This document shows, one piece after another, positions 1 to 64,000 of a stretch of DNA of 64,000 bases (within the stretch, counting starts at the first letter, position 1; every line of letters starts with the position of its first letter). The notes beneath the pieces were generated by a model. It was not told the origin of the DNA and made no database searches. It saw only the letters and a program-made list of their open reading frames with translations. Where the stretch lies: assembly GCA_005883355.1 (NCBI GenBank), contig VAXG01000035.1:1-64000 (forward strand), read 5' to 3'. This stretch comes from Actinomycetota bacterium (GTDB lineage: Bacteria; Actinomycetota; Thermoleophilia; Gaiellales; Gaiellaceae). Position numbers and translations under genes: made by a program.

Positions 1-141
1 TACCTCCTCTCCACGTACGGGCAGGAGTACAACCTGCTGAGCGCCGCCGCGTTCCTGCTGATGATCGTCCCGCTAATCGTGTTCTTCTCGCTGCAGCGCT
101 ACTTCGTGCAGGGGTTGCTCGCAGGCTCCGTGAAGACCTGA
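1..141 (+). CDS. Sugar ABC transporter permease, C-terminal end only
   Basis: Only the last 46 residues are in the window; the 5' part lies before position 1. The sequence shows one hydrophobic segment (AAAFLLMIVPLIVFFSL) followed by QRYFVQGLLAGSVKT and a TGA stop. The pattern of a final membrane helix and then QRYFVQGLLAGSVK is the classic C-terminus of MalG/ThuG-type inner permeases of carbohydrate ABC importers (family knowledge). It directly precedes a GH38 mannosidase, so a glycan or oligosaccharide uptake and degradation operon is a reasonable inference. The substrate cannot be told from this fragment. Confidence 0.8.
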   Translation, partial: YLLSTYGQEYNLLSAAAFLLMIVPLIVFFSLQRYFVQGLLAGSVKT

Positions 142-2562
142 GCGTCTTTCTCGTCCCGCACACGCACTGGGACCGGGAGTGGTACCGGCCCTTCCAGTCC
201 TTTCGCATCTCGCTCGTGGACGTCGTCGACGACGTGCTCGACCGCCTCGAAGCAGAGCCCGGACTGCGCTTCACACTCGACGGGCAACTGGCAACCGTCG
301 ACGACTATCTCGAGATCCGGCCCGAGGCCGAGGTGCGGATCCGGAAGCTCGTCGGCGAGGGCCGCCTCGCGATCGGGCCGTGGCAGACGTTGATGGATCG
401 GCGGCGAGACCACGTTGCGGAACCTCGAGGCCGGCATGCGACGCGCCGAGAACTTCGGCAGCGCGATGCGGATCGGCTATCTGCCGGACATGTTTGGCCA
501 CGTCGCACAGATGCCGCAGATCCTCCGTCTCTCCGGCATCGAGACGGCGGTCGTGTGGCGGGGAGTTCCGTCGGCCGTCGACTTCCATCGGTTCGTCTGG
601 GAGGCGCCGGACGGCTCGACGATCGTAACCGAGTACCTGCCGGCCGGCTACAGCAATGCGGCGTACATCCTCGACGTTCCGGGGCCGGTCGACCTCGGTC
701 CCTTCGAGGAGCGGTTCGCACCCTGGTTTCGAGGCGAGCCGGTGCTCGGGATGGTGGGCACCGACCACATGCCGCTCCCACGTGACTTCAAGAAGCGCAT
801 CCCGGACCACGCCACGGTCGGCACGCTCGCGGACTATCTCGTCGACGCGTCGTCGGAAGGCCTGTTGCGCTGGCGCGGCGAGATGCGCTCGGCTGCACGC
901 GCGAATCTCCTCCCAGGGGTCGTTTCCGCACGGATCGACCTGAAGGCGGCGTGTGCGCGCGCCGAGCGCTGGCTCGAGCGCTACGCCGAGCCGCTGCAGG
1001 CTCAGTACGGACGCGAATGGCCCGAGCCTTTCCTCGCGCAGGCTTGGACGCGGATGTTCCAGAACTCGGCGCACGACTCGATCTGCGGTTGCTCGGCGGA
1101 CGAGGTGTCGGCGCAGGTCCTCGTGCGCTACGCAGAGGCCGAGCAGATCGGGCGCGAGTTGGCGGAGCGGGCAGTCGCACGCATTGCAGCGGAGGTTCCT
1201 CGTGACGCCTTTACCGTCGTGAACCCCTCACCGCGCGAACGCTCCGACCTCGTGGAGCTCGAGCTGGTCGTTCCCGATGAATGGGAGGCCGTCGAGCTCG
1301 AGCTTCCCGACGGTTCGCGCGTCCCGACGCAGGAGATCCACCGTCAGGAGCCGCACCTCTGGGAGGCGAGGCTGACCGGCGCGGATGTCCCGCTCGTGGT
1401 CGCGCGTCGACTCCACGGGCGCGAGCTCCTCGGGCACGTCCTCAACGGCTTTCGAATCGAGAACGGCCGAGCGACGCTGGAGGTCGGGGACGAGCCGGAC
1501 CCGGAGTGGCTCGACGTCGAACAGCTCGTCCGCGAGGTCACGTTCGCAACGGCCGAGGGCGAGTGGACGCTGCGCGTCGTCGCACGTCCGAAGCGCACGG
1601 TCATCGCGATGGTGACGGCACCACCGCTCGGCTGGACCAGCGTCCGTCCGGTGCGTGCCTCCGGATCTGAGCGCAAGGCAGGGCCCTCGACCGACGTGTC
1701 CCAGTTGACAAGGATCGTTCGCGGTGGCGACGCAGGCGACAGCTACAACTACGCGCCGCCTCCCGGCGACGTCCTCGTCGACACGCCGATCGACGAAGGG
1801 CGTGAGCTCGTCGAGGACGGGCCGCTCCGTCGGGTCGAGGTCGTGCATCGCACGTACATGTGGGAGGGGAACCGCGTCGACACGCAGACGCGCTTCGAGC
1901 AACGCGCCGGCGAGCCGTTCGTCCGCATTCGCGTCGACTTCGACAATCCTTGCGACGACCAGCGCGTCCGCGTGCATGTCCCGCTGCGCGAACCGGCCGA
2001 CCGCTCGTACGCCGAGGGCCAGTTTGCGATCGTCGAGCGCGGGCTCGAGCCGGAAGGCGGTTACGGCGAGGTGGCGATCCCGACGTATCCCGCGAGTGCC
2101 TTCGTCGCCGCCGGCGGCGTCGCGGTGCTCCTCGAACACGTCACCGAATACGAGGTCGCCGGCGACGAGCTCGCGCTGACGATGCTTCGTTCGACGGGTC
2201 TGATCAGCCGCACGCAGCACGCGTGGCGGGAGGATCCCGCAGGCCCGGCGCTACCGATCCCCGCGGCCCAGCTGCGAGGCCCGCGCACCTTCTCGTTTGC
2301 TTATCACCCGAGCGTCGAGGCGATCGTCGAGCAGGCGGAGCGCTACCGCCATCCGTTTTTGACAAGGCCGGGAACCGCCCAGGCAGCAGAGCTCGGCTCG
2401 CACTCGGGGGCCGTCCTCGAGGGCGACTCGAACGTGGTCCTGACAGCGTTCCAACCGGGGCGCGCGCGCATCGTCAACGAAAGCGCTGATCCACATTCGG
2501 TCCACTTCGCGGGACAGCGGCTGGACCTCCGCCCGTGGGAGATCAGGTCCATCTCGACGTGA
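138..2562 (+). pseudogene. Alpha-mannosidase (GH38), frameshifted
   Basis: GH38 enzymes hydrolyse alpha-mannosides. The N-terminal part, with the metal-binding motif HTHWDREWY, is read in frame 3 from about 144 to 398. The rest, with the nucleophile region YLPDMFGHV and the motif HDSICGCSADEV, is read in frame 1 from about 400 to the stop at 2562. The junction reads ...GPWQTLMD then GGETTLRNLE; against the family pattern (LMDEFLVGGET) about 11 nt are missing near 398-399, which breaks the frame. No ATG, GTG or TTG start precedes the HTHWD motif in frame. CTG at 138, overlapping the TGA of the permease gene, is the best placed start. Joined, the product would be about 800 residues, a normal GH38 size. 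Either a recent pseudogene or a sequencing error. Confidence 0.8.
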
Positions 2563-2563
2563 A

Positions 2564-4162
2564 CTAGTGCTTTGCAACGAAGAAGTCGCTCTGCCCGATC
2601 AGGGGCCCGTACTTGTGAGCCGTGCGCTTGCCGATACCGGGATAGACGTACCAGCGGTAGTGACCCAGCGCGAGTTTGCGCGTCTTGCCCTTGTACTTCC
2701 ACTCCTTCTTCATCCGGTAGCGCGGTTGCAGCGGCCACACGCTCATGACCTTGCGCCCGCTCACGCCGAGCGACGCAACACGCCGTAGCGCCTTTCCGAC
2801 CCCGTAGTAGACCTGCAGGTTGTAGTAGGAGGCTCCCGCTACCGGCCGCCAGGCCAAGAGGGGGAGACTCGTGACGATTGACCCGCGCGCCGGTGAGTAG
2901 AGCTTGGCACCCGGCACGATGCTGACGGTCTCCGAGGCCTTGTTCCCGGCCTCGTCGTAGCCGTTGATCGTGTAGACGTACTTGACCTTGTTCGTCAGGC
3001 CCGTGTCCTCGAAGCTCGAGGCGAGGCCTTTGAAGACGGTCGACGGATCCGGGCCGGCCGTGCCCGGCGTTCGGTCGATCTCGATCGCCTTGGTGTCCGG
3101 CGACGCCGTCCAGGTCAACGTGGCGGTGCCGTCATCCCAGTCGAAGCCGAGGTTGGTGATCGTGGGCGGCGTGGCGTCGTACTTGAACGCCGGCGACGTG
3201 CCGCCGGCTCGGTTGCCCGCCTTGTCCGTGCAGGTCCCGTTGACGGTCGTACTGTTGGTGTCCGGGCCGGGATACGTGACGTCGGTGCACGCATCGATGC
3301 CGGAGCCATCGTCGCTGCCGTGGAACGTGACCCGAACCGGGTGGTTGTACCAGCCGTTGCTGTCCGGTGGACGATCGAAGGTGATGCTGTCGATGGAGGG
3401 CGCACCCGAGTCGTAGTTCACTCCGACGCCGGCACCGCCGACGTTGCCGGCTCTGTCGGTGCAGCTGGCACTGACCGCGCTGCCGCCGCCGAAGCTTCCG
3501 GAATTACAGGATGCGATCCCTGACAGGTTGTCGCTCCCACTCGCCGTAAAGTCGACAGGATGGTTGTACCAACTGCCCGAGTCAGGGCCCCGTGACAAGG
3601 CGATGGCCACGGACGGCGGCGTTGCGTCGTACTGAATTGGCCCGAAGCTGGCCGGCGCACTCACGTTTCCGGCGTTGTCCGAGCACGTCCCTGAGAACGA
3701 GGCGCTCGCGGTGTCCGGGCCACCATAGGTGGTGGAGTTGCAACCGGCGAGACCCGATGTAGCGTCGGAGCCGTTGAAGTTGATGTCAACCGGGTGGTTG
3801 TACCAGCCGTTCGAATCGGGACCGCGGCTAGGAGAGCCGCCTGTGACCGTCGGTGGCGTAGCGTCCTTCTTGATCGTCACTCCGAGCTGTGACTGTGAGC
3901 CGTTCGAGTAGGTGACCACGCACGTCCTCGACCAATTCGCCGTGTCACTTGTCACCGTGTTGGTATCGCAGGCTTGCGTATTGGTGACGCCGGTGGGATC
4001 CCACGCAAACGCAACCGTGACGCTCGTCTTGTACCAGTCAGGCGAGCAGCCACCTCCGTTGCACGTCACTGAGACTGGCGCGGCTCCTGCCGCAGGAACG
4101 AGGATCAGGAGCGGCAAGCAAACGAGGAACAACGCAAGTGGATAACGCCAGCCCACGCTCAT
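2564..4162 (-). CDS. Secreted protein with repeated Ig-like units and a fibronectin-like domain
   Basis: 532 residues. An N-terminal signal peptide (hydrophobic LALFLVCLPLLILVPAAGAAP, positions about 9-29) exports it. Then come a divergent first unit (31-100) and three clear repeats of 70-80 residues (about 101-180, 180-250, 251-329). Each has a GPDSxxWYNHPV segment, a GSDxxSG segment, a pair of cysteines and a DxAGN motif, the pattern of bacterial Ig-like surface modules. Residues about 330-425 look like a fibronectin type III domain (LTWTASPD, YTINGYDEAGN). A basic, Tyr/Trp-rich module of about 110 residues ends the protein, with no membrane anchor. The stop lies 2 bp from the convergent mannosidase stop. 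Probable role in the envelope or in glycan binding; not otherwise recognised. Confidence 0.8.
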   Translation of the reverse strand: MSVGWRYPLALFLVCLPLLILVPAAGAAPVSVTCNGGGCSPDWYKTSVTVAFAWDPTGVTNTQACDTNTVTSDTANWSRTCVVTYSNGSQSQLGVTIKKDATPPTVTGGSPSRGPDSNGWYNHPVDINFNGSDATSGLAGCNSTTYGGPDTASASFSGTCSDNAGNVSAPASFGPIQYDATPPSVAIALSRGPDSGSWYNHPVDFTASGSDNLSGIASCNSGSFGGGSAVSASCTDRAGNVGGAGVGVNYDSGAPSIDSITFDRPPDSNGWYNHPVRVTFHGSDDGSGIDACTDVTYPGPDTNSTTVNGTCTDKAGNRAGGTSPAFKYDATPPTITNLGFDWDDGTATLTWTASPDTKAIEIDRTPGTAGPDPSTVFKGLASSFEDTGLTNKVKYVYTINGYDEAGNKASETVSIVPGAKLYSPARGSIVTSLPLLAWRPVAGASYYNLQVYYGVGKALRRVASLGVSGRKVMSVWPLQPRYRMKKEWKYKGKTRKLALGHYRWYVYPGIGKRTAHKYGPLIGQSDFFVAKH

Positions 4163-4163
4163 C

Positions 4164-4892
4164 TCACTCGAAGCTCAGGTCGAAGTAGCGCATCGTCAGC
4201 ATGTGCAGGCTCAAGCCCGCGACCGCAAGGACCGCAAGCGCGATCCCCCCAAGCCATAGATACGGGTGATCGCGATTGTCAGCCGCTGGAACCGGAATTC
4301 CCGCCGCAGCGACCACCCGCCTAAGAGGTGCCAGCCAGGAGGACACCGGCGGCGCTTTCGCGGGCTGTCGAACCGGCTGCGTGCGGTGATGACGCACAGC
4401 CTTTGCCCGCTGCCGCGGGCGCGAAGTCTGTACGGCCGGTCGCGGTGCAATCGACGCCGGCGGCGTGTATGTGCGCACCGGAGGGGTGTACGCGCGCCTG
4501 GGCGCGGCGGGCTTGGGCTTCACAATGCGGACCGGAGGCTTGTACGGATCCGGCGGCGGGGCGTCGGACGTCGTCGTCGTCGTAGGAGGAGGCGTTGAGT
4601 CGGCAAGCGCCGGCGCAGCTCCGGCCCAGAGGACGGCCGCACCGATCCCGCAGACGGCCAGTACCTTGGTCCTAGCGGCGAGGTCGCAACGGCCGAAGCG
4701 CGCGCCCGCGAGCTGGCGCTTGCCGCATCGCTGAGCTCGGAGTCGAGCGCGCAGCCTCGGCCGTAGCGTTTGGAGACGCACGTAGGTGCGCCAAGGTCCA
4801 TGCGGAGTGACTCGCCTTCCCCAAGGGCCCGTCCGGGGTCGCCGCAGTAACGATCTTGTACCCCGAGGAGCCAATCGGCCCCTCCTCCCCAT
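4164..4892 (-). CDS. Pro/Thr-rich exported protein with C-terminal membrane anchor
   Basis: The recognisable protein starts near residue 74, with a signal-like segment (VLAVCGIGAAVLWAGAAPALA) and Ala-x-Ala cleavage site. It is followed by a Pro/Thr/Lys-rich stalk (PPPTTTTTSDAPPPDPYKPP, YTPPVRTYTPP) and one C-terminal membrane helix (YLWLGGIALAVLAVAGLSL) with a short tail. The first 70 or so residues are Arg-rich and unlike a normal N-terminus, and an inverted repeat covers the ATG at 4892. The true start is therefore uncertain and the 5' part may be untranslated leader. It lies just upstream of the repeat-protein gene on the same strand, 1 bp apart, so the two are likely co-transcribed. Same architecture as the protein at 11605-13008. 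Function unknown. Confidence 0.55.
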   Translation of the reverse strand: MGRRGRLAPRGTRSLLRRPRTGPWGRRVTPHGPWRTYVRLQTLRPRLRARLRAQRCGKRQLAGARFGRCDLAARTKVLAVCGIGAAVLWAGAAPALADSTPPPTTTTTSDAPPPDPYKPPVRIVKPKPAAPRRAYTPPVRTYTPPASIAPRPAVQTSRPRQRAKAVRHHRTQPVRQPAKAPPVSSWLAPLRRVVAAAGIPVPAADNRDHPYLWLGGIALAVLAVAGLSLHMLTMRYFDLSFE

Positions 4893-4905
4893 TGCGATCG
4901 TTACT
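4846..4905 (-). promoter_or_regulatory. Inverted repeat / structured leader candidate
   Basis: AGTAACGATC (4846-4855) and GATCGTTACT (4896-4905) are a perfect 10-bp inverted repeat. In minus-strand RNA they enclose a second stem, GAGGAG/CTCCTC with an inner CC/GG and a GATT loop, giving a two-tier hairpin with purine-rich internal loops. It overlaps the nominal ATG at 4890-4892. It could be a 5' UTR regulatory element of the exported-protein gene. It does not match a riboswitch class I know. Confidence 0.45.
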
Positions 4906-4982
4906 CGCCTGGAAGGTACTCCGCCCGCACCTGAATTTCAACGGTGCTTCTCAAGAAGCTGTTAACGGTCCGGACGGCAGCC

Positions 4983-6311
4983 TTACTCAGGGGTGCGCCG
5001 CTCGAGCGCAGGCAACGCCGGCGTCCCCGTGATCACCGAGCCGATGCCGGGAAGGTACGTCTCCATGGCCATCCCGTTCGAACGGACCAGCTTCTTGAGG
5101 AGCTCGGCGTCGAGCCCATCTCCGTAGCTGTGCAGCACTGTCTTGTAGCGAATCTCGCCGTCCTCGAGATCGAGCTCGAAGTTGCCCGCCGCGAGTCCAT
5201 AGTTCGCACCGGTGAGGAACTGCGAAACCTCGCGGCGGCGCTCCGCGGGCACATGAAGTGGACAGACGGAGTACAGGAGGATCAAGTCCTGCTCGTCGAC
5301 TACTTGGGCATAGAACTTCCAGGTCCCGAGAGGCCCGGACAGATCGCTGACCAGAACCTGCGCCCCGCGCACCTCCGAGAATGGCCAGCCGTTCTCGACG
5401 AAGACTCGCTTGAGCTCTCCGAGAAGGGCCATCTCTTCCGCTGCGTCGGCTCCGTCGGCGTGCTCGGCAGACTCCGTCACACGAGCGCGTTGCAGTAACA
5501 GATTGTCGCGCAGCGCCTCCATCGTCTCCCACACGCCTGGGGGAAGGGTGCGAGGCCGGCGCCGCGCTCGTGCCCAGAGCCCCGCGCCACAGCGGCTGCA
5601 CTTGCGGATCGACGCGCGCGGGCTTGGCCAGAGCCTTGGCTCGAAAGCGTCGATCGAACCCTCGTTGCCGCAGACGGGACATTGCAGCCCGGTCTCACCG
5701 CCCTCGGCGACGGCGGCCGGCTCCGATCCCCACGCGATGTCGGCCGAGACCAGTGAGACGTCGACCTCATCGCCGGGCAAGATCCTCCCGTCGGCAGCCA
5801 ACCGTCCGATCAGGCCCGCAGTGCTCGCGAGCCGACGGACGTACTCGGTATCCGCGGCGCGTCGCTGCAACAGCCAGAGGAGCAGCACCTGCACCGACAC
5901 AGCTTGGTCGCGGGTCCGCTCGTCAGACGTCGCCGCGCCTTTGAGCTTGACGCTCGAGAAGATCCGTGGTCCCGCACGCGCATTCAGGAACCGTGCGAGA
6001 ACGCGAAAGGAAGTGCCGCCCTGGAACGAGCGATCCGCGTGCACGACTCGGATCCAGAGCCCCCCCACCGCCTCCAAACCCGGGCTCTCGACCAGGTCTT
6101 CCAGGTGCTCGCTCGACGCTTCTTCGAGACTGCTCAGAGCGTGAGCGAGGGGAAGCGCGTGCTCCGGGCCGAGCAACGCCATCGTCCTGGCCGCGTAGTG
6201 CCCGAAACAGACGAGCTCAGCTTGCTTGCCCACCTCGCCTGCAGCGTTTGAACCGAGGATGACGCAAGCCTCGTCGGCAGAGAGGCGGATGTCGAATGTC
6301 GTCTCAACCAT
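4983..6311 (-). CDS. Zinc-ribbon protein with C-terminal YbjN-like domain
   Basis: 442 residues, no signal peptide and no membrane segment, so cytoplasmic. The N-terminal half (about 1-210) is not recognised. A zinc-ribbon-like cluster follows, CPVCG then CSRCG about 30 residues later (about 214-245). The C-terminal 150 residues (from WPFSEVRGAQVLVSDLSG to MAMETYLPGIGSVITG) resemble the YbjN/secretion-chaperone-like fold of small sensory or chaperone proteins. The YbjN assignment is family-level inference. The gene stands alone between an exported-protein gene and a strong hairpin (6368-6405), so operon context does not help. Start ATG at 6311. Confidence 0.5.
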   Translation of the reverse strand: MVETTFDIRLSADEACVILGSNAAGEVGKQAELVCFGHYAARTMALLGPEHALPLAHALSSLEEASSEHLEDLVESPGLEAVGGLWIRVVHADRSFQGGTSFRVLARFLNARAGPRIFSSVKLKGAATSDERTRDQAVSVQVLLLWLLQRRAADTEYVRRLASTAGLIGRLAADGRILPGDEVDVSLVSADIAWGSEPAAVAEGGETGLQCPVCGNEGSIDAFEPRLWPSPRASIRKCSRCGAGLWARARRRPRTLPPGVWETMEALRDNLLLQRARVTESAEHADGADAAEEMALLGELKRVFVENGWPFSEVRGAQVLVSDLSGPLGTWKFYAQVVDEQDLILLYSVCPLHVPAERRREVSQFLTGANYGLAAGNFELDLEDGEIRYKTVLHSYGDGLDAELLKKLVRSNGMAMETYLPGIGSVITGTPALPALERRTPE

Positions 6312-6367
6312 CTAGCGCGCTTGTACCACTCTCGAGCCCCAAAACGGAACCGTCCAGGGACGTGGAA

Positions 6368-6405
6368 ACCCGGGGCGGCCACCTGCGGCCAGGGCCGCCC
6401 CGGGT
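6368..6405 (-). terminator. Strong hairpin downstream of the curlin-like repeat gene
   Basis: ACCCGGGGCGGCC (6368-6380) pairs perfectly with GGCCGCCCCGGGT (6393-6405): 13 bp, 12-nt loop. It lies about 40 bp past the stop of the minus-strand gene 6446-8782. There is no long T run after it, so it is either a weakly canonical intrinsic terminator or an mRNA-stabilising hairpin. Confidence 0.6.
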
Positions 6406-6445
6406 CCTTGAGCGCCTCTCGGCGCAGCTTTGATTCAGCGCTTGC

Positions 6446-8782
6446 CTACTCGGCTCTGGCTTTTCCCCTCTTCTCCTTTCCGAGAGACAGGGTGAACGGG
6501 AGGTCCACGTTGACCAGGTTCTGCTTGGCCTTCGCGTTCCCGCGTCCGTCCTGCTTCGTCTTCGACTTCTGCACCAGGGTCTGCTCCTGGCCCTTGCCGC
6601 CGCAACCGCCACCGCAGCTGGTGTCGGCCAGCTTCTGGTCCACGGTCACGTCCTGGTCGGTGTCGTTCTTGTTCGTTGCGTCGGCGTCGGCGTTGTTTCG
6701 TGCCTTCTGCTTGGCCGAGCTCGCGCCCGAACCGCTCAGGTGGTCACCGATGACCGACAGCGGTGTGTTTGCGTTGACGGCGTCCTGCTTGGCCTTGGCG
6801 TCAGCGTCGGCGTCCTGCTTGGTCTCGCCGATCTGGATGACGTTCTGCTCCTGGCCGTTGCCGCCACAGCCCGACCAGCATTTGCTGCCGCCGCCGGACT
6901 GCGTGGCGGTCGCGTCCTGATCGGTTCTGCTGCGGTTGGACGCATCGGCGTCCGCCTTGTTGCTGACGTCCTGCGAGGCCGAGCTCGAACCGAGGCTCGG
7001 ATCGCCGCCGACCACCAACAGCGGGACGTTCGCGTTCACGGCGTTCTGCTTGGCCTTCGCGTCCGCGTCGGCGTCCTGCTTCGTCTTGCCGATCTGGATG
7101 ACGTTCTGCTCTTGGCCGTTGCCGCCACAACCCGACCAGCACGTGCTGTCGCCGGCGACCTGCGTCGCCGTAGCGCCCTGATCGGTGTTGCTCTTGTTGG
7201 ACGCGTCGGCATCTGCCTTATTGCCGGCGTCCTGCTTCGCCGAGCTCGAACCACGGCCCGGATCTCCACCGACTACGAGCAACGGAGCGTTCGTGTTCAG
7301 CGCGTCTTGCTTGGCGCCTGCGTCCGCGTCGGCGTTTTGCTTTGTCTCGCCGATCTGGACGACGTTCTGCTCTTGGCCGTTGCCGCCACAACCCGACCAG
7401 CACTGGCTCTTGCCGGCCGTCTGGGTCGCGTTGGCACTCTGATCGGTCGAGCTCCTGTTCGAAGCATCAGCGTCGGCGCTGTTGTACGCCTTCTGATCGG
7501 CCGAGCTCGAACCGCCGTTCACGTCGCCTCCGGCAAGGCTGACGGGAACGTTGGCGTTGACGGCGTTCTGCTTAGCCAGGGCATTCGCGTCCGCGGACTG
7601 CTTCGTCTGCGCGTCCTGGATCACGTTCTGCTCTTGGCCGTTGCCACCACAGCCGGACGCGCACCTGCTGGTGCCGCCGGTCTGAGTCGCGTTCGCCGTC
7701 TGGTCGGTGTTGCTCTTGTTCGAAGCATCCGCATCGGCCTTGTTCGTAGCCGTCTGGTTTGCGGAGCTGATACCACCGTTCACGTCGCCTCCGGCGATGC
7801 TGACGGGAACGTTTGCGTTCACTACGTTCTGCTTGGCCATGGCATCCGCGTCCGCGGACTGCTTCGTCTGCGCGTCCTGGATCACGTTCTGCTCTTGGCC
7901 GTTGCCACCGCAACCGGACGTGCAGCTAGAGCTGCCGCCCGTCTGCTTGGCAGTTGCGTTTTGATCGGTGCTGCTCTTGTTGTTTGCGGAGGCGTCGGCG
8001 GTGTTGCCGGCCGTCTGATTGGCCGAACTCGTACCGCCGGACACGTTCCCGCCCGCGATGCTGACAGGAACGTTGGCGTTGACCGCATTCTGCTGGGCCT
8101 GCGCTTCGGCGTCGGCGTCCTGCTTCGTGAGCGCGGACTGGTCGACGGTCTGCGATTGGCCTGCACCGCCACACCCGGACGTGCAGCTCGCGCTGCCTCC
8201 GGTCTGCGTCGCGGTGGCGGACTGATCGGTCGTGCTCTTGTTCGACGCATCAGCGTCGGCCTTGTTCGTGGCCGTCTGATCCGCCGAGCTCGAGCCGCCT
8301 GACACGTTCCCACCCGCGATGCTCACGGGGACATTGGCATTGACCGCGTTCTGCTGGGCCGCGGCTTCGGCGTCGGCGTCCTGCTGCGTCAGTGCCGACT
8401 GGTCGATCGCCTGGGCCTGGCCGGCGCCGCCACAGCCGGACAAGCAGCTGGAGCTGCCGCCCGTCTGAGTCGCGTTCGCCGTCTGATCGGTCGAGCTCGT
8501 GTTCGACGCATCAGCATTGGCCGCGTTGGTGGCCGTCTGCGTCGCCGAACCGGAGCCCGAGCCGACCGCGACGCCGCTGACGCCGCTGATGCCGACCGGC
8601 AGACTTGCGTTCGAGGCCGTTTGTCCCGCCGTGCCCGCCGCGGGCGCACCCTGAGTCGCCCCGGCCAACTGGCCGAGGAGCTGGTCTGCGCCCGGAGGCG
8701 GATCGTTGGCGGCGGTTGCCGTGCCAACCCCCACTGCGAGGGCGATCGTTGCGACGCCCAGCGCGATGAGATGGCGTTTCAT
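6446..8782 (-). CDS. Secreted curlin-like repeat protein (putative amyloid subunit)
   Basis: 778 residues with a signal peptide (MKRHLIALGVATIALAVGVG...ATAA) and then tandem units of about 87 residues (261 nt). Eight units contain a C-x-x-G-C-G-G motif (for example SCTSGCGGAGQSQTVDQ, QCWSGCGGNGQEQNVVQ). Each continues with a Q/D/A-rich segment (TKQDADAEAQAQQNAVNAN), a short hydrophobic strand (VPVSIAGG), a Gly/Ser turn (GGSSSADQ) and a segment of T/N/Q residues (TDQSATATQTGG). Evenly spaced Q and N with alternating small residues resembles curlin and other beta-solenoid amyloid subunits. No membrane anchor or sortase signal is seen; the C-terminus is basic (KEKRGKARAE). Strong ribosome site (AGAGGAGAAAG) before the ATG. 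Probably a soluble exported subunit of a surface fibre or matrix; the amyloid role is inference from composition. Confidence 0.7.
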   Translation of the reverse strand: MKRHLIALGVATIALAVGVGTATAANDPPPGADQLLGQLAGATQGAPAAGTAGQTASNASLPVGISGVSGVAVGSGSGSATQTATNAANADASNTSSTDQTANATQTGGSSSCLSGCGGAGQAQAIDQSALTQQDADAEAAAQQNAVNANVPVSIAGGNVSGGSSSADQTATNKADADASNKSTTDQSATATQTGGSASCTSGCGGAGQSQTVDQSALTKQDADAEAQAQQNAVNANVPVSIAGGNVSGGTSSANQTAGNTADASANNKSSTDQNATAKQTGGSSSCTSGCGGNGQEQNVIQDAQTKQSADADAMAKQNVVNANVPVSIAGGDVNGGISSANQTATNKADADASNKSNTDQTANATQTGGTSRCASGCGGNGQEQNVIQDAQTKQSADANALAKQNAVNANVPVSLAGGDVNGGSSSADQKAYNSADADASNRSSTDQSANATQTAGKSQCWSGCGGNGQEQNVVQIGETKQNADADAGAKQDALNTNAPLLVVGGDPGRGSSSAKQDAGNKADADASNKSNTDQGATATQVAGDSTCWSGCGGNGQEQNVIQIGKTKQDADADAKAKQNAVNANVPLLVVGGDPSLGSSSASQDVSNKADADASNRSRTDQDATATQSGGGSKCWSGCGGNGQEQNVIQIGETKQDADADAKAKQDAVNANTPLSVIGDHLSGSGASSAKQKARNNADADATNKNDTDQDVTVDQKLADTSCGGGCGGKGQEQTLVQKSKTKQDGRGNAKAKQNLVNVDLPFTLSLGKEKRGKARAE

Positions 8783-8888
8783 GGCTTTGCTTTCTCCTCT
8801 GTCGTCGTTACGTCGGATTACCGGGGCGCACCGGAGCGCCGCGGCACGGTCGGCGACAACCCGAAAGGGTTCGCCGGAAGCCCGAGCC

Positions 8889-10679
8889 CTACCCCGGACG
8901 TTCGAGACGAGAGACGACAGCCATCAGCCGCCGGAGTGCCGATGGAAGGCGACGACGTACCCACCAAGGGGCCGTCAAAGCAAAGGCGAGCAACAGCATC
9001 GCGAAGATTCCAGGCGATCCACCCGTCGGGGACGCGCCTCCGAGCGATGCGTTGGGCATGTTCGGAGCATGCGGGAACGGCGCTCGATGACCGGGCGCGC
9101 CGGAGTGCGATCGGCCTGCCGGCGAGGTCGACGTCGCAGAGCTGGGCTGATCCGGCGCCAACCATTGGGCGGCGTCGGCCACGAAGGAAGACGCAAGGCT
9201 CCAGCCGGCAGGGCCGAAACGCCTCGTGACGACACCGGCCGGCACCAGGACGTCCGCAGACTGCGTGTAAGGCTCGTTCTGCTCGATGACCTGGGTCCCC
9301 GGTCCGGTTTGCTGCGCTACCTGAACGGTCTGGTTCGAGCTCTCCTGGGTTCCAGTTGCGCTCGAGTTGCCCGAAGTCCCGGCTTGTTCGGAGATTGCCT
9401 GCGCGCTCGCGGTCTGCGTGGTCGGGGCGCTCTGCACGATGGTCTGCGACTGGCCCGCTCCCCCCACCTGGCTCCCCCCAGCCGACCCCCCGCTCTGCGA
9501 CTGGGCGGCGAACTGGGTCACCTGGTTCGAGTTCACGGCGGAGGCGGTGGCGGACGAGGTGTTCGCCTGCGTTGCCGCGTATTGGTCCTCGAGGGGGATC
9601 CAGATCTGGATCAACATCCCGAAGGCGCCCGAGCCGGCGGGATCCGGCGCGGCGCCGTCGATCAGGACGGAGACATTCGCGTTCGTAGGCGCGCTCTGTG
9701 TCGAGATCGCCGTTGCATTGGCGTCCTGTGCCGTCGGCGCACTCTGAGTCACCGACTGCGATTGACCGCTGGATGAGCCGTCGTCCGCAAGCGCCTGTGC
9801 CTGCGTCGTGGACTGGTTTACGGCGTTGTCGTTCGCGGCCTGGGCCGTTGCCTGTGAGCTGTTCGTCTGGGTGACGGGGCCCGTGTCGCCAGGGCTCTTG
9901 TTGCGAATGACGATATTCGCGTTCAGCGGCGCCGTCTGCGTCGACGCCGGAGTTGCAGTGCTGCCCTGGGTCGTCGGGGCGGTCTGATCGGTCGACTGCG
10001 ACTGGCCACCGGAAGCACCGCCACCAGTCTGGCTCTGTGCGGCGTCCTGCGCCGTAGCGTTCGAATTGTTGCCGGCGGCGCTGGCGACCGATGTGTTGGT
10101 CTGAGTCACCGGCCCGTCATTGCCGGGACTGTCGATCCGGATGACAAGGTTCAGGTTCGTCGGCGTCACCTGGGTGGAGGCAGCTGTTGCATCACCATTC
10201 TGGGTCACAGGCGCGCTCTGACTCGACGCCTGTTTCTGGGCGGGAGCCGGGTCGGGGGGTGGAGCGCTGCCGGAATCCTGCTGCTGCGAAGCGCTCTGAT
10301 CGGTGTGGTTCGCATTGTTCTCCGACGCGACCGCAGCGGAATCGTTTCGTTGGCTTGCGCTACCCCCGGCGGAGAGGTTTGTCGCATTCTGGGTCGACGT
10401 CGCGGAGGCCCTCGCGCTCTGCTGCACCGGCGCGTTCTGGGCGATCGTCTGCGACTGCGCCCCGCCGCCATCGCCGCCGCTCTGCGTAACCGTCGCGCTC
10501 TGGGTAGTGCTGTTGTCGTTTTGCGCCGACGACGACGCGCTGGAGGAGCTCGTCTGCTCGGCGCTGCTACCCGGGTCGGTCGAATCCGCAGCCGCCTTGC
10601 TCGGCGCGAAGGCTGCGCAGCTCGCGAACAAGACGGTGAATACCAGTAGTGCGAGGCAGCGCCTCGGCCCCTCCCCCAT
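8889..10679 (-). CDS. Membrane-anchored Q/N/T-rich repeat protein, paralogue of 6446-8782
   Basis: 596 residues with a signal peptide (LALLVFTVLFASCAAFAPSKAAA). About five repeats of 85-100 residues follow, built on GGxSQTxxQSAPTTQ, ANATAxSTQSAPTNANVxVxI and PVTQTNxSxATA segments. The order of motifs matches the repeats of the neighbouring gene, so the two are paralogous. Unlike the neighbour it lacks the CxxGC motif. It ends in a non-repetitive region, one membrane helix (GIFAMLLLAFALTAPWW) and a basic tail (RRRLPSALRR...), so it should be tethered to the membrane. It is upstream of 6446-8782 on the same strand, 106 bp apart, and divergent from the LuxR gene at 10822. Candidate anchor or nucleator for the putative fibre (inference). 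Confidence 0.65.
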   Translation of the reverse strand: MGEGPRRCLALLVFTVLFASCAAFAPSKAAADSTDPGSSAEQTSSSSASSSAQNDNSTTQSATVTQSGGDGGGAQSQTIAQNAPVQQSARASATSTQNATNLSAGGSASQRNDSAAVASENNANHTDQSASQQQDSGSAPPPDPAPAQKQASSQSAPVTQNGDATAASTQVTPTNLNLVIRIDSPGNDGPVTQTNTSVASAAGNNSNATAQDAAQSQTGGGASGGQSQSTDQTAPTTQGSTATPASTQTAPLNANIVIRNKSPGDTGPVTQTNSSQATAQAANDNAVNQSTTQAQALADDGSSSGQSQSVTQSAPTAQDANATAISTQSAPTNANVSVLIDGAAPDPAGSGAFGMLIQIWIPLEDQYAATQANTSSATASAVNSNQVTQFAAQSQSGGSAGGSQVGGAGQSQTIVQSAPTTQTASAQAISEQAGTSGNSSATGTQESSNQTVQVAQQTGPGTQVIEQNEPYTQSADVLVPAGVVTRRFGPAGWSLASSFVADAAQWLAPDQPSSATSTSPAGRSHSGAPGHRAPFPHAPNMPNASLGGASPTGGSPGIFAMLLLAFALTAPWWVRRRLPSALRRLMAVVSRLERPG

Positions 10680-10821
10680 GAGCTCAACGATCGCCGACCT
10701 GCTCTCGTCGGAACAGACCCCGGCTTACGGGTTCGACTCCCTCCAACTGGGCGGACTGACGCGTCCGTCAAGCCCGACCCAAGGCCGGTCTTGGCGAAAG
10801 ACGGACTACGATGAACGCTAG

Positions 10822-11592
10822 GTGCCGACGCACATTCTGGTCGTCGAGGGTCACCGGCTCGTGCGACAGGGAATCCGGTCCGAGCTGTCGGACACTGACG
10901 GGGTCGTCGTCACCGAAGCAGCCAGCGGCGCAGCTGCGATCGCCGCCGCCGCCGAGCAGCGGCCCGACGTCGTGGTGCTCGCCTCCGAGCTTGTCGACCG
11001 CCCAGGCACAGATGTCTGCGCAGCCATCATCGAGCAGCATCCTGCCGCCGCGATCATCTTCCTCTCGGAGCACAGTGACGAGGCCTCGGTCCGCGCTGCA
11101 CTCGATGCGGGCGCTCGTGCGTACTTGCTCCCAGACTCGGACGACCTCGATCTGCCTCGCGCGATCGAACGGGCACTCGCAGGTGAGAGCGTGATCGATC
11201 CACGTGCGGCGGCTGCCCTGCTCTCGTCTCGCGGCGGTGCACAGCAACCGAAGCTCACGAGCCAGGAGCTCAAAGTCCTCCGACTCGTCGCCGAGGGCCT
11301 CACGAATCCAGAGATCGGAGCAAGCCTCTACCTGAGCCGGCATACCGTGAAGGAGTACGTCAGCCATGCGATGCACAAGCTCGAGGCGACGAATCGCATC
11401 GAAGCAGTGCGCAAGGCAACAGCTCTCGGTCTGATCGAAGGAGTCGGACCGCCTTCCGGTGAAACGACACGGTCGCGGCGAGACACGCTCGTCTACAACG
11501 AGTCGGTAGGGCCGGCGCGTAACACGGATCTCAAGGTCACTCCGATCAAGATCGACAAGCTCGTCGCGAGCCCGGACCCGTCTGCGGAGTAG
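10822..11592 (+). CDS. LuxR/NarL-type regulator with degenerate receiver domain
   Basis: 256 residues. Residues 1-120 have the receiver fold (ILVVEGHRLVRQGI, then ARAYLLPDSDD). The acidic pair is VEG instead of VDD, the phosphoacceptor site reads VVVLASELVDRPG with Ala where Asp is expected, and the Lys of the usual LLK is Pro. So it should not be controlled by Asp phosphorylation. Residues about 140-205 form a clear LuxR helix-turn-helix (LTSQELKVLRLVAEGLTNPEIG, LSRHTVKEYVSHAMHKL). About 45 extra residues follow the HTH. GTG start at 10822 gives PTHILVV directly. It is divergent from the repeat-protein operon with a 142-bp gap holding CCAAG-N6-CTTGG and GACGCGTC palindromes. In enterobacteria CsgD is also a LuxR protein with an atypical receiver controlling curli; the analogy is inference. 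Confidence 0.8.
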   Translation: MPTHILVVEGHRLVRQGIRSELSDTDGVVVTEAASGAAAIAAAAEQRPDVVVLASELVDRPGTDVCAAIIEQHPAAAIIFLSEHSDEASVRAALDAGARAYLLPDSDDLDLPRAIERALAGESVIDPRAAAALLSSRGGAQQPKLTSQELKVLRLVAEGLTNPEIGASLYLSRHTVKEYVSHAMHKLEATNRIEAVRKATALGLIEGVGPPSGETTRSRRDTLVYNESVGPARNTDLKVTPIKIDKLVASPDPSAE

Positions 11593-11604
11593 TCCGCCCT
11601 CCGC

Positions 11605-13008
11605 TTACTCGCGGTACCGGATTCCGTCTGGACTTTTCCTACCGAGACCGTGATCGGACAAGCCTTTGCTGCCTAGTCGCGCTCGAAGCGAGCGAGCGGC
11701 GATCGCTGCCGTCAGGAGGAGCAAGCCCAGGCCGAAGGCGAATGACAACGGGAGAACCAGGAGCAGCCAGCCTCCGAAGAGATTGACGGCTGATGAGGCA
11801 GGCTCGAGGATCCGCGGCGGCGGCGGCGCGGCCTCGACCTCGCTCCGGGGGACAGTGGTCTTCGGCTTCGGGCTCAGGACCCGCACCGGCCGAGGGCGCG
11901 CCGGAAGGCTCTGCGACTCCGGCCGGACTTGCGCCGGAATTACCCGCTGGGTCCGCGTCGCCTCGCCCGACCTCGCCACCCTGGGGCGACTCGGCCTGTC
12001 GACGGGGCGGCTCGCCGCGACCTTCGTTACAGCCGGCTGCGGATTGTCCGGAACCGGAAGTGCGTCCGCACCGGACTGCGCGGGCGCCGCTGTCGGCGGA
12101 ACCGGAGCAGTCACGGGCTCGGTTGTCGGCGAAACGATGCTCGGCGGTGACGGGGTATCCGCGCTCCCGGAAGTGCTCGGGACCTGGGCCTCCGGCAGCT
12201 GGGCCTCTGGGTCCGAGATCGGTATGCCCGACTCGTCCGATCCTCCGCAGGGCGTCGAAGCCGGAGTCTGATACTGCGGCTCGTCGGGTTGATACTGCGC
12301 TCCTTCGTCTGCGCAACCGGCCGAATCCGACGGATCGTCGCTCGTCGCTTCGTCGGCCGGCGAATCCGCCACGCACTGAATGCTTGCCACGTCGTCCGCC
12401 GGCAGGTCCGAAGGCCAGTTCCGACCAGGATCCGTCGGACAGTTCTGCGCGACGTTATGCCACCGATTCGACGACGCGATTGGCGACGATGAACGCGTAA
12501 TTCTCGTCCGTTCTAAGGACGAAAAGGACGCCGTTGGCAATACCGGCGCACGCGTGCTCCTTCTGGCTGTCGCGGGCCGCTGATACTGCACGTGCCGAGA
12601 GTGATACTGCAGCTTGTCCGGCGGTGCGACGACCGCCAGATGCTGTGGTTCGTCCGTCGACGCGCGTTCTGGCGACTTCTGCGCGTACCTCGGTGATATC
12701 ACCTGACTCCAACCCTGCCGGACGCGATCCAGTTGCGCAGTCGCCGGCGCAGAGGGAGGCGTATTTCCAGGGCTTTCCTGCTCCAAGGGAGAAATTCCCG
12801 CATCGGCTGCGAACGAGAGCGCCAGTTCCATTTCGTCCGACGCCCCGGACGCGAGTGCAGGTGCAGCGGCGGGCGGTACGGGTGGCGGCGGATCGTCTGT
12901 TGCGTGTGCCGGCGTTGCGAACGTCAGCGCAGCAAGGCCGACGAAGTGAACCGCACCGAGTCTCACGAGTCTGGTTCGGATGAGCGGCATCCCGTGAACT
13001 CCACGCAC
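11605..13008 (-). CDS. Pro/Ser-rich exported protein with C-terminal membrane anchor
   Basis: 467 residues; ATG at 13008, with an alternative Met at residue 7 (12990). A signal peptide (LGAVHFVGLAALTFATPAHA) is followed by about 370 residues of low-complexity Pro/Ser/Ala/Gln sequence. It contains several QYQ or QYH triplets (LQYHSRHVQYQ, AQYQPDEPQYQ) and three isolated cysteines. One membrane helix near the end (WLLLVLPLSFAFGLGLLLL) is followed by a basic cytoplasmic tail. The layout matches 4164-4892 and the anchor of 8889-10679. Convergent with the LuxR gene (12 bp apart). It may belong to the same surface system, but no domain is recognised. Confidence 0.6.
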   Translation of the reverse strand: MRGVHGMPLIRTRLVRLGAVHFVGLAALTFATPAHATDDPPPPVPPAAAPALASGASDEMELALSFAADAGISPLEQESPGNTPPSAPATAQLDRVRQGWSQVISPRYAQKSPERASTDEPQHLAVVAPPDKLQYHSRHVQYQRPATARRSTRAPVLPTASFSSLERTRITRSSSPIASSNRWHNVAQNCPTDPGRNWPSDLPADDVASIQCVADSPADEATSDDPSDSAGCADEGAQYQPDEPQYQTPASTPCGGSDESGIPISDPEAQLPEAQVPSTSGSADTPSPPSIVSPTTEPVTAPVPPTAAPAQSGADALPVPDNPQPAVTKVAASRPVDRPSRPRVARSGEATRTQRVIPAQVRPESQSLPARPRPVRVLSPKPKTTVPRSEVEAAPPPPRILEPASSAVNLFGGWLLLVLPLSFAFGLGLLLLTAAIAARSLRARLGSKGLSDHGLGRKSPDGIRYRE

Positions 13009-13108
13009 CTTCGAGTTGATGAACGTCCTAGAGAAGAACTACCCCAGAACAGCTCCAACTACCCATGACTTTGTAAATCCGAAAGAAAATCTCTAAAGTA
13101 AATTCAGC

Positions 13109-13906
13109 ATGATCGCGAACTCCGCGAGTAGGCGTGACATCGAGTCACGAGAGCGGCTGATCGAACAACAGCTTCCACTCGTCGAGTCGCTCGCACGGCG
13201 TTACGCACACCGCGGAGAGCCGATGGAGGATCTCGTTCAGGTCGGGACTATCGGCCTGATCAACGCAGTCGACCGATACGAGCCGGAGCGGGGCGTCGCG
13301 CTCAGCGCGTTCGCCGTGCCGAACATCCTCGGTGAGATCAAGCGTCATCTTCGCGATCGTTGCGGCCCGATCCGGGTACCGCGCCGCTACCAGGAGACGA
13401 GCGCGCGAATGCGCAGCACGCGATGGCAGCTGGCGGCACGCCTCCAGCGCAATCCCACCGCTGCAGAGCTCGCCGCAGCGGCGAACCTCAACGAGGGCGA
13501 GCTCGACGAGGCCATGCGCGCGGAGCAGGCCCGAACGCCCCTCTCGCTGACGGAGGCGGACCCGGCGGTGAGCGCTGGCGAGATTTTCGACGCCAGCGAG
13601 GACCGCCTGCTCATCTGGCGTGGCCTGCGTTCCTTGCACCGGCGGGAGCGATTGGTACTGGGTTTTCGGTACTTCGAGGACCTCAGTCAGGAGGAGATCG
13701 CGGCCCGGCTGGGCATTTCGCAAACGCAGACGTCGAGGCTGATCGCCTCGGGCCTGGCCAAGCTTCGGGCCGATTTCGACGGGAAGTCGCGTTGTGCAGC
13801 CCGGCAGGAGGCCCTACACTCGTGGCATGGCGACTCCGCGAGCCGTCGAGGAAGCACCGCCGCAGGAGACCGCGGCAAAGCCGCGCTCGCGCCCGGCGAG
13901 GCATAG
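13109..13906 (+). CDS. Sigma-70 family factor, SigB/SigF-like
   Basis: 265 residues; the sigma-factor core ends near residue 230. Region 2 (QLPLVESLARRYAHRGEPMEDLVQ.. and GLINAVDRYEPERGVALSAFA), region 3 (RNPTAAELAAAANLNEGELDEA) and region 4.2 (LSQEEIAARLGISQTQTSRLI) are all visible, in the order of group 3 SigB/F/G factors that direct stress or development genes in Gram-positives. No anti-sigma factor gene is adjacent. The last 35 residues (SRCAARQEALHSWHGD...) fall outside the sigma fold and overlap the start of the next gene by 80 bp, so the stop may have drifted. The 100 bp upstream are unusually A+T-rich (around 13070-13108) and probably hold the promoter. Confidence 0.85.
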   Translation: MIANSASRRDIESRERLIEQQLPLVESLARRYAHRGEPMEDLVQVGTIGLINAVDRYEPERGVALSAFAVPNILGEIKRHLRDRCGPIRVPRRYQETSARMRSTRWQLAARLQRNPTAAELAAAANLNEGELDEAMRAEQARTPLSLTEADPAVSAGEIFDASEDRLLIWRGLRSLHRRERLVLGFRYFEDLSQEEIAARLGISQTQTSRLIASGLAKLRADFDGKSRCAARQEALHSWHGDSASRRGSTAAGDRGKAALAPGEA

Positions 13907-14168
13907 CGGCCGGCTGCTTCTCCGGATGCCGGCGGGCCTCCACGAGGACCTCGCGCGCGCGTCCGATCGGAACGGCGTCAGTCTCAATCAGTTCATCACG
14001 AGCGTCCTCGCGGGTGCCGTCGGGTGGGGGCGTGACGACGCGGCGCCGATCGGAGCGTCGAAGGGCCGGTCGAAGTGGCCCATCATCCTGCTCACCGCGA
14101 ATCTGCTGCTGGTGGCTGCTGCCGCCATCTCGGCGATCGTGTTCCTGGTCGCCGCCTGGCTGAACTAG
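13827..14168 (+). CDS. Ribbon-helix-helix (HicB-like) protein with a C-terminal membrane helix
   Basis: 113 residues from ATG 13827. Residues about 28-68 (GRLLLRMPAGLHEDLARAS and GVSLNQFITSVLAGA) match the ribbon-helix-helix DNA-binding fold found in HicB-type antitoxins and Arc-like regulators. The C-terminus (WPIILLTANLLLVAAAAISAIVFLVAAWL) is one long membrane segment, unusual for an antitoxin. The start lies inside the sigma-factor gene in another frame (80-bp overlap), so the two should be translationally linked. No HicA-type toxin gene is next to it. It may act as a membrane-tethered DNA-binding protein or a regulator of the sigma factor (inference). Confidence 0.65.
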   Translation: MATPRAVEEAPPQETAAKPRSRPARHSGRLLLRMPAGLHEDLARASDRNGVSLNQFITSVLAGAVGWGRDDAAPIGASKGRSKWPIILLTANLLLVAAAAISAIVFLVAAWLN

Positions 14169-14173
14169 TAGCT

Positions 14174-15190
14174 TCAGCGCCGCCGGCGCCAGCGCCCCGC
14201 CTTTGGCTCGCCGGCCGCGGGGTCTTCCCCGAGCGCTCGCGCAGCCGCACGGAGATCGTCGCCGTGCAGCGTCATCAGCTCCGAACGCTCGAGGTCCGCA
14301 AGTTCGATGCCGCCGATTCCCGCGAGCCTTAGCGCCTGTGCGTTGAGCGCCTGTTCGAAGAGCGTGCGGGCGAAGCGCGCGTTCCCGAACCCCTCGCCGC
14401 GCGCAGCGCCGGCCAGAATCTGCCGGAGCACGACCACCGCATCGTCGTCGAGCGAGTATTCGTAGTCGGCCGCCAGCTTGCCCGTGATTGCAACCAGATC
14501 GTCGGCCGCATAGTCGGGGAATGCGATCTCGCGCGAGAACCGCGAGCGCAGTCCCGGATTCGACTCCAGGAAACGGTGCATCAGGCGCGGATAGCCCGCG
14601 ACGATGACGACGAGCCGATGGCGATAGTCCTCCATCCGTTTGAGGAGCGTCTCGATCGCCTCCGGCCCGAAGTCCAGCCGCTCGTCGCCCGGCGCAAGCG
14701 CATACGCCTCGTCGATGAAGAGCACTCCGTCGAGTGCGCGCCGGATCGCGCGGTCGGTCTTGATCGCGGTCATGCCGACGTATTGACCGACCAGACCTGC
14801 CCGGTCGACCTCGACGAGATGCCCGCGCTTGAGCAGCCCCATCGCGCGATACATCTCCGCAAGCAGCCGCGCGACCGTCGTCTTGCCGGTCCCAGGGTTG
14901 CCGAGGAAGACGAGGTGCTGCGACGTCGCGACCTCCGGCAGGCCGTGGCGTTGCCGCTCGGCCTGCACCTGCAGGAACGCCACGAGGGCACGCACCTGCT
15001 CCTTGACCGTCTCGAGGCCGATCAGAGAGTCGAGCTCGGCCTGCACCTCGTAGAGCGTTCGCACGGGTTCCGGCCGCCGGAGCTGGTCCGAAATCCAGTC
15101 GCTCGGATCCGGCGCGCCGGTCGTCTGGGACAGGCGCTCGCCCAGCACGCGGAGACCGCGGGCGACGTCCTCTAGTGGATTCCGGGCCAC
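14174..15190 (-). CDS. AAA ATPase of the CbxX/CfqX (EccA/SpoVK-like) type
   Basis: 338 residues. Walker [10 protein letters not shown], Walker [12 protein letters not shown] and a sensor region VVIVAGYPR sit in one AAA core. Upstream is the GLETVKEQV linker and downstream is the small helical lid ([16 protein letters not shown]). This order is typical of CbxX/CfqX ATPases, which remodel Rubisco or act as EccA in type VII secretion and as SpoVK in sporulation. No Rubisco, ESX or sporulation gene is near, so the client is unknown. It is convergent with the ribbon-helix-helix gene (5 bp apart). ATG start at 15190. Confidence 0.85.
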
Positions 15191-15253
15191 GGACTGAAGT
15201 GTGCCCCTAGGACGAGGGATTACGCTCAGGTCCGCAGTGAGTCCGGGCGATTA

Positions 15254-15268
15254 GTTAACCTGGTTAAC
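15254..15268. promoter_or_regulatory. Palindromic operator of the MarR gene
   Basis: GTTAACCTGGTTAAC is a perfect 7-1-7 palindrome ending 2 bp before the ATG of the MarR regulator. MarR proteins commonly repress their own operon from such sites. Its place over the ribosome-binding region, with no Shine-Dalgarno visible, suggests a leaderless or very short 5' UTR and autorepression. Confidence 0.7.
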
Positions 15269-15270
15269 GA

Positions 15271-15717
15271 ATGCCCACCGCCGTCGCCGCCGATGCCACT
15301 GTCCTCGCCAACCGGCTCCGCCCTGTGCTCCTGCAGCTCAACCGGCAGCTCCGGCGCGAGATCCATTCGCTGGGAGTGACGGGCGGCCAGGTCTCGCTGC
15401 TGGTGCAGATCAAGTACCACCCGGGCATCGGGATCCGGGAGCTCGCCGCGCTCGAGCGGATGTCGGTGCCCGGCATGTCAAAGTTCATCTCCCGCCTCGA
15501 GGAGGCCGGCCTCGTCCACCGGGCGCCGGTCGCCGGAGACCAGAGACGCGTCGGCCTGACGCTGACGCGCGCGGGCCAGAAGGTCCTCCGCTCGGTCAAG
15601 TCGAAGCGGACAGCCTGGCTCTCCGCGCGCCTACGCGAGCTCGACCCAGACGAGCTCGACGCGATCGACGCGGCGATCGAGCCCCTGGCGCACCTTCTCT
15701 CCGAGGATGAGGTTTGA
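15271..15717 (+). CDS. MarR family transcriptional regulator
   Basis: 148 residues with the winged-helix MarR core: an N-terminal dimerisation helix, a recognition part (GIGIRELAALERMSVPGMSKFISRL), and the wing (VAGDQRRVGLTLTRAGQKVL). The DxR motif of the wing is present as GDQRR. MarR proteins sense small lipophilic or phenolic compounds. It overlaps the following MFS exporter by 4 bp (TTGA), so regulator and transporter form one operon, and a perfect palindrome sits just before the start. The likely role is ligand-released autorepression of the exporter. Confidence 0.9.
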   Translation: MPTAVAADATVLANRLRPVLLQLNRQLRREIHSLGVTGGQVSLLVQIKYHPGIGIRELAALERMSVPGMSKFISRLEEAGLVHRAPVAGDQRRVGLTLTRAGQKVLRSVKSKRTAWLSARLRELDPDELDAIDAAIEPLAHLLSEDEV

Positions 15718-16982
15718 CGGCGGCGATACTTCGCGCCGGCGCACGCACCTTCCTCAGCGTTCGCAAGCACCGCAACTACCGCCTCTTCTTCACCGGGCAG
15801 GTCATCTCGAACATCGGGACGTGGATGCAACGCGTCGCGCAGGCCTGGCTCGTTCTCTCGCTGACTCACTCGCCGGTAGCCGTCGGAATCCTGGCGCTCT
15901 GCCAGTTCATGCCGTTCACGCTCTTCAGCCTGATCGCCGGCGTCGTGGTCGACCGGCTCGATGCGTGGCGGACGGTCATCGGCACCCAGCTCACGCAAAT
16001 GGTGCTCGCCTCGACAATCGCCGTCGTCGCACTCGCCGGAATCGCTCGCCCTTGGCACGTCTACGTGATTGCGGCACTGATGGGGCTCGTCCAGGTCCTC
16101 GATGCGCCTTCGCGCCAGACGCTGACGTTTCGCATGGTCGGGCCGCTCGAGCTACCGAACGCAATCAGCCTCAACTCCGGGGTCTTCAACGGGGCCCGCA
16201 TCTTCGGCCCGGCGCTGGGAGGCGTGCTGATCGCCGCTGCCGGTGCGGGCGTCTGCTTCGCCGTGAACGCGGCGAGCTACATCGCCGTGCTCGCCGGCCT
16301 CCTGATGATGCGCCCGCAAGAGTTCCATTCGGTCGAGCGGCGCGCCCGGTCACGCACGCTCTACATCGGCCTTAAGGAAGGGCTCTCGTTTGCGCGGAAC
16401 CACGAGCAAATCCGGCTGATGCTCGTCCTCACGTTTGTCGTGAGCACGTTCTGCCTCAACTTCAACGTCTTGCTCCCGGTGCTCGCCAAGCAAACGCTGC
16501 ACTCGGGACCCCAGGTCTTCGGCCTCCTCTCCGCCGTCTTCGGCGTCGGCGCCCTGATCGGAGCGCTGGTCTCGGCACACCTGGCCCGCGCCACCGTAGG
16601 GATCACCGCGGCCGGCAGTGCGGGCTTCGCGCTCTGCGAGCTGCTGATCGCGCCGCTCCGCACGGCGGTCGTCATCGCCCTACTCCTCTTTCTCGGGGGC
16701 GTGTGCTTCACAACGTGGTCGTCGAACACGAGCTCGCTCATCCAGCTCGCCTCACCGGACTACCTACGCGGACGGCTGGTCGGCATCTACTTCTTCGCCT
16801 TCGCCGGCACCGGGACCCTCGGCGGAATCATGGCGGGCTGGCTCACGGCGCTGGGCGGAACAGAGCTGTCGTTCACAGTCGCGGGCGTCGCGGGCCTCTC
16901 CGTATCGCTCTACGTCTGGCTTCGCTCTCGAAGCGTCCCGCTCGTGGAGGAGCGGCCGGCCGAAGAACCACTCGCCGCTTAA
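15714..16982 (+). CDS. MFS efflux transporter (EntS/MFS_3-like)
   Basis: 422 residues, about 12 membrane helices. The N-terminus carries FRKHRNYRLFF-like basic residues before helix 1 (VRKHRNYRLFFTGQVISNIGTWMQRVAQAW), a hallmark of the MFS_3 group that includes EntS and other drug or siderophore exporters. TTG start at 15714 overlaps the MarR stop, indicating translational coupling. No substrate-binding residues can be read from the sequence. Repression by the upstream MarR protein, released by the exported compound, is the natural inference. Confidence 0.85.
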   Translation: MTAAILRAGARTFLSVRKHRNYRLFFTGQVISNIGTWMQRVAQAWLVLSLTHSPVAVGILALCQFMPFTLFSLIAGVVVDRLDAWRTVIGTQLTQMVLASTIAVVALAGIARPWHVYVIAALMGLVQVLDAPSRQTLTFRMVGPLELPNAISLNSGVFNGARIFGPALGGVLIAAAGAGVCFAVNAASYIAVLAGLLMMRPQEFHSVERRARSRTLYIGLKEGLSFARNHEQIRLMLVLTFVVSTFCLNFNVLLPVLAKQTLHSGPQVFGLLSAVFGVGALIGALVSAHLARATVGITAAGSAGFALCELLIAPLRTAVVIALLLFLGGVCFTTWSSNTSSLIQLASPDYLRGRLVGIYFFAFAGTGTLGGIMAGWLTALGGTELSFTVAGVAGLSVSLYVWLRSRSVPLVEERPAEEPLAA

Positions 16983-17073
16983 CCGCCTTACGAAATCTTT
17001 GCCTCGCCTCTACGGGGCACACACACGTCGCGGGAATAACGAGCGCAACAGAATCGCGACCAGGGGGATTGCG

Positions 17074-18771
17074 ATGCAGCGCAGGCAGGCACCTGTTATC
17101 GCGGCGATGCTGGCGCTCGCCGTCGGGCTCGTAGTCGGGGAGCGGGAGCACGCAGGCTCCGCACACGCGGCATCAGCCCCGCAACGGCCGAACGTCCTGG
17201 TCCTCGAGACCGACGACCAGACGCTCGCAGAGATGGAAGTCCTTCCGAACGTCCGTCGCCTGATCGGCGATCAGGGGGTCACCTTCGACAACAACTTCGA
17301 CTCGTTCTCGCTCTGCTGCCCGTCACGCGCGACGTTCCTCACCGGGCAGTACTCGCACAACAACGGCGTGCGTGGGAACGCCCCGCCACAGGGCGGCTAT
17401 CAGGCGCTCGACAAGTCGAACACGCTGGCCGTCTGGCTCCAACGCGGCGGCTACTACACGGTTCACCTCGGGAAGTTCCTCAACGGTTACGGCCAGTCGA
17501 ATCCGACGGAGATCCCGGCGGGCTGGAGCGAGTGGCACGGGGCGGTCGATCCGACGACCTACCGCTACTACAACTACACGCTCAACGAGGGCCGGACCCT
17601 GCACACGTTCTGTGCGACACCGCAGCCGTCCTGCTACCAGACCGACGTCTACCGGGACAAAGCGAACGAGATCATCCGCCGCCGCGCGGCGCAGGGACCA
17701 TTCTTCCTGTGGGTCACATTCCTCGGCAACCACTCCGGCGCGCCACGGGAACCCGACGATCCGCCCCAGCCCGGCACGCCCGTTCCGGCGCCACGCCATC
17801 ACGACGCGCTGAAAGGCACGCCGCTCCCGCAGCCGCCGAGCTTCAACGAGGCGGACGTGTCAGACAAGCCGCGGGCGATCAGGCAGCGGCCGCTGCTCAA
17901 CGCTCGGCAGGTCGCAGCGATCCAGGAGAACTGGCAGCAGCGGCGCGAGACCCTGATGTCCGTGGACGAAGCGATCGCATCGATCGTCGACACTCTGCGC
18001 CAGGCGGGCGAGCTCGACAACACCTTCATCCTCTTCACCTCTGACAACGGCTTCTTCCACGGCGAGCACCGGGTCTCGAACGGCAAGGTGCTGTGGTACG
18101 AACCGTCCATTCATCTTCCGCTGCTGCTGCGCTGGACCGGGAACACATCGCTGCCGCGTGGCGTCCATCGCAGCCAGCTCACGATGAATGTCGACGACGC
18201 CGAGACGATCCTCGACGCAGCGGGAGTTCGGGCCGGCCGCACCGTGGACGGGGTGTCGCTGCTGCCGTTCTGGCGTGACCGTAGCAAGGAGGCGGGCCGC
18301 GACCTGTTGATCGACAACTCGCCCGGCCCCGGTCACTTCGACGGCATCAGGACGCTGCACTACAAGTACGCGGAGTACGCAAACGGCGACCGCGAGCTCT
18401 ACGACCTGCGCAAGGATCCGGACGAGCTACAGAGTCAGCAAGCCAATCCCGCCTACGACGCTCTGAGGGCGTCGCTCGCCGCGCGGCTGCACAACCTCGT
18501 CAGCTGTGCAGGCGCAGCCTGTCGGGCCAGGCCGGCAGTGCGCTACACGGCCGCCCGGCAAGGGCGATGCGGAGTGGTGACGGCCACCGCCTCGGCCCGG
18601 GGGATGCAGAACGTGACGTTCTACGTCGACGGACGCCGCGTCCTGACCGACTACCGCGCGCCGTTTCGCGCGAGGCTGCGCTTCAAGAAGCGAGCCGTCG
18701 TCCGCGCCCGCGTTGTCCTCGCCTTTGACCGGCTCGTGAGCGTCGACCGTGTGGTGCGCGCCTGCCGCTGA
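17074..18771 (+). CDS. Secreted sulfatase (arylsulfatase family)
   Basis: 565 residues from ATG 17074, chosen because GGGGG lies just upstream and a signal peptide follows directly (VIAAMLALAVGLVVG...HAGSAHAA). The N-terminal metal site (RPNVLVLETDDQT) is followed by the sulfatase signature CCPSRATFLTGQYSHNNG. The second Cys of CCPSR is the residue converted to formylglycine by a maturation enzyme; no such enzyme is in the window. Further motifs: GKFLNGYG, LFTSDNGFFHGEH. The last 110 residues add a beta-rich domain with basic residues and two cysteines. It should cleave sulfate esters outside the cell, for sulfur scavenging or glycan breakdown. In-frame TTG upstream (16999) is less likely. 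Confidence 0.88.
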   Translation: MQRRQAPVIAAMLALAVGLVVGEREHAGSAHAASAPQRPNVLVLETDDQTLAEMEVLPNVRRLIGDQGVTFDNNFDSFSLCCPSRATFLTGQYSHNNGVRGNAPPQGGYQALDKSNTLAVWLQRGGYYTVHLGKFLNGYGQSNPTEIPAGWSEWHGAVDPTTYRYYNYTLNEGRTLHTFCATPQPSCYQTDVYRDKANEIIRRRAAQGPFFLWVTFLGNHSGAPREPDDPPQPGTPVPAPRHHDALKGTPLPQPPSFNEADVSDKPRAIRQRPLLNARQVAAIQENWQQRRETLMSVDEAIASIVDTLRQAGELDNTFILFTSDNGFFHGEHRVSNGKVLWYEPSIHLPLLLRWTGNTSLPRGVHRSQLTMNVDDAETILDAAGVRAGRTVDGVSLLPFWRDRSKEAGRDLLIDNSPGPGHFDGIRTLHYKYAEYANGDRELYDLRKDPDELQSQQANPAYDALRASLAARLHNLVSCAGAACRARPAVRYTAARQGRCGVVTATASARGMQNVTFYVDGRRVLTDYRAPFRARLRFKKRAVVRARVVLAFDRLVSVDRVVRACR

Positions 18772-18773
18772 CC

Positions 18774-18836
18774 CTAGCGGCGCGTCCCGAAAGGCAAGGG
18801 TCTGACCGCAGCTGTTCGGGACGTGCCTCCCGCTAG
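18774..18836. repeat. Nested inverted repeat with CAAGGGTCTGACC motif (REP-like)
   Basis: Outer arms CTAGCGG (18774-18780) and CCGCTAG (18830-18836); inner arms GTCCCGAA (18784-18791) and TTCGGGAC (18815-18822). The loop carries CAAGGGTCTGACCGCAGC, which recurs at 38698-38715 with few changes. It lies between the convergent sulfatase and methyltransferase genes and provides the TAG stop of the latter. It may act as a bidirectional terminator and is probably a REP-like element. Confidence 0.6.
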
Positions 18837-19573
18837 AGCGCCAGCTCGTGCCAGAGGAGCCCGCCCGTCGCCGTCGCGTCGACGCGGGGCCACTCTCCGC
18901 TCGTGCCACCGTCGTACGTAGCGACCAGCTCGAAGGGAGACGCCTCGATCGCCCCGGCCCAGGTAGCAGGGGTCCACGCCGTCATCTCGTGCACCTCCTC
19001 GACAATCTCGCCGGCACGTGGCCCCGCCAGGACTTCGATCCGGGATCGCTGCCGCGAAACGCCTTGCACCACGTCGAGCTCCTCGTCGACCCAGTCGACC
19101 TTCACACTCGTCTCACCGCGGCTCGCTTCCCAATGTGAGCCGGCAAACGGCTCCTGACCCGCTTCGACGAGCCCGACCTGGACGAGGTAGCGCGCACGAC
19201 GTTCGAGATGGCGCGCCGTCCAGTGGAGATGACGCCCGAGCTCGGCCGGACTGAGGTGGAGCAGCGTGTTGATCGGACACACCGCGCCGTCGAAGGTCCG
19301 CCCCAGATCAAAATGAGTCATGTCCGCTTCGAAGACCTCGCCCCTCGCCCCGAGCCGGCGGCGCGAGATCTCGACCATCCGCGGCGAGCGGTCGATGCCG
19401 ACGACTTGACAGCCGCGGTCGGCCAGTGCCTCGAGCATCCGCCCGCCGCCGCAGCCGGGCTCGAGGACGGTGGTGGCCTGCAATCTCTCGACAAGCCAAT
19501 CCGCCTCGGCGGAGATGTCCCAGTCGAACGCGATGTCGTACAGCTCGGCGTCGTCTTCGTAGAGCCTTGTCAC
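18833..19573 (-). CDS. Class I SAM-dependent methyltransferase
   Basis: 246 residues. The SAM-binding motif I is VLEPGCGGGRM, followed by the acidic loop end in VVGIDRSPRMVEISRRR and the post-I region FEADMTHFDLG. These define a Rossmann-fold methyltransferase of the Methyltransf_25 type acting on a small molecule. The substrate is unknown. GTG start at 19573. The C-terminal 100 residues form a beta-sheet extension (VKVDWVDEELDVVQGV) common in this group. Divergent from the DHA2 exporter 41 bp away. The stop codon lies in the arm of an inverted repeat. Confidence 0.8.
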   Translation of the reverse strand: MTRLYEDDAELYDIAFDWDISAEADWLVERLQATTVLEPGCGGGRMLEALADRGCQVVGIDRSPRMVEISRRRLGARGEVFEADMTHFDLGRTFDGAVCPINTLLHLSPAELGRHLHWTARHLERRARYLVQVGLVEAGQEPFAGSHWEASRGETSVKVDWVDEELDVVQGVSRQRSRIEVLAGPRAGEIVEEVHEMTAWTPATWAGAIEASPFELVATYDGGTSGEWPRVDATATGGLLWHELAL

Positions 19574-19614
19574 CCCGGCGATCCTAAGGGCCGTCGCTAG
19601 GCTGAAACGGCCCA

Positions 19615-21063
19615 GTGGAAGTCGAGCGCCAGCATCACAACGTGACGCTCGCGATTCTCACGCTCGCCGGGATCGCGTTCGCACTCCAGCAGACGATGGT
19701 GATCCCTGCTCTGCCGACCCTGCAGCGGGACCTGCACACGACCACGACCTGGGTCACTTGGGTACTGACGGTCTTTCTGCTCGTGGCCTCGGTCTCGACC
19801 CCGATCCTCGGCAAGCTCGGCGACCAGTACGGCAAAGAGCGGCTGCTCGTGATCTCCCTCGCGCTCTTCCTCGTCGGTTCGATCGGCGCTGCTGCCGCCT
19901 GGAACATCTGGGCGCTGATCGGCTGGCGGGCTGTCCAGGGCGCAGGTGCGGCGGTGTTCCCGCTGAGCTACGGGATCATCCGTGACGAGTTTCCTCGGGA
20001 GAAGGTCGGTGTGGCGATCGGGCTCGTCTCGGCGGTGTTCGGGATCGGCGGCGGCTTTGGGATCGTGCTCTCGGGCGTGATCGTGGACAACGTGTCCTGG
20101 CGCTGGCTGTTCATCGTAGGAGCCGTGGGAATCGGCGCGGCCTTGGTGCTCGTCCACCGCTTCATTCCGGAGTCGCCGATCAAGACGCCTTCGCGTGTCG
20201 ACTACATCGGCGCGACCCTCATGTCCGGCGGTCTGATCGCGATGCTCGTTGCACTGACGGAGGGCGAGACCTGGGGCTGGACGTCGGGGCGCACACTCGG
20301 GCTCGCCGCAGCAGCAGTCGTGCTGCTGGTCGCCTGGGGGATGGCGGAGCTGCGTGTCGACGAGCCGATGGTGGACATGCGCATGCTGGCGAGACGCGAG
20401 ATTCTCTTCACGAACATCACCGCGATGATCTCCGGCTTCGCGATGTTCGGGACCTTCGTGCTCGTGCCGAACTTCGTGGAGATGCCACACGGCCTCTCCA
20501 CGTCGCTGCAGCACGCGGTGCATTACGGCTTCGGCGCCAGCGCGACGAAAGCGGGCCTGTACCTCCTGCCAAGCTCGGTCACCCTGCTCTTCGCCGGGCC
20601 ACTCGCAGGGCTCATCGGGAAACGAGTCGGTTTCAAGTGGCCGCTGGCGTCGGGAATGCTGCTCGTCGCGGCTTCGGCGGGCTCGCTGGCCGCCTGGCAC
20701 GCCAAGCCGTGGCAGATCCTCGCGGCGATGCCTGTGCTCGGCATCGGGGTCGGCTTCGCTTTCGCCGCCATGGCGACGCTCATCACCGAGGCCGTGCGGC
20801 CGACGGAGACCGGCGTCGCGACGGGGATGAACACCGTCATGCGCACGGTCGGCGGCGTCATCGGTGGCCAGGTCGGCGCGGCGCTGCTCACCGCTCACAC
20901 GATTCCCGGGACGAACCTTCCCTCGGTCGACGGGTTCAAGATCGCATTCACGATTGCCGGGGGGGTCGCGCTGATCGGTGCAGGCATCGCGGTCTTCATC
21001 ACGCCGCCACGGCTCCGCCGCCGGGAACGCCTCGTCGTCTCGACAACGGAGGCCACAGACTAA
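19615..21063 (+). CDS. DHA2-type MFS drug exporter (EmrB/QacA-like)
   Basis: 482 residues with about 14 predicted membrane helices, the DHA2 count. Motif A is GKLGDQYGKERLL between helices 2 and 3. Motif C, the antiporter signature, is GIGGGFGIVLSGVI. These transporters export drugs or lipophilic compounds by proton antiport. GTG start at 19615. It is followed 9 bp later by a GNAT acetyltransferase, so a two-gene transport and modification unit is possible. No dedicated regulator is adjacent. Confidence 0.88.
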   Translation: MEVERQHHNVTLAILTLAGIAFALQQTMVIPALPTLQRDLHTTTTWVTWVLTVFLLVASVSTPILGKLGDQYGKERLLVISLALFLVGSIGAAAAWNIWALIGWRAVQGAGAAVFPLSYGIIRDEFPREKVGVAIGLVSAVFGIGGGFGIVLSGVIVDNVSWRWLFIVGAVGIGAALVLVHRFIPESPIKTPSRVDYIGATLMSGGLIAMLVALTEGETWGWTSGRTLGLAAAAVVLLVAWGMAELRVDEPMVDMRMLARREILFTNITAMISGFAMFGTFVLVPNFVEMPHGLSTSLQHAVHYGFGASATKAGLYLLPSSVTLLFAGPLAGLIGKRVGFKWPLASGMLLVAASAGSLAAWHAKPWQILAAMPVLGIGVGFAFAAMATLITEAVRPTETGVATGMNTVMRTVGGVIGGQVGAALLTAHTIPGTNLPSVDGFKIAFTIAGGVALIGAGIAVFITPPRLRRRERLVVSTTEATD

Positions 21064-21072
21064 GGTCGTCGC

Positions 21073-21849
21073 ATGGACGAGGGCCTGCGGCTGCACCTTG
21101 CGCTTTGCAAGGTGGCCGAGCGTTTGGCCGGGGTGATGGAAGGAGCGCGCCTCGAGCGGCGGGACGGCTACGTGCTGATGACGTTTCCGACCCTGCCGAT
21201 TCCCTCGTTCAACGGCGTCTGGCCCGAGGACGACTCGGCCGCGGGCGCGCTCCGCGACACGATCACGGAGATCGAGGCGACGGGAATCGGGGCGGGCGTC
21301 CTTGCTCGGAGCGGCAAGATGCCTGCGGTCGAAGAGGCAGCACGCGTGCTCGGGCTGACCGCGGCGGAACGCATTCCCGGAATGGTGGTGAACGCCGGCG
21401 ACCTCGACCGACCCGCGACGACAGAGCTCGAGGTCGTCCGCGTCGAGACTGCGGACGGATTCGCTCAAGCACTGGCGCTCGCGGCAGAGGGATTCGGCCT
21501 GCCGGCTGATCTTCTCGCACCGCTGTACATGCTCGAAGTCACAGGCCTGGACGGGTTCGACGTCTACCTCGGCCGGATTGAAGGTCGGGACGTGACCACC
21601 GCCGCGAGCTACGTCGTCGACGGAGACGTCGGAATCTTCAACGTCGCGACACCTTCCGAGTACCGTGGTCGCGGGTACGGGGCGTCCATCACGCAACAGG
21701 CGGTGCTCGCGGGTTTCGCGGCCGGAGCCGACCTCGCCTACCTGCAGTCGAGCGCAATCGGCGAATCGGTGTATCGCCGCCTCGGCTTCCGCGAGGTCGT
21801 GAGTTACGTGCTTCTCACGCGCCCCGCAGAAGTCTCACCGATTTCTTAA
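21073..21849 (+). CDS. GNAT family N-acetyltransferase
   Basis: 258 residues. The acetyl-CoA-binding loop is YRGRGYGASITQQAV (about 196-210), preceded by the usual beta4 strand (VGIFNVATP) and followed by YRRLGFREV, the GNAT C-terminal signature. The N-terminal 110 residues are a separate alpha/beta region of unknown fold. The acceptor is unknown. ATG start 9 bp after the DHA2 exporter, so probably co-transcribed with it; acetylation of an exported compound would fit but is only inferred. Confidence 0.85.
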   Translation: MDEGLRLHLALCKVAERLAGVMEGARLERRDGYVLMTFPTLPIPSFNGVWPEDDSAAGALRDTITEIEATGIGAGVLARSGKMPAVEEAARVLGLTAAERIPGMVVNAGDLDRPATTELEVVRVETADGFAQALALAAEGFGLPADLLAPLYMLEVTGLDGFDVYLGRIEGRDVTTAASYVVDGDVGIFNVATPSEYRGRGYGASITQQAVLAGFAAGADLAYLQSSAIGESVYRRLGFREVVSYVLLTRPAEVSPIS

Positions 21850-21918
21850 TCGCGTCTCGAGCTGCTCTTAGGCGACAGCGGTTCCATGGACGGAACACCC
21901 GACCGAAAGGAGGTTCAC

Positions 21919-22134
21919 GTGTTCCGACCCAAGCACACCGCCCTGCTCGCCGGCGTCGTCACGACGCTGGCGCTCGGCGGAGCGGGAGTCGCGATCGCCG
22001 CCGGCGGCGGCAGCTCGAGCTCCAACTCGTCGAACGCGGCTACGACCGCCACGACGAAGACGACGACAACGAGCACGACGCCTTCGAGCTCGTCACACTG
22101 CGATCACGACAACGCGAGCTCGTCAGGCACGTAG
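21919..22134 (+). CDS. Small Ser/Thr-rich exported protein
   Basis: 71 residues from GTG 21919, chosen because a strong Shine-Dalgarno (AAGGAGG, 21907-21913) lies 5 nt upstream. A signal-like helix (HTALLAGVVTTLALGGAGVAIAA) is followed by about 40 residues that are almost only Gly, Ser, Asn, Thr and Ala, ending SSHCDHDNASSSGT. The helix may be cleaved after AIA-A or serve as an anchor. A clean terminator follows 5 bp after the stop. Unknown function; the composition suggests a surface or linker role. Confidence 0.65.
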   Translation: MFRPKHTALLAGVVTTLALGGAGVAIAAGGGSSSSNSSNAATTATTKTTTTSTTPSSSSHCDHDNASSSGT

Positions 22135-22139
22135 CGAAC

Positions 22140-22176
22140 GTCGCCCGCCCGCGTCTTACGGACGCCGGCGGGCGAC
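22140..22176 (+). terminator. Intrinsic terminator hairpin
   Basis: GTCGCCCGCC (22140-22149) and GGCGGGCGAC (22167-22176) pair perfectly, with an inner GCGTC/GACGC stem and a TTACG loop, giving a 15-bp nearly unbroken hairpin. It ends the transcript of the small exported protein gene. There is no long T run, which is usual in this G+C range. Confidence 0.75.
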
Positions 22177-22198
22177 ACTCTGGTCTGCCCCAGGTCGT

Positions 22199-22330
22199 AA
22201 CCACCGGCAGGTTGCGGTGCTGCGCGAAAGCAGCGTGACACCATGCGCTGTCCACCGAGATGCCGACGATCTGCGCACCGTGCTCGTGGAACATCGGGAG
22301 AATCTCGTTGTATCGGCCATGAAGTCCGTT
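22199..22330 (-). pseudogene. Peroxiredoxin (AhpC/TSA) gene remnant
   Basis: A minus-strand stretch of about 44 codons reads GLHGRYNEILPMFHEHGAQ then IVGISVDSAWCHAAFAQHRNLPV. This matches the internal part of AhpC/TSA peroxiredoxins (EHGAQ-V-GISVDS-WCH-AFA). Both flanks of the gene (the catalytic Cys region and the C-terminus) are absent and the frame then becomes random, so it is a decayed fragment rather than a gene. It fills part of the 256-bp gap between the small exported protein gene and the SIMPL gene. Confidence 0.65.
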
Positions 22331-22390
22331 ATAGCCGCGGGTTCAGGGTGACAGAACTTCCTCCGGACACCGCCGGGTAACCTTCGGCCC

Positions 22391-23098
22391 GTGCGTGACC
22401 GCATGCCGTTGCTGGGCGGATTGGGCCTGATTGCGATCGCGTTCGTGATCGGCTCGATCGCGATCGGCCACGGCATCCGTGACCGCAACCAGAACAACGT
22501 GATCGTCGTGACCGGCTCTGCGAAGAAGCGGATCACGTCCGATTACGTCATCTGGACCCTCTCCGTGACGAGCACGCAGGCGTCGGCGACAGCCGCCGCA
22601 ACGGAGCTCAGCGGCTGGACCGGCAAGATCCGATCGTTCCTCAGCGGCCAAGGCGTGAAACCGGCCGAGCTGACGGTTCAGCCGATCTCGACCGAAGCGA
22701 TCTCGAAAGGCGGCCAGGTGCGCGCGTACCGGCTCACGCGGCGATTCGAGATCCGTTCGGCCCGCGTGCGCGAGGTGACCGGCGTTGCCGATCACAGCGC
22801 CACGCTCCTCGCACAGGGGATCCCGCTGTCGGCGGACTCGCCCCAATACGTGTACACGAAGCTCTCCTCACTACGCCCGCAGCTTCTGGCAGAAGCGACC
22901 AAAGACGCCCAGAACCGCGCCAAGGTGATCGTCAAGGCAACCGGAGCCAGTCTCGGCAACCTGCGCGGCGTCGACGTCGGTGTCTTCCAGGTGACCTCGC
23001 CGAACTCGACCGAGGTCCAGGACTACGGCGTCTATGACACGTCCACGCTCGACAAAGACGTTACGGCGGTCGTGAACGTGACCTTCGGCGTCGGCTAG
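22391..23098 (+). CDS. SIMPL (DUF541) domain protein
   Basis: 235 residues. One N-terminal membrane helix or uncleaved signal (LGGLGLIAIAFVIGSIAIGHGI) is followed by the SIMPL fold: VIVVTGSAKKRITSDYVIW, a Q-P-I-S core (LTVQPIST), YRLTRRFEIRS, and a helix LLAEATKDAQNRAKVIV. SIMPL proteins are exported or periplasmic-side beta-rich proteins often linked to stress or to oxidative damage; the biochemical role is not settled. GTG start at 22391. It is convergent with the glycosidase-like gene and overlaps it by 4 bp. Confidence 0.85.
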   Translation: MRDRMPLLGGLGLIAIAFVIGSIAIGHGIRDRNQNNVIVVTGSAKKRITSDYVIWTLSVTSTQASATAAATELSGWTGKIRSFLSGQGVKPAELTVQPISTEAISKGGQVRAYRLTRRFEIRSARVREVTGVADHSATLLAQGIPLSADSPQYVYTKLSSLRPQLLAEATKDAQNRAKVIVKATGASLGNLRGVDVGVFQVTSPNSTEVQDYGVYDTSTLDKDVTAVVNVTFGVG

Positions 23099-25116
23099 AC
23101 GCGCCTCAGCGCGAAGACCGCTTGCTGCGGCACTGAGATCGTGACGACGCCCGCCGCGTCGCTGGTAGCGGGCTTGGGCGCGCCGACGAGCCCGTCGCCC
23201 GCCTCGTTCCAGAGGGTCAGCTCGAAGTTCGTGGCCGGCGGGAGACCTCCGATCGTGTACGCCACCACCGTGGGTGAGACGGTGTTGAGCTGCGCACCGG
23301 CCGTGTCGAGGCCGACGACCGCGTGCTCGCCTGCCTTCCCGACGTAGGCGGCGAGCAGACGCGAGTCGTTCGCCACCGAGTCGACGTTCACTGTTCTCCA
23401 CCCCCGCCCCACCGTGGACGTCAGCAGGCGCACCGAGTTGTAGGTCGGATAGAGCGGCCAGCCTTCGGCCGGGCTCCCGATCATGTAGTAGGCCTGCGTG
23501 CCGTTGTCGTACTTGCCGAAATAGGAATCCCATTTGCTCGTTCCGACGTACCCGAGCCGCGCGGCCAAGACGTCGAACCAGGCTTGCTGGAAGGCGTTGA
23601 CGTTGGTCTTCGTCATCGGCGTGCCGTCTTCCCAGACTCCCGGGTCGCCTGCCGGCGCACCGTTGAAGGTCCGCAGCCCCCGCACGCCGTATTCGGAGAC
23701 ATAGAGCGGCTTGCGGCCCGCCTTCGGCAAAGCGTCGACGATCGCGCGCACCTCGGTTAGCCGGTCGACGAGCTTTTGCGTGTCGAAGTAATCCCAGAAG
23801 ACGTGGATCGAATAGGCGTCGAGGATGTCAGCCATCTTGGTCGCCATGTACTGGAGCCACGCCTGCTGATTCGGAGCGCCGACATCAGGACCGCGAACGA
23901 GGTCGCCGCCCATGTAGCGCACCTGTCCGCGGATGCTCTGGATGTACGGATCGAGGGCGCGGTACTGCGCCTCGTACTGTGCCATCGTGATCTTCGTCCG
24001 GTTCGGCTCGTTCTGGAGCGTCAACCAGCGGAGGTTCGTGATCCCACGAGCGCGGACGAGATCGATCAGCACGGCCGCGAACCTGGGAATCGTCCCGTTG
24101 GCCACGCTCAGCGTCCCACCCTGCCACGTGATGTCGATCGTCGTGCCCGTGCTCTGGGCGAGCTGCACCGTGCGCACGAAGGACTGCATGCGGTCTGGAT
24201 CGGTGAACGCCGTGTTGTTGAAGAAGACCCGCGAGAACTGGGGCTGCAGCTCGCGCATCTTCCGCTCCATGTCCTTCGCGTTGTCGTCGGTGACCCCGGC
24301 CGCACGGCTGATCGCCGCGTAGACGTGATGATTGAACTGCCCTCCGTAGCCGGCGAAACTCTGCGCAAGCGTCGCCGACTCCTGCACCTTGAACTCGGTC
24401 GCCTCGACCGCCAGTCCCCGCGTGTTGTTCTTGAGCGTCGTCTCGATCGGGCTCGCCGGGGTCACCGTCACGGTCAGCTGCGTCGTGCCGAGCTGCGTCA
24501 GCGTCACCGGGATCTGCAGCACGACACGCCCGCGCGGACCGACCTTCAACTGCTTCGTCGCCAACGGCGCGCCGCCCGACGTGACGGACACGAGCGCGCC
24601 AAGACCGACGTCCTTCGTCCGGTTCCGCACGATTGCCACGACGAAGAACGGACGACCGATGACCGCCGATCGGCCGGCGTACGCGCGCGCAAGCACGAGA
24701 TCCGGCTTGAGCCGCGTCTTGGTCTGTGCCGCCAGCACGACCTGCGAGCCGAACGAAACGGTCGCGCGAACGAGGCGCAGTCGCTGGACGCGCCCGAGGT
24801 CGAGCGTGGCCGTCCCGCCGGGGGCCAGAACATTGCTGAGGATGACCTTCCGCGCCGGCAGCTTCTTGAAGGGGAGCACCGCGACCTGGACCCGGATCAG
24901 CGTGTCTGGCAGCTCGCAGCCGGCAGCCTTTGCGCTGACGCGGATGATGAGATCCGTGCGCGGTGGCCCTGTCAGCGACTGCAGCGAGAGCTTGTAGCCC
25001 GACCTGTCGCAGACCTGGGCGACGGCGGCCGACGCGTTGGTGACGCGAACGACGAGAACGCCGACAATGACGGCAGCGGCGCACACGCCGACGAGAGCTC
25101 TGCTCCAGGACCCCAT
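23095..25116 (-). CDS. Secreted clan GH-A-like glycosidase with N-terminal CARDB-like domain
   Basis: 673 residues from ATG 25116, where a signal peptide follows (MGSWSRALVGVCAAAVIVGVLVV). Residues about 130-230 look like a CARDB/Ig adhesion module (PDLVLARAYAGRSAVIG, TTLKNNTRG). The central part resembles a TIM-barrel hydrolase of clan GH-A: LTLQNEPNRTK carries the acid/base Glu in its NEP motif, and LYVSEYGVRG about 150 residues later carries the likely nucleophile Glu. A beta-sandwich finishes the protein (VVAYTIGGLPPATNFELTLWNEAG). It should act on an extracellular polysaccharide; the family (GH39- or GH30-like) cannot be settled by eye. A longer upstream reading frame exists but lacks a signal at its start. 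Confidence 0.7.
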   Translation of the reverse strand: MGSWSRALVGVCAAAVIVGVLVVRVTNASAAVAQVCDRSGYKLSLQSLTGPPRTDLIIRVSAKAAGCELPDTLIRVQVAVLPFKKLPARKVILSNVLAPGGTATLDLGRVQRLRLVRATVSFGSQVVLAAQTKTRLKPDLVLARAYAGRSAVIGRPFFVVAIVRNRTKDVGLGALVSVTSGGAPLATKQLKVGPRGRVVLQIPVTLTQLGTTQLTVTVTPASPIETTLKNNTRGLAVEATEFKVQESATLAQSFAGYGGQFNHHVYAAISRAAGVTDDNAKDMERKMRELQPQFSRVFFNNTAFTDPDRMQSFVRTVQLAQSTGTTIDITWQGGTLSVANGTIPRFAAVLIDLVRARGITNLRWLTLQNEPNRTKITMAQYEAQYRALDPYIQSIRGQVRYMGGDLVRGPDVGAPNQQAWLQYMATKMADILDAYSIHVFWDYFDTQKLVDRLTEVRAIVDALPKAGRKPLYVSEYGVRGLRTFNGAPAGDPGVWEDGTPMTKTNVNAFQQAWFDVLAARLGYVGTSKWDSYFGKYDNGTQAYYMIGSPAEGWPLYPTYNSVRLLTSTVGRGWRTVNVDSVANDSRLLAAYVGKAGEHAVVGLDTAGAQLNTVSPTVVAYTIGGLPPATNFELTLWNEAGDGLVGAPKPATSDAAGVVTISVPQQAVFALRRV

Positions 25117-25167
25117 GACCCGCCCGGCAGGGTTGCCGTAGCCGCCGGATGTGTCAAGGTCGATCGG

Positions 25168-25426
25168 GTGGGTCCGCGGAATGAAGCGGTGCTCCGCTAC
25201 CTGGAGGTCGAGCGGGTTGCGCCGCCTGATACGAACAGTGCCTGGGTCGTCGACGGCTACTCGCTGTCGACGCATCCAAAGCTCTGCGACCGCGTCAAGG
25301 AACTGAATCGCGGCCAACGGCGCCATCGTCGCGTTCGGAGGCGGGACGTACGTGTTCGAGTACCCGGACATCGAGCGTGCAGCCCACCAACTGCACGAGA
25401 TGATGGAGACGCGAGTCAAGGTCTGA
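25168..25426 (+). pseudogene. Small gene with a frameshift, family unknown
   Basis: From GTG 25168 the frame reads VGPRNEAVLRYLEVERVAPP then ...VVDGYSLSTHPKLCDRVKELN. At about 25309 one extra base shifts it. In the next frame it continues AANGAIVAFGGGTYVFEYPD then IERAAHQLHEMMETRVKV and TGA at 25424-25426. Both halves look protein-like and together give about 85 residues. I do not recognise the family. The break is either an inactivating mutation or a single-base sequence error. Divergent from the glycosidase gene, 51 bp away, and 49 bp before the AlbA-like gene. Confidence 0.5.
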
Positions 25427-25475
25427 TCGCCGGGGTTTCTGCCCTCGAGAGGCCCGCACTCTTTAGATTTGGAGT

Positions 25476-26393
25476 GTGGCGGCGGATCCGAACAGATTCC
25501 TGAACCGCGCCGCGGAGGCCAAGCGAAGCTCGAAGCGGGTCGAATTGGTCGAGCGATTCGACCCGCGGGCGCCTGGAGCCTGGCTCGACCTCGTCCGAGA
25601 CGTCGCGGCTTTGGCGAATTCCGGCGGCGGCGTCGTCGTCCTCGGCGGCGACGTCGAGGAGGAGCAGCTGCACGAGGAGTTGGCGCGCTACGCCGAGCCG
25701 GAGTTCGAAGCCTTCGAGCTGCACGACATCAACCGAGCGGGCCGGCCGACGACGGCCATCGTCGTCGACGGAGTCGCGAACACACCTCTCGTGTTCACGC
25801 GGACGGGGCGATATGGCAGCGCCAACGGGGACGAGCACGTCGCCTTTGCACGCGGCGGCTTGTACTTCAGACACGGCGCGAGGAGTGAGCCCGCAACCGG
25901 CGCCGACGTGCGGGACTTCATCAAGCGGCAACTCGACGCGACGCGGACCCAATGGCTCGCCAACATCCGTCAGGTCATGCATGCGCCCGACGGCGCCGAG
26001 GTCGCGGTGATCGAGACGGCCGAGCGCGACGACGAGGGGCGGCCGACGCTGATCCGGCTGACGACGGATCCGCACGCGCCTCTCTATGGCCAGGTCGATC
26101 CGGACCGCTCGCATCCGTACCGGCAGAAGGAAGTGATCCGAGAGGTGAACGCTCGCCTGGGCGGCGCGGTCGTCAATGCGTTCGATGTTCTCAGCGCGCG
26201 GCGCGTGCATGCGATCTCGGAGGAGACGCGACCCGAGTTCGTGCATGTTCCGAAGTTCGGGTCGCCTCAGTACAGCGACGCGTTCGTGGACTGGCTGGTC
26301 GGCGAGCACGGTCGGGATGCGGACTTCTTTCCTCGCGCAAAGGCCAAGTACCTCGCGACGCGCCCGCGGCGGCGTGCGAGCACCGCGAGGTGA
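25476..26393 (+). CDS. AlbA_2 (Schlafen-like) domain protein
   Basis: 305 residues, no membrane segment. Residues about 35-140 carry the AlbA_2 pattern of putative DNA/RNA-binding ATPase-like domains: a long strand with ALANSGGGVVVLGGD, the following acidic loop, and a nucleic-acid-binding segment (TGRYGSANGDEHVAFARGGLYFRHGARSEP, cited here in parts: GSANGDEHVAF and LYFRHGARSEPA). The C-terminal 130 residues are not recognised and contain the segment HPYRQKEVIREVNARL. GTG start at 25476. It stands alone with no toxin, restriction or phage gene near it, so a role in defence or regulation is only a possibility. Confidence 0.65.
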   Translation: MAADPNRFLNRAAEAKRSSKRVELVERFDPRAPGAWLDLVRDVAALANSGGGVVVLGGDVEEEQLHEELARYAEPEFEAFELHDINRAGRPTTAIVVDGVANTPLVFTRTGRYGSANGDEHVAFARGGLYFRHGARSEPATGADVRDFIKRQLDATRTQWLANIRQVMHAPDGAEVAVIETAERDDEGRPTLIRLTTDPHAPLYGQVDPDRSHPYRQKEVIREVNARLGGAVVNAFDVLSARRVHAISEETRPEFVHVPKFGSPQYSDAFVDWLVGEHGRDADFFPRAKAKYLATRPRRRASTAR

Positions 26394-26456
26394 CCCATCT
26401 AGGTCAGGGAAACGGATATCGTCGGTCTAGACCCTGCGTCCGGAAGGAGAGACCAC

Positions 26457-26810
26457 ATGGCTGGAAAGCCCGTCCACTTCGAGGTGCCGGCGAAGGACAC
26501 CAGCCGTGCGCGCGAGTTTTACAGCAACCTGCTCGGCTGGCAGTTCGACTCGATGGAAGGCCCGGTTGAGTACCACATGACCCGGTTCAGCGAGGACACG
26601 GGTGGCGCAGTGTTTCCGGGAGACCCGGGTGCGATCCGCATCTATTTCGACGTCGACGACGTCAACGCCGGCGTCGCGCGGGTGAAAGAGCTGGGCGGGA
26701 AGGCCGACGACCCCCAGCCGGTGCCCGGAATGGGCTGGTTCGCCACCGCGACCGACACCGAGGGGAATCCGATCGGCCTCTGGCAGACCGACGCGGCAGC
26801 AGCGGCGTAA
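26457..26810 (+). CDS. VOC (glyoxalase/bleomycin-resistance) family protein
   Basis: 117 residues, one VOC domain: VHFEVPAKDTSRAREFYSNLLGW at the start, IYFDVDDVNAGVARVKELGG in the middle and WFATATDTEGNPIGLWQ at the end. VOC proteins bind a metal through His/Glu pairs and are isomerases, dioxygenases or drug-binding proteins. A first His (VHFE) is visible; the C-terminal metal ligand position has Gly/Leu in NPIGLWQ rather than Glu, so catalysis is uncertain. Strong ribosome site (GGAAGGAGAG) before ATG. Convergent with korB. Confidence 0.85.
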   Translation: MAGKPVHFEVPAKDTSRAREFYSNLLGWQFDSMEGPVEYHMTRFSEDTGGAVFPGDPGAIRIYFDVDDVNAGVARVKELGGKADDPQPVPGMGWFATATDTEGNPIGLWQTDAAAAA

Positions 26811-26823
26811 CGCGCGGCCGTCC

Positions 26824-27819
26824 TTAGATCGTCCAGGTGTCGCCGGCCTGGAGGAGTGCTCCGATGTCGCCCGCCTGCTCGGCGTGCGCCGTCGCGATCT
26901 GCTGGGCCATCAGGTCGTCGTAGACCGGCCGCTCGACGTCTCGGAAGATGCCGATCGGGGTCGCATTTGCCGTCGACTGGGTCAATCGGCTGAGCGCGAA
27001 CGCCGCGCTCGGCTCGACATGGTGTGCGTTATGGACGAGCAACTCGGACTCGTCGGTCACGTCGACGAGCTCTACGCTGCCGTCGGTCCGTTGCCGCACG
27101 CCTTTCTTCCCCTCCGCTCCGAAGCGGATCGGCTTCCCGTGCTCCAGGTAGATCCGGTTCTCCTTGTCCTCACGCACGAAGTCGAACGCTCCGTCGTTGT
27201 AGATGTTGCAGTTCTGGAAGATCTCGACGAACGAGCTTCCACGATGCGCGGCGGCGGCTCGCAAGGTCTGCGTTAGATGTGCACGATCGGTGTCGATCGC
27301 GCGCGCGACGAACGAGGCCTCCGCGCCGATCGCCAGCGACAGCGGATTGAACGGCCAGTCGAGCGAGCCCATCGGCGTCGACTTCGTTCGGGTGCCGAGC
27401 GGGCTGGTCGGGGAGTACTGGCCCTTCGTCAGGCCGTAGATCTCGTTGTTGAACATGAGAATCTTGATGTTCACGTTCCGGCGCAGCGCGTGGATCAGGT
27501 GATTGCCTCCGATCGACAACGAATCGCCGTCGCCGGTGACGACCCAGACGCTCAGGTCGGGCCGCGATGTTGCCAACCCTGTCGCGATCGCCGGCGCACG
27601 GCCGTGGATCGAGTGCATCCCGTACGTCTCCATGTAGTACGGGAAACGCGCGGCGCAGCCGATGCCGGAGACGAAGACGATCTTCTCCTTCGGGACTTCG
27701 AGCTCGGGCATGAACGACTGGAGCGCTGCCAGGATCGCGTAGTCCCCGCAGCCCGGACACCAGCGAACTTCCTGGTCGGTCTTGTAGTCCTTCGCGCTCA
27801 GCTTGCCGTTCGTGGCCAC
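26824..27819 (-). CDS. korB: 2-oxoacid:ferredoxin oxidoreductase, beta subunit
   Basis: 331 residues from GTG 27819, the start that fits the family length. The Cys motif CPGCGDY (21-27) binds part of an Fe-S cluster. The thiamine diphosphate motif runs from VVTGDGDSLSIGGNHLIHAL to MFNNEIYGLTKGQYSPT. With KorA it oxidises a 2-oxoacid, probably 2-oxoglutarate, to acyl-CoA and CO2, reducing ferredoxin. The partner gene korA is also on the minus strand but 1.5 kb upstream, separated by a plus-strand GFA gene, a TPR gene and a small membrane-protein gene. In most genomes korA and korB adjoin. Confidence 0.92.
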   Translation of the reverse strand: MATNGKLSAKDYKTDQEVRWCPGCGDYAILAALQSFMPELEVPKEKIVFVSGIGCAARFPYYMETYGMHSIHGRAPAIATGLATSRPDLSVWVVTGDGDSLSIGGNHLIHALRRNVNIKILMFNNEIYGLTKGQYSPTSPLGTRTKSTPMGSLDWPFNPLSLAIGAEASFVARAIDTDRAHLTQTLRAAAAHRGSSFVEIFQNCNIYNDGAFDFVREDKENRIYLEHGKPIRFGAEGKKGVRQRTDGSVELVDVTDESELLVHNAHHVEPSAAFALSRLTQSTANATPIGIFRDVERPVYDDLMAQQIATAHAEQAGDIGALLQAGDTWTI

Positions 27820-27880
27820 GTCTCGATGATAGTCCGCGGGCCCCGCGTCGGATGACCGGCGTCGTGCCGTACTGGAGAGC

Positions 27881-27993
27881 CTTGGCGCCAAGGGACAAGT
27901 TTTCCTCTGACTGCGCGTCTTGTCCTAAGGGGAGGCCCTCGCGGGGAGCCGCGGGGCGCACTGCGGCGAGCGCCCGCCGCGGGACGAGGGCCT
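27881..27993. other. Structured intergenic region with nested inverted repeats
   Basis: Holds a 12-bp palindrome CTTGGCGCCAAG (27881-27892), GGACAAG/CTTGTCC (27893-27899 and 27919-27925), and AGGCCCTCG/CGAGGGCCT (27933-27941 and 27985-27993) around CCGCGGGG/CCGCGGG. It fills most of the 264-bp gap between korB and the GFA gene. It could be a korB leader, a small RNA or a palindromic element. No convincing ORF is seen in it. Confidence 0.4.
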
Positions 27994-28083
27994 GCCCCGC
28001 AGGCCAGGGTACGGCGGCGGATAGGGGCGCGGTCGCCAGGTCCGTTCCGAAGGGTTCACGTCTGTCGCGGATAGGCTCGGGGG

Positions 28084-28491
28084 ATGGGCGCGCTACGTGG
28101 GAGTTGTCTCTGCGGGGGCGTCGCGTTCGAGGTGGCAGAGCCGCCGGCGACGCTCAGGTGGTGCCACTGCGAAAGCTGCAAGAAGCTCTCGGGCGGCACC
28201 GGAACCGTGAACGGGCGCGTGTCGTCGAAGGCGATCCGGATTCTCGAAGGCGAGGAACTGCTGCAGACGTTCCAGCCCGCCGAAGGGAGCGCGAAGACGT
28301 TCTGCCGCACCTGCGGCTCGAACCTCTTCGGCGGCGGCTGGCCGGAGTCGGAGATCGCGAGCGTCCGGGCGACTGCGCTGGACGATCCGTTCGAGGCGCG
28401 TCCGAGCGTGCACATCTACGTCCGTTCCGTCGCGGCCTGGGAGACGCTCCCCGACGACGGGCTCGACCGCTTCGAGACGACCTCCGGCTAG
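28084..28491 (+). CDS. GFA family (glutathione-dependent formaldehyde-activating-like) protein
   Basis: 135 residues with the GFA zinc-binding cysteines in order: GSCLCGGVAFEV, CHCESCKKLSGG, and TFCRTCGSNLFGG. This is the CENP-V/GFA fold with two zinc sites. Some members were proposed to join formaldehyde and glutathione, but most have no proven activity and actinobacteria seldom make glutathione, so the substrate is unknown here. ATG at 28084. It is convergent with the TPR gene (4-bp overlap) and sits between the two kor genes on the opposite strand. Confidence 0.88.
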   Translation: MGALRGSCLCGGVAFEVAEPPATLRWCHCESCKKLSGGTGTVNGRVSSKAIRILEGEELLQTFQPAEGSAKTFCRTCGSNLFGGGWPESEIASVRATALDDPFEARPSVHIYVRSVAAWETLPDDGLDRFETTSG

Positions 28492-29111
28492 CTCATCGCC
28501 GCACGCGCGGCCTGCACCGCCTCCTCGGCGAACGCGATCGCGTCGTGATTCCCGGGATCGCGCTTGCGAACCTGTAGAGCACGCTCGAAGAGCTCGAGCG
28601 CCCGCTCATGGTCACCGGTGTCGAAGTAGGCCCAGCCGAGATTGTTGAGCAGCGGCCCCGCCCAGTAGGCGGCGCCGGGCTCACGCTCGCCGAGGTCGAG
28701 GCCGCGCTGAGTCCAGTCCTCCATCGCCGCGCTGTCAGCCGAGACTGCGAGCGCGCACATGTGAGCGGCGTCGCCTGCCAGGTAGTACTCGTCGGAATCA
28801 CACGCCTGCGCGAAAGCTCCTTCGAAGAGCGGCAAAGCGCCCGCGGGATCGCCGTACGAGCGCAGCTTCCGTCCACGCTCGAGGCCTACGCGCACCTTCA
28901 CGATCGCACTCGAAACGCCAAGCCCTTCGGCGTTCTGAAGCAGGCGCTCGCAGGCGTCGAAGTCGCCGCGCAGTCCTGCGACTCGGGCGAGTTGGGTGAG
29001 CACCTCGGCCCGGCCCACATCGCCTGACTCTTCCTTCAGCTGCGCGTGCAGTCGCTGCTCGGTCGCATCCAGATCATCGAAGTCCCAGAGCGATCTCAGT
29101 CGGTCGGCCAC
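28488..29111 (-). CDS. Tetratricopeptide-repeat protein
   Basis: 207 residues, soluble and mostly helical. TPR-like units are visible at about 27-60 (AEVLTQLARVAGLRGDFDACERLL), 85-120 (GDPAGALPLFEGAFAQA) and 150-185 (NNLGWAYFDTGDHERALELFERALQ). TPR proteins act as protein-binding scaffolds. No other domain. ATG 29111 lies 9 bp after the stop of the small membrane-protein gene on the same strand, so it is likely in the korA transcript. No partner can be named. Confidence 0.75.
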   Translation of the reverse strand: MADRLRSLWDFDDLDATEQRLHAQLKEESGDVGRAEVLTQLARVAGLRGDFDACERLLQNAEGLGVSSAIVKVRVGLERGRKLRSYGDPAGALPLFEGAFAQACDSDEYYLAGDAAHMCALAVSADSAAMEDWTQRGLDLGEREPGAAYWAGPLLNNLGWAYFDTGDHERALELFERALQVRKRDPGNHDAIAFAEEAVQAARAAMS

Positions 29112-29120
29112 CGAACGCTC

Positions 29121-29333
29121 TTACCAACGGCGCATGCCGCCGCCGGCGCCGCCGCCGCCCACTCTCTTCCTGAGCAGGATGCGGACGAGCTGGACGAGAG
29201 CCAGGAGTGTGGCCGCGACGAACAGGCTGAAGGCCGTCCAGTCCTTGGCGAGGCCGAATGCCACCATGCCCGCGCCCGCGCCGACGACGATCGCGGCCCA
29301 GAGCCACCTCCCCTCGAGATGAAGAGTGTTTAT
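29121..29333 (-). CDS. Small two-helix membrane protein (possible ATA start)
   Basis: About 70 residues, a reading frame right after korA. It has two membrane helices (LWAAIVVGAGAGMVAFGLA and FSLFVAATLLALVQLVRIL) and a Gly-rich basic tail (RKRVGGGGAGGGMRRW). The only ATG in frame (29267) would cut into the first helix. The natural first codon is ATA at 29331-29333, which overlaps the korA TAA (ATAA) and would give MNTLHLEGRW. AUA is a very rare start, so this may be a mutated ATG or a sequence error. The conserved-looking second helix pair argues that it is a real gene. Function unknown. Confidence 0.55.
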   Translation of the reverse strand: MNTLHLEGRWLWAAIVVGAGAGMVAFGLAKDWTAFSLFVAATLLALVQLVRILLRKRVGGGGAGGGMRRW

Positions 29334-31171
29334 GAGTCCACCATTGCGCCGATCGCATCGGCCACTTCGCCGGCACGGAACGGAATCCCCCGCACCAGGT
29401 TGAAGCCGGTCGCATCGACGAGGAACTCTGCGCGAACCAGCTTCTGCAGCTGGCCGAGGTTGATCTCCGGGACGAGCACCTTGTCGTAGGCACGCAGGAT
29501 CTCACCCGTGTTGCGCGGAAATGGGTTGAGGTAGCGCAGGTGGGCGTGCGCAACCTTCTTGCCGGCCCCGCGGACGCGCCGCACGGCTGCTGCGACCGAG
29601 CCGTAGGTGCCGCCCCAGCTCAGGACCAGCATCTCGGCGCCGTCAGGGTCGTCGACCTCGAGCTCGGGGATGTCCTGGGCGATCCCGGCGACCTTCTGCG
29701 CCCGTAGCCGCACCATCAGGTCGTGGTTGTCGGGGTCGTAGCTGACGTTGCCCGTGACGTCCTGCTTCTCGAGCCCGCCGATGCGATGCTCGAGGCCGGG
29801 CGTGCCGGGGATCGCCCATGGGCGCGCGAGTGTCTGCTCGTCGCGCCGGTAGGGCTGGAAGTCCTCGCCGTTCGCCTCGGCGAAGCCCGGCTCGATCGGC
29901 GGGATTGCGTCGACGTCCGGGAGGAGCCACGGCTCCGAGCCGTTCGCGAGATACGCGTCCGAGAGCAGGAACACCGGGGTGCGGTACTTGACCGCGATCC
30001 TCGCAGCCTCGAGCGCGGCGTCGAAGCAATCCGACGGGGTCGCGGCGGCGATCACGGGCACGGGCGACTCGGAGTTACGGCCGAACATGACACCGAGCAG
30101 ATCCGCTTGCTCCGGCTTCGTCGGCATCCCCGTCGACGGGCCCGCGCGCTGGACGTCGACGATCACGAGCGGGAGCTCGAGCGTGATGCCGAGCCCGATC
30201 GTCTCCTGTTTCAGCACGATGCCTGGACCGCTCGAGGTGGAGACGCCGAGCGAACCGCCGAAGCTCGCGCCGAGCGCCGCGCCGACGGCGGCGATCTCGT
30301 CCTCCGCCTGGAACGTCCGCACGCCGAAGTTCTTGTGGCGCGCGAGCTCCTCGAGCACCGAGGACGCGGGCGTGATCGGGTACGCACCGAGGAAGAGCGG
30401 CAGGCCCGACTTCACGGACGCCGCAATGAGGCCGTAGGCGAGCGCTTGGTTGCCGGTGATGTTCCGGTACAGGCCCGGCTTCATCGTCGCCGGCTTGACC
30501 TCGTATTGCACCGCGAACGCCTCCGTCGTCTCGCCGAACGCATAGCCGGTCTGGAAGGCCTTCACGTTCGCCGCGGCGATCTCGGGACGCCTGGCGAACT
30601 TCGATTCGAGAAAGGCGATCGTCCCTTCGGTAGGGCGCCCGTAGAGCCACGACATGAGACCGAGCGCGAACATGTTCTTGGCCCGTTCCGCCTCGCGCTT
30701 CGTGATGCCCTCGATGTCCTTCAGCGCCTCGATTGTCATCGAGGTGAGCGGGATCGCGTGGACCTCGTAGGACTCGAGTGTGCCGTCTTCGATCGGGTTG
30801 CCGCCGTAGCCCGCCTTGGTCAGGTTGCGGTCGGTGAACGCGTCCTTGTCCACGACGAGGATCCCGCTCGGAGGCAGGTCGTTGAGGTTGGTCTTCAGCG
30901 CTGCCGGGTTCATCGCGACGAGGACGTTCGGCTGGTCGCCGGGCGTCAGGATGTCGTGGTCGGCGAAGTGAAGCTGGAAGCCCGAGACCCCGGGCAGCGA
31001 GCCCGCCGGCGCGCGGATCTCGGCCGGAAAGTCCGGATACGTGGCCAGGTCGTTGCCGATCAACGCGGTCTCGGAGGTGAAGCGGCCGCCTGTCAACTGC
31101 ATCCCGTCGCCCGAGTCCCCGGCGAACCGGATCACGACCGAATCGAGCTGCTCCACTGGCTTGGAGGCCAC
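29330..31171 (-). CDS. korA: 2-oxoacid:ferredoxin oxidoreductase, fused gamma-alpha subunit
   Basis: 613 residues. The gamma domain comes first (about 1-190; VVIRFAGDSGDGMQLTGGRF) and is followed by the alpha pyrimidine-binding domain (YPITPASSVLEELA, FQAEDEIAAVGAALGASFGG, TSSGPGIVLKQE). The C-terminal domain ends the protein (LSWGGTYGSVAAAVRRVRG). The fused gamma-alpha order is the KorA type of two-subunit 2-oxoglutarate or 2-oxoacid:ferredoxin oxidoreductases, used in the TCA cycle in place of the dehydrogenase complex. ATG at 31171. The beta subunit is encoded downstream at 26824-27819, not adjacent. Confidence 0.92.
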   Translation of the reverse strand: MASKPVEQLDSVVIRFAGDSGDGMQLTGGRFTSETALIGNDLATYPDFPAEIRAPAGSLPGVSGFQLHFADHDILTPGDQPNVLVAMNPAALKTNLNDLPPSGILVVDKDAFTDRNLTKAGYGGNPIEDGTLESYEVHAIPLTSMTIEALKDIEGITKREAERAKNMFALGLMSWLYGRPTEGTIAFLESKFARRPEIAAANVKAFQTGYAFGETTEAFAVQYEVKPATMKPGLYRNITGNQALAYGLIAASVKSGLPLFLGAYPITPASSVLEELARHKNFGVRTFQAEDEIAAVGAALGASFGGSLGVSTSSGPGIVLKQETIGLGITLELPLVIVDVQRAGPSTGMPTKPEQADLLGVMFGRNSESPVPVIAAATPSDCFDAALEAARIAVKYRTPVFLLSDAYLANGSEPWLLPDVDAIPPIEPGFAEANGEDFQPYRRDEQTLARPWAIPGTPGLEHRIGGLEKQDVTGNVSYDPDNHDLMVRLRAQKVAGIAQDIPELEVDDPDGAEMLVLSWGGTYGSVAAAVRRVRGAGKKVAHAHLRYLNPFPRNTGEILRAYDKVLVPEINLGQLQKLVRAEFLVDATGFNLVRGIPFRAGEVADAIGAMVDS

Positions 31172-31226
31172 GTCCTAGTTGTAGCGCAAGCGCCCGGCGG
31201 CAACAGGTCCGTCGGGACTGTCCGGG

Positions 31227-31901
31227 TCAGCGCTCCGCGTCGAGATCCAGCCCGCCCGCCGCGACGTTGTAGAGCAGGAAGTACGCAAAGCTGAGAGCCG
31301 CCGTGAAGAGCACCGTCACCGCGATCGCCTCCTGATACGCGAACGGGTCACGAGCGACCGCATGGAGGATCCGCGGCAGGACACTCGGGTGTTCGACCGC
31401 GTCCCAGCTGTTGAGTCGGAGGAAGCGGCCGAGGTAGATCCCGAGCGAGCCGAGACCGATCGCGGCGAAGGCAAAGATCCAGCCGGCAACCGCGCCGCGC
31501 CATTGCCGGACAACGGTTTGCATCAGGTACAGCGACGCAAACCCCAACAGCACTCCAATCCACGCGAACGCCGCGATCGTGACCGCGTCGTACCAGTAAG
31601 GGATCAGCGGATCGTGCTCCAGGTGGACGAAGTCGGTTGCGATGTACGGAGCATTGGGAAAGAAGAGGAGCCAGAGCACGCCGAGCACGAATAGCAACGG
31701 CCCGGCGCGACACCGGCGCCAGCGGTCGTAGACGAAGACCGCGAGCGCGAATGGAATCCAAGCGAGGAAGAGATTCCAGATCAGGTAGCGCAGGTCGACG
31801 TTGCCCGTGTGCACGTTGCGCACGACGACGAGCGCGACGCAGAAGAGAGACGCGGCGAAGAGCGCCAGGATGGTCGCGAGTCGACGGCGAGATGAACGCA
31901 T
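31227..31901 (-). CDS. DUF1361 family membrane protein
   Basis: 224 residues with about seven hydrophobic helices. The segment LRYLIWNLFLAWIPFALAVFVY and the later WLLFFPNAPYIATDFVHLEH are the DUF1361 hallmarks: the NAPYxxTDxxHL motif in a loop between helices. Function unknown. ATG at 31901; an in-frame GTG at 31905-31907 overlapping the upstream stop as GTGA is an equally good start and would add two residues. It follows the VOC gene on the same strand and probably shares its transcript. Confidence 0.8.
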   Translation of the reverse strand: MRSSRRRLATILALFAASLFCVALVVVRNVHTGNVDLRYLIWNLFLAWIPFALAVFVYDRWRRCRAGPLLFVLGVLWLLFFPNAPYIATDFVHLEHDPLIPYWYDAVTIAAFAWIGVLLGFASLYLMQTVVRQWRGAVAGWIFAFAAIGLGSLGIYLGRFLRLNSWDAVEHPSVLPRILHAVARDPFAYQEAIAVTVLFTAALSFAYFLLYNVAAGGLDLDAER

Positions 31902-31903
31902 CG

Positions 31904-32383
31904 TCACTCTGCTTCGGCAAGAAGCGCCTGGAGATCGAGCGGCTCGGAGACCATCTCCATGGTGCCGTCCTCGGCACGCGGCCACTCCTCCTGCGGCCGG
32001 TCCCGGTAGAGCTCGATGCCGTTCTCGTCGGGATCGCGGAGGTAGATCGCTTCGCTGACGCCGTGGTCGGTCGCGCCGCTCAGTGGGATGCGCGCCTCGA
32101 CGAGCTGCTTCAGCGCCTGCGCGAGTGCTTTTCGGTCCGGGTAGCGGATCGCGACGTGGTAGAGCCCGGTCGTACCGGGCGGCGGTGGCGACCCGCCCTT
32201 CGACTCCCACGTGTTGAGGCCGATGTGGTGGTGGTACCCGCCGGCCGAGATGAACGCAGCTTGGTCGCCGTAGCGCTGCATCTCCTCGAAGCCGAGGACG
32301 TCACGATAGAACGCGAGGGCGCGATCGATGTCGCTCACCTTCAGGTGGACGTGGCCGATGTCGACGCGCGGGTCGATTGCCAT
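31904..32383 (-). CDS. VOC family dioxygenase-like protein
   Basis: 159 residues. Motifs of the extradiol-dioxygenase branch of the VOC fold: IGHVHLKVSDIDRALAFYRD with the first metal His, GGYHHHIGLNTW with a second His, and DPDENGIELYRD with the metal Glu (IELY). All three facial-triad-type ligands are present, unlike the small VOC protein at 26457. Possible ring-cleaving or glyoxalase-like activity; substrate unknown. ATG at 32383. It precedes the DUF1361 gene with an overlapping or nearly overlapping start. Confidence 0.85.
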   Translation of the reverse strand: MAIDPRVDIGHVHLKVSDIDRALAFYRDVLGFEEMQRYGDQAAFISAGGYHHHIGLNTWESKGGSPPPPGTTGLYHVAIRYPDRKALAQALKQLVEARIPLSGATDHGVSEAIYLRDPDENGIELYRDRPQEEWPRAEDGTMEMVSEPLDLQALLAEAE

Positions 32384-32406
32384 GCGCTTGAGGGTACAGC
32401 GGGTCG

Positions 32407-34374
32407 TCAGGCCGGAGTCGGCATCTCGCTGGCAAGCGAGCGGGCGAGCCGGTCGAGCACAGGCGCGAGCTGCGCGTGGTCGTCGGGAGACCAGTCGCGG
32501 ACAAGCTCCTCGAGCGTGGCACGCCGGACGTCGACAAGCGCCTCGAAGACGCGGCGACCGTCTGCGGTGAGGTCATAGTTCCGTTGCCTGCCGGCGACAA
32601 GGCCACGTTGCTCCAGACGTTCCATCGTTTCGCGCACGGCCTCCGCGTCGACGCCAGTGGCCTCGGCTATCTGCTCGACGGACGCGGGCGCCTGCTCGCC
32701 CGTGCGCGCCAGCAGCCACGCCTCCGTCGGGTCCAGATCGACACCCGCGCGGTTCACCCACTCCTCGTAGGCGCGCCAACGCTCGTCTCGACGCGTGATG
32801 ACGCTCAGCACTCGCTCCAGCTCCCGATCGGACTCGGCATGACTCGGCGTCGCGAAGGTCTCGCCGATTCCTTCCGCCGCACTCGTCTGCCGCAACGGAA
32901 TGTCCGGGAGGAGTAGCGACAGCACGAATGCGAGCGAGCTGATGACGGCGGCGACGAGGAAGACCGGCGAGAGCGCAGCCGTAAGCGCGTGCGCGTACAG
33001 GTCTCGCACGGGCGCCGCCAGCGCGCGGATCGCCGCGGGTGACGTGGTCGAAGGCAGGTGCACGCTCGGGCCAAGCCGCTGCGCCAGTTCGGTGTGCAGA
33101 CGGTTGGAAAAGATCGCGCCGAACAGGGACACGCCGATCGAGCCGCCGATCGACCGGAACATCGTCGAGCCGGAGGTGGCAACGCCGAGGTATGCGTAAT
33201 CGACGGCGTTCTGGACCGCGAGCACGAGGACCTGCATCACCATCCCGAGACCGAGCCCAAGGACGACCATTGCGAGCGCGGCCATCCAGAGGCTCGTGCC
33301 GACCCCGAGGCGCGAGAGCAGGATCATTCCGACCGTCACGACCGCCGTTCCGGCGATCGGAAAGATCCGGTACCGACCCCAGCGGCTGATCAACTGACCG
33401 CTGAGGATGGAAGTGACGAGCAAGCCGAGCATCAAGGGCGTTAACTGGAGACCGGACCTCGTCGGGCTCACGCCTTTGACGATCTGCAGATAGAGCGGCA
33501 GGTACGTCACCGCACCGAAGAGCGAGAGCCCCACGATGAAGCCCACTGCGCTCGTGACCGCAAACGTGCGGTTTCGGAACAAGGCCAGTGGCAGGATCGG
33601 CTCCGGGACGCGCGACTCGACGAACACGAATCCCGCAATCGCAACGACGCCGATCACGATCAGTGCGATGATCTGCGGCGAGCTCCAAGCCCACGTCGTC
33701 CCTCCCAGGCTCGTGAAGAGGACGACCGCCGAGAGGCCGCCGGCCAGTAGCGCCGCACCGAAGTAGTCGATCGTGTGCTGCTTCGGCTCGGGGCGAACGC
33801 GGAAGACGGCGCCGATCACGACGAACGCCACCGCACCGATCGGCAGGTTGACGTAGAAGATCCAACGCCACGAGAGGTTGTCGACGAAGAAGCCGCCGAG
33901 CAGCGGCCCGATGATCGTCGACACACCGAAGACACCGCCGAAGATCCCCTGGTAGCGGCCACGGTCGCGCGGCGGGATCACGTCGCCGATCACGGCTATC
34001 GCCGTCACGATGAGACCGCCGGCGCCGAGGCCCTGCAGCGCGCGGAAGGCGATCAGCTCCGTCATGTTCTGGCTCAGTCCGCACAGGGCCGAGCCGACGA
34101 GGAAGATGACGATCGCAGCCTGCAAGACGACCTTCCGCCCGTAGAGGTCGCCGAACTTCCCGTAGAGCGGCCCCGACACGGTCGAAGCGAGTAGGTATGC
34201 GGTGACGACCCACGAGAGATGCTGCAGGCCGCCGAGCTCGCCGACGATCGTCGGCAGCGCAGTCGACACGATGGTCTGGTCGAGCGACGCGAGCAGGAAG
34301 ACCAGGATCAGCGCGCCGAAGATCACACGCACGCGCTGTTGCTGCGCCTCAGGCGTCTGCGCGGTCGAGCTCAC
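32407..34374 (-). CDS. DHA2 MFS transporter fused to a C-terminal winged-helix (MarR-like) domain
   Basis: 655 residues from GTG 34374, which overlaps the stop of the upstream O-antigen-ligase gene (GTGA). Residues about 15-505 are a 14-helix DHA2 exporter (LDQTIVSTALPTIVGEL, motif A GKFGDLYGRKVVL, GGVFGVSTIIGPLLGG). Residues 539-655 are soluble and read as a MarR-like winged helix: PTEAWLLARTGE, ASVEQIAEATGVDAEAV, LEQRGLVAGRQRNYDLTADG. So an exporter and a DNA-binding-type domain are one polypeptide. The domain may act as a ligand sensor or a tethered regulator (inference). The acidic/charged linker between them is about 30 residues. Confidence 0.8.
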   Translation of the reverse strand: MSSTAQTPEAQQQRVRVIFGALILVFLLASLDQTIVSTALPTIVGELGGLQHLSWVVTAYLLASTVSGPLYGKFGDLYGRKVVLQAAIVIFLVGSALCGLSQNMTELIAFRALQGLGAGGLIVTAIAVIGDVIPPRDRGRYQGIFGGVFGVSTIIGPLLGGFFVDNLSWRWIFYVNLPIGAVAFVVIGAVFRVRPEPKQHTIDYFGAALLAGGLSAVVLFTSLGGTTWAWSSPQIIALIVIGVVAIAGFVFVESRVPEPILPLALFRNRTFAVTSAVGFIVGLSLFGAVTYLPLYLQIVKGVSPTRSGLQLTPLMLGLLVTSILSGQLISRWGRYRIFPIAGTAVVTVGMILLSRLGVGTSLWMAALAMVVLGLGLGMVMQVLVLAVQNAVDYAYLGVATSGSTMFRSIGGSIGVSLFGAIFSNRLHTELAQRLGPSVHLPSTTSPAAIRALAAPVRDLYAHALTAALSPVFLVAAVISSLAFVLSLLLPDIPLRQTSAAEGIGETFATPSHAESDRELERVLSVITRRDERWRAYEEWVNRAGVDLDPTEAWLLARTGEQAPASVEQIAEATGVDAEAVRETMERLEQRGLVAGRQRNYDLTADGRRVFEALVDVRRATLEELVRDWSPDDHAQLAPVLDRLARSLASEMPTPA

Positions 34375-35798
34375 TCTCGGAGGATAGGCAGCGGTCTCAG
34401 CGCGATGCCGGCGAAAGCCCAGAGGCAGTACGCCATCCAGGGATCGCCGATCACGTCCGTCTGCACAGCGAGCACGAGAGCCGCTCCGAACGCGGCCGCG
34501 ACGCCAGCCGCCGCCCACCACCGTGTCTGCAGCGAAATGGTGACGAGACCGGCAAAGAGCGTGAGCCCCCACGCGATCCAGAGAAGCGCTCCGAACAAGC
34601 CGGTCTCGGCGCCGATCTCGGTGTAGTTCGACTCACCTGCTTTGACTGGCGTACCGGTGCGCGAGGCCGTTTGGCCGGCGTTGCCAAGGCCGTACCCCTG
34701 CGGATGGTGAACGACCGTCCGCACACCCTCGCGCAGACTGATCCAGTGGCTGTGAATCGACGGCTCGTCGATGCTGCCGGCGCTACCGCTCGCTCCCGGT
34801 TGCGCCCTCGCGTGATTGCGCTGCTGCACGAGATCCTGCTGCGTCCACTTGCCGGTCGGTGCGACGTGAGGGAACACATGAACCCAGGCAACGCTGACGG
34901 CAAGTGTTGCGATCGCCGCGGCGAGCGGCCACCAGCGCCGCATGACGAAAGCGAGCACGATCAAACCCGCGGAGAGCGCGAGCAACGACGAACGCGAGAA
35001 CGTGAAGAGCAGTCCCGCCAAGATCAAGGCGCTCAACGGGACGAGGATGCGCGGCCTGCGCAGGAACGCTGCGCCGAGCAGTAACGCCACGACGAACATG
35101 TACGCGCTCGCCAGCGGCCCGAGGAAGGTCGATACCAACCGGCGGTAGAACCCATGGGTGTCGCCGCCGTTGTTGAACACGAAGTTCTCCGGGAGCCCGC
35201 CTGTGCCGTGGTAGTCGTAGCCGAGGTGTTTGTGGAAGTAGGCGACGACCGCGGACTTGCGCCACCACGAGATCGGCACGAAGAAATCGTCGAGGAGGCC
35301 GACCACGGCGACCGCGGCTGCCGTGCCGACGACGGTCCAGACGAGCCGGACGAGCTCCTCGCGCCGCAAGATCACGGAACGGCCGAGAAAGTACGCCCCG
35401 ACCGGAACGAGATCGTGCTTCAGCGCGAGCCCGATCGCGGACCGGTCGGCAGTCCCCCCGAGCCAATCTTGCGGGAGAACCGCGTACACGCACACGACCG
35501 CGGCGAAGACAACGGCGAAGACGTCGGCGACGTGAGTCCGAAAGGCGAGCCGGCGGGTACGCAGTACCTCGCGAGCGACTCGAGCGAGGGCGACGCCGAG
35601 CAAAAGCTCCTTCCAGGCCTGGAGAGCTGTAAGAGCGCCGCCGCGAATACCGGCGCCGTACAGCGCCGCCATGACCGCGTTGTGCGCGGCCAGGCCGACG
35701 ATCCACGCGTACAGCGCGAAGACCGGCCGGCGCCAGACAAGGATCGCGGCGGGCACGAGCAGGACCGCATAGACCGCGATCGCAAGGCCTGAAGACAT
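34371..35798 (-). CDS. O-antigen ligase/polymerase-like membrane protein
   Basis: 475 residues, about 12 hydrophobic helices with a large loop near residues 325-390 (WVHVFPHVAPTGKW to GVRTVVHHPQGYGLGNAGQ). The pattern, including the late loop with HPxGxGLGN and a Ser/Arg-rich membrane segment LLFTFSRSSLLAL, is that of the Wzy/WaaL (O-antigen ligase) superfamily, which polymerises or transfers surface polysaccharides on the outer leaflet. In an actinobacterium it would serve a capsule or cell-wall glycan. No glycosyltransferases are adjacent. ATG at 35798, just after a strong hairpin. Confidence 0.8.
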   Translation of the reverse strand: MSSGLAIAVYAVLLVPAAILVWRRPVFALYAWIVGLAAHNAVMAALYGAGIRGGALTALQAWKELLLGVALARVAREVLRTRRLAFRTHVADVFAVVFAAVVCVYAVLPQDWLGGTADRSAIGLALKHDLVPVGAYFLGRSVILRREELVRLVWTVVGTAAAVAVVGLLDDFFVPISWWRKSAVVAYFHKHLGYDYHGTGGLPENFVFNNGGDTHGFYRRLVSTFLGPLASAYMFVVALLLGAAFLRRPRILVPLSALILAGLLFTFSRSSLLALSAGLIVLAFVMRRWWPLAAAIATLAVSVAWVHVFPHVAPTGKWTQQDLVQQRNHARAQPGASGSAGSIDEPSIHSHWISLREGVRTVVHHPQGYGLGNAGQTASRTGTPVKAGESNYTEIGAETGLFGALLWIAWGLTLFAGLVTISLQTRWWAAAGVAAAFGAALVLAVQTDVIGDPWMAYCLWAFAGIALRPLPILRE

Positions 35799-35815
35799 CA
35801 GGCGACAGTAAACGG

Positions 35816-35842
35816 AGGCGGGGACGCGAGGCGTCCCCGCCT
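35816..35842 (-). terminator. 12-bp perfect hairpin between uORF and ligase gene
   Basis: AGGCGGGGACGC (35816-35827) and GCGTCCCCGCCT (35831-35842), loop of 3 nt. On the minus strand it lies between the tiny ORF (35855-35875) and the ligase start (35798). No T run follows directly, so it could be a terminator, attenuator or mRNA processing hairpin. Confidence 0.6.
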
Positions 35843-35854
35843 AAAGCGTCTCAA

Positions 35855-35875
35855 TTAGCAGCCCCAGGGCGCCAT
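35855..35875 (-). CDS. Six-residue upstream ORF (leader peptide candidate)
   Basis: ATG GCG CCC TGG GGC TGC TAA encodes MAPWGC. A near-ideal Shine-Dalgarno (AAGGAGGG) precedes it by about 6 nt, far better than most in the window. A CCCCCA/TGGGGG-like hairpin lies just upstream in the leader, and the 12-bp hairpin follows 12 bp after the stop. The layout of strong ribosome site, tiny peptide and hairpin before the ligase gene suggests attenuation or a regulatory peptide. Trp and Cys codons near the end could be sensed. No homology can be expected at this length. Confidence 0.4.
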   Translation of the reverse strand: MAPWGC

Positions 35876-35992
35876 GAGTTCCCTCCTTCCCCCACAAAGA
35901 TCCGCAGATGGGGGCTTATGTTGTCATGAGGAAGCGCCGATTGACAGGGCATGAGGCCAAAAGAGGATTTGACTTATGTATGAGAACTCCTG

Positions 35993-37330
35993 ATGATCGG
36001 GGACAGCGTGTCTGAGGTGAGCAGCAGAGAGGGCGTCGGCCAGCGCCTCAAGCGTTTGCGCGTGGCGCGAGGGTTTTCGCAACGAGACCTTTCGTCGCCC
36101 GGTGTCTCCTACGCGTACATCTCACGCATCGAGGCCGGCGCACGCACGCCGTCGGTCAAGGCGCTCCGCAAACTGGCTCAGAAGCTGGGAGTCTCTGTCG
36201 AGTACCTGGAGACCGGTCGCGACATCCGCGACGTCGACGATCGTGAGCTTCGCCTCGCCGACGCCGAGCTCGAACTTCGCCTGACCGACGATTTCGCCGC
36301 AACCGGGAGCAAGCTCGAGAAGATCCTCACGGAGGCTCTCGCTGCAGGCGACACGGCTTCCGCGGTGCGCGCTCGTGTTGCACTCGGGCTGGCAGCCGCG
36401 CAGCGCGGCAATCACCTCGAGGCCGTTGAGCGCCTCGAGGCTGCGGTCACCGGCGAGGGCGGACCGCCACCGCATCTCCGACCCGACCTCTACACGACGC
36501 TCGGACAGTCCTATGCGGTGCTCGGGGCTCCGGACCGCGCCGTTCGGATCTTCGACGACTGCCTGGCGCGCGTCCGCGCGGAGGTCCCAGAGGATGTCTC
36601 GGTACAGATCCGCTACGCGACGTTCCTGAGCTACGCCCTGACGGACGCGAACGAATTCGAGCGAGCCGCCGCAGTCGTCCGGGAGGCTCTGTCCGGTGCG
36701 AATGACCAGACAGATCCCTACACGCGTGTTCGTCTCTATTGGTCACTTGCCAGGCTCAACGTGGTGAACGGTCGGTCCACGGAGGCGCTCGAGTACATCC
36801 GCAGTGCAATCGCTCTGCTCAAGGCGACCGACGACACGTTGACGCTCGCTCGCGCCTATCTCCTCGCCGCCGGAGCCGAATTGCGCCGGGGCGACGCCGC
36901 AGATGCAACCGAGAACCTCCAGCTGGCCGAACGCCTCCTCGGAGCTTCGGGGCAGTCAGAGGACATGGGCATGCTGCGGATCGGCCAGTCCCGGCTCGCA
37001 GCACTGCAAAAGGACGCGACGGTCGCGGTCGAGCGGGCGAGAGATGCTCTCGCCCTCCTCGGAGACTTCCACGGTGGGGAACAGGGTTCGGCGGTCCACG
37101 CACTCGCGACCGGACTTGCACTCGAAGGCGACGATCGAGGCGCCGAGGATGCCTTCCGGCGCGCGGTCGACCTGCTGACGGTGCACGGCCGCAGAGCGGA
37201 GGCGGGCGAGACCGCTCTCGAATGGGCGACCTTCCTGCAGGAAAGTGGACGCGAGGCAGATGCGGAGCCGATCCTCCGCCGCGCGTACGATCTCGGTGTG
37301 GATGCCGAGATCGCAACCCGCGAGAGTTGA
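35993..37330 (+). CDS. XRE-family regulator with TPR domain
   Basis: 445 residues. An N-terminal XRE helix-turn-helix (GQRLKRLRVARGFSQRDL, then YISRIEAGARTPSVKAL) occupies about residues 17-70. The rest, about 370 residues, is a stack of TPR helices (for example LYTTLGQSYAVLGAPDRAVRIF, YWSLARLNVVNGRSTEALEYI). XRE plus C-terminal TPR is the layout of RRNPP peptide receptors and of Streptomyces regulators. ATG at 35993, with GTG 36008 as an alternative. Upstream are TTGACA (35940-35945) and two CATGAGG repeats. It overlaps the glycosylase gene by 4 bp (TTGA), forming an operon with it and the macro-domain gene. Confidence 0.85.
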   Translation: MIGDSVSEVSSREGVGQRLKRLRVARGFSQRDLSSPGVSYAYISRIEAGARTPSVKALRKLAQKLGVSVEYLETGRDIRDVDDRELRLADAELELRLTDDFAATGSKLEKILTEALAAGDTASAVRARVALGLAAAQRGNHLEAVERLEAAVTGEGGPPPHLRPDLYTTLGQSYAVLGAPDRAVRIFDDCLARVRAEVPEDVSVQIRYATFLSYALTDANEFERAAAVVREALSGANDQTDPYTRVRLYWSLARLNVVNGRSTEALEYIRSAIALLKATDDTLTLARAYLLAAGAELRRGDAADATENLQLAERLLGASGQSEDMGMLRIGQSRLAALQKDATVAVERARDALALLGDFHGGEQGSAVHALATGLALEGDDRGAEDAFRRAVDLLTVHGRRAEAGETALEWATFLQESGREADAEPILRRAYDLGVDAEIATRES

Positions 37331-38214
37331 TCCTCGAGCGGGTCGTTCGCCCCGCCGGCCCGTACACGCTCGCTCTCAGCGCCAAGCATGCGAGCGATGC
37401 GACACGCCAGGTCCGTGACGGGACCCTGACGATGGCCCTGCGCGTCGGCGAGCGCGTGGAGCTCGCGTCTGCCAGACAGACGCTCGACGGACGCCTCGTG
37501 CTACGGGTGGAAAGCGAAGAAGGCTTGGAACGGTTGCGGTTCGTCCTCGCGGTCGATGCCGACCACAGTGAGTTTTTGCGGCGGTTCGCACGCGATCCGC
37601 TCATCGGTGAGACGGCATCGCGATTCCAGGGCATGCGACATCTACGTATGCCGACCGTGGCGCAAGCGCTCTTGCGCGCGTTCTGCGGACAGTTGATCGA
37701 CTCGCGCCGCGCGCGGCAGCTCGAGCGCATCATCGTGCGGGCCGCCGAACCGGCGGTCGAGGGGACCGACCTCCATATGCCGCCGACGTCGAAGTCGCTC
37801 GCGCGCTTCGCGCCGGTGCGCCTCCGGCAGCTCGGGTTACACGCCGGCCGGGCGGCTGCCCTTGTCCGGATCTGCCGCTCAACCGACCTGGAGAAGTTGC
37901 ACTCGGTGTCGACGGAGACTGCCGCGGCCTTCATCGAGCGCCAGCGAGGGCTCGGCGCCTGGTCCGCCGGTGTCGTCTGCTTCGAAGGGCTCGGACGCTA
38001 CGAGCGCGGCCTGGTGGGAGACCTCTCGCTCGTCAAGCTCATGTCGCGTCTGCGCGGCCGCTGGGTGGAGGCCCACGAGACGGCCGAGTTGCTCGCACCC
38101 TACGGCGAATGGGGCGGCCTGGCCGGCCTGTACCTCACGACGGGCTTCGCGCACGGGTTGATTCCGCTGCCCGAGGAACGGCCCGTGCGTTTTCCGCGGC
38201 CGTCGTACGCGTGA
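37327..38214 (+). CDS. DNA-3-methyladenine glycosylase II-like (HhH-GPD) protein
   Basis: 295 residues from TTG 37327, whose TTGA overlaps the regulator stop. The N-terminal 110 residues are the AlkA-type beta domain (RVVRPAGPYTLALSAKHA). Then comes the HhH-GPD core: FQGMRHLRMPTVAQALLRAFCGQLI, and the hairpin region ERQRGLGAWSAGVVCFEGLG followed by the likely catalytic Asp in LVGDLSLVKLM. AlkA enzymes excise alkylated bases. The downstream neighbour is a macro-domain protein read from the next overlapping start. Regulation by the upstream XRE-TPR protein is likely from the overlaps. Confidence 0.85.
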   Translation: MILERVVRPAGPYTLALSAKHASDATRQVRDGTLTMALRVGERVELASARQTLDGRLVLRVESEEGLERLRFVLAVDADHSEFLRRFARDPLIGETASRFQGMRHLRMPTVAQALLRAFCGQLIDSRRARQLERIIVRAAEPAVEGTDLHMPPTSKSLARFAPVRLRQLGLHAGRAAALVRICRSTDLEKLHSVSTETAAAFIERQRGLGAWSAGVVCFEGLGRYERGLVGDLSLVKLMSRLRGRWVEAHETAELLAPYGEWGGLAGLYLTTGFAHGLIPLPEERPVRFPRPSYA

Positions 38215-38708
38215 TCGAGCTCGTCCTGGGTGACATCACCGAGCAGGAGGTCGACGCGATCGTCAACGCCCCGAATCCGGGGCTCCTCGGCGGCGGCGGT
38301 GTGGACGGCGCGATCCACGCTGCGGGTGGGCCGTCGATCCTCGAGGAGTGCCGACGTCTCGGGGGCTGCGACCCCGGAGACGTGAAGGCCACCTCGGGCG
38401 GCGCGCTTGCTGCGAAGCACGTGCTTCACGCTGTCGGCCCGATCTGGCGCGGTGGGAGCGAGGGAGAGGCCGCGGTGCTCGCATCGTGCCATCGGCGTGC
38501 TGTCGAGCTCGCAGACGAGCTCGGCTGCTTGTCGGTTGCGTTCCCGGCGATCTCGATCGGTGCGTACGGCTATCCGGTGGAGCTCGCCGCCCCGGTCGCG
38601 ATTGCGGCCACGACGGCGGCCCTGGCGGCGCATCCGGCTGTCGAACTCGCGCGCTTTGTCTTTCGAGAGGAGGCGACACTAGACACGTATCGAAAAGCAA
38701 GGGTCTGA
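38211..38708 (+). CDS. Macro-domain protein (ADP-ribose binding/hydrolase)
   Basis: 165 residues from GTG 38211 (GTGA overlap with the glycosylase). Macro-domain hallmarks: IELVLGDITEQEVDAIVNAP, NPGLLGGGGVDGAIHAAGG (the ADP-ribose loop), VLHAVGPIW and FPAISIGAYGYP. Such proteins bind or remove ADP-ribose and O-acetyl-ADP-ribose. The usual NAAN is NAPN here. The last codons and stop (AAA GCA AGG GTC TGA, ending KARV) are made by a dispersed repeat that begins at 38697, so the native C-terminus was probably altered. Paired with a DNA glycosylase, it may take part in DNA-damage or nucleotide repair (inference). Confidence 0.9.
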   Translation: MIELVLGDITEQEVDAIVNAPNPGLLGGGGVDGAIHAAGGPSILEECRRLGGCDPGDVKATSGGALAAKHVLHAVGPIWRGGSEGEAAVLASCHRRAVELADELGCLSVAFPAISIGAYGYPVELAAPVAIAATTAALAAHPAVELARFVFREEATLDTYRKARV

Positions 38709-38724
38709 CCCCAGCCGTTTGGGA
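38697..38724 (+). repeat. CAAGGGTCTGACC dispersed repeat
   Basis: GCAAGGGTCTGACCCCAGCCGTTTGGGA shares 24 of 27 bases with the copy at 18794-18820 region (CAAGGGTCTGACCGCAGCTGTTCGGGA). The GGGTCTGACCC core is palindromic. The copy overlaps the end of the macro-domain gene and supplies its stop codon. Likely a REP-like element; no mobility gene is present. Confidence 0.55.
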
Positions 38725-38745
38725 GACCCGGCTTAGACTGCGCTC

Positions 38746-39567
38746 ATGGCTGCGAATCGCAAGATCGCAATTCTCGGCGCCGGCCGGATCGGCGAGTCTT
38801 TGCTCGCCGGCTTGCTCAGCTCGGGCTGGCGGAAGCCGGGCGACATCATCGTCACCGGGCGGCGCGAGCAGCTGCTGAAGGAGCTCGCCGAGCGCCACGG
38901 GGTCAAAGCGACACTCTCCAACGCCGAAGCGGTTGCCGACGCGGGGCTGATCGTGATCGCAGTGAAGCCCCAGGACTTCGACGTCCTCCTCGGCGAGATC
39001 GGTGGGCTGCTCACTCCCGAGCAGACCGTTCTCTCGGTCGCCGCGGCGATCCCGACGACACAGATCGAAGCAAGGCTGGCCCCCGGCGTGCCGGTCGTGC
39101 GCGCGATGCCGAACGCGCCTGCGCTCGTACACGAAGGCATTGCGGGGATCTGCGCCGGCGCGCACGCAAGTGACGAGCACCTCGACGTCTCGGAGGAAGT
39201 GCTCGCGCACCTGGGGAGGGTCGTGCGCGTGCCTGAGCGCTACATGGACGCCGTCACGGCCGTCTCGGGCTCCGGGCCCGCGTATTTCGCGCTTCTCGCC
39301 GAAGCGATGATCGACGCGGGAATCCTGCTCGGGCTCGGACGCGAAACGTCGACGCAGCTCGTCGTCCAGACGATGCTCGGGACGGCGAAGCTCCTGCGCG
39401 ACGAGGAGATGCACCCGGTCGAGCTGCGCGAAGCCGTGACGTCACCCGGCGGCACCACGATCCACGCCATCCGCGAGCTCGAGCAGGCCGGCGTGCGCGC
39501 CGCGTTCCTCAACGCGATACAGGCGGCGATGGAGCGCTCCAAAGAGCTGGCGGCGGGCGATCCGTGA
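38746..39567 (+). CDS. proC: Pyrroline-5-carboxylate reductase
   Basis: 273 residues, the usual ProC length. NAD(P)-binding Rossmann motif AILGAGRIGESLLAGLL at the start, VIAVKPQDFDVLL, VRAMPNAPALVHEGI in the middle, and the C-terminal dimer and active-site motifs SGSGPAYFALLAEAMIDAG and REAVTSPGGTTIHAIREL. It reduces 1-pyrroline-5-carboxylate to proline, the last step of proline synthesis. ATG at 38746. Its last 13 codons (AMERSKELAAGDP) and the following GTGA are repeated at 39755-39797, right before pgl. Confidence 0.95.
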   Translation: MAANRKIAILGAGRIGESLLAGLLSSGWRKPGDIIVTGRREQLLKELAERHGVKATLSNAEAVADAGLIVIAVKPQDFDVLLGEIGGLLTPEQTVLSVAAAIPTTQIEARLAPGVPVVRAMPNAPALVHEGIAGICAGAHASDEHLDVSEEVLAHLGRVVRVPERYMDAVTAVSGSGPAYFALLAEAMIDAGILLGLGRETSTQLVVQTMLGTAKLLRDEEMHPVELREAVTSPGGTTIHAIRELEQAGVRAAFLNAIQAAMERSKELAAGDP

Positions 39568-39793
39568 CGAGCGCTCTATCGCAGCGTGGAGGGGGACGGG
39601 GGGAACCGGGAGGTTCCCCCGCCCTTTCTCCTCCTAACACGCGGCGCGAAGCGACGCATGTTGGGAGGCGTCGGCCGAGGAAGGGGGCTCGTGGGGGAAA
39701 CATGGTTTCCCCCACGCGACGGAGCGACCGCCTATGGCGGTCGCGGAGGAAGGCGGCAATGGAACGTTCGAAGGGGCTCGCCGCGGGCGATCC
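39568..39793 (+). repeat. Inserted palindrome cluster with duplicated proC end
   Basis: Contains three hairpins: GGGGGAACC-GGGA-GGTTCCCCC (39599-39620), CGTGGGGGAAAC-ATG-GTTTCCCCCACG (39690-39716, 12-bp arms) and GCGACCGCC-TAT-GGCGGTCGC (39724-39744). Just before pgl a diverged copy of the last 13 proC codons appears (AMERSKGLAAGDP). The original proC-pgl junction was a GTGA overlap, still visible at both copies. So a palindrome-rich segment of about 230 bp appears to have been inserted with duplication of the junction. No ORF of its own is evident. Confidence 0.65.
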
Positions 39794-40480
39794 GTGACGG
39801 CCGGCATCGAGCTCGTCATCGTCGAGGACCCGAGCGACGTGGCCGCCGCCGTTGCCGATCGACTGGCACAGGCGGCACGCGCAGGCGGGCACGTCGCACT
39901 CACGGGCGGCACCACCCCCGAGCTCGCATACGAGGAAGCGGCGCAGCGCGAGCCCGACTGGAGCAAGACGGAGATCTGGTGGAGCGACGAACGCTGCGTC
40001 CCCCCCGACGACGACCTCTCGAACTACGCGCTCGCGAAACGCACGCTGCTCGACCGGCTCGAGCGCGATCCGCGCGCCGTCCACCGAATCAAGGGCGAGC
40101 TCGGAAAGGAGGGGGCCGCCGACGACTACGAGCGAGAGCTCGGCGACACCGTGTTCGATCTGGAGCTCCTCGGCCTCGGCAGGGATGGTCACGTCGCCTC
40201 CCTGTTCCCGAACGCTCCGACCCTGCGGGAACGGCGACGCGTGCTCCCCGCGGAGGCCGGCCTGGAGCCGTTCGTCGACCGGGTCACGCTGAGCATTCCC
40301 GCCTTGAACAGCGCGAAGGCGATCGTCTTCGCGGTCTCCGGCGCCGACAAGGCAGAGGCCGTGCGCCGCGCCTTTGCTTCTGAACCAAGCCCCGACATCC
40401 CGGCCAGCCTCGTCCGATCCCGGAGCGGCAGAACCACTGCAATCCTCGATCGCGCTGCTGCAGCCAAGCTGCGCGCTTGA
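39794..40480 (+). CDS. pgl: 6-phosphogluconolactonase
   Basis: 228 residues from GTG 39794, which fits the family start (AGIELVIVEDPSDVAAAVAD). DevB-type motifs: GHVALTGGTTPELAYEE, WWSDERCVPPDDDLSNY, LLGLGRDGHVASLFPN and RRVTLSIPALNSAKAIV-like (VTLSIPALNSAKAIVFAVSG). It hydrolyses 6-phosphogluconolactone in the oxidative pentose phosphate pathway. No zwf or gnd gene is adjacent. The start follows the duplicated proC end described above. Confidence 0.92.
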   Translation: MTAGIELVIVEDPSDVAAAVADRLAQAARAGGHVALTGGTTPELAYEEAAQREPDWSKTEIWWSDERCVPPDDDLSNYALAKRTLLDRLERDPRAVHRIKGELGKEGAADDYERELGDTVFDLELLGLGRDGHVASLFPNAPTLRERRRVLPAEAGLEPFVDRVTLSIPALNSAKAIVFAVSGADKAEAVRRAFASEPSPDIPASLVRSRSGRTTAILDRAAAAKLRA

Positions 40481-40537
40481 CAGGGCTGCCTCTATATGTA
40501 GAAGTGCCCCGGGGCAGACCAAAGGGCGGGCGGTTTT

Positions 40538-41053
40538 TTGCAAGAGACGCTGGTACTGGACAAGCCTGAGCAACTAAAAGCGCTCGGCCATCCGCTGCGC
40601 GTCCGTGTGCTGGAGATGCTCGGCCAGGAGGGTGAATGGCAGCTCACGAACCGCGAGCTCGCCCAGCGACTGGGAGTCGATCCCGGCCACCTCCACTTCC
40701 ATGTGCGCATGCTGCTCAAGGCAGGACTGATCGAACTGGCCGATGAGAACGGACGCGGACGCGAAAAGCCGTACCGCGCCGTCGCGAAGGTCTTCCGCGT
40801 TTCGCCCGAGCTCCTCGCGGCGGGAGGCGCCCGTGACATCCAGGCAGCGATGATCGACCAGGTCCAGCGTGCACACGCGGTCTATTCGGGCGACGGCACG
40901 TTTCGAAGCGCGCAGCTCGAGGTGAAGCTGACCGTGGAACGTGCGCTCGAACTGATGGGAGCGTTCCTGGAAGAGGCGCGCGACCTCGAGGACGCCAGTG
41001 CCGACAAGATCGTCATGACGATGTTCGCCCACCCGCCCGCGCAGCGGGACTAG
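40538..41053 (+). CDS. ArsR-like helix-turn-helix regulator
   Basis: 171 residues, TTG start at 40538. A winged HTH (LKALGHPLRVRVLEMLGQ, NRELAQRLGVDPGHLHFHVRMLLKAGLI) occupies the first 85 residues, with the ArsR pattern including the segment HPLRVRVLEML. The C-terminal 85 residues are a helical region (QVQRAHAVYSGDGTF, LTVERALELMGAFLEEA) that probably makes a dimer or senses a ligand. No clear metal-binding Cys pair. It is convergent with the gene at 41050, overlapping by 4 bp. The target is unknown. Confidence 0.8.
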   Translation: MQETLVLDKPEQLKALGHPLRVRVLEMLGQEGEWQLTNRELAQRLGVDPGHLHFHVRMLLKAGLIELADENGRGREKPYRAVAKVFRVSPELLAAGGARDIQAAMIDQVQRAHAVYSGDGTFRSAQLEVKLTVERALELMGAFLEEARDLEDASADKIVMTMFAHPPAQRD

Positions 41054-41706
41054 GGCAGCAAAGGCGAGCTCAGCTCGGCCTGCATGTTGCGGCGTCCGGC
41101 CAGCGCCTGCAACACGATCACCGTGTCGGCGACGGGAAGGTCTTCGAGGTATTCCTCCCGCGTCTCGAAGGACTCGAGCACTGCCTCGACAGCCTCCACG
41201 TAGCCGAGCGGGTCCTGGGCGGCGATGAACGCGAGCGCGTCCCCGACGGGCGCCGGGAAGTCGCCGCGGATTCGCAGATCGTCGGCGAGGGCGCGCGCCT
41301 CCCCGTCGCGCCCGAGCACGAGGAGCGCGAGCACGGCGGCGTACCGCCCGATCGACGACTCCGCCTCGGCGGCATCTTGCTCGAGCGTCCAGAGCGCGTC
41401 GAGCTTTCCGCCGTTCAAGTCGTCGCCGAGGATCCTCGCCTTGAGGATCGCGATCGGCCTGCCCCAGCTTTCGGGTGGCGCGAGCTCGTAGCTTTCCCGG
41501 TAACGCTCGACGGCTCTTGCGAACCATTCACGCGCGTCTTCCGTATCACCGGCCATGAGCCGCGCCAGACCGGCGCCTGCAGCCGCGTTGCCCATCCGGG
41601 TCAACTGGCGCTGGCGTGCATCCCTATCGTCAGCCTCCGGCAGTCGAGCCTCGCCGTCCCTGTAGCGTGATTGCTCACGCCGTGCGTGCTCCGCCCATTC
41701 CACCAC
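41050..41706 (-). CDS. Helical repeat protein, family not recognised
   Basis: 218 residues, soluble, predicted all-helical. One TPR-like unit is visible (GNAAAGAGLARLMAGDTEDAREWFARAVE and the following RYRESYELAPPESWGRPIA). Two later helical pairs (YAAVLALLVLGRDGEARALADDL and AFIAAQDPLGYVEAVEAVLESF) also look like repeats. No motif for enzyme activity. ATG at 41706 is 11 bp from the divergent methyltransferase start at 41718, so the two share a promoter region. Function unknown. Confidence 0.65.
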   Translation of the reverse strand: MVEWAEHARREQSRYRDGEARLPEADDRDARQRQLTRMGNAAAGAGLARLMAGDTEDAREWFARAVERYRESYELAPPESWGRPIAILKARILGDDLNGGKLDALWTLEQDAAEAESSIGRYAAVLALLVLGRDGEARALADDLRIRGDFPAPVGDALAFIAAQDPLGYVEAVEAVLESFETREEYLEDLPVADTVIVLQALAGRRNMQAELSSPLLP

Positions 41707-41717
41707 CGCAAGAGCTT

Positions 41718-42284
41718 ATGAAAACGTCCTTCTACGACCTCCCACTGCTGACCGCGCCCGGACAGGTTTTCACTCCTCGACCGGCGACGGAGCGACTCGT
41801 CGACCGGGCCCTCGAGCGAATAGACGGAGTTCCGGTGCGCGTCGCCGACATCGGCACCGGCAGCGGCGCCGTGGCGATTGCGCTGGCGGTCAACCGCCCG
41901 GAGGTCGAGGTCTGGGCAACCGACACGAGCGCGGCCGCTGTCGAGCTCGCGCGGCGAAACGCCGAGCTCCACGGCGTCGCGGATCGAGTGCACGTGCTTC
42001 AGGGAGACCTGCTCGAGCCGCTCACCGAACCGGTCGACCTCGTCGTCGCGAACCTGCCGTACCTCGCCGAGCAGGACCGGGACCCACGTTACGACGACGA
42101 GCCGCCCGAGGCCGTCTACGCGCCCGGCGACGGACTGGATCCGTACCGGCGCCTTCTGAATGCTTGCCGCGACGGCAAGCTCGAAACAGGAGGTGCGCTC
42201 CTGATCCAGTTCCACCGGGAGGCGCTGGTGGCGAATTGCTGGGAGCTCGAGGAGCTCCGCGAGCGCCTCGAAGCCTCGGCGTAA
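41718..42284 (+). CDS. HemK/PrmC-like methyltransferase
   Basis: 188 residues from ATG 41718; the sequence before it has no homology. The methyltransferase motif I is VADIGTGSGAVAIALA, motif II WATDTSAAAVELARRNAELHG, and the NPPY-like catalytic loop is VVANLPYLAE (N-L-P-Y). The NLPY form occurs in N5-glutamine methyltransferases (PrmC/HemK) that modify release factors. It lacks the N-terminal helical domain of PrmC and is shorter than the usual 280 residues, so it is a PrmC paralogue rather than prmC itself. Downstream is the thiolase gene, 9 bp away. Confidence 0.75.
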   Translation: MKTSFYDLPLLTAPGQVFTPRPATERLVDRALERIDGVPVRVADIGTGSGAVAIALAVNRPEVEVWATDTSAAAVELARRNAELHGVADRVHVLQGDLLEPLTEPVDLVVANLPYLAEQDRDPRYDDEPPEAVYAPGDGLDPYRRLLNACRDGKLETGGALLIQFHREALVANCWELEELRERLEASA

Positions 42285-42293
42285 ACTCGCCTG

Positions 42294-43556
42294 ATGGAGC
42301 GTCGGGAGGTCGTGTTCGTCGACGGCGTGCGCACGGCTTTCGGCCGCGCTGGTCCACAAGGCATTTTCTGGAAGACGCGCGCCGACGACATGGCGGTCAA
42401 GGTCGTGCGCGAGCTGATGCGGCGGAACCCGAAGATCGCACCGGAGCGGATCGGCGACATCATCTACGCAGCCACTGCGCAGGTCGGTGACCAGGGACTG
42501 ACACTCGGCCGCGACGTCGCGCTACTCGCGGGGATCCCGCAGTCGGTTCCAGGTTTTGCGGTCGACCGAATGTGCGCCGGCGCGCTCACGGCTGTGACCG
42601 CCGGTGCGGGTGAGATCGCCTACGGCGCATGTGACATCGTGCTCGCCGGGGGCGTCGAGCACATGGGACACCATCCGATGGGCGACGACGTCGACTTCAA
42701 CCCGCGCTTCGTCTCCGAGCGGCTCGTAGACATGTCCGCGGTGACGATGGGCGCGACCGCGGAGAACTTGCACGACCGCTTCCCGCAGATCGCGAAGTCC
42801 GATGCGGACGCGTTCGCCGTCCGATCCCAGCAACGTGCGGCGGCGGCGTGGTCCAACGGCGTCATGCGCGAGACGGTCGTGCCGATGAGCGTGTTCACGG
42901 ACGACGGCTGGAAGCTCGCCGACAGTGACGAGTTTCTGCGCCCGGACACAACGCTCGAAGGGCTCGCCGCGCTGCGCACGCCGTTCCGAGCGGGCGGCCG
43001 CGTAACCGCAGGCAACTCCGCCGGCTTGACGGACGGCGCGACCGCGTGCTTTCTGGCCGCGGAGGAGACCGCTGCCGAGCTCGGGCTCGAGCCCAAGATG
43101 CGCCTTGTCGCGTTCGCGTACGCGGGCGTCGAGCCGGAGCTGATGGGAATCGGCCCGATCCCGGCGACGCAGCGGGTGCTCGCCCAGGCAGGCCTGACGC
43201 TCGACGACGTAGGGCTCTTCGAGCTGAACGAGCCCTTCGCCGTGCAGGTGCTGACCTGGTGCGACGGACTGGGCGTCGATCCGAAGGATCCCCGCCTCAA
43301 TCCGTACGGCGGCGCAATCGCCTGTGGACACCCGCTTGCTGCGACAGGCGTGCGCTTGCTGGCGCAGCTCGCGTACGGGTTCCGCGAGCGGCCGGACGTG
43401 CGTTACGGCCTGAGCGCGCTGTGCGTCGGGATGGGAATGGGTGCGGCGCTGTTGTGGGAGGCGGTGAAGCCGCCTGTCCGCGCGAGCGGACCAGGGGAGG
43501 GTGTCCGGGGGAACCGGGAGGTTCCCCCGGCTCGGACCAGCGATGCCGGTCACTGA
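42294..43556 (+). CDS. Acetyl-CoA acyltransferase (thiolase), beta-oxidation type
   Basis: 420 residues. The nucleophilic Cys94 lies in DRMCAGALTAV; the second pair of catalytic residues is in GGAIACGHPLAATG (His) and LCVGMGMGAALLWE (Cys). The NEPFAVQVL motif is present. It cleaves 3-ketoacyl-CoA. The family normally ends near GMGMGAALLWE, at about residue 396. The remaining 24 residues (VKPPVRASGPGEG...AGH) are encoded by a palindromic repeat inserted at the junction. The stop lies 14 bp inside the next gene, the FadB-like partner; the two form the beta-oxidation pair. Confidence 0.92.
   Translation: MERREVVFVDGVRTAFGRAGPQGIFWKTRADDMAVKVVRELMRRNPKIAPERIGDIIYAATAQVGDQGLTLGRDVALLAGIPQSVPGFAVDRMCAGALTAVTAGAGEIAYGACDIVLAGGVEHMGHHPMGDDVDFNPRFVSERLVDMSAVTMGATAENLHDRFPQIAKSDADAFAVRSQQRAAAAWSNGVMRETVVPMSVFTDDGWKLADSDEFLRPDTTLEGLAALRTPFRAGGRVTAGNSAGLTDGATACFLAAEETAAELGLEPKMRLVAFAYAGVEPELMGIGPIPATQRVLAQAGLTLDDVGLFELNEPFAVQVLTWCDGLGVDPKDPRLNPYGGAIACGHPLAATGVRLLAQLAYGFRERPDVRYGLSALCVGMGMGAALLWEAVKPPVRASGPGEGVRGNREVPPARTSDAGH
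43505..43530 (+). repeat. GGGGGAACC-GGGA-GGTTCCCCC palindrome
   Basis: CCGGGGGAACC (43505-43515) and GGTTCCCCCGG (43520-43530) are perfect 11-bp arms with a GGGA loop. The core and loop are identical to the copy at 39598-39620. It lies inside the thiolase C-terminal extension, just before the FadB-like start, and may also act as a processing hairpin between the two genes. Confidence 0.7.
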
Positions 43557-45513
43557 GTTCAAGCTCACCCGCGCGGGCGACGTCGCGCTCGTGACGATCG
43601 ACAACGGCGAGGACTGGACGAAGCCCACGTTCTTCGGGCGAGAGGCGCTCGAGTCGTTGGATCGCCTGCTCGGCCGGCTCGAGGGGGGCGACTTTCGCGC
43701 CGCCGTCGTCACCGGCAAGCCCTTCGTCTTCGCCGCGGGCGCGGACATCACGGAGTTTCCGGAGATCACACGCGAACGTGCGATCGAGGGCGCGCGCGCA
43801 GGACACGAGCTGTTCGGGCGACTCCGTGCATTGCCGTTCCCGACCGTGGCCGCGATCAACGGCGCGTGCCTCGGCGGCGGCGTCGAGCTCGCACTGCATT
43901 GCACGGCACGGACGGTCTCGACCGCGGTGCGCCACTTCGCGTTTCCGGAGGTGTTCCTCGGGCTGTTCCCCGCGTGGGGCGGAACGCAGCTCCTGCCGCG
44001 ACTCGTCGGGCCGGAGACGGCGATCAAGGTGATCGTGTCGAATCCGCTGCGGCAGAACCGGATGCTGACGGCCCCGCAGGTCGCCGAGCTCGGCATCGCC
44101 GACAGGCTGCTCGAGCCGGGGGAGTTCGTCGACGAGTCGCTCGCATTCGCACTCGAGCTAGCCAAGGAGCCACTCGACCGACTCGAGCCCGACTGGTCCA
44201 ACGCAGAGACGATCTTCCGCCGGGCGCGCACGTCCGTGGACGACACCGTGCACGGCGCAGCGCCGGCGCCGTACGCCGCTCTCGACCTGATCGAAGGAGC
44301 GCAGCATTGGACGATCGAGGAGGGTTACGAGCGCGAGCAGGAAGCAATCGGCGAGCTCCTCCCAGGTCCGCAGGCGCAAGCGTCGCTGTACGCGTTCCAG
44401 CTCGTCGAGCTACGAGCGAAGAGGCATCCCGCTCGTCCGACCGCGCCGCCGATCAAGGTGACCAAGGTCGGCATCGTCGGCGCCGGGCTCATGGCCCGGC
44501 AGGTCGCCACGCTGTTCCTGCGCAGGCTCGAGGTGCCGATCGTGATCCGAGACGTGAAGCAGGAGATCGTCGACGAGGCGCTCGCGGACATCCGCGCGGA
44601 CATCGATAGTCAGGTCGCGAAGGGCCGGTACGACGAAGGCAAGGGGCGTTTCCTGTCGTCGCTCGTCTCGGGCAGCACGGACTACGCGGATTTCGCAGAC
44701 TGCGACCTCGTGCTCGAGGCGGTGTTCGAGGAGCTCGAGGTGAAGAAGCAGGTATTCGCGGAGCTGGAGCTGGTGGTTCGCGACGACTGTGTGCTCGCGA
44801 CGAACACCTCAGCCCTTTCCATCACCGACATGGCCGCAGACCTACGCCGGCCCGAACGGGTTACCGGCATGCACTTCTTCAATCCCGTCGCATTGATGCC
44901 ACTGCTCGAGGTCGTGCGCGCGGCGGAGACGGATGACGTTGCCCTCGCGACCGTCTGGGACGTCGGCGAAAAGCTGCGCAAGCGGCCCATCCTCGTCAAC
45001 GATGCGCCAGGCTTTGTCGTCAACCGCGTGCTGACGCGGATGACGCGGGTGATCATGGACGCGCTCGAGCACGGGACTCCAGTCGAAGAAGTGGATCAGG
45101 CGGTGATGTCACTCGGGATGCCGATGGCGCCGTCCGTGCTGCTGCAGATGGTCGGCCCGCGCGTGGCGAATCACGTCCTCGAACGCATGCACGACGCGTT
45201 CCCGGAGCGCTTCCTACTCTCGCCCGCACTGGCCGCGATGGCCGACGGCGGCGAGCCCGTAGTGCTGGAAGATGCGCCGCGCACCGGGGAGCAGATCGTC
45301 GAGGAGGTCCTCGAAGCGGTGGCCGACGAGATCCATCTCCTTCTCGAGGAAGGCGTCGTCGCCGAGGCTGCGGACGTCGACACGGGCCTCCTCCTCGGCG
45401 CCGGCTGGCCGCTCTTCCTCGGCGGGATCACGAAGCATCTCGACCAAAGCGGCGTGTCGGACCGCCTCTTCGGGCACACGTTCGCCGACATGACGGTCGT
45501 AGCCCCCGCCTAA
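43543..45513 (+). CDS. FadB-like enoyl-CoA hydratase / 3-hydroxyacyl-CoA dehydrogenase
   Basis: 656 residues from ATG 43543. Residues 1 to about 290 are a crotonase domain (FAAGADITEFPEI, INGACLGGGVELALH with the oxyanion Gly pair). From about 300 a 3-hydroxyacyl-CoA dehydrogenase follows: NAD-binding VGIVGAGLMARQVATLF, then catalytic-region GMHFFNPVALMPLLEVV and the C-terminal helical domain (VVNRVLTRMTRVIMDALE). It catalyses two steps of fatty-acid beta-oxidation, feeding the thiolase encoded just upstream. Both belong to one operon. The order thiolase-FadB is the reverse of E. coli fadBA but common in actinobacteria. Confidence 0.93.
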   Translation: MPVTEFKLTRAGDVALVTIDNGEDWTKPTFFGREALESLDRLLGRLEGGDFRAAVVTGKPFVFAAGADITEFPEITRERAIEGARAGHELFGRLRALPFPTVAAINGACLGGGVELALHCTARTVSTAVRHFAFPEVFLGLFPAWGGTQLLPRLVGPETAIKVIVSNPLRQNRMLTAPQVAELGIADRLLEPGEFVDESLAFALELAKEPLDRLEPDWSNAETIFRRARTSVDDTVHGAAPAPYAALDLIEGAQHWTIEEGYEREQEAIGELLPGPQAQASLYAFQLVELRAKRHPARPTAPPIKVTKVGIVGAGLMARQVATLFLRRLEVPIVIRDVKQEIVDEALADIRADIDSQVAKGRYDEGKGRFLSSLVSGSTDYADFADCDLVLEAVFEELEVKKQVFAELELVVRDDCVLATNTSALSITDMAADLRRPERVTGMHFFNPVALMPLLEVVRAAETDDVALATVWDVGEKLRKRPILVNDAPGFVVNRVLTRMTRVIMDALEHGTPVEEVDQAVMSLGMPMAPSVLLQMVGPRVANHVLERMHDAFPERFLLSPALAAMADGGEPVVLEDAPRTGEQIVEEVLEAVADEIHLLLEEGVVAEAADVDTGLLLGAGWPLFLGGITKHLDQSGVSDRLFGHTFADMTVVAPA

Positions 45514-45520
45514 CCCGACA

Positions 45521-45545
45521 CGTACCGGTGCCAGGCACGGGTACG
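45521..45545 (+). repeat. CGTACCGGTGCCAGGCAC palindrome, copy 1
   Basis: CGTACCGGTGCC A GGCACGGGTACG, a 25-bp palindrome with one mismatch, 7 bp after the FadB-like stop. A perfect copy lies at 45608-45632 in the same gap. Typical of REP-like intergenic palindromes. Confidence 0.7.
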
Positions 45546-45607
45546 CAAGCGTGACGAGTTCCTCGCAGAAGCCGGCAACGCCGCGGAGCAGGCGGGCTCG
45601 CGCAGAA

Positions 45608-45632
45608 CGTACCGGTGCCAGGCACCGGTACG
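45608..45632 (+). repeat. CGTACCGGTGCCAGGCACCGGTACG palindrome, copy 2
   Basis: A perfect 12-1-12 palindrome in the same orientation as copy 1, 62 bp further on. The two could form one large structure in the transcript or be bound by a dimeric protein. They fill most of the gap before the gene at 45672. Confidence 0.75.
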
Positions 45633-45671
45633 ACCCTGTGACGAGAGTCGCGCGAAAGTAGGCTCCCCGGC

Positions 45672-46259
45672 ATGGCCCACGACGACTGGCGAATCCGGAT
45701 CGAGTTGCCCGACGAGGAGGTGGCGCAGGATCTTCTCGCCCGGCTCGGGCTCAGGCAGAGTGACGCGGAGGAGCTCGCCGACGAGCTGCGGGAGCATCGG
45801 CTTGCCGTGTCCCAGGACGGCGACACCGTGTTCGTCTACGCCGCCACCGGAATGCAGGCCGAGCAGGCGGCGCGCATCGTCGAGAGCGAGCTCGACGACC
45901 TGGGATTGACGCCGACCCGGTTCGTGACCGAGCGCTGGCTCCGTGACGAGGAACGCTGGAACGACGACCCGGAGCAGCCGGACGTGGAGGAGGAGCTCCT
46001 CCAGCGCGGCTATGCGCCCTGGGAGGTCCGGGTCGAGGCAGGCAGCCTCCGGGAGGCTCACGACCTGGCCGAGCAGCTCCGCTCCGAGGGCTACGACGTC
46101 TCCCGGACGTTCACCTACGTGATCGCGGGCGCCGGGAGCCGCGAGGAGGCCGTGGAGCTCGCACGCAGGATCCACGGCGAGGTCGAGCCCGGAGGCGAGC
46201 TGGTCTACGAGGTGCAGCCCCAGAACCCGTTTGCCGTCTTCGGGGGTCTCGGCACCTAG
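45672..46259 (+). CDS. Conserved hypothetical protein, two SPOR/ferredoxin-like repeats
   Basis: 195 residues, very acidic, soluble. It looks like two related alpha/beta units. In each, a strand is followed by an A/E-rich helix with xxAxxLAxxLRxEGY spacing: QDLLARLGLRQSDAEELADEL and then VFVYAATGMQAEQAARIVESEL; in the second, VEAGSLREAHDLAEQLRSEGYDV and YVIAGAGSREEAVELARRIHG. The pattern resembles a ferredoxin-like or SPOR fold. A highly acidic linker (RDEERWNDDPEQPDVEEELLQ) joins them. I do not recognise a named family. ATG at 45672, no signal peptide. Function unknown. Confidence 0.6.
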   Translation: MAHDDWRIRIELPDEEVAQDLLARLGLRQSDAEELADELREHRLAVSQDGDTVFVYAATGMQAEQAARIVESELDDLGLTPTRFVTERWLRDEERWNDDPEQPDVEEELLQRGYAPWEVRVEAGSLREAHDLAEQLRSEGYDVSRTFTYVIAGAGSREEAVELARRIHGEVEPGGELVYEVQPQNPFAVFGGLGT

Positions 46260-46354
46260 GCCAGTAGTCGATATACTGATTGGACGACGCCCGCCTTGGG
46301 GATTCGCGGGGTCGCCTTTTCTTACACAGTGCAGCGCTTTTAGACGCTGCGTCC
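46260..46354 (+). promoter_or_regulatory. Promoter and leader of the helicase gene
   Basis: A -10-like TATACT (46272-46277) has a weak -35 candidate TCGGCA 17 bp upstream. The leader of about 70 nt ends in a hairpin GCAGCG/CGCTGC (46331-46336 and 46345-46350) just before the chosen ATG at 46355. No Shine-Dalgarno is obvious, so the hairpin may control translation. Confidence 0.4.
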
Positions 46355-48916
46355 ATGCAGGAGATCAAAGAGCAGCCGACCACAGCGTCGGAGGCGCCGG
46401 ACGGCCTGATGGCCGACGCCCTCCGAGCAGAAGCCTGGGCGGGCGAGCCCTTCATTCGTGAGGGCGAGGATCCCGCCAAGGTCCTGGCGCCCGGCACTTC
46501 CCGCCGGCGCGCACTCGACGACGCCCTCGCCGAGATCGAGGGAGGACAGCGCACGCCCTCGTCCGGGTGGAAGGTCGAGTACGGCCTCATGCTCGGTCTC
46601 GAGCGAGTGCTCGCGGAAGAAAAGCCCCACCTCGCGTCGGGCACCGAGTTGCGCCGCCACCAGATCGACGCGCTCGCCGGGATGTTGACGGAGTTGATCG
46701 CGTCGCACGAGAAGGAAGCCGAACCGAACGGAAACGGCAACGGCGTCGCCGAGGTCGTCGAAGTCGAGGCTGAAGTGGAAGACGAAGACGAACCTGCAGA
46801 GGAGTCCGTGGAGGACGTCCTCGACGAAGAGGTAGAGGACGAGCTGTACACGGGCCCCGACCCGGGTGCGGTACGCCGCTACCGGTTCCGTCACCCGACG
46901 GCATCGGGCAAGACGATCGCCGCAGCGGGCTTCGTGGAAGCCGCACGCACACTCGGCGTCCTGATCCTCACGCACCGTCGCCTGCTCGTCTCGCAGTTCC
47001 AGCGCGATCTCACGGACGAGGGTTACGGCGACCGGTTCACGCCGGCGGTCGAACGCGGCAAGGAATCACTTCGAAACGGCAACCCGCTGACGATCCAGAC
47101 GTACGCGTGGTTCGCGCGCCACCAGGAGACGATTTCCCGCGAGGCCTACCAGCTCATCATCTGCGACGAGGCGCACACCGCGTTGGGCGAGAAGACGAGC
47201 GCGGCGATCCGCGCGTTCCCGGAGCCGATCTACATCGGCATGACGGCGACGGAACAGCTCATCGCGAAGCAGGTGTCCGACGTGTTCCCTGCGTCGGTCG
47301 ACGATCTGCCGTTGCAGGATGCGGCACGGCGCGGACTGATCGCGCCCTTGCGCGACCTGCGCGTCCCCCCCGTCGCCGCTATCAATCAGGTGCCGATCAT
47401 CGGCGGCGATTTCGACCAGGAGATCCTGGCAAAGACGCTCGACCACCAGGCTCTGAACCAGGCGGCCGCATCGCTGTATCGCGAGCGCTTCGACAACACG
47501 CCGGGCATCGTCTACGCCGCCGGCGTCGATCACGCATACAACCTCGCGAAAGAATTTCGCGCCGTCGGCCTGAAAGCGGAGGCCGTGTCCGGGCGGACAC
47601 CGCCCGTGCGGCTCGCCGAGACGCTGGCCGCGTACGAGCGCGGCGAGATCAACGTCCTCATCAACGCGATGCTGCTCGCCGAAGGCTGGAACTCACCGCG
47701 TGCGACGATCTGCATGCACCTCGCGCCGACAGCGTCACGTCGGGTGTATCAGCAGCGGATCGGCCGGATCATGCGCACGCATCCGCGCAAGGAGGCCGGT
47801 ATCGTCGTCGACTTCGTCCCGAAGGCGGCGACGCACAACGAGCGCGTGATCTCGCTTCACTCGCTGCTCGACGCCGACTTCTACCGCGAGGGCGCCCGCG
47901 TCACCCCCGCACCGCGCCGCAGAGTCCAGAGGCGCGCCCGCCGCAAGCTCACTCCGGCGCCGTGGCTCGTTCCGGTCACCCCTGACGTGCGCCGCCGTCT
48001 CGCCGTGATCACGCGAGAGTGGCAGCGTGTCGATCCGAAGTATCTCGACGAGGACGAGCAACGCTACTGGGCGACGATCGCCGGACGCCAGATTCGCTTC
48101 GACGAGCGCGCGGCGTTCGTGGAGAAGCTGACGGCGCGCGGCGCATCGAAAGCGTGTCTCGAGCAGTTCCTCGCGACGTGCGCCGCCGAGAACCCGAACC
48201 GGCGCCTGCGCATCATCGCCCTCTCCGACCGCGTGTCGATGACGGTCGAGCGCGCCGACTTCGACGATCTCGTCACGCTCGTGACCCAGGCGCCGACCTG
48301 GGAGAAGGATCGCATGGGCGGCGTCCGCGTTCTCTTGCGGGCGATCGCAGAAGGAAAAGCCGACGCGCCGGAGCAGATCCTGGCGCGCTGGACCTGGCGT
48401 CTCGCGCGCGCCTCGCGCAAGTTGCAGGACCGCCGTGCGAGTGCCGAGTTCCCGGAGGCGAAGCGGCTGCTCGGCGCGCTCGCGAACTCGCGCGGACACC
48501 GCCACGAGGAGAACGCCGCGAAGCTCGTCAACGCAGCGCTCGAGCTGCCTGCTCCGGTCGGCGCCGCGCTGCTCGCATCGGCCGAGGGATACACGCCGCG
48601 GGCAACCCAACTCATCGACGCGGCGCGCGAGCGGCTCGGCACGGTTCACGAGGTCGCGGGCGCCCTGGCGGAGAATCTTCCGCAGCCGAAGCTGACGTCC
48701 GGGCGCTCTCGAAGACGTAAGCGTCGCAAGCGCAAGAAGAGCGGCGCGCACCAGTCGCAGGCGCAGCAACAACAGCAGGCCCAGCAGCAGGCAAAGGCCC
48801 CAGAGGGGCCCGAGCAGCAGGTCGAGAATGCGGAGGCGAAGCAGCCGAAGCGGCGGCCTCGGAAGCAGCCCGGCCCGAAGGCCGAGCCCGCATCCGCTGA
48901 AACGCCGGCCGCCTGA
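46355..48916 (+). CDS. DEAD/DEAH-box helicase with Gln/Lys-rich tail
   Basis: 853 residues from ATG 46355. Motif I is HPTASGKTIAAAG, motif II CDEAHTALG, motif III-like YIGMTATEQL, motif VI RVYQQRIGRIMRTHP. The helicase is of the SSL2/type III restriction-like SF2 group. Before motif I is a highly acidic insert of about 50 residues (EVVEVEAEVEDEDEPAEESV). The end is strongly basic then Gln-rich (RSRRRKRRKRKKSGA, QAQQQQQAQQQAKAPEGPEQ), the kind of tail that binds RNA. So it is probably an RNA or DNA remodeller linked to nucleic-acid complexes. A TTG upstream at 46280 is in frame but has no support. The next gene starts 15 bp later. Confidence 0.85.
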   Translation: MQEIKEQPTTASEAPDGLMADALRAEAWAGEPFIREGEDPAKVLAPGTSRRRALDDALAEIEGGQRTPSSGWKVEYGLMLGLERVLAEEKPHLASGTELRRHQIDALAGMLTELIASHEKEAEPNGNGNGVAEVVEVEAEVEDEDEPAEESVEDVLDEEVEDELYTGPDPGAVRRYRFRHPTASGKTIAAAGFVEAARTLGVLILTHRRLLVSQFQRDLTDEGYGDRFTPAVERGKESLRNGNPLTIQTYAWFARHQETISREAYQLIICDEAHTALGEKTSAAIRAFPEPIYIGMTATEQLIAKQVSDVFPASVDDLPLQDAARRGLIAPLRDLRVPPVAAINQVPIIGGDFDQEILAKTLDHQALNQAAASLYRERFDNTPGIVYAAGVDHAYNLAKEFRAVGLKAEAVSGRTPPVRLAETLAAYERGEINVLINAMLLAEGWNSPRATICMHLAPTASRRVYQQRIGRIMRTHPRKEAGIVVDFVPKAATHNERVISLHSLLDADFYREGARVTPAPRRRVQRRARRKLTPAPWLVPVTPDVRRRLAVITREWQRVDPKYLDEDEQRYWATIAGRQIRFDERAAFVEKLTARGASKACLEQFLATCAAENPNRRLRIIALSDRVSMTVERADFDDLVTLVTQAPTWEKDRMGGVRVLLRAIAEGKADAPEQILARWTWRLARASRKLQDRRASAEFPEAKRLLGALANSRGHRHEENAAKLVNAALELPAPVGAALLASAEGYTPRATQLIDAARERLGTVHEVAGALAENLPQPKLTSGRSRRRKRRKRKKSGAHQSQAQQQQQAQQQAKAPEGPEQQVENAEAKQPKRRPRKQPGPKAEPASAETPAA

Positions 48917-48931
48917 GAAGGACTAACCAGA

Positions 48932-50599
48932 GTGCTCATCCTCGTCCCGATCGCGTTCGCGGCGGGCCTCATCACCGCGTTCACGCCCTGCATCCTTCCC
49001 GTGCTGCCGATCGTGCTGGCCGGCGGCGCCGGCGGAGGAACGAAGCGGCGGCCGTACGCCATCGCGGCCGGTCTCGTCACCACCTTCACGGCGTTCCTGC
49101 TCGCGGGCGCGTGGCTGTGGGGACTGCTCGGGATCAGCGCGAAGCATCAGATCCAGATCGGCGCGGCCCTCTTGCTCGTACTGGCGGTGACGCTGATCGT
49201 GCCGAAGCTCGGCGAGCTGGTGGAACGGCCGTTCGTCCTGCTGACCCGTCGGCGCGCTGGTGACCTCGGCGGAGGGTTCTTCCTCGGCGCGAGCCTCGGC
49301 CTCGTGTTCGTCCCGTGCGGTGGACCGGTCCTCGCATCGCTGACGGCGAACGTCGCGACGGATCGCGTCGGCGGCTGGATCGTCGCCATCGCGATTGCAT
49401 ACGCGGCCGGGGCCGCGCTGCCTTTGCTCGCGATCGCGCGCGGCAGTCGCGGCGTTGCCATCCGGTTCCGGCAGCGGGCGCAGGCCGTTCGCATCGCGGG
49501 GGGTGTGCTCATGGCCGCAGCCGCGGTCGTGATCTACCAGGGCTGGGCGGAGAGCCTCCAGACAAAGGTGCCCGGCTATGCGCAGCGGCTGCAGAACGCG
49601 ATCGAGGGCACATCGACCGCGAAGAACCGACTCGACCGCCTCGCCGGCAAGGCCAACCCGGCCTTCGTCGCGCGTGGACAACCGCTCGGTTCACAACTCG
49701 GCAAGGTGCCCCTGAAGGACTACGGCGCCGCGCCCGACGTCCGCGACGTCTCGGCATGGATCAACTCGCGCCCGCTCAGCATTCCCAAGCTCCGCGGCAA
49801 AGTGGTGCTCGTCGACTTCTGGACGTACTCCTGCATCAACTGCTTGCGCACGCTTCCGTACCTGAAGGCGTGGGATGCGCGCTACCGCTCGAAGGGCCTC
49901 GTCATCCTGGGCGTCCACACGCCCGAGTTCGCATTCGAGCACGATCTTGGCAACGTCCGTGCAGCCGTCAAACGTCTCGCCGTCCGCTATCCAGTCGCCC
50001 TCGACAACAGTTACGGGACCTGGAAGGCGTACTCGAACAACTACTGGCCGGCGGACTATCTGGTCGACCAGGCCGGACACGTACGTGACGTTCATTTCGG
50101 CGAAGGGAATTACGCACAAACGGAGCGGGACATCCGCCTCCTCCTTGCGGCCGGCAACGCAGGGCCGCTTCCGCCGTCCGGACGTGACACCGACCGGACA
50201 CCGCTCGAGCTGCGGACGCCGGAGTCGTATCTCGGCTACCTGCGCATCGGCAACTACGCGGGCTCGCCCCTACAAACCGATCGATTGGCCACGTACCGCT
50301 TCCCGACGTCGCTCACGCAAGACTCATTCGCCTACGCGGGCGGGTGGAAGGTCGAGGGCGAGCGCATCGTCGCCGGCGACAAGGCGGGTCTCCGCTTGCA
50401 CTTCCGGGCGCGCACCGTTCATCTCGTGCTCACCGGGCGGGGCTTCGTCGGGGTCAAGGTGAACGGGAAGGCGCGGCCGACGGTTCGGGTCGATGGTGCC
50501 CGGCTCTACACGCTCGTCACGCAGAAGGCCGCGGCGGACGGTGTGCTCGACCTCGGTTTCACACCCGGCCTCGCTGCCTATGCCTTCACGTTCGGCTAG
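48932..50599 (+). CDS. DipZ-like CcdA-thioredoxin fusion protein
   Basis: 555 residues, GTG start at 48932. The first 210 residues are a CcdA/DsbD-type six-helix transporter with reactive cysteines in FTPCILPVLP and FVPCGGPVLA. A TlpA/thioredoxin domain outside the cell follows, with the CxxC active site in WTYSCINCLRTLPYLKAW. The last 130 residues form a beta-sandwich (LRIGNYAGSPLQTDRLATY...), as in DipZ. It moves electrons from the cytosol to extracellular disulfides, for example in cytochrome maturation or repair of oxidised proteins. It lies directly after the helicase gene, a different function, so a shared transcript is not informative. Confidence 0.9.
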   Translation: MLILVPIAFAAGLITAFTPCILPVLPIVLAGGAGGGTKRRPYAIAAGLVTTFTAFLLAGAWLWGLLGISAKHQIQIGAALLLVLAVTLIVPKLGELVERPFVLLTRRRAGDLGGGFFLGASLGLVFVPCGGPVLASLTANVATDRVGGWIVAIAIAYAAGAALPLLAIARGSRGVAIRFRQRAQAVRIAGGVLMAAAAVVIYQGWAESLQTKVPGYAQRLQNAIEGTSTAKNRLDRLAGKANPAFVARGQPLGSQLGKVPLKDYGAAPDVRDVSAWINSRPLSIPKLRGKVVLVDFWTYSCINCLRTLPYLKAWDARYRSKGLVILGVHTPEFAFEHDLGNVRAAVKRLAVRYPVALDNSYGTWKAYSNNYWPADYLVDQAGHVRDVHFGEGNYAQTERDIRLLLAAGNAGPLPPSGRDTDRTPLELRTPESYLGYLRIGNYAGSPLQTDRLATYRFPTSLTQDSFAYAGGWKVEGERIVAGDKAGLRLHFRARTVHLVLTGRGFVGVKVNGKARPTVRVDGARLYTLVTQKAAADGVLDLGFTPGLAAYAFTFG

Positions 50600-50628
50600 G
50601 ACGCAGGACCGGAAGCTACAGTCGGAAC

Positions 50629-51294
50629 GTGAGTAGTCCTGCCGTTCTCGTCGTCGACGACGACGGGCCGATCCGCCGGATGCTCGAGCGGACCCTCAGC
50701 GCCGAGGGTTACGACGTCGCGGGCGCCGCGGATGGTGGGGAGGCGCTCGCTGCAGTCGAGCGATCGGTGCCCGACTTGATCGTCCTGGACGTCGCAATGC
50801 CCGGGCTCGACGGCCTCGCCGTCTGCCGCCGGTTGCGTGCCAAGGGCCTCGCCCTGCCGATCCTGCTGCTGACTGCGCGCGACTCGGTCGCCGATCGCGT
50901 TGACGGGCTCGATGCCGGCGCCGACGACTATCTCGTCAAGCCGTTCGCACCCGAAGAGTTGCTCGCCCGCGTGCGAGCTCTGCAAAGGCGCGGCCGCGAG
51001 CCGAACGAGATCCTCGCTTACGGCGACGTCGTCTTCGACCTCGGCTCGCGCCGCGCGCACCGTAACGGCCGCGAGCTCGGGCTGAGCTCGCGCGAAGGCG
51101 ACCTGCTGGAGCTCCTGTTGCGGAATCCCGGACAAGTCGTCAGCCGCGAGCTCGCGCTCGAACGTGTCTGGGGTAGCAGAACCGTCGCAAGCTTCAACGC
51201 GGTCGATCGCTACGTCTCGTACCTTCGGCGCAAGCTCGGCGAGCCGCCGCTGATCGAGACCGTGCGCGGGGTCGGCTTCGTGCTCGGCCGGTGA
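50629..51294 (+). CDS. OmpR/PhoB-type response regulator
   Basis: 221 residues from GTG 50629. Receiver motifs are intact: VVDDDGPIRRML (acidic pocket), LIVLDVAMPGLDG (phosphoacceptor Asp), LLTARDS (Thr) and YLVKPFAPEELL (Lys). The winged-helix output domain (LSSREGDLLELLLRNPGQVVSR, DRYVSYLRRKLGEPPLI, TVRGVGFVLGR) is typical of OmpR/PhoB. It overlaps the histidine kinase by 4 bp (GTGA). The pair, an exported protein and an ABC-2 transporter form one tightly overlapped operon, so the likely output is control of that transporter. Confidence 0.93.
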   Translation: MSSPAVLVVDDDGPIRRMLERTLSAEGYDVAGAADGGEALAAVERSVPDLIVLDVAMPGLDGLAVCRRLRAKGLALPILLLTARDSVADRVDGLDAGADDYLVKPFAPEELLARVRALQRRGREPNEILAYGDVVFDLGSRRAHRNGRELGLSSREGDLLELLLRNPGQVVSRELALERVWGSRTVASFNAVDRYVSYLRRKLGEPPLIETVRGVGFVLGR

Positions 51295-52679
51295 GTGGGC
51301 GCTCACTTCAGCTTCGGTCGGTCTTCGCTGCCGCGCTCGGAATCCTGATCGCGCTCGTCGTCGTCGGTGCCGCGATCAGCGTGCTCGTGTCACGCCACCT
51401 CCATCATTCCCTCGATCGCACGTTGAGGCAACGGGCCGTGGAGATCGCCCAGCTGAACGCGTCTGCCCCGGCGCTGTTGACGACACCCGGTGCGCTGGAT
51501 TCTCCCGTCGGCGGAACACAGCTGATCGTCGAGGTCCTCGACGCGCGCGGCCGGATCGTGGCGCGCTCGCTGTCACTCGGCGGTCGGGTCCTCCCGACCG
51601 ATGCAACTGCCCGCAGCGCGATCGGCAGCGGCCGCGCCGGCTACTCCAACGCGGGGCTCGGCAACGAGCGAATACGGGTCTATGCCGCGCCACTGGCCGA
51701 GCTCGGTGGTCCGGCCGCCGGCGGCGCAGTGGTCGTCGCGGCTTCGACGCACGACCTGAGAGAGACGCTTGCGAGCCTGCACTTCTTCGTGCTCCTCGCG
51801 GGGATCCTCGCGGCCGCGCTCGGAGCCGGCGTCGTCGCCCTCCTCATGCGGCGCGCATTGCGGCCGCTCGGCCGGCTCGCGACCGCTGCAACGGAGATCG
51901 AGCGCACGGGAGATTCGCGGCGAAGGCTGCCTCAGCCTTCCTCCGTCGACGAGGTCGGGCAGCTTGCCGGAACCCTGAACGCCATGCTCGCGAGCCTCGA
52001 ACGCGCGCGCGAAGGGGAGCGCCGCTTCGTCGCCGACGCATCGCACGAGCTCAGAACGCCGCTGACGGCCCTGCGCGGCAACGTTGCGTACATCGCCCGC
52101 CACGGTGCGACGGCTGCGGTGATCGCCGAGCTCGAACAGGATGCGGAGCGATTGGCTCGGCTCGCAGACGACCTGCTCGTCCTCTCGCGCGAGGAAACGG
52201 ACGCCGCCGCGCCCGGAGAGCACGTGCATCTCGACGAGCTCGCGACGGCCGTCGCGGAAGGGGATGGGAGAATCGAGGTCGTCGCTCCGGAGCCGGTCGT
52301 CGTGCGCGGGGATCGAGCCGCGCTGGAACGCGCCCTCGAAAATCTCGTCCAGAACGGGCGGCGCTACGGTCCGGCCGAAGGTCGGATCACGATCGATGTC
52401 GAAAGGAACGACGGTCTGGCCACGGTGACGGTGACCGACGAGGGCCCGGGGCTTCAGCCCTACGAGGCCGACCTGGCCTTCGAGCGCTTCTGGCGGGGCC
52501 ACCACGGCAAATCCGGTTCAGGGCTCGGGCTGGCGATCGTGCGAGCCACGGCCGAGCGGCACGGGGGCCGGGCGTTCGCGGAAGGCGCACGCTTCACGAT
52601 CGAGCTGCCCGTTCTCAGAGATCTCTCAGAGTTCGACGCTACAACGAAGGAGGAAACGCCCGAGAAAGGATCGCCGTGA
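51291..52679 (+). CDS. Sensor histidine kinase
   Basis: 462 residues. Two membrane helices (LIALVVVGAAISVLVS near the start and LLAGILAAALGAGVVALLM near 170) enclose an extracellular sensor of about 120 residues. A HAMP linker (RRALRPLGRLATAATEI) follows, then HisKA with the phosphorylated His in DASHELRTPLTALRGN, and HATPase_c with the N-box NLVQNGRRYG, G1 VTDEGPGLQPYEA and FERFWRG, G2 SGSGLGLAIV. GTG start overlaps the regulator stop. Its product ends by overlapping the exported LolA-like gene. The signal is probably an envelope or antibiotic stress (inference from the ABC neighbour). Confidence 0.93.
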   Translation: MSGRSLQLRSVFAAALGILIALVVVGAAISVLVSRHLHHSLDRTLRQRAVEIAQLNASAPALLTTPGALDSPVGGTQLIVEVLDARGRIVARSLSLGGRVLPTDATARSAIGSGRAGYSNAGLGNERIRVYAAPLAELGGPAAGGAVVVAASTHDLRETLASLHFFVLLAGILAAALGAGVVALLMRRALRPLGRLATAATEIERTGDSRRRLPQPSSVDEVGQLAGTLNAMLASLERAREGERRFVADASHELRTPLTALRGNVAYIARHGATAAVIAELEQDAERLARLADDLLVLSREETDAAAPGEHVHLDELATAVAEGDGRIEVVAPEPVVVRGDRAALERALENLVQNGRRYGPAEGRITIDVERNDGLATVTVTDEGPGLQPYEADLAFERFWRGHHGKSGSGLGLAIVRATAERHGGRAFAEGARFTIELPVLRDLSEFDATTKEETPEKGSP

Positions 52680-53848
52680 AACTTCTGCGCACGCTCTCGA
52701 CCCGTCGTCTGATCGTCCTCGCCTTAGCGGTGCTGGCAGTGGCAGTAGGAGGAACCGCAATCGCCGTCGCTGCGGGTGGAGGAAGCGGCGCGACGCCGCA
52801 GCCGAAGCCACTCGCGCAGGTCATTCACGACGCGCTTGCCGCGCCGGACTCAGCAGGGATCACGGCCAACGTCCGCTTCACGAACCGACTGTTCCCGTCG
52901 GGTTCCCTCCTCGGTGGCAACGCCTCGGCGCTGATGTCCGGCGCAACCGGCCGGCTTTGGTTGACCAACGACGGTCGCGGGCGCCTCGAGTTGCAGTCCG
53001 ATGCCGGGGACGTTCAGATCGTTTGGAACAAGGACAGGGTCACGGCGTACGACGCGTCCTCGAACACCGTTTACACGCTCAACCTGCCCGCCTCGGCGAC
53101 GGAGTCGACTTCACCGACCAACGGCGCAGCTCCGTCGCTCACCCAGATCGGCGATTTCCTGTCGAATCTCGGTGAGCGCGCGGACGTCTCCGCCGCGCAG
53201 CCCACGGACATCGCGGGTCGGCCGGCCTACAACGTGAGGATCTCGCCGAAGCACGACGGCGGGCTGCTCGGCTCCGCCGAGCTCGCCTGGGATGCGGAGC
53301 AAGGCGTGCCGCTCCGGGTCGCGGTCTACGCGCAGGGAAGCTCGAAGCCCGTGCTCGAGCTCGCCGCGACGGACATCTCGTACGGCTCCGTGCCTGCGAG
53401 CGCCGTCGACGTGTCACCGCCCGCCGGCGCGAAGACCGTGGACCTGAGCTCGGCGGCCACGCCTCAGAACGGCTCCGACAAGACAAACGCCGCGACCGGC
53501 CTCGCCGCTGTCCAAGCAGCGGTCGACTTTCCGGTGGTCGCTCCCGACACGCTCGTCGGATTGCCGCGCAAGGACGTCCGTACGGTCAAGGGCAACAATG
53601 CGCTCGTGATCTACGGACAAGGGCTCGGCGCGATCGTCGTCGTCGAGCGCAAAGCAGACGCCACCGGGACTCAACAGAGCGGCCCGATGTCGGCTCTGCC
53701 GTCCGTGTCGCTCGACGGGCTGACGGGGCACGAGCTGGCAACGCAGCTGGGCACCGCAATCGAGTGGCAGCGAAACGGCGTCTCGTTCGTCCTTGCCGGC
53801 TCACTGCCGCCGGCCGCCGCGGAATCGGCCGCGCGCGCGCTCAAATGA
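52676..53848 (+). CDS. Exported LolA/RseB-like protein in the two-component operon
   Basis: 390 residues. One N-terminal helix (LIVLALAVLAVAVGGTAIAVAAGG) is either a signal or an anchor; there is no lipobox Cys. Residues about 45-260 resemble the LolA/RseB/DUF2092 half-barrel (ANVRFTNRLFPSGSLLGGN, GRLWLTNDGRGRLELQSD, YDASSNTVYTLNLP, GRPAYNVRISPK). The C-terminal part is a second unit (LVGLPRKDVRTVKGNNALVIY). RseB-like proteins sense lipoproteins and regulate envelope stress, so this is a likely sensor partner of the kinase or a substrate-binding part of the ABC system. GTG start with GTGA overlap. Confidence 0.7.
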   Translation: MKLLRTLSTRRLIVLALAVLAVAVGGTAIAVAAGGGSGATPQPKPLAQVIHDALAAPDSAGITANVRFTNRLFPSGSLLGGNASALMSGATGRLWLTNDGRGRLELQSDAGDVQIVWNKDRVTAYDASSNTVYTLNLPASATESTSPTNGAAPSLTQIGDFLSNLGERADVSAAQPTDIAGRPAYNVRISPKHDGGLLGSAELAWDAEQGVPLRVAVYAQGSSKPVLELAATDISYGSVPASAVDVSPPAGAKTVDLSSAATPQNGSDKTNAATGLAAVQAAVDFPVVAPDTLVGLPRKDVRTVKGNNALVIYGQGLGAIVVVERKADATGTQQSGPMSALPSVSLDGLTGHELATQLGTAIEWQRNGVSFVLAGSLPPAAAESAARALK

Positions 53849-54789
53849 GCGAGAGTCTTCCGATCTCGACGACGGGGCTCGTCAAGCGTTACGGCGACAT
53901 CGCCGCAGTGAACGGCGTCGACCTCACGGTCGAGCGTGGCGACGTGTTCGGATACCTCGGACCGAACGGCGCGGGCAAGACGACCCTGCTGCGGATCCTG
54001 CTCGGCCTGATCCGGCCGACGTCCGGCTCCGCGAAGCTCTTCGGCCGCGATCCGCTCGTGGACGGTGTTCGTGCACTCGACGGAGTCGCCGGTTTCGTCG
54101 AGGGCCCGCGCTTCTACTCCTATCTCTCGGGGCGAAAGAACCTGGAGCTGCTCGCCGACTACGACGGTGACGGCGCACGTTCGAGGATCGACAGCGTCCT
54201 CGAGCTCGTCGAGCTGCGCGACCGGGCGAAGGACCGCGTCGGCGGCTATTCGCACGGCATGCGCCAGCGGCTCGGAATCGCTTCGTCGCTCCTACGCCAG
54301 CCGAGATTGCTCCTCCTCGACGAGCCGACCACGGGGCTGGACCCGGCCGGCATGCGCGACATGCGCGATCTCGTCCGCCGACTGGCGGGCGAGGGCATCA
54401 CGATTCTGCTCTCGAGCCATCTCCTCAACGAGGTCGAGGACCTCTGCAACCGCGTCGCGATCATCCGCAAGGGCGGGATCGTCTACGAGGGACCGCTGAA
54501 CGAGCTCCTGGCGACGGCCGCGACGGGTTATCGGCTGCGGGCCACCGACCCGGAGCGGGCACGGGTCGTCCTTCTCTCCCAGGGCGGCGTCGACGGAGTC
54601 TCGCTCGTCGAAGGACAGCTTCGCTTCACGGCGGACGAGGAAGCGGTCGGGCGTGCAGCGATTGCGCTGGGGCAGGCACGCATCGGCATCACGGCGCTGA
54701 TTCCGGAGACGGCGAGCCTGGAAGAGCTCTTCCTCGGGCTGACCGGCGGAGAATCGTCGGATCACGACCGTGAAGCGATCGTCGCATGA
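53845..54789 (+). CDS. ABC transporter ATP-binding protein (ABC-2 type)
   Basis: 314 residues from ATG 53845, overlapping the previous stop (ATGA). Walker A GPNGAGKTTLLRIL, signature YSHGMRQRLGIASSL, Walker B LLLLDEPTTGLDPAG, and a switch His in ILLSSHLLNEV. The last 80 residues are the usual C-terminal domain. This group (BcrA/CcmA-like) energises ABC-2 exporters for lantibiotics, bacitracin or lipids. It is the fourth gene of the operon. The permease gene follows with a 4-bp overlap. Confidence 0.92.
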   Translation: MSESLPISTTGLVKRYGDIAAVNGVDLTVERGDVFGYLGPNGAGKTTLLRILLGLIRPTSGSAKLFGRDPLVDGVRALDGVAGFVEGPRFYSYLSGRKNLELLADYDGDGARSRIDSVLELVELRDRAKDRVGGYSHGMRQRLGIASSLLRQPRLLLLDEPTTGLDPAGMRDMRDLVRRLAGEGITILLSSHLLNEVEDLCNRVAIIRKGGIVYEGPLNELLATAATGYRLRATDPERARVVLLSQGGVDGVSLVEGQLRFTADEEAVGRAAIALGQARIGITALIPETASLEELFLGLTGGESSDHDREAIVA

Positions 54790-55604
54790 CGGCTGCCGTC
54801 GCAAAGGTGTACCGCTGGGAGATCGCGAAGCTCCTCGCGCAGAAGCGCACCTACCTCGGTCTCGTCAGTGCGATGGCCGTGCCACTCATCTTCGTCGTCG
54901 TCCTCGTGCTCCAGTCTGGTGGGCCGAACGACGTTCCGCTCGGCCGCTACATCCGCGACACGGGCCTGGCGACGCCGTTCGTGGTCCTGTTCTTCATGTC
55001 GATCTGGGGCTTCCCGCTCATCACCGCGCTCGTCGCCGGTGACATCGTCGCGTCCGAGAGCCAGAACGGAACGTTGAAGACGATCCTCACGCGCTCGCGC
55101 AGTCGTGGCGAGATCTTCGTCGGCAAGATTCTGGCGTCGATCACCTACACCCTCGTCATCGTTTTCGCGATGGGGATCGTGGGCGCCGTCGCCGGGAGCA
55201 TCGCGTGGGGCTTCCACCCGCTCACCTCTCTCTCCGGCACGCAGGTCTCGGCCGCGCACGGAGTCGCCCTGCTTGCCGGGAGCCTCGCGTTGTACGTGCT
55301 CCCCCTCGCCGGCATCGCCGCCTTCGCCGTGCTCCTTTCGACCGTAACGCGCAACAGCGCGGCCGCCGTGGTCGGTGCGTTGATGTGGGCACTGCTGATG
55401 CAGCTCCTCGGCGTGCTCCCCGGAACGGAGGCCATTCGCCCGTACCTTCTCGGCACGCAGTTCGAAGCCTGGCACGGCTTCCTGCGAATTCCGGCCGATT
55501 GGACACCGGTGATCCGGGCACTGTGGGTGTGCGCGCTTTACATCGCAGCACCTCTCGCGACCGCCTACGTCGTCTTCCTGCGACGCGACGTCGCCGGCGA
55601 CTAG
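54786..55604 (+). CDS. ABC-2 type transporter permease
   Basis: 272 residues with about six membrane helices (YLGLVSAMAVPLIFVVVLVL, PFVVLFFMSIWGFPLITALVAG, ITYTLVIVFAMGIVGAVAG, ALLAGSLALYVLPLAGIAAFAVLL, AAAVVGALMWALLMQLLGVLPG, WVCALYIAAPLATAYVVFL). The soluble segment DIVASESQNGTLKTILTRSRSRG after helix 2 (cited in parts: DIVASESQNGTLKTI) is the ABC-2 coupling region. ATG overlaps the ATPase stop. It ends the operon; the convergent PAC2 gene begins 14 bp after the stop. The substrate is probably an antimicrobial or lipid (inference). Confidence 0.9.
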   Translation: MTAAVAKVYRWEIAKLLAQKRTYLGLVSAMAVPLIFVVVLVLQSGGPNDVPLGRYIRDTGLATPFVVLFFMSIWGFPLITALVAGDIVASESQNGTLKTILTRSRSRGEIFVGKILASITYTLVIVFAMGIVGAVAGSIAWGFHPLTSLSGTQVSAAHGVALLAGSLALYVLPLAGIAAFAVLLSTVTRNSAAAVVGALMWALLMQLLGVLPGTEAIRPYLLGTQFEAWHGFLRIPADWTPVIRALWVCALYIAAPLATAYVVFLRRDVAGD

Positions 55605-55617
55605 CTCTTCCTGAGAG

Positions 55618-56514
55618 CTAAGGCTGTTCCGACGGGCCACGCTCGGGCCCGCCGTTGCCGCGCTCGCGCTCGCGCAGGAAACGCGTGAGCTCGGCCGCAA
55701 GCGATTCGCCGGAAGGTATGTCCTCCTCGTCCTCGAGTAGCTCGGCGCGCTGCTCGAGCTCTTCCACGTATGCCTGGGTCTCTTCGTCCGACGCGACCGC
55801 CTCCGTCACCTGCTCGCTGTAGCGCTCCGAGGCCTCCTGGAGCTCGGCCGTGTCGATCTGTGTCCCGAGTATGTCGCCGAGGCGCTGACAGAGCGCGAGC
55901 GCGGCACGGGGGCTCGGCGCGAGCGAGACGTAGTGCGGGACGGCGGCCCAAAGACTGACCGAAGGAATGCTTGCGTGGTTGCACGCGTCGTGGAGCACAC
56001 CGACGACGCCCGTCGGGCCTTCGTAGCGTGAGCGCTGCAGACCCAGACGCTCGACCAGTTCCGGATCGGTCGCACCGCCGGTCACCGGTGACGGCCGTGT
56101 GTGCGGCACGTCCGCGAGCAACGAGCCGAGCGTGATGAGCATCTCGACACCGAGCTCCCGTGCAAGGTCGACGATCATGCCGGTGAAGGTCTGCCAGCGA
56201 AGGTTCGGCTCGATCCCCAGTAGCAGAACGGCATCGCGATCGAGATCCGGGATCGGCGCATGGTAGAAGGCGTTCTCGGGCCAGTCGATGTGCCGCGTCT
56301 GACCATCGACGAGCGAAACGTGCGGGCGGGTCGCCTGGAAGTCGAAGAAGCTCTCCGGCTCGATGTCGGCGAACCGGTCCGCCTCCCAGATCTTGGCGAG
56401 ATAGCCACCGGCGAGCGACGCGCCCTGGCCGCCGTCGTTCCAACCGCGAAAAGCTGCGATCAGAACCGGCTCACGGAGGCTCGGCCGGTCGACGATGCGA
56501 AGTTCTTCAGCGAT
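55618..56514 (-). CDS. PAC2 family protein (non-canonical start codon)
   Basis: 298 residues if it starts at ATC 56512-56514, the point that fits the family N-terminus (AEELRIVDRPSLREPVLIAA then FRGWNDGGQGASLAGGYLA). No ATG, GTG or TTG precedes the conserved core; the first ATG (56178) is 112 codons inside, and a TAG lies just upstream. Later motifs: LLLGIEPNLRWQTFTGMIVD, LITLGSLLADVPHTRP, GLQRSRYEGPTGVVGVLHD. PAC2 proteins are proteasome-assembly-chaperone-like and occur in actinobacteria and archaea. An AUC start would be rare, so either that or a mutation applies. It overlaps ctaA by 8 bp on the same strand. Acidic C-terminal helices end the protein. Confidence 0.7.
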   Translation of the reverse strand: MAEELRIVDRPSLREPVLIAAFRGWNDGGQGASLAGGYLAKIWEADRFADIEPESFFDFQATRPHVSLVDGQTRHIDWPENAFYHAPIPDLDRDAVLLLGIEPNLRWQTFTGMIVDLARELGVEMLITLGSLLADVPHTRPSPVTGGATDPELVERLGLQRSRYEGPTGVVGVLHDACNHASIPSVSLWAAVPHYVSLAPSPRAALALCQRLGDILGTQIDTAELQEASERYSEQVTEAVASDEETQAYVEELEQRAELLEDEEDIPSGESLAAELTRFLRERERGNGGPERGPSEQP

Positions 56515-57442
56515 CGGCGAAGTCTACGTTCGGCCGGAAGAACAGCGTCGCAAGGGCGACCGTGCCGACCCAGACGGTCGCGGCCAGGAAGACGTGTGCC
56601 AGTACGAGCCCCCAGGGGAGATGCGTCCGCCACTGCAGCTCCCCCAGCCCCATCTGGACCAGCAACAGCACGAAAACTGCCGCGCCGAGCTTGAAGAGAC
56701 GCGGCGCGCGATCGCGGCGCGCGGCGAGGTAACCGAGGCTGAAGAGGAAGGTCAGCAGAAAGATCCCGACGATCATCGCGTGGGCGTAGACGAACGGCGC
56801 CAACCGTCCCAGCCGACCGATCTTGTTAGCGGCCCCGCCGCCGGAGTGGGGCCCGGAGGCGGTTGCGAGCGATCCGCTCACTATGAGCACGAAGCCGGCG
56901 GCTGCGAACGCGAGCCCGAGCCGGCGCAGCTCCGGTGGGACGAGCGGGTCGATTCGGCCGACGACCGCAGCACGGATTTCGAGGACGAGGATCGTCGCGC
57001 CCGCGAGCAATGCGATCGACAGGAGCAGATGGACCATGACGATCGGCCAGCGAAGGTCGGTCGCAATTGCGAGCAAACCGATCGGGGCCTGCGCCAGCGT
57101 GCCGAGGAAGATGGCAAGCGCGACCCGCCGAACGAAGCGTGGGAGCCCCGGCACCCGCCGCACCGCGAGCCACGCGAGCAGCGCCACCGCGATCGTCACT
57201 CCGCCGACCAGACGATTGCCGAACTCGACGAAGGCGTGCGCGTTCTTGGCCGGCAGGGGATGGCCCGCTTCGCAGCCCGGCCAGTGCCGGCAACCGAGTC
57301 CGGAGTCGGTGAGCCGCACCGCAGCGCCGGTGCCGACGATGAGCCACAGTGCTCCGAGCTGTACGAGCACGAGCGGATAGATCTGCGCGGGACTGAGAGC
57401 GAGCGCCCGAAGCCGAGCGAGCGCCGTGGGCTGGGCGTGCAC
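56507..57442 (-). CDS. ctaA: Heme A synthase-like protein (CtaA/COX15)
   Basis: 311 residues, eight membrane helices, the CtaA layout of two four-helix halves. The N-terminal half has GTGAAVRLTDSGLGCRHWPGC with a cysteine pair and the segment FVEFGNRLVGG, carrying a heme-ligand region (E/H). The second half has YAHAMIVGIFLLTFLFSLG and LPWGLVLAHVFLAATVW, each with a His. CtaA oxidises heme O to heme A for cytochrome aa3 oxidase. No ctaB is next to it here. It shares a minus-strand operon with the PAC2 gene downstream and follows the ApgM gene by 14 bp. Confidence 0.85.
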   Translation of the reverse strand: MHAQPTALARLRALALSPAQIYPLVLVQLGALWLIVGTGAAVRLTDSGLGCRHWPGCEAGHPLPAKNAHAFVEFGNRLVGGVTIAVALLAWLAVRRVPGLPRFVRRVALAIFLGTLAQAPIGLLAIATDLRWPIVMVHLLLSIALLAGATILVLEIRAAVVGRIDPLVPPELRRLGLAFAAAGFVLIVSGSLATASGPHSGGGAANKIGRLGRLAPFVYAHAMIVGIFLLTFLFSLGYLAARRDRAPRLFKLGAAVFVLLLVQMGLGELQWRTHLPWGLVLAHVFLAATVWVGTVALATLFFRPNVDFADR

Positions 57443-57456
57443 GGTCTCGAGTCTAT

Positions 57457-58704
57457 TCAGAGAGGATCGAGAATCGCCGGGTACCCGTCAGCGCCGTCGA
57501 ACGGGGTCGGGCGCGAGCCCATGAACAGCGGACGGTCCGCAGCGTTCAGCAGCACCGGCATCATGTCCGGCCCACGCAGTTGGCCGAGGATTCCCTCCGC
57601 GCATGTCGACTCGCCGAACTCGCGGACGCGGTCCGCACGTACGCCCGGACCCGCGACGACGAACGGAACCGGATCGCCCGAATGAATCACGTCCGGAGAC
57701 GCAGGGGTCGCGTGATCGCCGGTCAGGCAAACGACGGCGCGGTCCGCCGGCAAGTCACCGAGTGCCGTGTCGAGCGTCTCGATCATCGCCTGCTTCAGCC
57801 GAGGATCCTTCGTATGCCCCGCGGCATCCGCGCTCTTGACGTGACAGAAGACGAACGTGTCGCCCGCATCGAGCCGCTCCCGTGCGAGCGCGACGCGGCC
57901 GCGCAGATCGGCTGCCGCATCATCCGTCTCGGCCTCCGCCCGCGCATCGAGGCCGACCGCACGCGCAAGCCCACGGAGGAACGCGGAGCTCGCAATGAAG
58001 GTTCCACGCAGCCCGTGCCGCTGCTCGAACGTCGGGACGTCGTGCGGCCTGCCCCACCACTTCAGCGTGATCACGTTGAAGCGCTCGCCTTCGAGCCGTC
58101 GCATCACCTCACGAGTCCACTCTTCGGCCGCACGCGCGGTTCGCTCTGCTTCAGGAGCGAGCGCCTGCGGACGCAACACGGGATGGCGGTCACGGAAGAA
58201 CGCGTCGCTATCGGTTACGCGCTCGTCCGCCCCACCACCCGCAACCCTGAGAACGGCTTCGCCGCGCCACACGTGGACGAGCGAGAAGGTGAGACCGTCG
58301 ATCGTGATGCCGTCGCATGCCTCGACGAGTCGCTCCGCCTCCGCCGCGTCCCGATCCGGATCTGGTCGCCCGGTGAGCCACCAGCCGTCCTCCCGGCGCT
58401 CGGCCGGCCGGAGTGCCGCGTAGGCGAAGACGTGGTCTGGGCTCACCGTCTGCCCGCGGCCGAGTGCCTCGAAGACAGCGCGGCCGGGGAACTCGTCGGA
58501 CCGGTAGCCGAACATCGACCAGTGTGCGACCTCGCTGGAAGGCGCGCGCCCAGGGCCGATCGCGTACAGGACTCCGCAGGAACCCCCGGAGCAGAGGCGG
58601 TCGAGATTTGGCGTCGTAGCGGCCTCGAGCCCGCTGCTTCCACCAAGCGACTCGTGAGCACGGTCGGCAAGCCCGTCCAGCAGGAAGACGACGATCGGAT
58701 GCAT
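57457..58704 (-). CDS. Alkaline-phosphatase-superfamily phosphoglycerate mutase (ApgM-like)
   Basis: 415 residues. Metal and active-site motifs: VVFLLDGLADR (first Asp), GRAPSSEVAHWSMFGY (the Ser and His region of ApgM), FCHVKSADAAGHTKD (metal His/Asp) and CLTGDHATPASPDV (Asp, His). This set belongs to the archaeal-type cofactor-independent phosphoglycerate mutases, which swap 3- and 2-phosphoglycerate. It is shorter than the bacterial GpmI. ATG at 58704, immediately after the nadM stop (TGAATG). The combination with NadM and SelD is not a known pathway, but it is a compact operon. Confidence 0.85.
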   Translation of the reverse strand: MHPIVVFLLDGLADRAHESLGGSSGLEAATTPNLDRLCSGGSCGVLYAIGPGRAPSSEVAHWSMFGYRSDEFPGRAVFEALGRGQTVSPDHVFAYAALRPAERREDGWWLTGRPDPDRDAAEAERLVEACDGITIDGLTFSLVHVWRGEAVLRVAGGGADERVTDSDAFFRDRHPVLRPQALAPEAERTARAAEEWTREVMRRLEGERFNVITLKWWGRPHDVPTFEQRHGLRGTFIASSAFLRGLARAVGLDARAEAETDDAAADLRGRVALARERLDAGDTFVFCHVKSADAAGHTKDPRLKQAMIETLDTALGDLPADRAVVCLTGDHATPASPDVIHSGDPVPFVVAGPGVRADRVREFGESTCAEGILGQLRGPDMMPVLLNAADRPLFMGSRPTPFDGADGYPAILDPL

Positions 58705-59223
58705 TCAGACGGGGACGCGCTCGAGCGACCGGATCACGCGGGCGACGCCAGGCGGCACGAGTGATTCCCAGCCGGCGCCGGAGCGGAGCGCCGCGCGCAC
58801 CTCGGTTCCGGAGATCTCTTTGTCGACGCCCTCGTCGAGCACGACGACCCGATAGCCGGCGTCACGCATCCGCTCGAGCTTCGTGTCGCCCCACTCCGAG
58901 AACAGCCGCAAGTACTGGGTCACGCCTGAGGGCACATACGCGGACCACAGCTCGGGCTCGTTCACCGGAAAGGGAATCACGTGCGCGCGAATTCCCTCAT
59001 CCTCGGCGACAGCCTCGATCATCAGCAGCCGCTCGACGTAGGTGAACGGATTCGATTCGGGCAGGTGGCGGAACGGATCGCTCGGCTCTTCCCTGATGCG
59101 CTGCGGATCGGGATTCGTGATCCCGACGAACACCTCGCCGGACTGGGCGGCCGCTCCGCGCAGGTATTCGAGGTGTCCGTTGTGAAAGGGCTGGAACCGC
59201 CCGTGGATCATTCCCGCGCTCAC
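58705..59223 (-). CDS. NadM-type nicotinamide-nucleotide adenylyltransferase
   Basis: 172 residues. Nucleotidyl-transferase motifs: MIHGRFQPFHNGHLEYL with the HxGH signature (H-N-G-H) and the C-terminal ISGTEVRAALRSG (ISxTxxR). This size and the motif GRFQPFHNGH are those of archaeal NadM, which makes NAD from NMN and ATP; bacterial NadD is different. GRFQPFHxGH proteins also occur in actinobacteria. It precedes ApgM with no gap and follows SelD with a 4-bp overlap, so the three genes are translated together. Confidence 0.82.
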   Translation of the reverse strand: MSAGMIHGRFQPFHNGHLEYLRGAAAQSGEVFVGITNPDPQRIREEPSDPFRHLPESNPFTYVERLLMIEAVAEDEGIRAHVIPFPVNEPELWSAYVPSGVTQYLRLFSEWGDTKLERMRDAGYRVVVLDEGVDKEISGTEVRAALRSGAGWESLVPPGVARVIRSLERVPV

Positions 59224-60257
59224 TCGACGACGACGCCGGCGCCCTCCTCCACGCGACCGATCCTGCGAACGAAGAGCTTGCGCCCCGCGAACTCGGCCTC
59301 GAGGGCGGCGCCCTGTTCTGCGGGCAGGGAGACGAGCAGGCCGCCGGCGGTCTGCGGGTCATAGCCGAGCGCCGCAAGCGTGTCCGAGAGGCCGTTCGTC
59401 GTCACGTGCGCGGCGGCGAAGTCACGGTTGCGTGGATCGCCGCTCGTTCGCACCCCCTGGCGGGCGACGTCGAGAGCTCCATCGATGGCCGGGAACCGCT
59501 CAGACTCGAGGCGGATGCAGACGCCGCTGCGGTCGGCCACCTCGTGGGCATGGCCGAACAGACCGAAACCTGTGACGTCCGTGACGGCGTTCGGCTCGAG
59601 CCTGCGTAGGACCTCGGCCGCGTCCTTGTTCAACGTCCGCATCCACCGGATCGCGCGCTCGAGCTGCATGTCGCCGGCCCGTCCCTTCTTGTAGCCGGTC
59701 ATGATCAAACCGGTCCCGAGCGGCTTCGTCAGGAAGAGCGCGTCGCCCGGCTTCGCGCCGTTCTTCGGCCAGATCCCGTCGGGACGAACCGTGCCGACGA
59801 CGGCGAGCCCGTACTTCGGCTCAGCATCGCGAATGGTGTGACCGCCTGCGAGCAATCCGCCGGCAGCACGCACCTGCGCGTCCGCCGCGGCGAAGATCTC
59901 GGCGAGCATCTCCATCGGCAGCTCCTCGGGGAACGCAGCGATCGAGAGCGCAAGCAACGGAGTGCCGCCCATCGCGAAGACGTCATTGAGCGCATTCGTT
60001 GCTGCGATGGCACCGTAGTCGCCGGGATCGTCGACAACAGGCGGGAAGAAGTCGAGCGTGAAGATGAGCGCGCGCTCGTCGTCCAACCGGTAGACGGCTG
60101 CGTCGTCGGCGGGGGCGAGCCCAACGAGCAGGTCCTCCGCCTCCGCGGGGACGAAGCCCGCGAGCAACTGCTCGAGACGGGCCGCCGAATACTTCGCGGC
60201 GCAGCCGCCGCACGAGGCGAGGTCTGTCAACTTGACGCGCCCGGTGTCGATGTCCAA
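59220..60257 (-). CDS. selD: Selenide, water dikinase (SelD), Cys form
   Basis: 345 residues, TTG start at 60257 with GGGAGGG 5 nt upstream. The active-site motif is ASCGGCAAKYS, where the first Cys replaces selenocysteine and the Lys is the catalytic one. AIRS-type ATP-binding motifs follow: APADDAAVYRL, TLDFFPPVVDDPGDYGAIAA, GGHTIRDAEPKYGLAVVG, and the C-terminal AALGYDPQTAGGLLVSLP. It makes selenophosphate for selenocysteine or selenouridine. No selA, selB, selC or SECIS element was found in the window. First gene of the minus-strand operon. An upstream hairpin lies at 60292-60322. Confidence 0.93.
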   Translation of the reverse strand: MDIDTGRVKLTDLASCGGCAAKYSAARLEQLLAGFVPAEAEDLLVGLAPADDAAVYRLDDERALIFTLDFFPPVVDDPGDYGAIAATNALNDVFAMGGTPLLALSIAAFPEELPMEMLAEIFAAADAQVRAAGGLLAGGHTIRDAEPKYGLAVVGTVRPDGIWPKNGAKPGDALFLTKPLGTGLIMTGYKKGRAGDMQLERAIRWMRTLNKDAAEVLRRLEPNAVTDVTGFGLFGHAHEVADRSGVCIRLESERFPAIDGALDVARQGVRTSGDPRNRDFAAAHVTTNGLSDTLAALGYDPQTAGGLLVSLPAEQGAALEAEFAGRKLFVRRIGRVEEGAGVVVE

Positions 60258-60291
60258 AACAGCCCTCCCGAGGGTTGAACCGCAAAATGTA

Positions 60292-60322
60292 GGGGTCTGT
60301 GGGCCTTTCGTCTACAGACTCC
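60292..60322 (-). promoter_or_regulatory. Hairpin in the selD leader
   Basis: GGGGTCTGT (60292-60300) and ACAGACTCC (60314-60322) form a 9-bp stem with one G-T pair. It lies about 35 bp upstream of the selD start. Could be a leader hairpin. No tRNA-Sec fold is present. Confidence 0.35.
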
Positions 60323-60384
60323 GCTCGGTTCACCGTTGTTACGACGTGGTGACCGGTTCTATTCCCGCCTGCCAGGGGGAAAAG

Positions 60385-60416
60385 GCCACGGAGGAACCAG
60401 GCGGTTCCCCCGTGGC
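60385..60416 (+). repeat. GGAACC-GGTTCC palindrome, copy near selD
   Basis: GCCACGGAGGAACC (60385-60398), AGGC loop, GGTTCCCCCGTGGC (60403-60416): 13 of 14 bp pair. Same core as the copies at 39598 and 43505. It lies in the gap between selD and the SDR gene. Confidence 0.65.
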
Positions 60417-60428
60417 TTTCAGGGGAGA

Positions 60429-60450
60429 GGAGGAGCCTTTCGGTTCCCCC
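60429..60450 (+). repeat. Second GGAGCC-GGTTCC palindrome near selD
   Basis: GGAGGAGCC (60429-60437), TTTC loop, GGTTCCCCC (60442-60450). One G-T pair and one mismatch. A diverged copy of the same family, 12 bp after the previous one, so a two-hairpin array. Confidence 0.55.
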
Positions 60451-60506
60451 GCGCTCCAATTCTGCAGGGCGGGCGTCGAACCTTCCCGAGTTGAGAGGAT
60501 GGCTCG

Positions 60507-61211
60507 ATGGAACGGGCAGCGCTCGTCACAGGGGGTTCCTCGGGTATCGGCTTCGCGATCGCAAGCATGTTGCGCGAGAACGGCTTCGCCCTGACGCTCG
60601 CCGCCAGGACCCGGACGAAGGTCGAAGCTGCGGCCGAGACGCTCGACGCATATGCCGTCACGGCTGACGTTGCGAACGCGGATGACTGCCGGCGCCTGGT
60701 CGAGGAGCATCGCGCACGGCACAGGCGGCTCGACCTGCTCGTGAACTCCGCCGGCGTAGGGATCGCAGGGCCGATCGACGAGCTCGAAACGAAGCACATC
60801 GACTTGCAGTTGAACGTCAACCTGCGCGGAACGCTGCTTGTGACTGCTGCGGCGCTACCGATGTTGCGCGAGAGCCACGGACTGATCGTGAACCTCGCCT
60901 CGATTGCGGGGACGGCCCCATCCCACCAGCTGCCCGTCTACGGCGCGACGAAGGCGGCGGTGATCAACTTCACGAGCGCCCTCAACAAGGGAGAGGAGAA
61001 GCACGGTGTGCGCGCGACCGCGCTGAGCCCCGGCTTCGTGGACACGCCGATGACGTCGTGGGCTCCGGTCCCGCCCGAGCAGATGATCCGTCCGGAAGAC
61101 TGTGCCGAAGTCGTCCGTGCCCTGCTGAATCTGAGCCCTTACGCACGGCTCCCGCACGTCGTGATCGAGCGTGTCAGCGTCGAAGGCTCCGTCTTCGGCG
61201 CAGGCGCTTAG
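60507..61211 (+). CDS. Short-chain dehydrogenase/reductase
   Basis: 234 residues, classical SDR. Cofactor motif TGGSSGIGFAIASMLRENG; NNAG-equivalent LVNSAGVGIAGPI; catalytic Ser in NLASIAGTAPSHQ and the YxxxK pair in LPVYGATKAAVINFTSAL. It oxidises or reduces a hydroxyl with NAD(P); the substrate is not known. ATG at 60507 with a weak ribosome site (GAGAGGA). It stands alone between the palindrome array and the minus-strand HTH block. Confidence 0.9.
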   Translation: MERAALVTGGSSGIGFAIASMLRENGFALTLAARTRTKVEAAAETLDAYAVTADVANADDCRRLVEEHRARHRRLDLLVNSAGVGIAGPIDELETKHIDLQLNVNLRGTLLVTAAALPMLRESHGLIVNLASIAGTAPSHQLPVYGATKAAVINFTSALNKGEEKHGVRATALSPGFVDTPMTSWAPVPPEQMIRPEDCAEVVRALLNLSPYARLPHVVIERVSVEGSVFGAGA

Positions 61212-61229
61212 CGTGGCGGCTCGAAATCC

Positions 61230-61331
61230 CTAGAGCCCCCCTGCAGTGCGAATGATCTTCCAGAGCAGGTAGAGCCCGAGCACGAACGCGCAGCAGAAGC
61301 CGCCGAAGGCGAGCCAGCGAAGATCGTGCAC
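61230..61331 (-). CDS. 33-residue single-helix membrane peptide
   Basis: MHDLRWLAFGGFCCAFVLGL then YLLWKIIRTAGGL, with GTG start at 61331: one hydrophobic helix flanked by a charged start (HDLR) and a basic end (KIIR). No good Shine-Dalgarno is seen. The open frame continues upstream without an ATG, GTG or TTG. It follows the HTH gene on the same strand by 43 bp and could be in its transcript. Weak evidence, but the helix pattern is clear and distinct from the surrounding sequence. Confidence 0.4.
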   Translation of the reverse strand: MHDLRWLAFGGFCCAFVLGLYLLWKIIRTAGGL

Positions 61332-61374
61332 GCGCGCCAGGAGAGCGGACGAGACGAGCAGTATCTCCGGAGCT

Positions 61375-61581
61375 CTAGGCTTGGAAACGCGTTGGCTTCA
61401 CGCGTTGCCGCGCGAGGTAGTGGTCGACCGCCTCTCGATGAACGCGGAGGACACGGCCGACACGCACCGCATCCAGTCTGCCGCCGTGAATCAAGCGCCG
61501 GATCGTTTCCGGGTGCACGCCGAGCTGGTCCGCAACCTCGCGAACGCTGACGAGCCCAGGGTCTCCGTCTCTAGACGACAC
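61375..61581 (-). CDS. Small excisionase-like helix-turn-helix protein
   Basis: 68 residues from GTG 61581, the start that fits the fold. GLVSVREVADQLGVHPETIRRLIHGGRLDAVRVGRVLRVHREAV (cited in parts: VREVADQLGVHPETIRRLI and GRLDAVRVGRVLRV) is a MerR-like HTH_17 domain as in excisionases and small transcription factors. No integrase or phage gene is near, so it is more likely a regulator. The region upstream (61582-61759) shows no gene and may hold its promoter. Confidence 0.75.
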   Translation of the reverse strand: MSSRDGDPGLVSVREVADQLGVHPETIRRLIHGGRLDAVRVGRVLRVHREAVDHYLARQRVKPTRFQA

Positions 61582-61759
61582 CGTCCACTGCGAAGACTCG
61601 CACGTTCTTCGATCACGCGCATTCGCCAGGCGAACATCGGACCGCCTCGAGCGACCCGGTGATGGGCGCGCCTCGCTCCGAACGGCTCCTCGTGGAGCCA
61701 CAGCCTGCCGCCCGCGCAATCAGCGCAAAGGCGACGAGCAAAGCGCGCGCACACTCACT

Positions 61760-61873
61760 CTAGATCTCTGCGCCGTCGTGCGGCCCGTCAGGCAAGAAAG
61801 CGAGCGCAGGCAGCAGGGCGGTCACGATGAGGATCGCGAAGACCGCGAAATAGATGATGCGAGCTTTGGACAC
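61760..61873 (-). CDS. 37-residue exported peptide downstream of the XRE-TPR regulator
   Basis: GTG start at 61873; product MSKARIIYFAVFAILIVTAL then LPALAFLPDGPHDGAEI. It has a basic start, a 17-residue hydrophobic core and an Ala-x-Ala site before a polar tail (FLPDGPHDGAEI), as in a signal-peptide-containing pro-peptide. The ribosome site AAAGGAGGTGA (61879-61889) is an exact complement of the 16S 3' end, 5 nt from the start, and lies in a small hairpin CTCCT-TTCG-AGGAG. It starts 28 bp after the regulator stop on the same strand. In RRNPP systems the pro-peptide gene sits just here. The role as a signal peptide is inference. Confidence 0.6.
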   Translation of the reverse strand: MSKARIIYFAVFAILIVTALLPALAFLPDGPHDGAEI

Positions 61874-61901
61874 GGTGGTCACCTCCTTTCGAGGAGTGGC
61901 T

Positions 61902-63254
61902 TTAGAAGCGGACGTCTTGCAGGGCGTCGGCGGCCTGGCGATAGAGCCGGGCAGCAGCCCGATCGTCGCCGCGCCGGGCGGCGAGGTCGCCCTGAGCGAC
62001 CCAGGCCGATGCGCGATGACTTCCGGAAGAAAGCTGGTCGTAGGCACGCTCGCCGGCCTGGAGCGCCTCATCCGCCTCGTCGAGGCGGCCCTGCTCGAGC
62101 AACGCCCGGCCCAGGACGAGCTGGGCGTTGCCGATTTCGGCGGTCTCGTCGACACGGTCGCCGAGCAGCTCGAGCGCGTACCGCGCCTGCTCCTCGGCCC
62201 GCGTGCTGTCGCCGGTGCGCAGGTGGACCTGGGCGATGCCGTTGACTGCGTGCGCGGCCTCCGCGTCGTTCCCGACTTCGAGGGCGATGCCGACTGCGTC
62301 CTTGAGGAAGTCGACGGCTTCCTCGGGATGGCCCAGGAGGAAGTTGATCCCGCCGAGGTTGTTCAGTAGCCGGCCGAGATTCGAACGATCCGAAAGTTCC
62401 TCGTAGACGGCCTTGGCGCGCTCGGCGTAGGAACGCGCGAGGACCCAGTGGCCCTCGCGGTCGGCGATGATCGACGCCTGGAAGTAGACGTCGGCGGCCG
62501 TGCGCTTGTCGTTGAGGCCTTCGGCCAGCTCGAGTGCGCGTTCGACGTCCTCGCGCGCAGCCTCGAGGTCGCGTCGCCGCCGATAACAGCGCGAGCGCCA
62601 CGCAAGGATGTTGGAGCGCAGCTGGTCGGACGGAATCTCCGAGCGCTCGGCCACCTTGAGTGCCTCGTCGAAGAGCCCGATAGACGTCTGGATGCTGTTG
62701 AGCTTGTAGCGAGCGACGCCGAGCCGGAAGAGCACGTCGGCGCGTTCGATATCCGAGAAGGATGTGCCCTCGCTGAGGACGCGTGCGCGCTCGAGCAACG
62801 CAATCGCCTCGCGAACGTCGCCGGCTCGCATCCGTACCGTGGCTTCACCGGACAGCGCACGCGACTCGAGCTCCGGCATGCCCGTCGCCAGAACCGCAGG
62901 GCGGACGCGCTCGAACTCCTCGAGGGCTTCTTCGTTCCGACGCGCTTCCAGCAGTGCCTCCGCGCGCGCAAGAGCTGCATCGACACGTCCGCGCTCGTCG
63001 GCCGAGACACCGTTGGCCAGGAAGCCCGAGTCCACGCCGAGCCGCTCGGCGATCCAGTCGATCGTCTCGCGGGTCGGGCGGGTCTTGCCGCGCTCGATCT
63101 GACTCACGTACTCCTTCGAGAACCTGTTGCCCGCCAGATCCGTCTGAGTCATCCCGGCGGCAACGCGGAGGTGACGCAGGCGCTCGCCGAGTCTCAGCCC
63201 GGCTTGCGCGGCGGAGGCCCGCTGTTGCTGACGGATGGCGGTCGGGTCAGACAC
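61902..63254 (-). CDS. XRE-family regulator with TPR domain, candidate peptide receptor
   Basis: 450 residues. The XRE helix-turn-helix (GERLRHLRVAAGMTQTDLAG and KEYVSQIERGKTRPTRETI) is at about 22-75. From about 100 the protein is a stack of TPR units (ALARAEALLEARRNEEALEEF, LFRLGVARYKLNSIQTSIGLF, NNLGGINFLLGHPEEAVDFL, AVNGIAQVHLRTGDSTRAEEQA). HTH plus five or more TPRs is the layout of the peptide receptors PlcR, NprR, Rgg and PrgX and of actinobacterial homologues. ATG at 63254. Downstream is an exported-peptide gene; upstream are three ACTTGAC repeats and a divergent promoter. Compare 35993-37330, the same type. Confidence 0.85.
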   Translation of the reverse strand: MSDPTAIRQQQRASAAQAGLRLGERLRHLRVAAGMTQTDLAGNRFSKEYVSQIERGKTRPTRETIDWIAERLGVDSGFLANGVSADERGRVDAALARAEALLEARRNEEALEEFERVRPAVLATGMPELESRALSGEATVRMRAGDVREAIALLERARVLSEGTSFSDIERADVLFRLGVARYKLNSIQTSIGLFDEALKVAERSEIPSDQLRSNILAWRSRCYRRRRDLEAAREDVERALELAEGLNDKRTAADVYFQASIIADREGHWVLARSYAERAKAVYEELSDRSNLGRLLNNLGGINFLLGHPEEAVDFLKDAVGIALEVGNDAEAAHAVNGIAQVHLRTGDSTRAEEQARYALELLGDRVDETAEIGNAQLVLGRALLEQGRLDEADEALQAGERAYDQLSSGSHRASAWVAQGDLAARRGDDRAAARLYRQAADALQDVRF

Positions 63255-63341
63255 TCAAGCGGTAGTAGACGACATGCTTCACCCAACGTCAACCTGTCCT
63301 TTTCAGCATCCCCCGAAAAGGTCATGTTTGGGCGGTAAACC

Positions 63342-63386
63342 GGTCAAGTAAGCCTAATACAAATCACTTGACCGAGCTACTTGACA
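63342..63386. promoter_or_regulatory. Three ACTTGAC motifs upstream of the XRE-TPR regulator
   Basis: GGTCAAGT (63342-63349, inverted), ACTTGACC (63366-63373) and ACTTGACA (63379-63386). The first two form a perfect 8-bp inverted repeat with a 16-bp A+T-rich spacer; the third is a direct repeat 13 bp after the second and overlaps the -35 of the divergent promoter. This looks like an operator for an HTH dimer, most likely the adjacent regulator. Confidence 0.55.
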
Positions 63387-63409
63387 TGCCCCCGGAAGGC
63401 TCCTAGAGT
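63381..63409 (+). promoter_or_regulatory. Near-consensus sigma-70 promoter
   Basis: TTGACA (63381-63386), a 17-bp spacer and TAGAGT (63404-63409). It is the best housekeeping-type promoter seen in the window. It points away from the XRE-TPR gene into the small ORF and terminator region, and its -35 overlaps an ACTTGACA motif. Confidence 0.6.
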
Positions 63410-63467
63410 GAGCCCATCTTGCATCCGACCCAGACGCCAGGGTCGGCTGCAGGAGGCGCTTCACCAG

Positions 63468-63545
63468 GTGGGATCCGAAAAGGGCGTGGCTGGGCCGCAG
63501 AGCCAAGTCCAGGGGAGACCGCCACACCAGGGCGGAGTCGCCTAA
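63468..63545 (+). CDS. 25-residue ORF or small RNA between promoter and terminator
   Basis: GTG 63468 opens a 25-codon frame (MGSEKGVAGPQSQVQGRPPH then QGGVA). An AGGAGG box lies 11 nt upstream, a bit too far. A 7-bp hairpin CCGACCC/GGGTCGG (63425-63446) sits in the leader, and a terminator follows 8 bp after the stop. So the strand carries a transcript of about 165 nt from the promoter at 63381. It may be a small peptide gene, or a small RNA whose function needs the hairpins. Divergent from the XRE-TPR gene, so both could be under the same operator. Confidence 0.4.
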   Translation: MGSEKGVAGPQSQVQGRPPHQGGVA

Positions 63546-63553
63546 CAGGAATC

Positions 63554-63579
63554 GACCCCCGGAGCCGCAGCCGGGGGTC
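63554..63579 (+). terminator. Intrinsic terminator of the small transcript
   Basis: GACCCCCGG (63554-63562) and CCGGGGGTC (63571-63579), loop AGCCGCAG, followed by TTCCTCATTTC. A 9-bp G+C-rich stem then a T-rich tail is a canonical rho-independent terminator. It lies between the small ORF and the MFS gene on the other strand. Confidence 0.8.
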
Positions 63580-63602
63580 TTCCTCATTTCGGGCGCGTTT
63601 CG

Positions 63603-64000
63603 CTAAGCCCCGACGGCAGGTTCCGCCGTGGCCTCGGGGCGGACCTGGCGGACCGTTCCGACCGAGATGATCGCGCCCAGGAGGACGAGCGCGGCGCCGA
63701 CGTGGACTGCTCGGTGATAGCCGCCGACGAACTCGATCCGCCACAGCGGATTCGTCTGCGGGACGCTCACGCGCGTGGCGACGAGGGCGCCCATGATCGC
63801 GATCCCGAGCGAGCCGCCGACCTGGCGCATGCTGTTGATGACGGCGGAGCCCACGCCCGCCTTCGCCACCGGGACCGCGCCCATCGCCGCAGCCGTCGTC
63901 GGAGCCATCGTCGTGGCCAGCCCGAAGCCGCCGACGAGCAGGCCGGGAAGGATGTTCCAGAAGGACGAGTTGGCGTCGAGCGTCCCGAAGAGGATCAGTG
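63603..64000 (-). CDS. MFS transporter, C-terminal part (gene runs off the window)
   Basis: About 130 residues of the C-terminus are present; the gene continues past 64000. It has two or three hydrophobic helices: FWNILPGLLVGGFGLATTMAP, LGIAIMGALVATRV and VHVGAALVLLGAIISVG. The motif SAVINSMRQVGGSLGIAIMGA resembles helix 13 of DHA2 exporters (14-helix group), where N-x-x-R-Q-x-G-G-S-x-G is conserved. Likely a drug or metabolite exporter. Stop TAG at 63603. It is convergent with the small transcript, separated by its terminator. Confidence 0.85.
   Translation of the reverse strand, partial: LILFGTLDANSSFWNILPGLLVGGFGLATTMAPTTAAAMGAVPVAKAGVGSAVINSMRQVGGSLGIAIMGALVATRVSVPQTNPLWRIEFVGGYHRAVHVGAALVLLGAIISVGTVRQVRPEATAEPAVGA

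What the first reader, a model, noticed from the sequence alone, without database searches (positions are those of the whole stretch)
6446..11592. Putative curli-like functional-amyloid locus in an actinobacterium
Two exported proteins built from tandem Q/N/S/T-rich units of 85-100 residues (one with an eightfold CxxGC motif, one with a membrane anchor and basic tail) lie next to each other, divergent from a LuxR regulator with a degenerate receiver. The layout recalls the enterobacterial pair CsgA (soluble subunit) and CsgB (nucleator) with CsgD. No secretion pore like CsgG is present, as expected for a Gram-positive envelope. Seen: repeats, anchors, orientation. Inferred: amyloid nature, anchor or nucleator role and control by the LuxR protein.
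Basis: partly seen in the sequence, partly recalled or inferred. Interest (0 to 1): 0.78.

Follow-up and report, generated by a model that had tools for sequence, protein, structure and literature searches.

The report
Amyloid-like fibre locus with own sigma
A soil actinobacterium carries an undescribed family of exported repeat proteins whose sequence pattern predicts stacked beta-strands like those of bacterial amyloids such as curli, in a soluble-plus-anchored pair with a dedicated regulator; they are not detectably related to curli, and fibre formation has not been tested.

Summary
R1 (6446-8782, -, 778 aa) has 87-residue units with eight CxxGC motifs; R2 (8889-10679, -, 596 aa) has related units, a C-terminal membrane segment and a basic tail; a LuxR-type regulator diverges from them. 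R1 and R2 are homologous repeats (hhalign probability 98.4%) absent from Pfam and NCBIfam. In R1 units every second residue over two ~30-residue stretches is a conserved Q/N/A/S/T; charge is 0/186 at these positions against 71/174 between them. AlphaFold2, at low confidence (pLDDT 49), makes these stretches ~29-residue beta-strands; the best Foldseek hit is the amyloid FapC, at TM 0.1 and so only suggestive. Curlin membership fails (no PF07012 over cut-off in 349 class genomes; no CsgG here). Co-occurrence is strong: sigma, LuxR, R2 and R1 keep their order in the genus. The wider, two-family module is a SigB/F/G-type sigma factor, a repeat protein (with an anchored partner in several loci) and an Ig-like protein; linked sigma factors mostly group apart from the housekeeping copy (support 85/72). 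Best reading: a curli-like, non-homologous, surface-anchored fibre system. Amyloid nature is inferred.

The parts
6446..8782 (-). R1: secreted major repeat protein, 778 aa; eight CxxGC motifs, 87-aa spacing; two ~30-residue alternating segments per unit
8889..10679 (-). R2: membrane-anchored repeat protein, 596 aa; related units, C-terminal hydrophobic segment, basic tail ending SRLERPG
10822..11592 (+). LuxR/NarL-type response regulator; phospho-acceptor position Ala here, Asp in orthologues; linked to the repeats in the genus
10714..10733 (-). dyad RACCCG-N6-GGGGTCTR between R2 and LuxR, present in 5 of 5 genus loci, once in the window; candidate operator (inferred; pattern derived from these same sequences)
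13109..13906 (+). SigB/SigF/SigG-type sigma factor, second and fast-evolving copy linked to repeat loci; candidate dedicated regulator (inferred)
11605..13008 (-). Pro-rich exported protein with C-terminal hydrophobic segment and QYQP motifs like those in the anchored proteins of G007 and G016; conserved in G003
4983..6311 (-). protein with YbjN domain and CxxC pairs, downstream of R1; conserved in G001 and G009; role unknown
2564..4162 (-). exported Ig-like repeat protein; linked to repeat genes in two families of the class

Best explanation
The locus makes a surface fibre or matrix that works like curli but is not detectably related to it. R1 is exported (shown: signal-like N terminus) and each 87-residue unit folds as two ~30-residue beta-strands joined by Gly-rich turns (a long beta-arch), with Q, N, A, S, T inside and D, K, S, T, N outside (pattern shown; fold predicted at low confidence). 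Units stack within one molecule and, by open edges, between molecules to give an amyloid-like beta-solenoid fibre (inferred). The CxxGC pair sits at one turn of each unit and could give a disulfide or metal ladder (inferred). R2 has related units plus a C-terminal membrane segment, so it is the likely cell-bound template or anchor for R1 (inferred; compare CsgB and the long chaplins). Expression is likely under the linked SigB/F/G-type sigma factor and, in this genus, the LuxR regulator (linkage shown; control inferred). The Ig-like protein is a likely co-secreted surface partner (inferred).
For: Exact unit spacing and coding frame. Alternation: entropy difference between the two parities 1.17 and 1.48 bits, no permutation of 100,000 as large (segment limits were chosen after viewing the profile); charged residues 0/186 against 71/174 in six window units, 1/744 against 284/696 in 24 units of five genomes. 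R1 and R2 profiles homologous. AlphaFold2 with 19 rows: strands 2-30, 45-73, 88-117, 132-160, 175-204, 219-247, which are the alternating segments. Foldseek: FapC 9u4u first (E 3e-4), CsgA 8c50 fourth, CsgA 8enq eighth. R2 profile against all PDB sequences to E 10: only CsgA 8enq, E 0.25. CsgA and FapC use Asn/Gln networks in imperfect repeats (PMC10192328, PMC12822426). Anchored partner beside the long repeat protein in several genera. Linked sigma factor in 14 repeat loci of two families; genus members without repeats show only the housekeeping copy.
Against: No experiment. AlphaFold2 confidence is low (pLDDT 49, pTM 0.46; 31.7 with five rows). Foldseek TM is about 0.1 and its score uses residue types, so Q/N/A/G-rich composition may drive the hits. 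The core has few large hydrophobic residues. The long-alternation count is clear for R1 but not above shuffles for R2 in this window (1 against a shuffle mean of 1.2). R2 as nucleator rests on anatomy alone. Not every repeat locus has the sigma gene (absent in the stretches fetched for G012, G067, G263 and others).
Confidence: 0.5

Rival explanations
1. R1 and R2 are beta-rich repetitive surface proteins (stalk, adhesin or wall spacer) that fold as separate solenoid molecules and do not polymerise.
For: The same alternating pattern is expected for a monomeric beta-solenoid; the Ig-like neighbour suits an adhesin set. Foldseek also returns non-amyloid solenoids (SufB/SufD, ice-binding proteins).
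Against: No capping or adhesive head domain was recognised in R1 or R2; R1 runs in repeats nearly to its end; the soluble-plus-anchored pairing recurs.
Confidence: 0.27
2. R1 is a disordered hydrophilin-like protein that protects the envelope against drying, with repeats kept for composition alone.
For: Hydrophilic, 12.7% Gly, few large hydrophobics; soil host; the linked sigma factor is of the SigB/F/G (stress or sporulation) type; the five-row structure prediction is mostly coil.
Against: Composition alone does not explain fixed positions: 0/186 charged at inward positions against 71/174 outward, fixed unit length, and position-matched units across species.
Confidence: 0.13
3. A true but very diverged curli system.
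For: One N-x-psi-x-psi-x-Q kernel in seven R1 units, above shuffles (7 against 1.5, p 0.0015); weak sole PDB sequence hit to CsgA.
Against: No PF07012 match, no CsgG, profile comparison 0.1% probability, QX10Q below chance in R1, unit 87 against about 23 residues.
Confidence: 0.03

Closest known systems
Curli (CsgA/CsgB/CsgD, CsgG export)
   Same: Exported Q/N-rich repeats, inward Asn/Gln and small residues, a major subunit with a cell-bound partner, LuxR-type regulator nearby
   Different: No curlin domain, no CsgG, unit 87 instead of about 23 residues, no QX10Q spacing, actinobacterial host; LuxR shares only the generic HTH with CsgD
FapC (Pseudomonas functional amyloid)
   Same: Longer imperfect repeats with conserved Asn/Gln; first Foldseek hit of the low-confidence model
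   Different: No FapC match in the PDB sequence searches; TM about 0.1; fap operon genes not looked for; different host
Chaplins and rodlins (Streptomyces)
   Same: Actinobacterial surface amyloids; long anchored chaplins with short soluble ones, Cys pairs (PMC7766987)
   Different: No PF03777 match over cut-off in this genome or 20 relatives (no control genome was positive, so sensitivity was not shown); chaplins are short and hydrophobic, these are long and hydrophilic
SigB/SigF/SigG sigma factors (TIGR02980)
   Same: Best NCBIfam match of 13109-13906 (214 bits, cut-off 234)
   Different: Below the curated cut-off; a separate, faster-evolving group from the housekeeping copy

Membership tests
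Curli | Curlin repeat domain PF07012 | tested here: not met
   No hit at E<=10 in R1, R2 or ten relatives; none in the own genome; 0 of 349 class genomes over cut-off, E. coli control positive
Curli | Profile similarity to CsgA/CsgB | tested here: not met
   hhalign probability 0.1% (R1) and 0.0% (R2) against a two-sequence profile
Curli | QX10Q kernel spacing, about 23-residue repeat | tested here: not met
   R1 has 2 QX10Q against 7.3 expected; unit 87 aa
Curli | CsgG secretion channel | tested here: not met
   PF03783 absent at E<=1 from a genome 95% complete; E. coli control positive
Curli | CsgD regulator | tested here: not met
   Only a 92-residue HTH-region match, 28% identity, generic for LuxR-type regulators
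Functional amyloid | Stacked cross-beta repeats | tested here: inconclusive
   AlphaFold2 gives long strands at pLDDT 49; Foldseek FapC/CsgA at TM about 0.1
Functional amyloid | Fibres binding thioflavin T or Congo red | not testable with these tools
   needs bench work
Chaplin | Chaplin domain PF03777 | tested here: not met
   No match over cut-off in 21 genomes; no positive control among the control genomes; no hit in R1 or R2
Fap system | FapC homology | tested here: inconclusive
   No FapC in PDB sequence searches; weak Foldseek hit only
Fap system | fap operon genes (FapA-F) | not tested
   not searched

The most novel reading that the evidence does not exclude
An amyloid system of one actinobacterial class, independent of curli, Fap and chaplins: fibres built from 87-residue two-strand arches several times wider than the curlin arch, edged by a Cys ladder, templated by a membrane-anchored subunit with a conserved xRPG C-terminal end, and switched on by its own sigma factor.
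Probability: 0.35. Interest if true: 0.85.

Novelty: new variant of a known kind. Interest (0 to 1): 0.62.

Why it matters
Amyloid-type reactivity has been reported for Gram-positive bacteria, and for at least one actinobacterium the protein was still unidentified when its genome was announced (PMC5968725). This locus gives a concrete, testable gene set for such a fibre in soil actinobacteria, with a strict residue pattern that makes structural predictions easy to test, and a gene pairing (repeat genes with a linked sigma factor) that can be used to find more.

Tried and rejected
Curlin membership and chaplin membership tested and not met. AlphaFold2 with five rows gave pLDDT 31.7 and was replaced by 19 rows. 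The first genome-contig scan with R1 alone found nothing; the second, with an alignment, found four named metagenome records. Virus and plasmid searches with the R2 unit found nothing. A regular-expression scan for SigF-type promoters gave no convincing site at these genes; two GGGTAGTT copies upstream of 11605-13008, one of them exact in G003, and one upstream of a repeat gene in G250 are left as a lead. Scattered Pfam hits to the repeats (EB1_binding, Agd3_C, RAP80_UIM and the like) were set aside as low-complexity matches, although two passed their cut-offs (RAP80_UIM in G030, EB1_binding in G032). An Rfam scan and a tRNA scan of the window were empty.

Full report
OBSERVATION. R1 has eight CxxGC motifs spaced 87,87,87,87,87,87,88 residues apart; the array is also seen in the DNA. 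R2 has related but looser units about 78-80 residues apart, a C-terminal hydrophobic segment and an Arg-rich tail. Differences between R1 units concentrate on third codon positions, so the minus-strand frame is the coding one despite a 520-codon antisense ORF.

REPEAT ANATOMY. Twenty-four R1 units of exactly 87 residues (window, G001, G002, G009, G032) were stacked. Columns 6-36 (even) and 49-77 (odd) are invariant or nearly so and hold mostly Q, N, A, S, T, V or P, while the columns between vary and hold D, K, S, T, N. Charged residues: 0 of 186 inward and 71 of 174 outward in the six window units of 87 residues; 1 of 744 and 284 of 696 over all 24. The columns were chosen by conservation, not charge. 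R1 and R2 align as profiles at 98.4% probability, with matching spacing of the invariant Q, A and N positions. Seven R1 units hold an N-x-psi-x-psi-x-Q kernel like that of curlin (7 against 1.5 expected), but QX10Q is below chance, 2 against 7.3 (motif definitions from PMC10192328).

STRUCTURE. With 19 rows AlphaFold2 turns the alternating segments into six strands of about 29 residues, pLDDT 49.1, pTM 0.46. This is low. Foldseek ranks FapC first and two CsgA structures within the first eight, at TM about 0.1 or less for the query, so the match is of local pattern, not of overall fold. The R2 profile against PDB sequences gives only CsgA, E 0.25, not significant.

RELATIVES. R1-type units: 15 of 349 genomes of the class; R2-type: 21 of 349 genomes, 15 of 121 genera; in a draw of 397 genomes over the phylum 3 genomes match, two of them of this class. 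The named records are metagenome genomes called Actinobacteria or Solirubrobacterales bacterium; that the class is Thermoleophilia is my inference from that name. No hits in virus contigs or plasmids with the R2 unit.

NEIGHBOURS. In G001, G002, G003 and G009 the order sigma - LuxR - R2 - R1 is kept as far as the contigs reach (G003 ends inside R2). LuxR orthologues at E<=1e-50 occur only in these four and the window among 41 genomes; G012, another genus, has a 49% relative beside its repeats. G007 of the same genus lacks LuxR and the Cys-type R1, but has sigma, an anchored repeat protein, a long repeat protein and the Ig-like gene. Counting from my own tables, a SigB/F/G-type sigma gene lies in the same fetched stretch as repeats in 14 loci: window, G001, G002, G003, G007, G009, G032, G016, G101, G133, G251 (family f1) and G237, G250, G283 (f10). 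The Ig-like gene does so in 12. Repeat loci without a sigma gene in the stretch exist (G012, G030, G067, G263, G247, G277 and second loci of others), some on short contigs.

SIGMA TREE. All ten genus genomes have at least one SigB/F/G relative; G000, G002, G007 and G009 have two, and G004, G005, G006 and G008, in which no repeats were found, have one. In the tree 12 linked sequences form one group (support 85/72) and 19 others another (88/90); the two linked f10 copies G250 and G283 branch outside both, next to a long branch. The label needs two changes against 11.1 in shuffles. This shows clustering, not strict common descent.

ANCHOR AND OPERATOR LEADS. Of 12 anchored or candidate anchored proteins inspected, eight end in RPG after the membrane segment and basic stretch, one in KPG and one in PPG. 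A dyad RACCCG-N6-GGGGTCTR lies between R2 and LuxR in all five genus loci and once in the window (10714-10733); the pattern was read off these same sequences, so this is a lead, not a test.

VERDICT. I hold a curli-like, non-homologous fibre system at 0.5, a non-polymerising beta-solenoid surface protein at 0.27, a disordered protectant at 0.13 and diverged curli at 0.03.

Noticed in passing
window 8889-8910 (R2 C terminus) and L027, L060, L089, L090: Anchored repeat proteins of several genera end at the very C terminus in xRPG (8 of 12; KPG and PPG in two more) after the membrane segment and basic stretch; a possible sorting or processing signal.
   Followed up: partly
window 13030-13070: Two GGGTAGTT copies 20 bases apart upstream of 11605-13008 on the minus strand; one exact and one near copy in G003 (L032), and one upstream of a repeat gene in G250 (L087:8822).
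   Followed up: partly
L057, L058: G250 and G283 of another family carry a second, Cys-type repeat locus separate from their sigma-linked one (L087, L088), with unit spacing from 98 down to 70 residues in G283.
   Followed up: partly
window 11605-13008: Pro-rich membrane protein shares QYQP motifs with the anchored proteins next to the sigma gene in G007 and G016.
   Followed up: no
L035:6383-8638: A Q-rich exported protein with QLQIGC-x2-C repeats and a C-terminal hydrophobic segment lies just downstream of an R1-type gene.
   Followed up: no
window 8783-8888: The R2-R1 intergenic stretch has a conserved GGCGCTCCGG-GCGCC block in four genus loci, possibly a hairpin.
   Followed up: no
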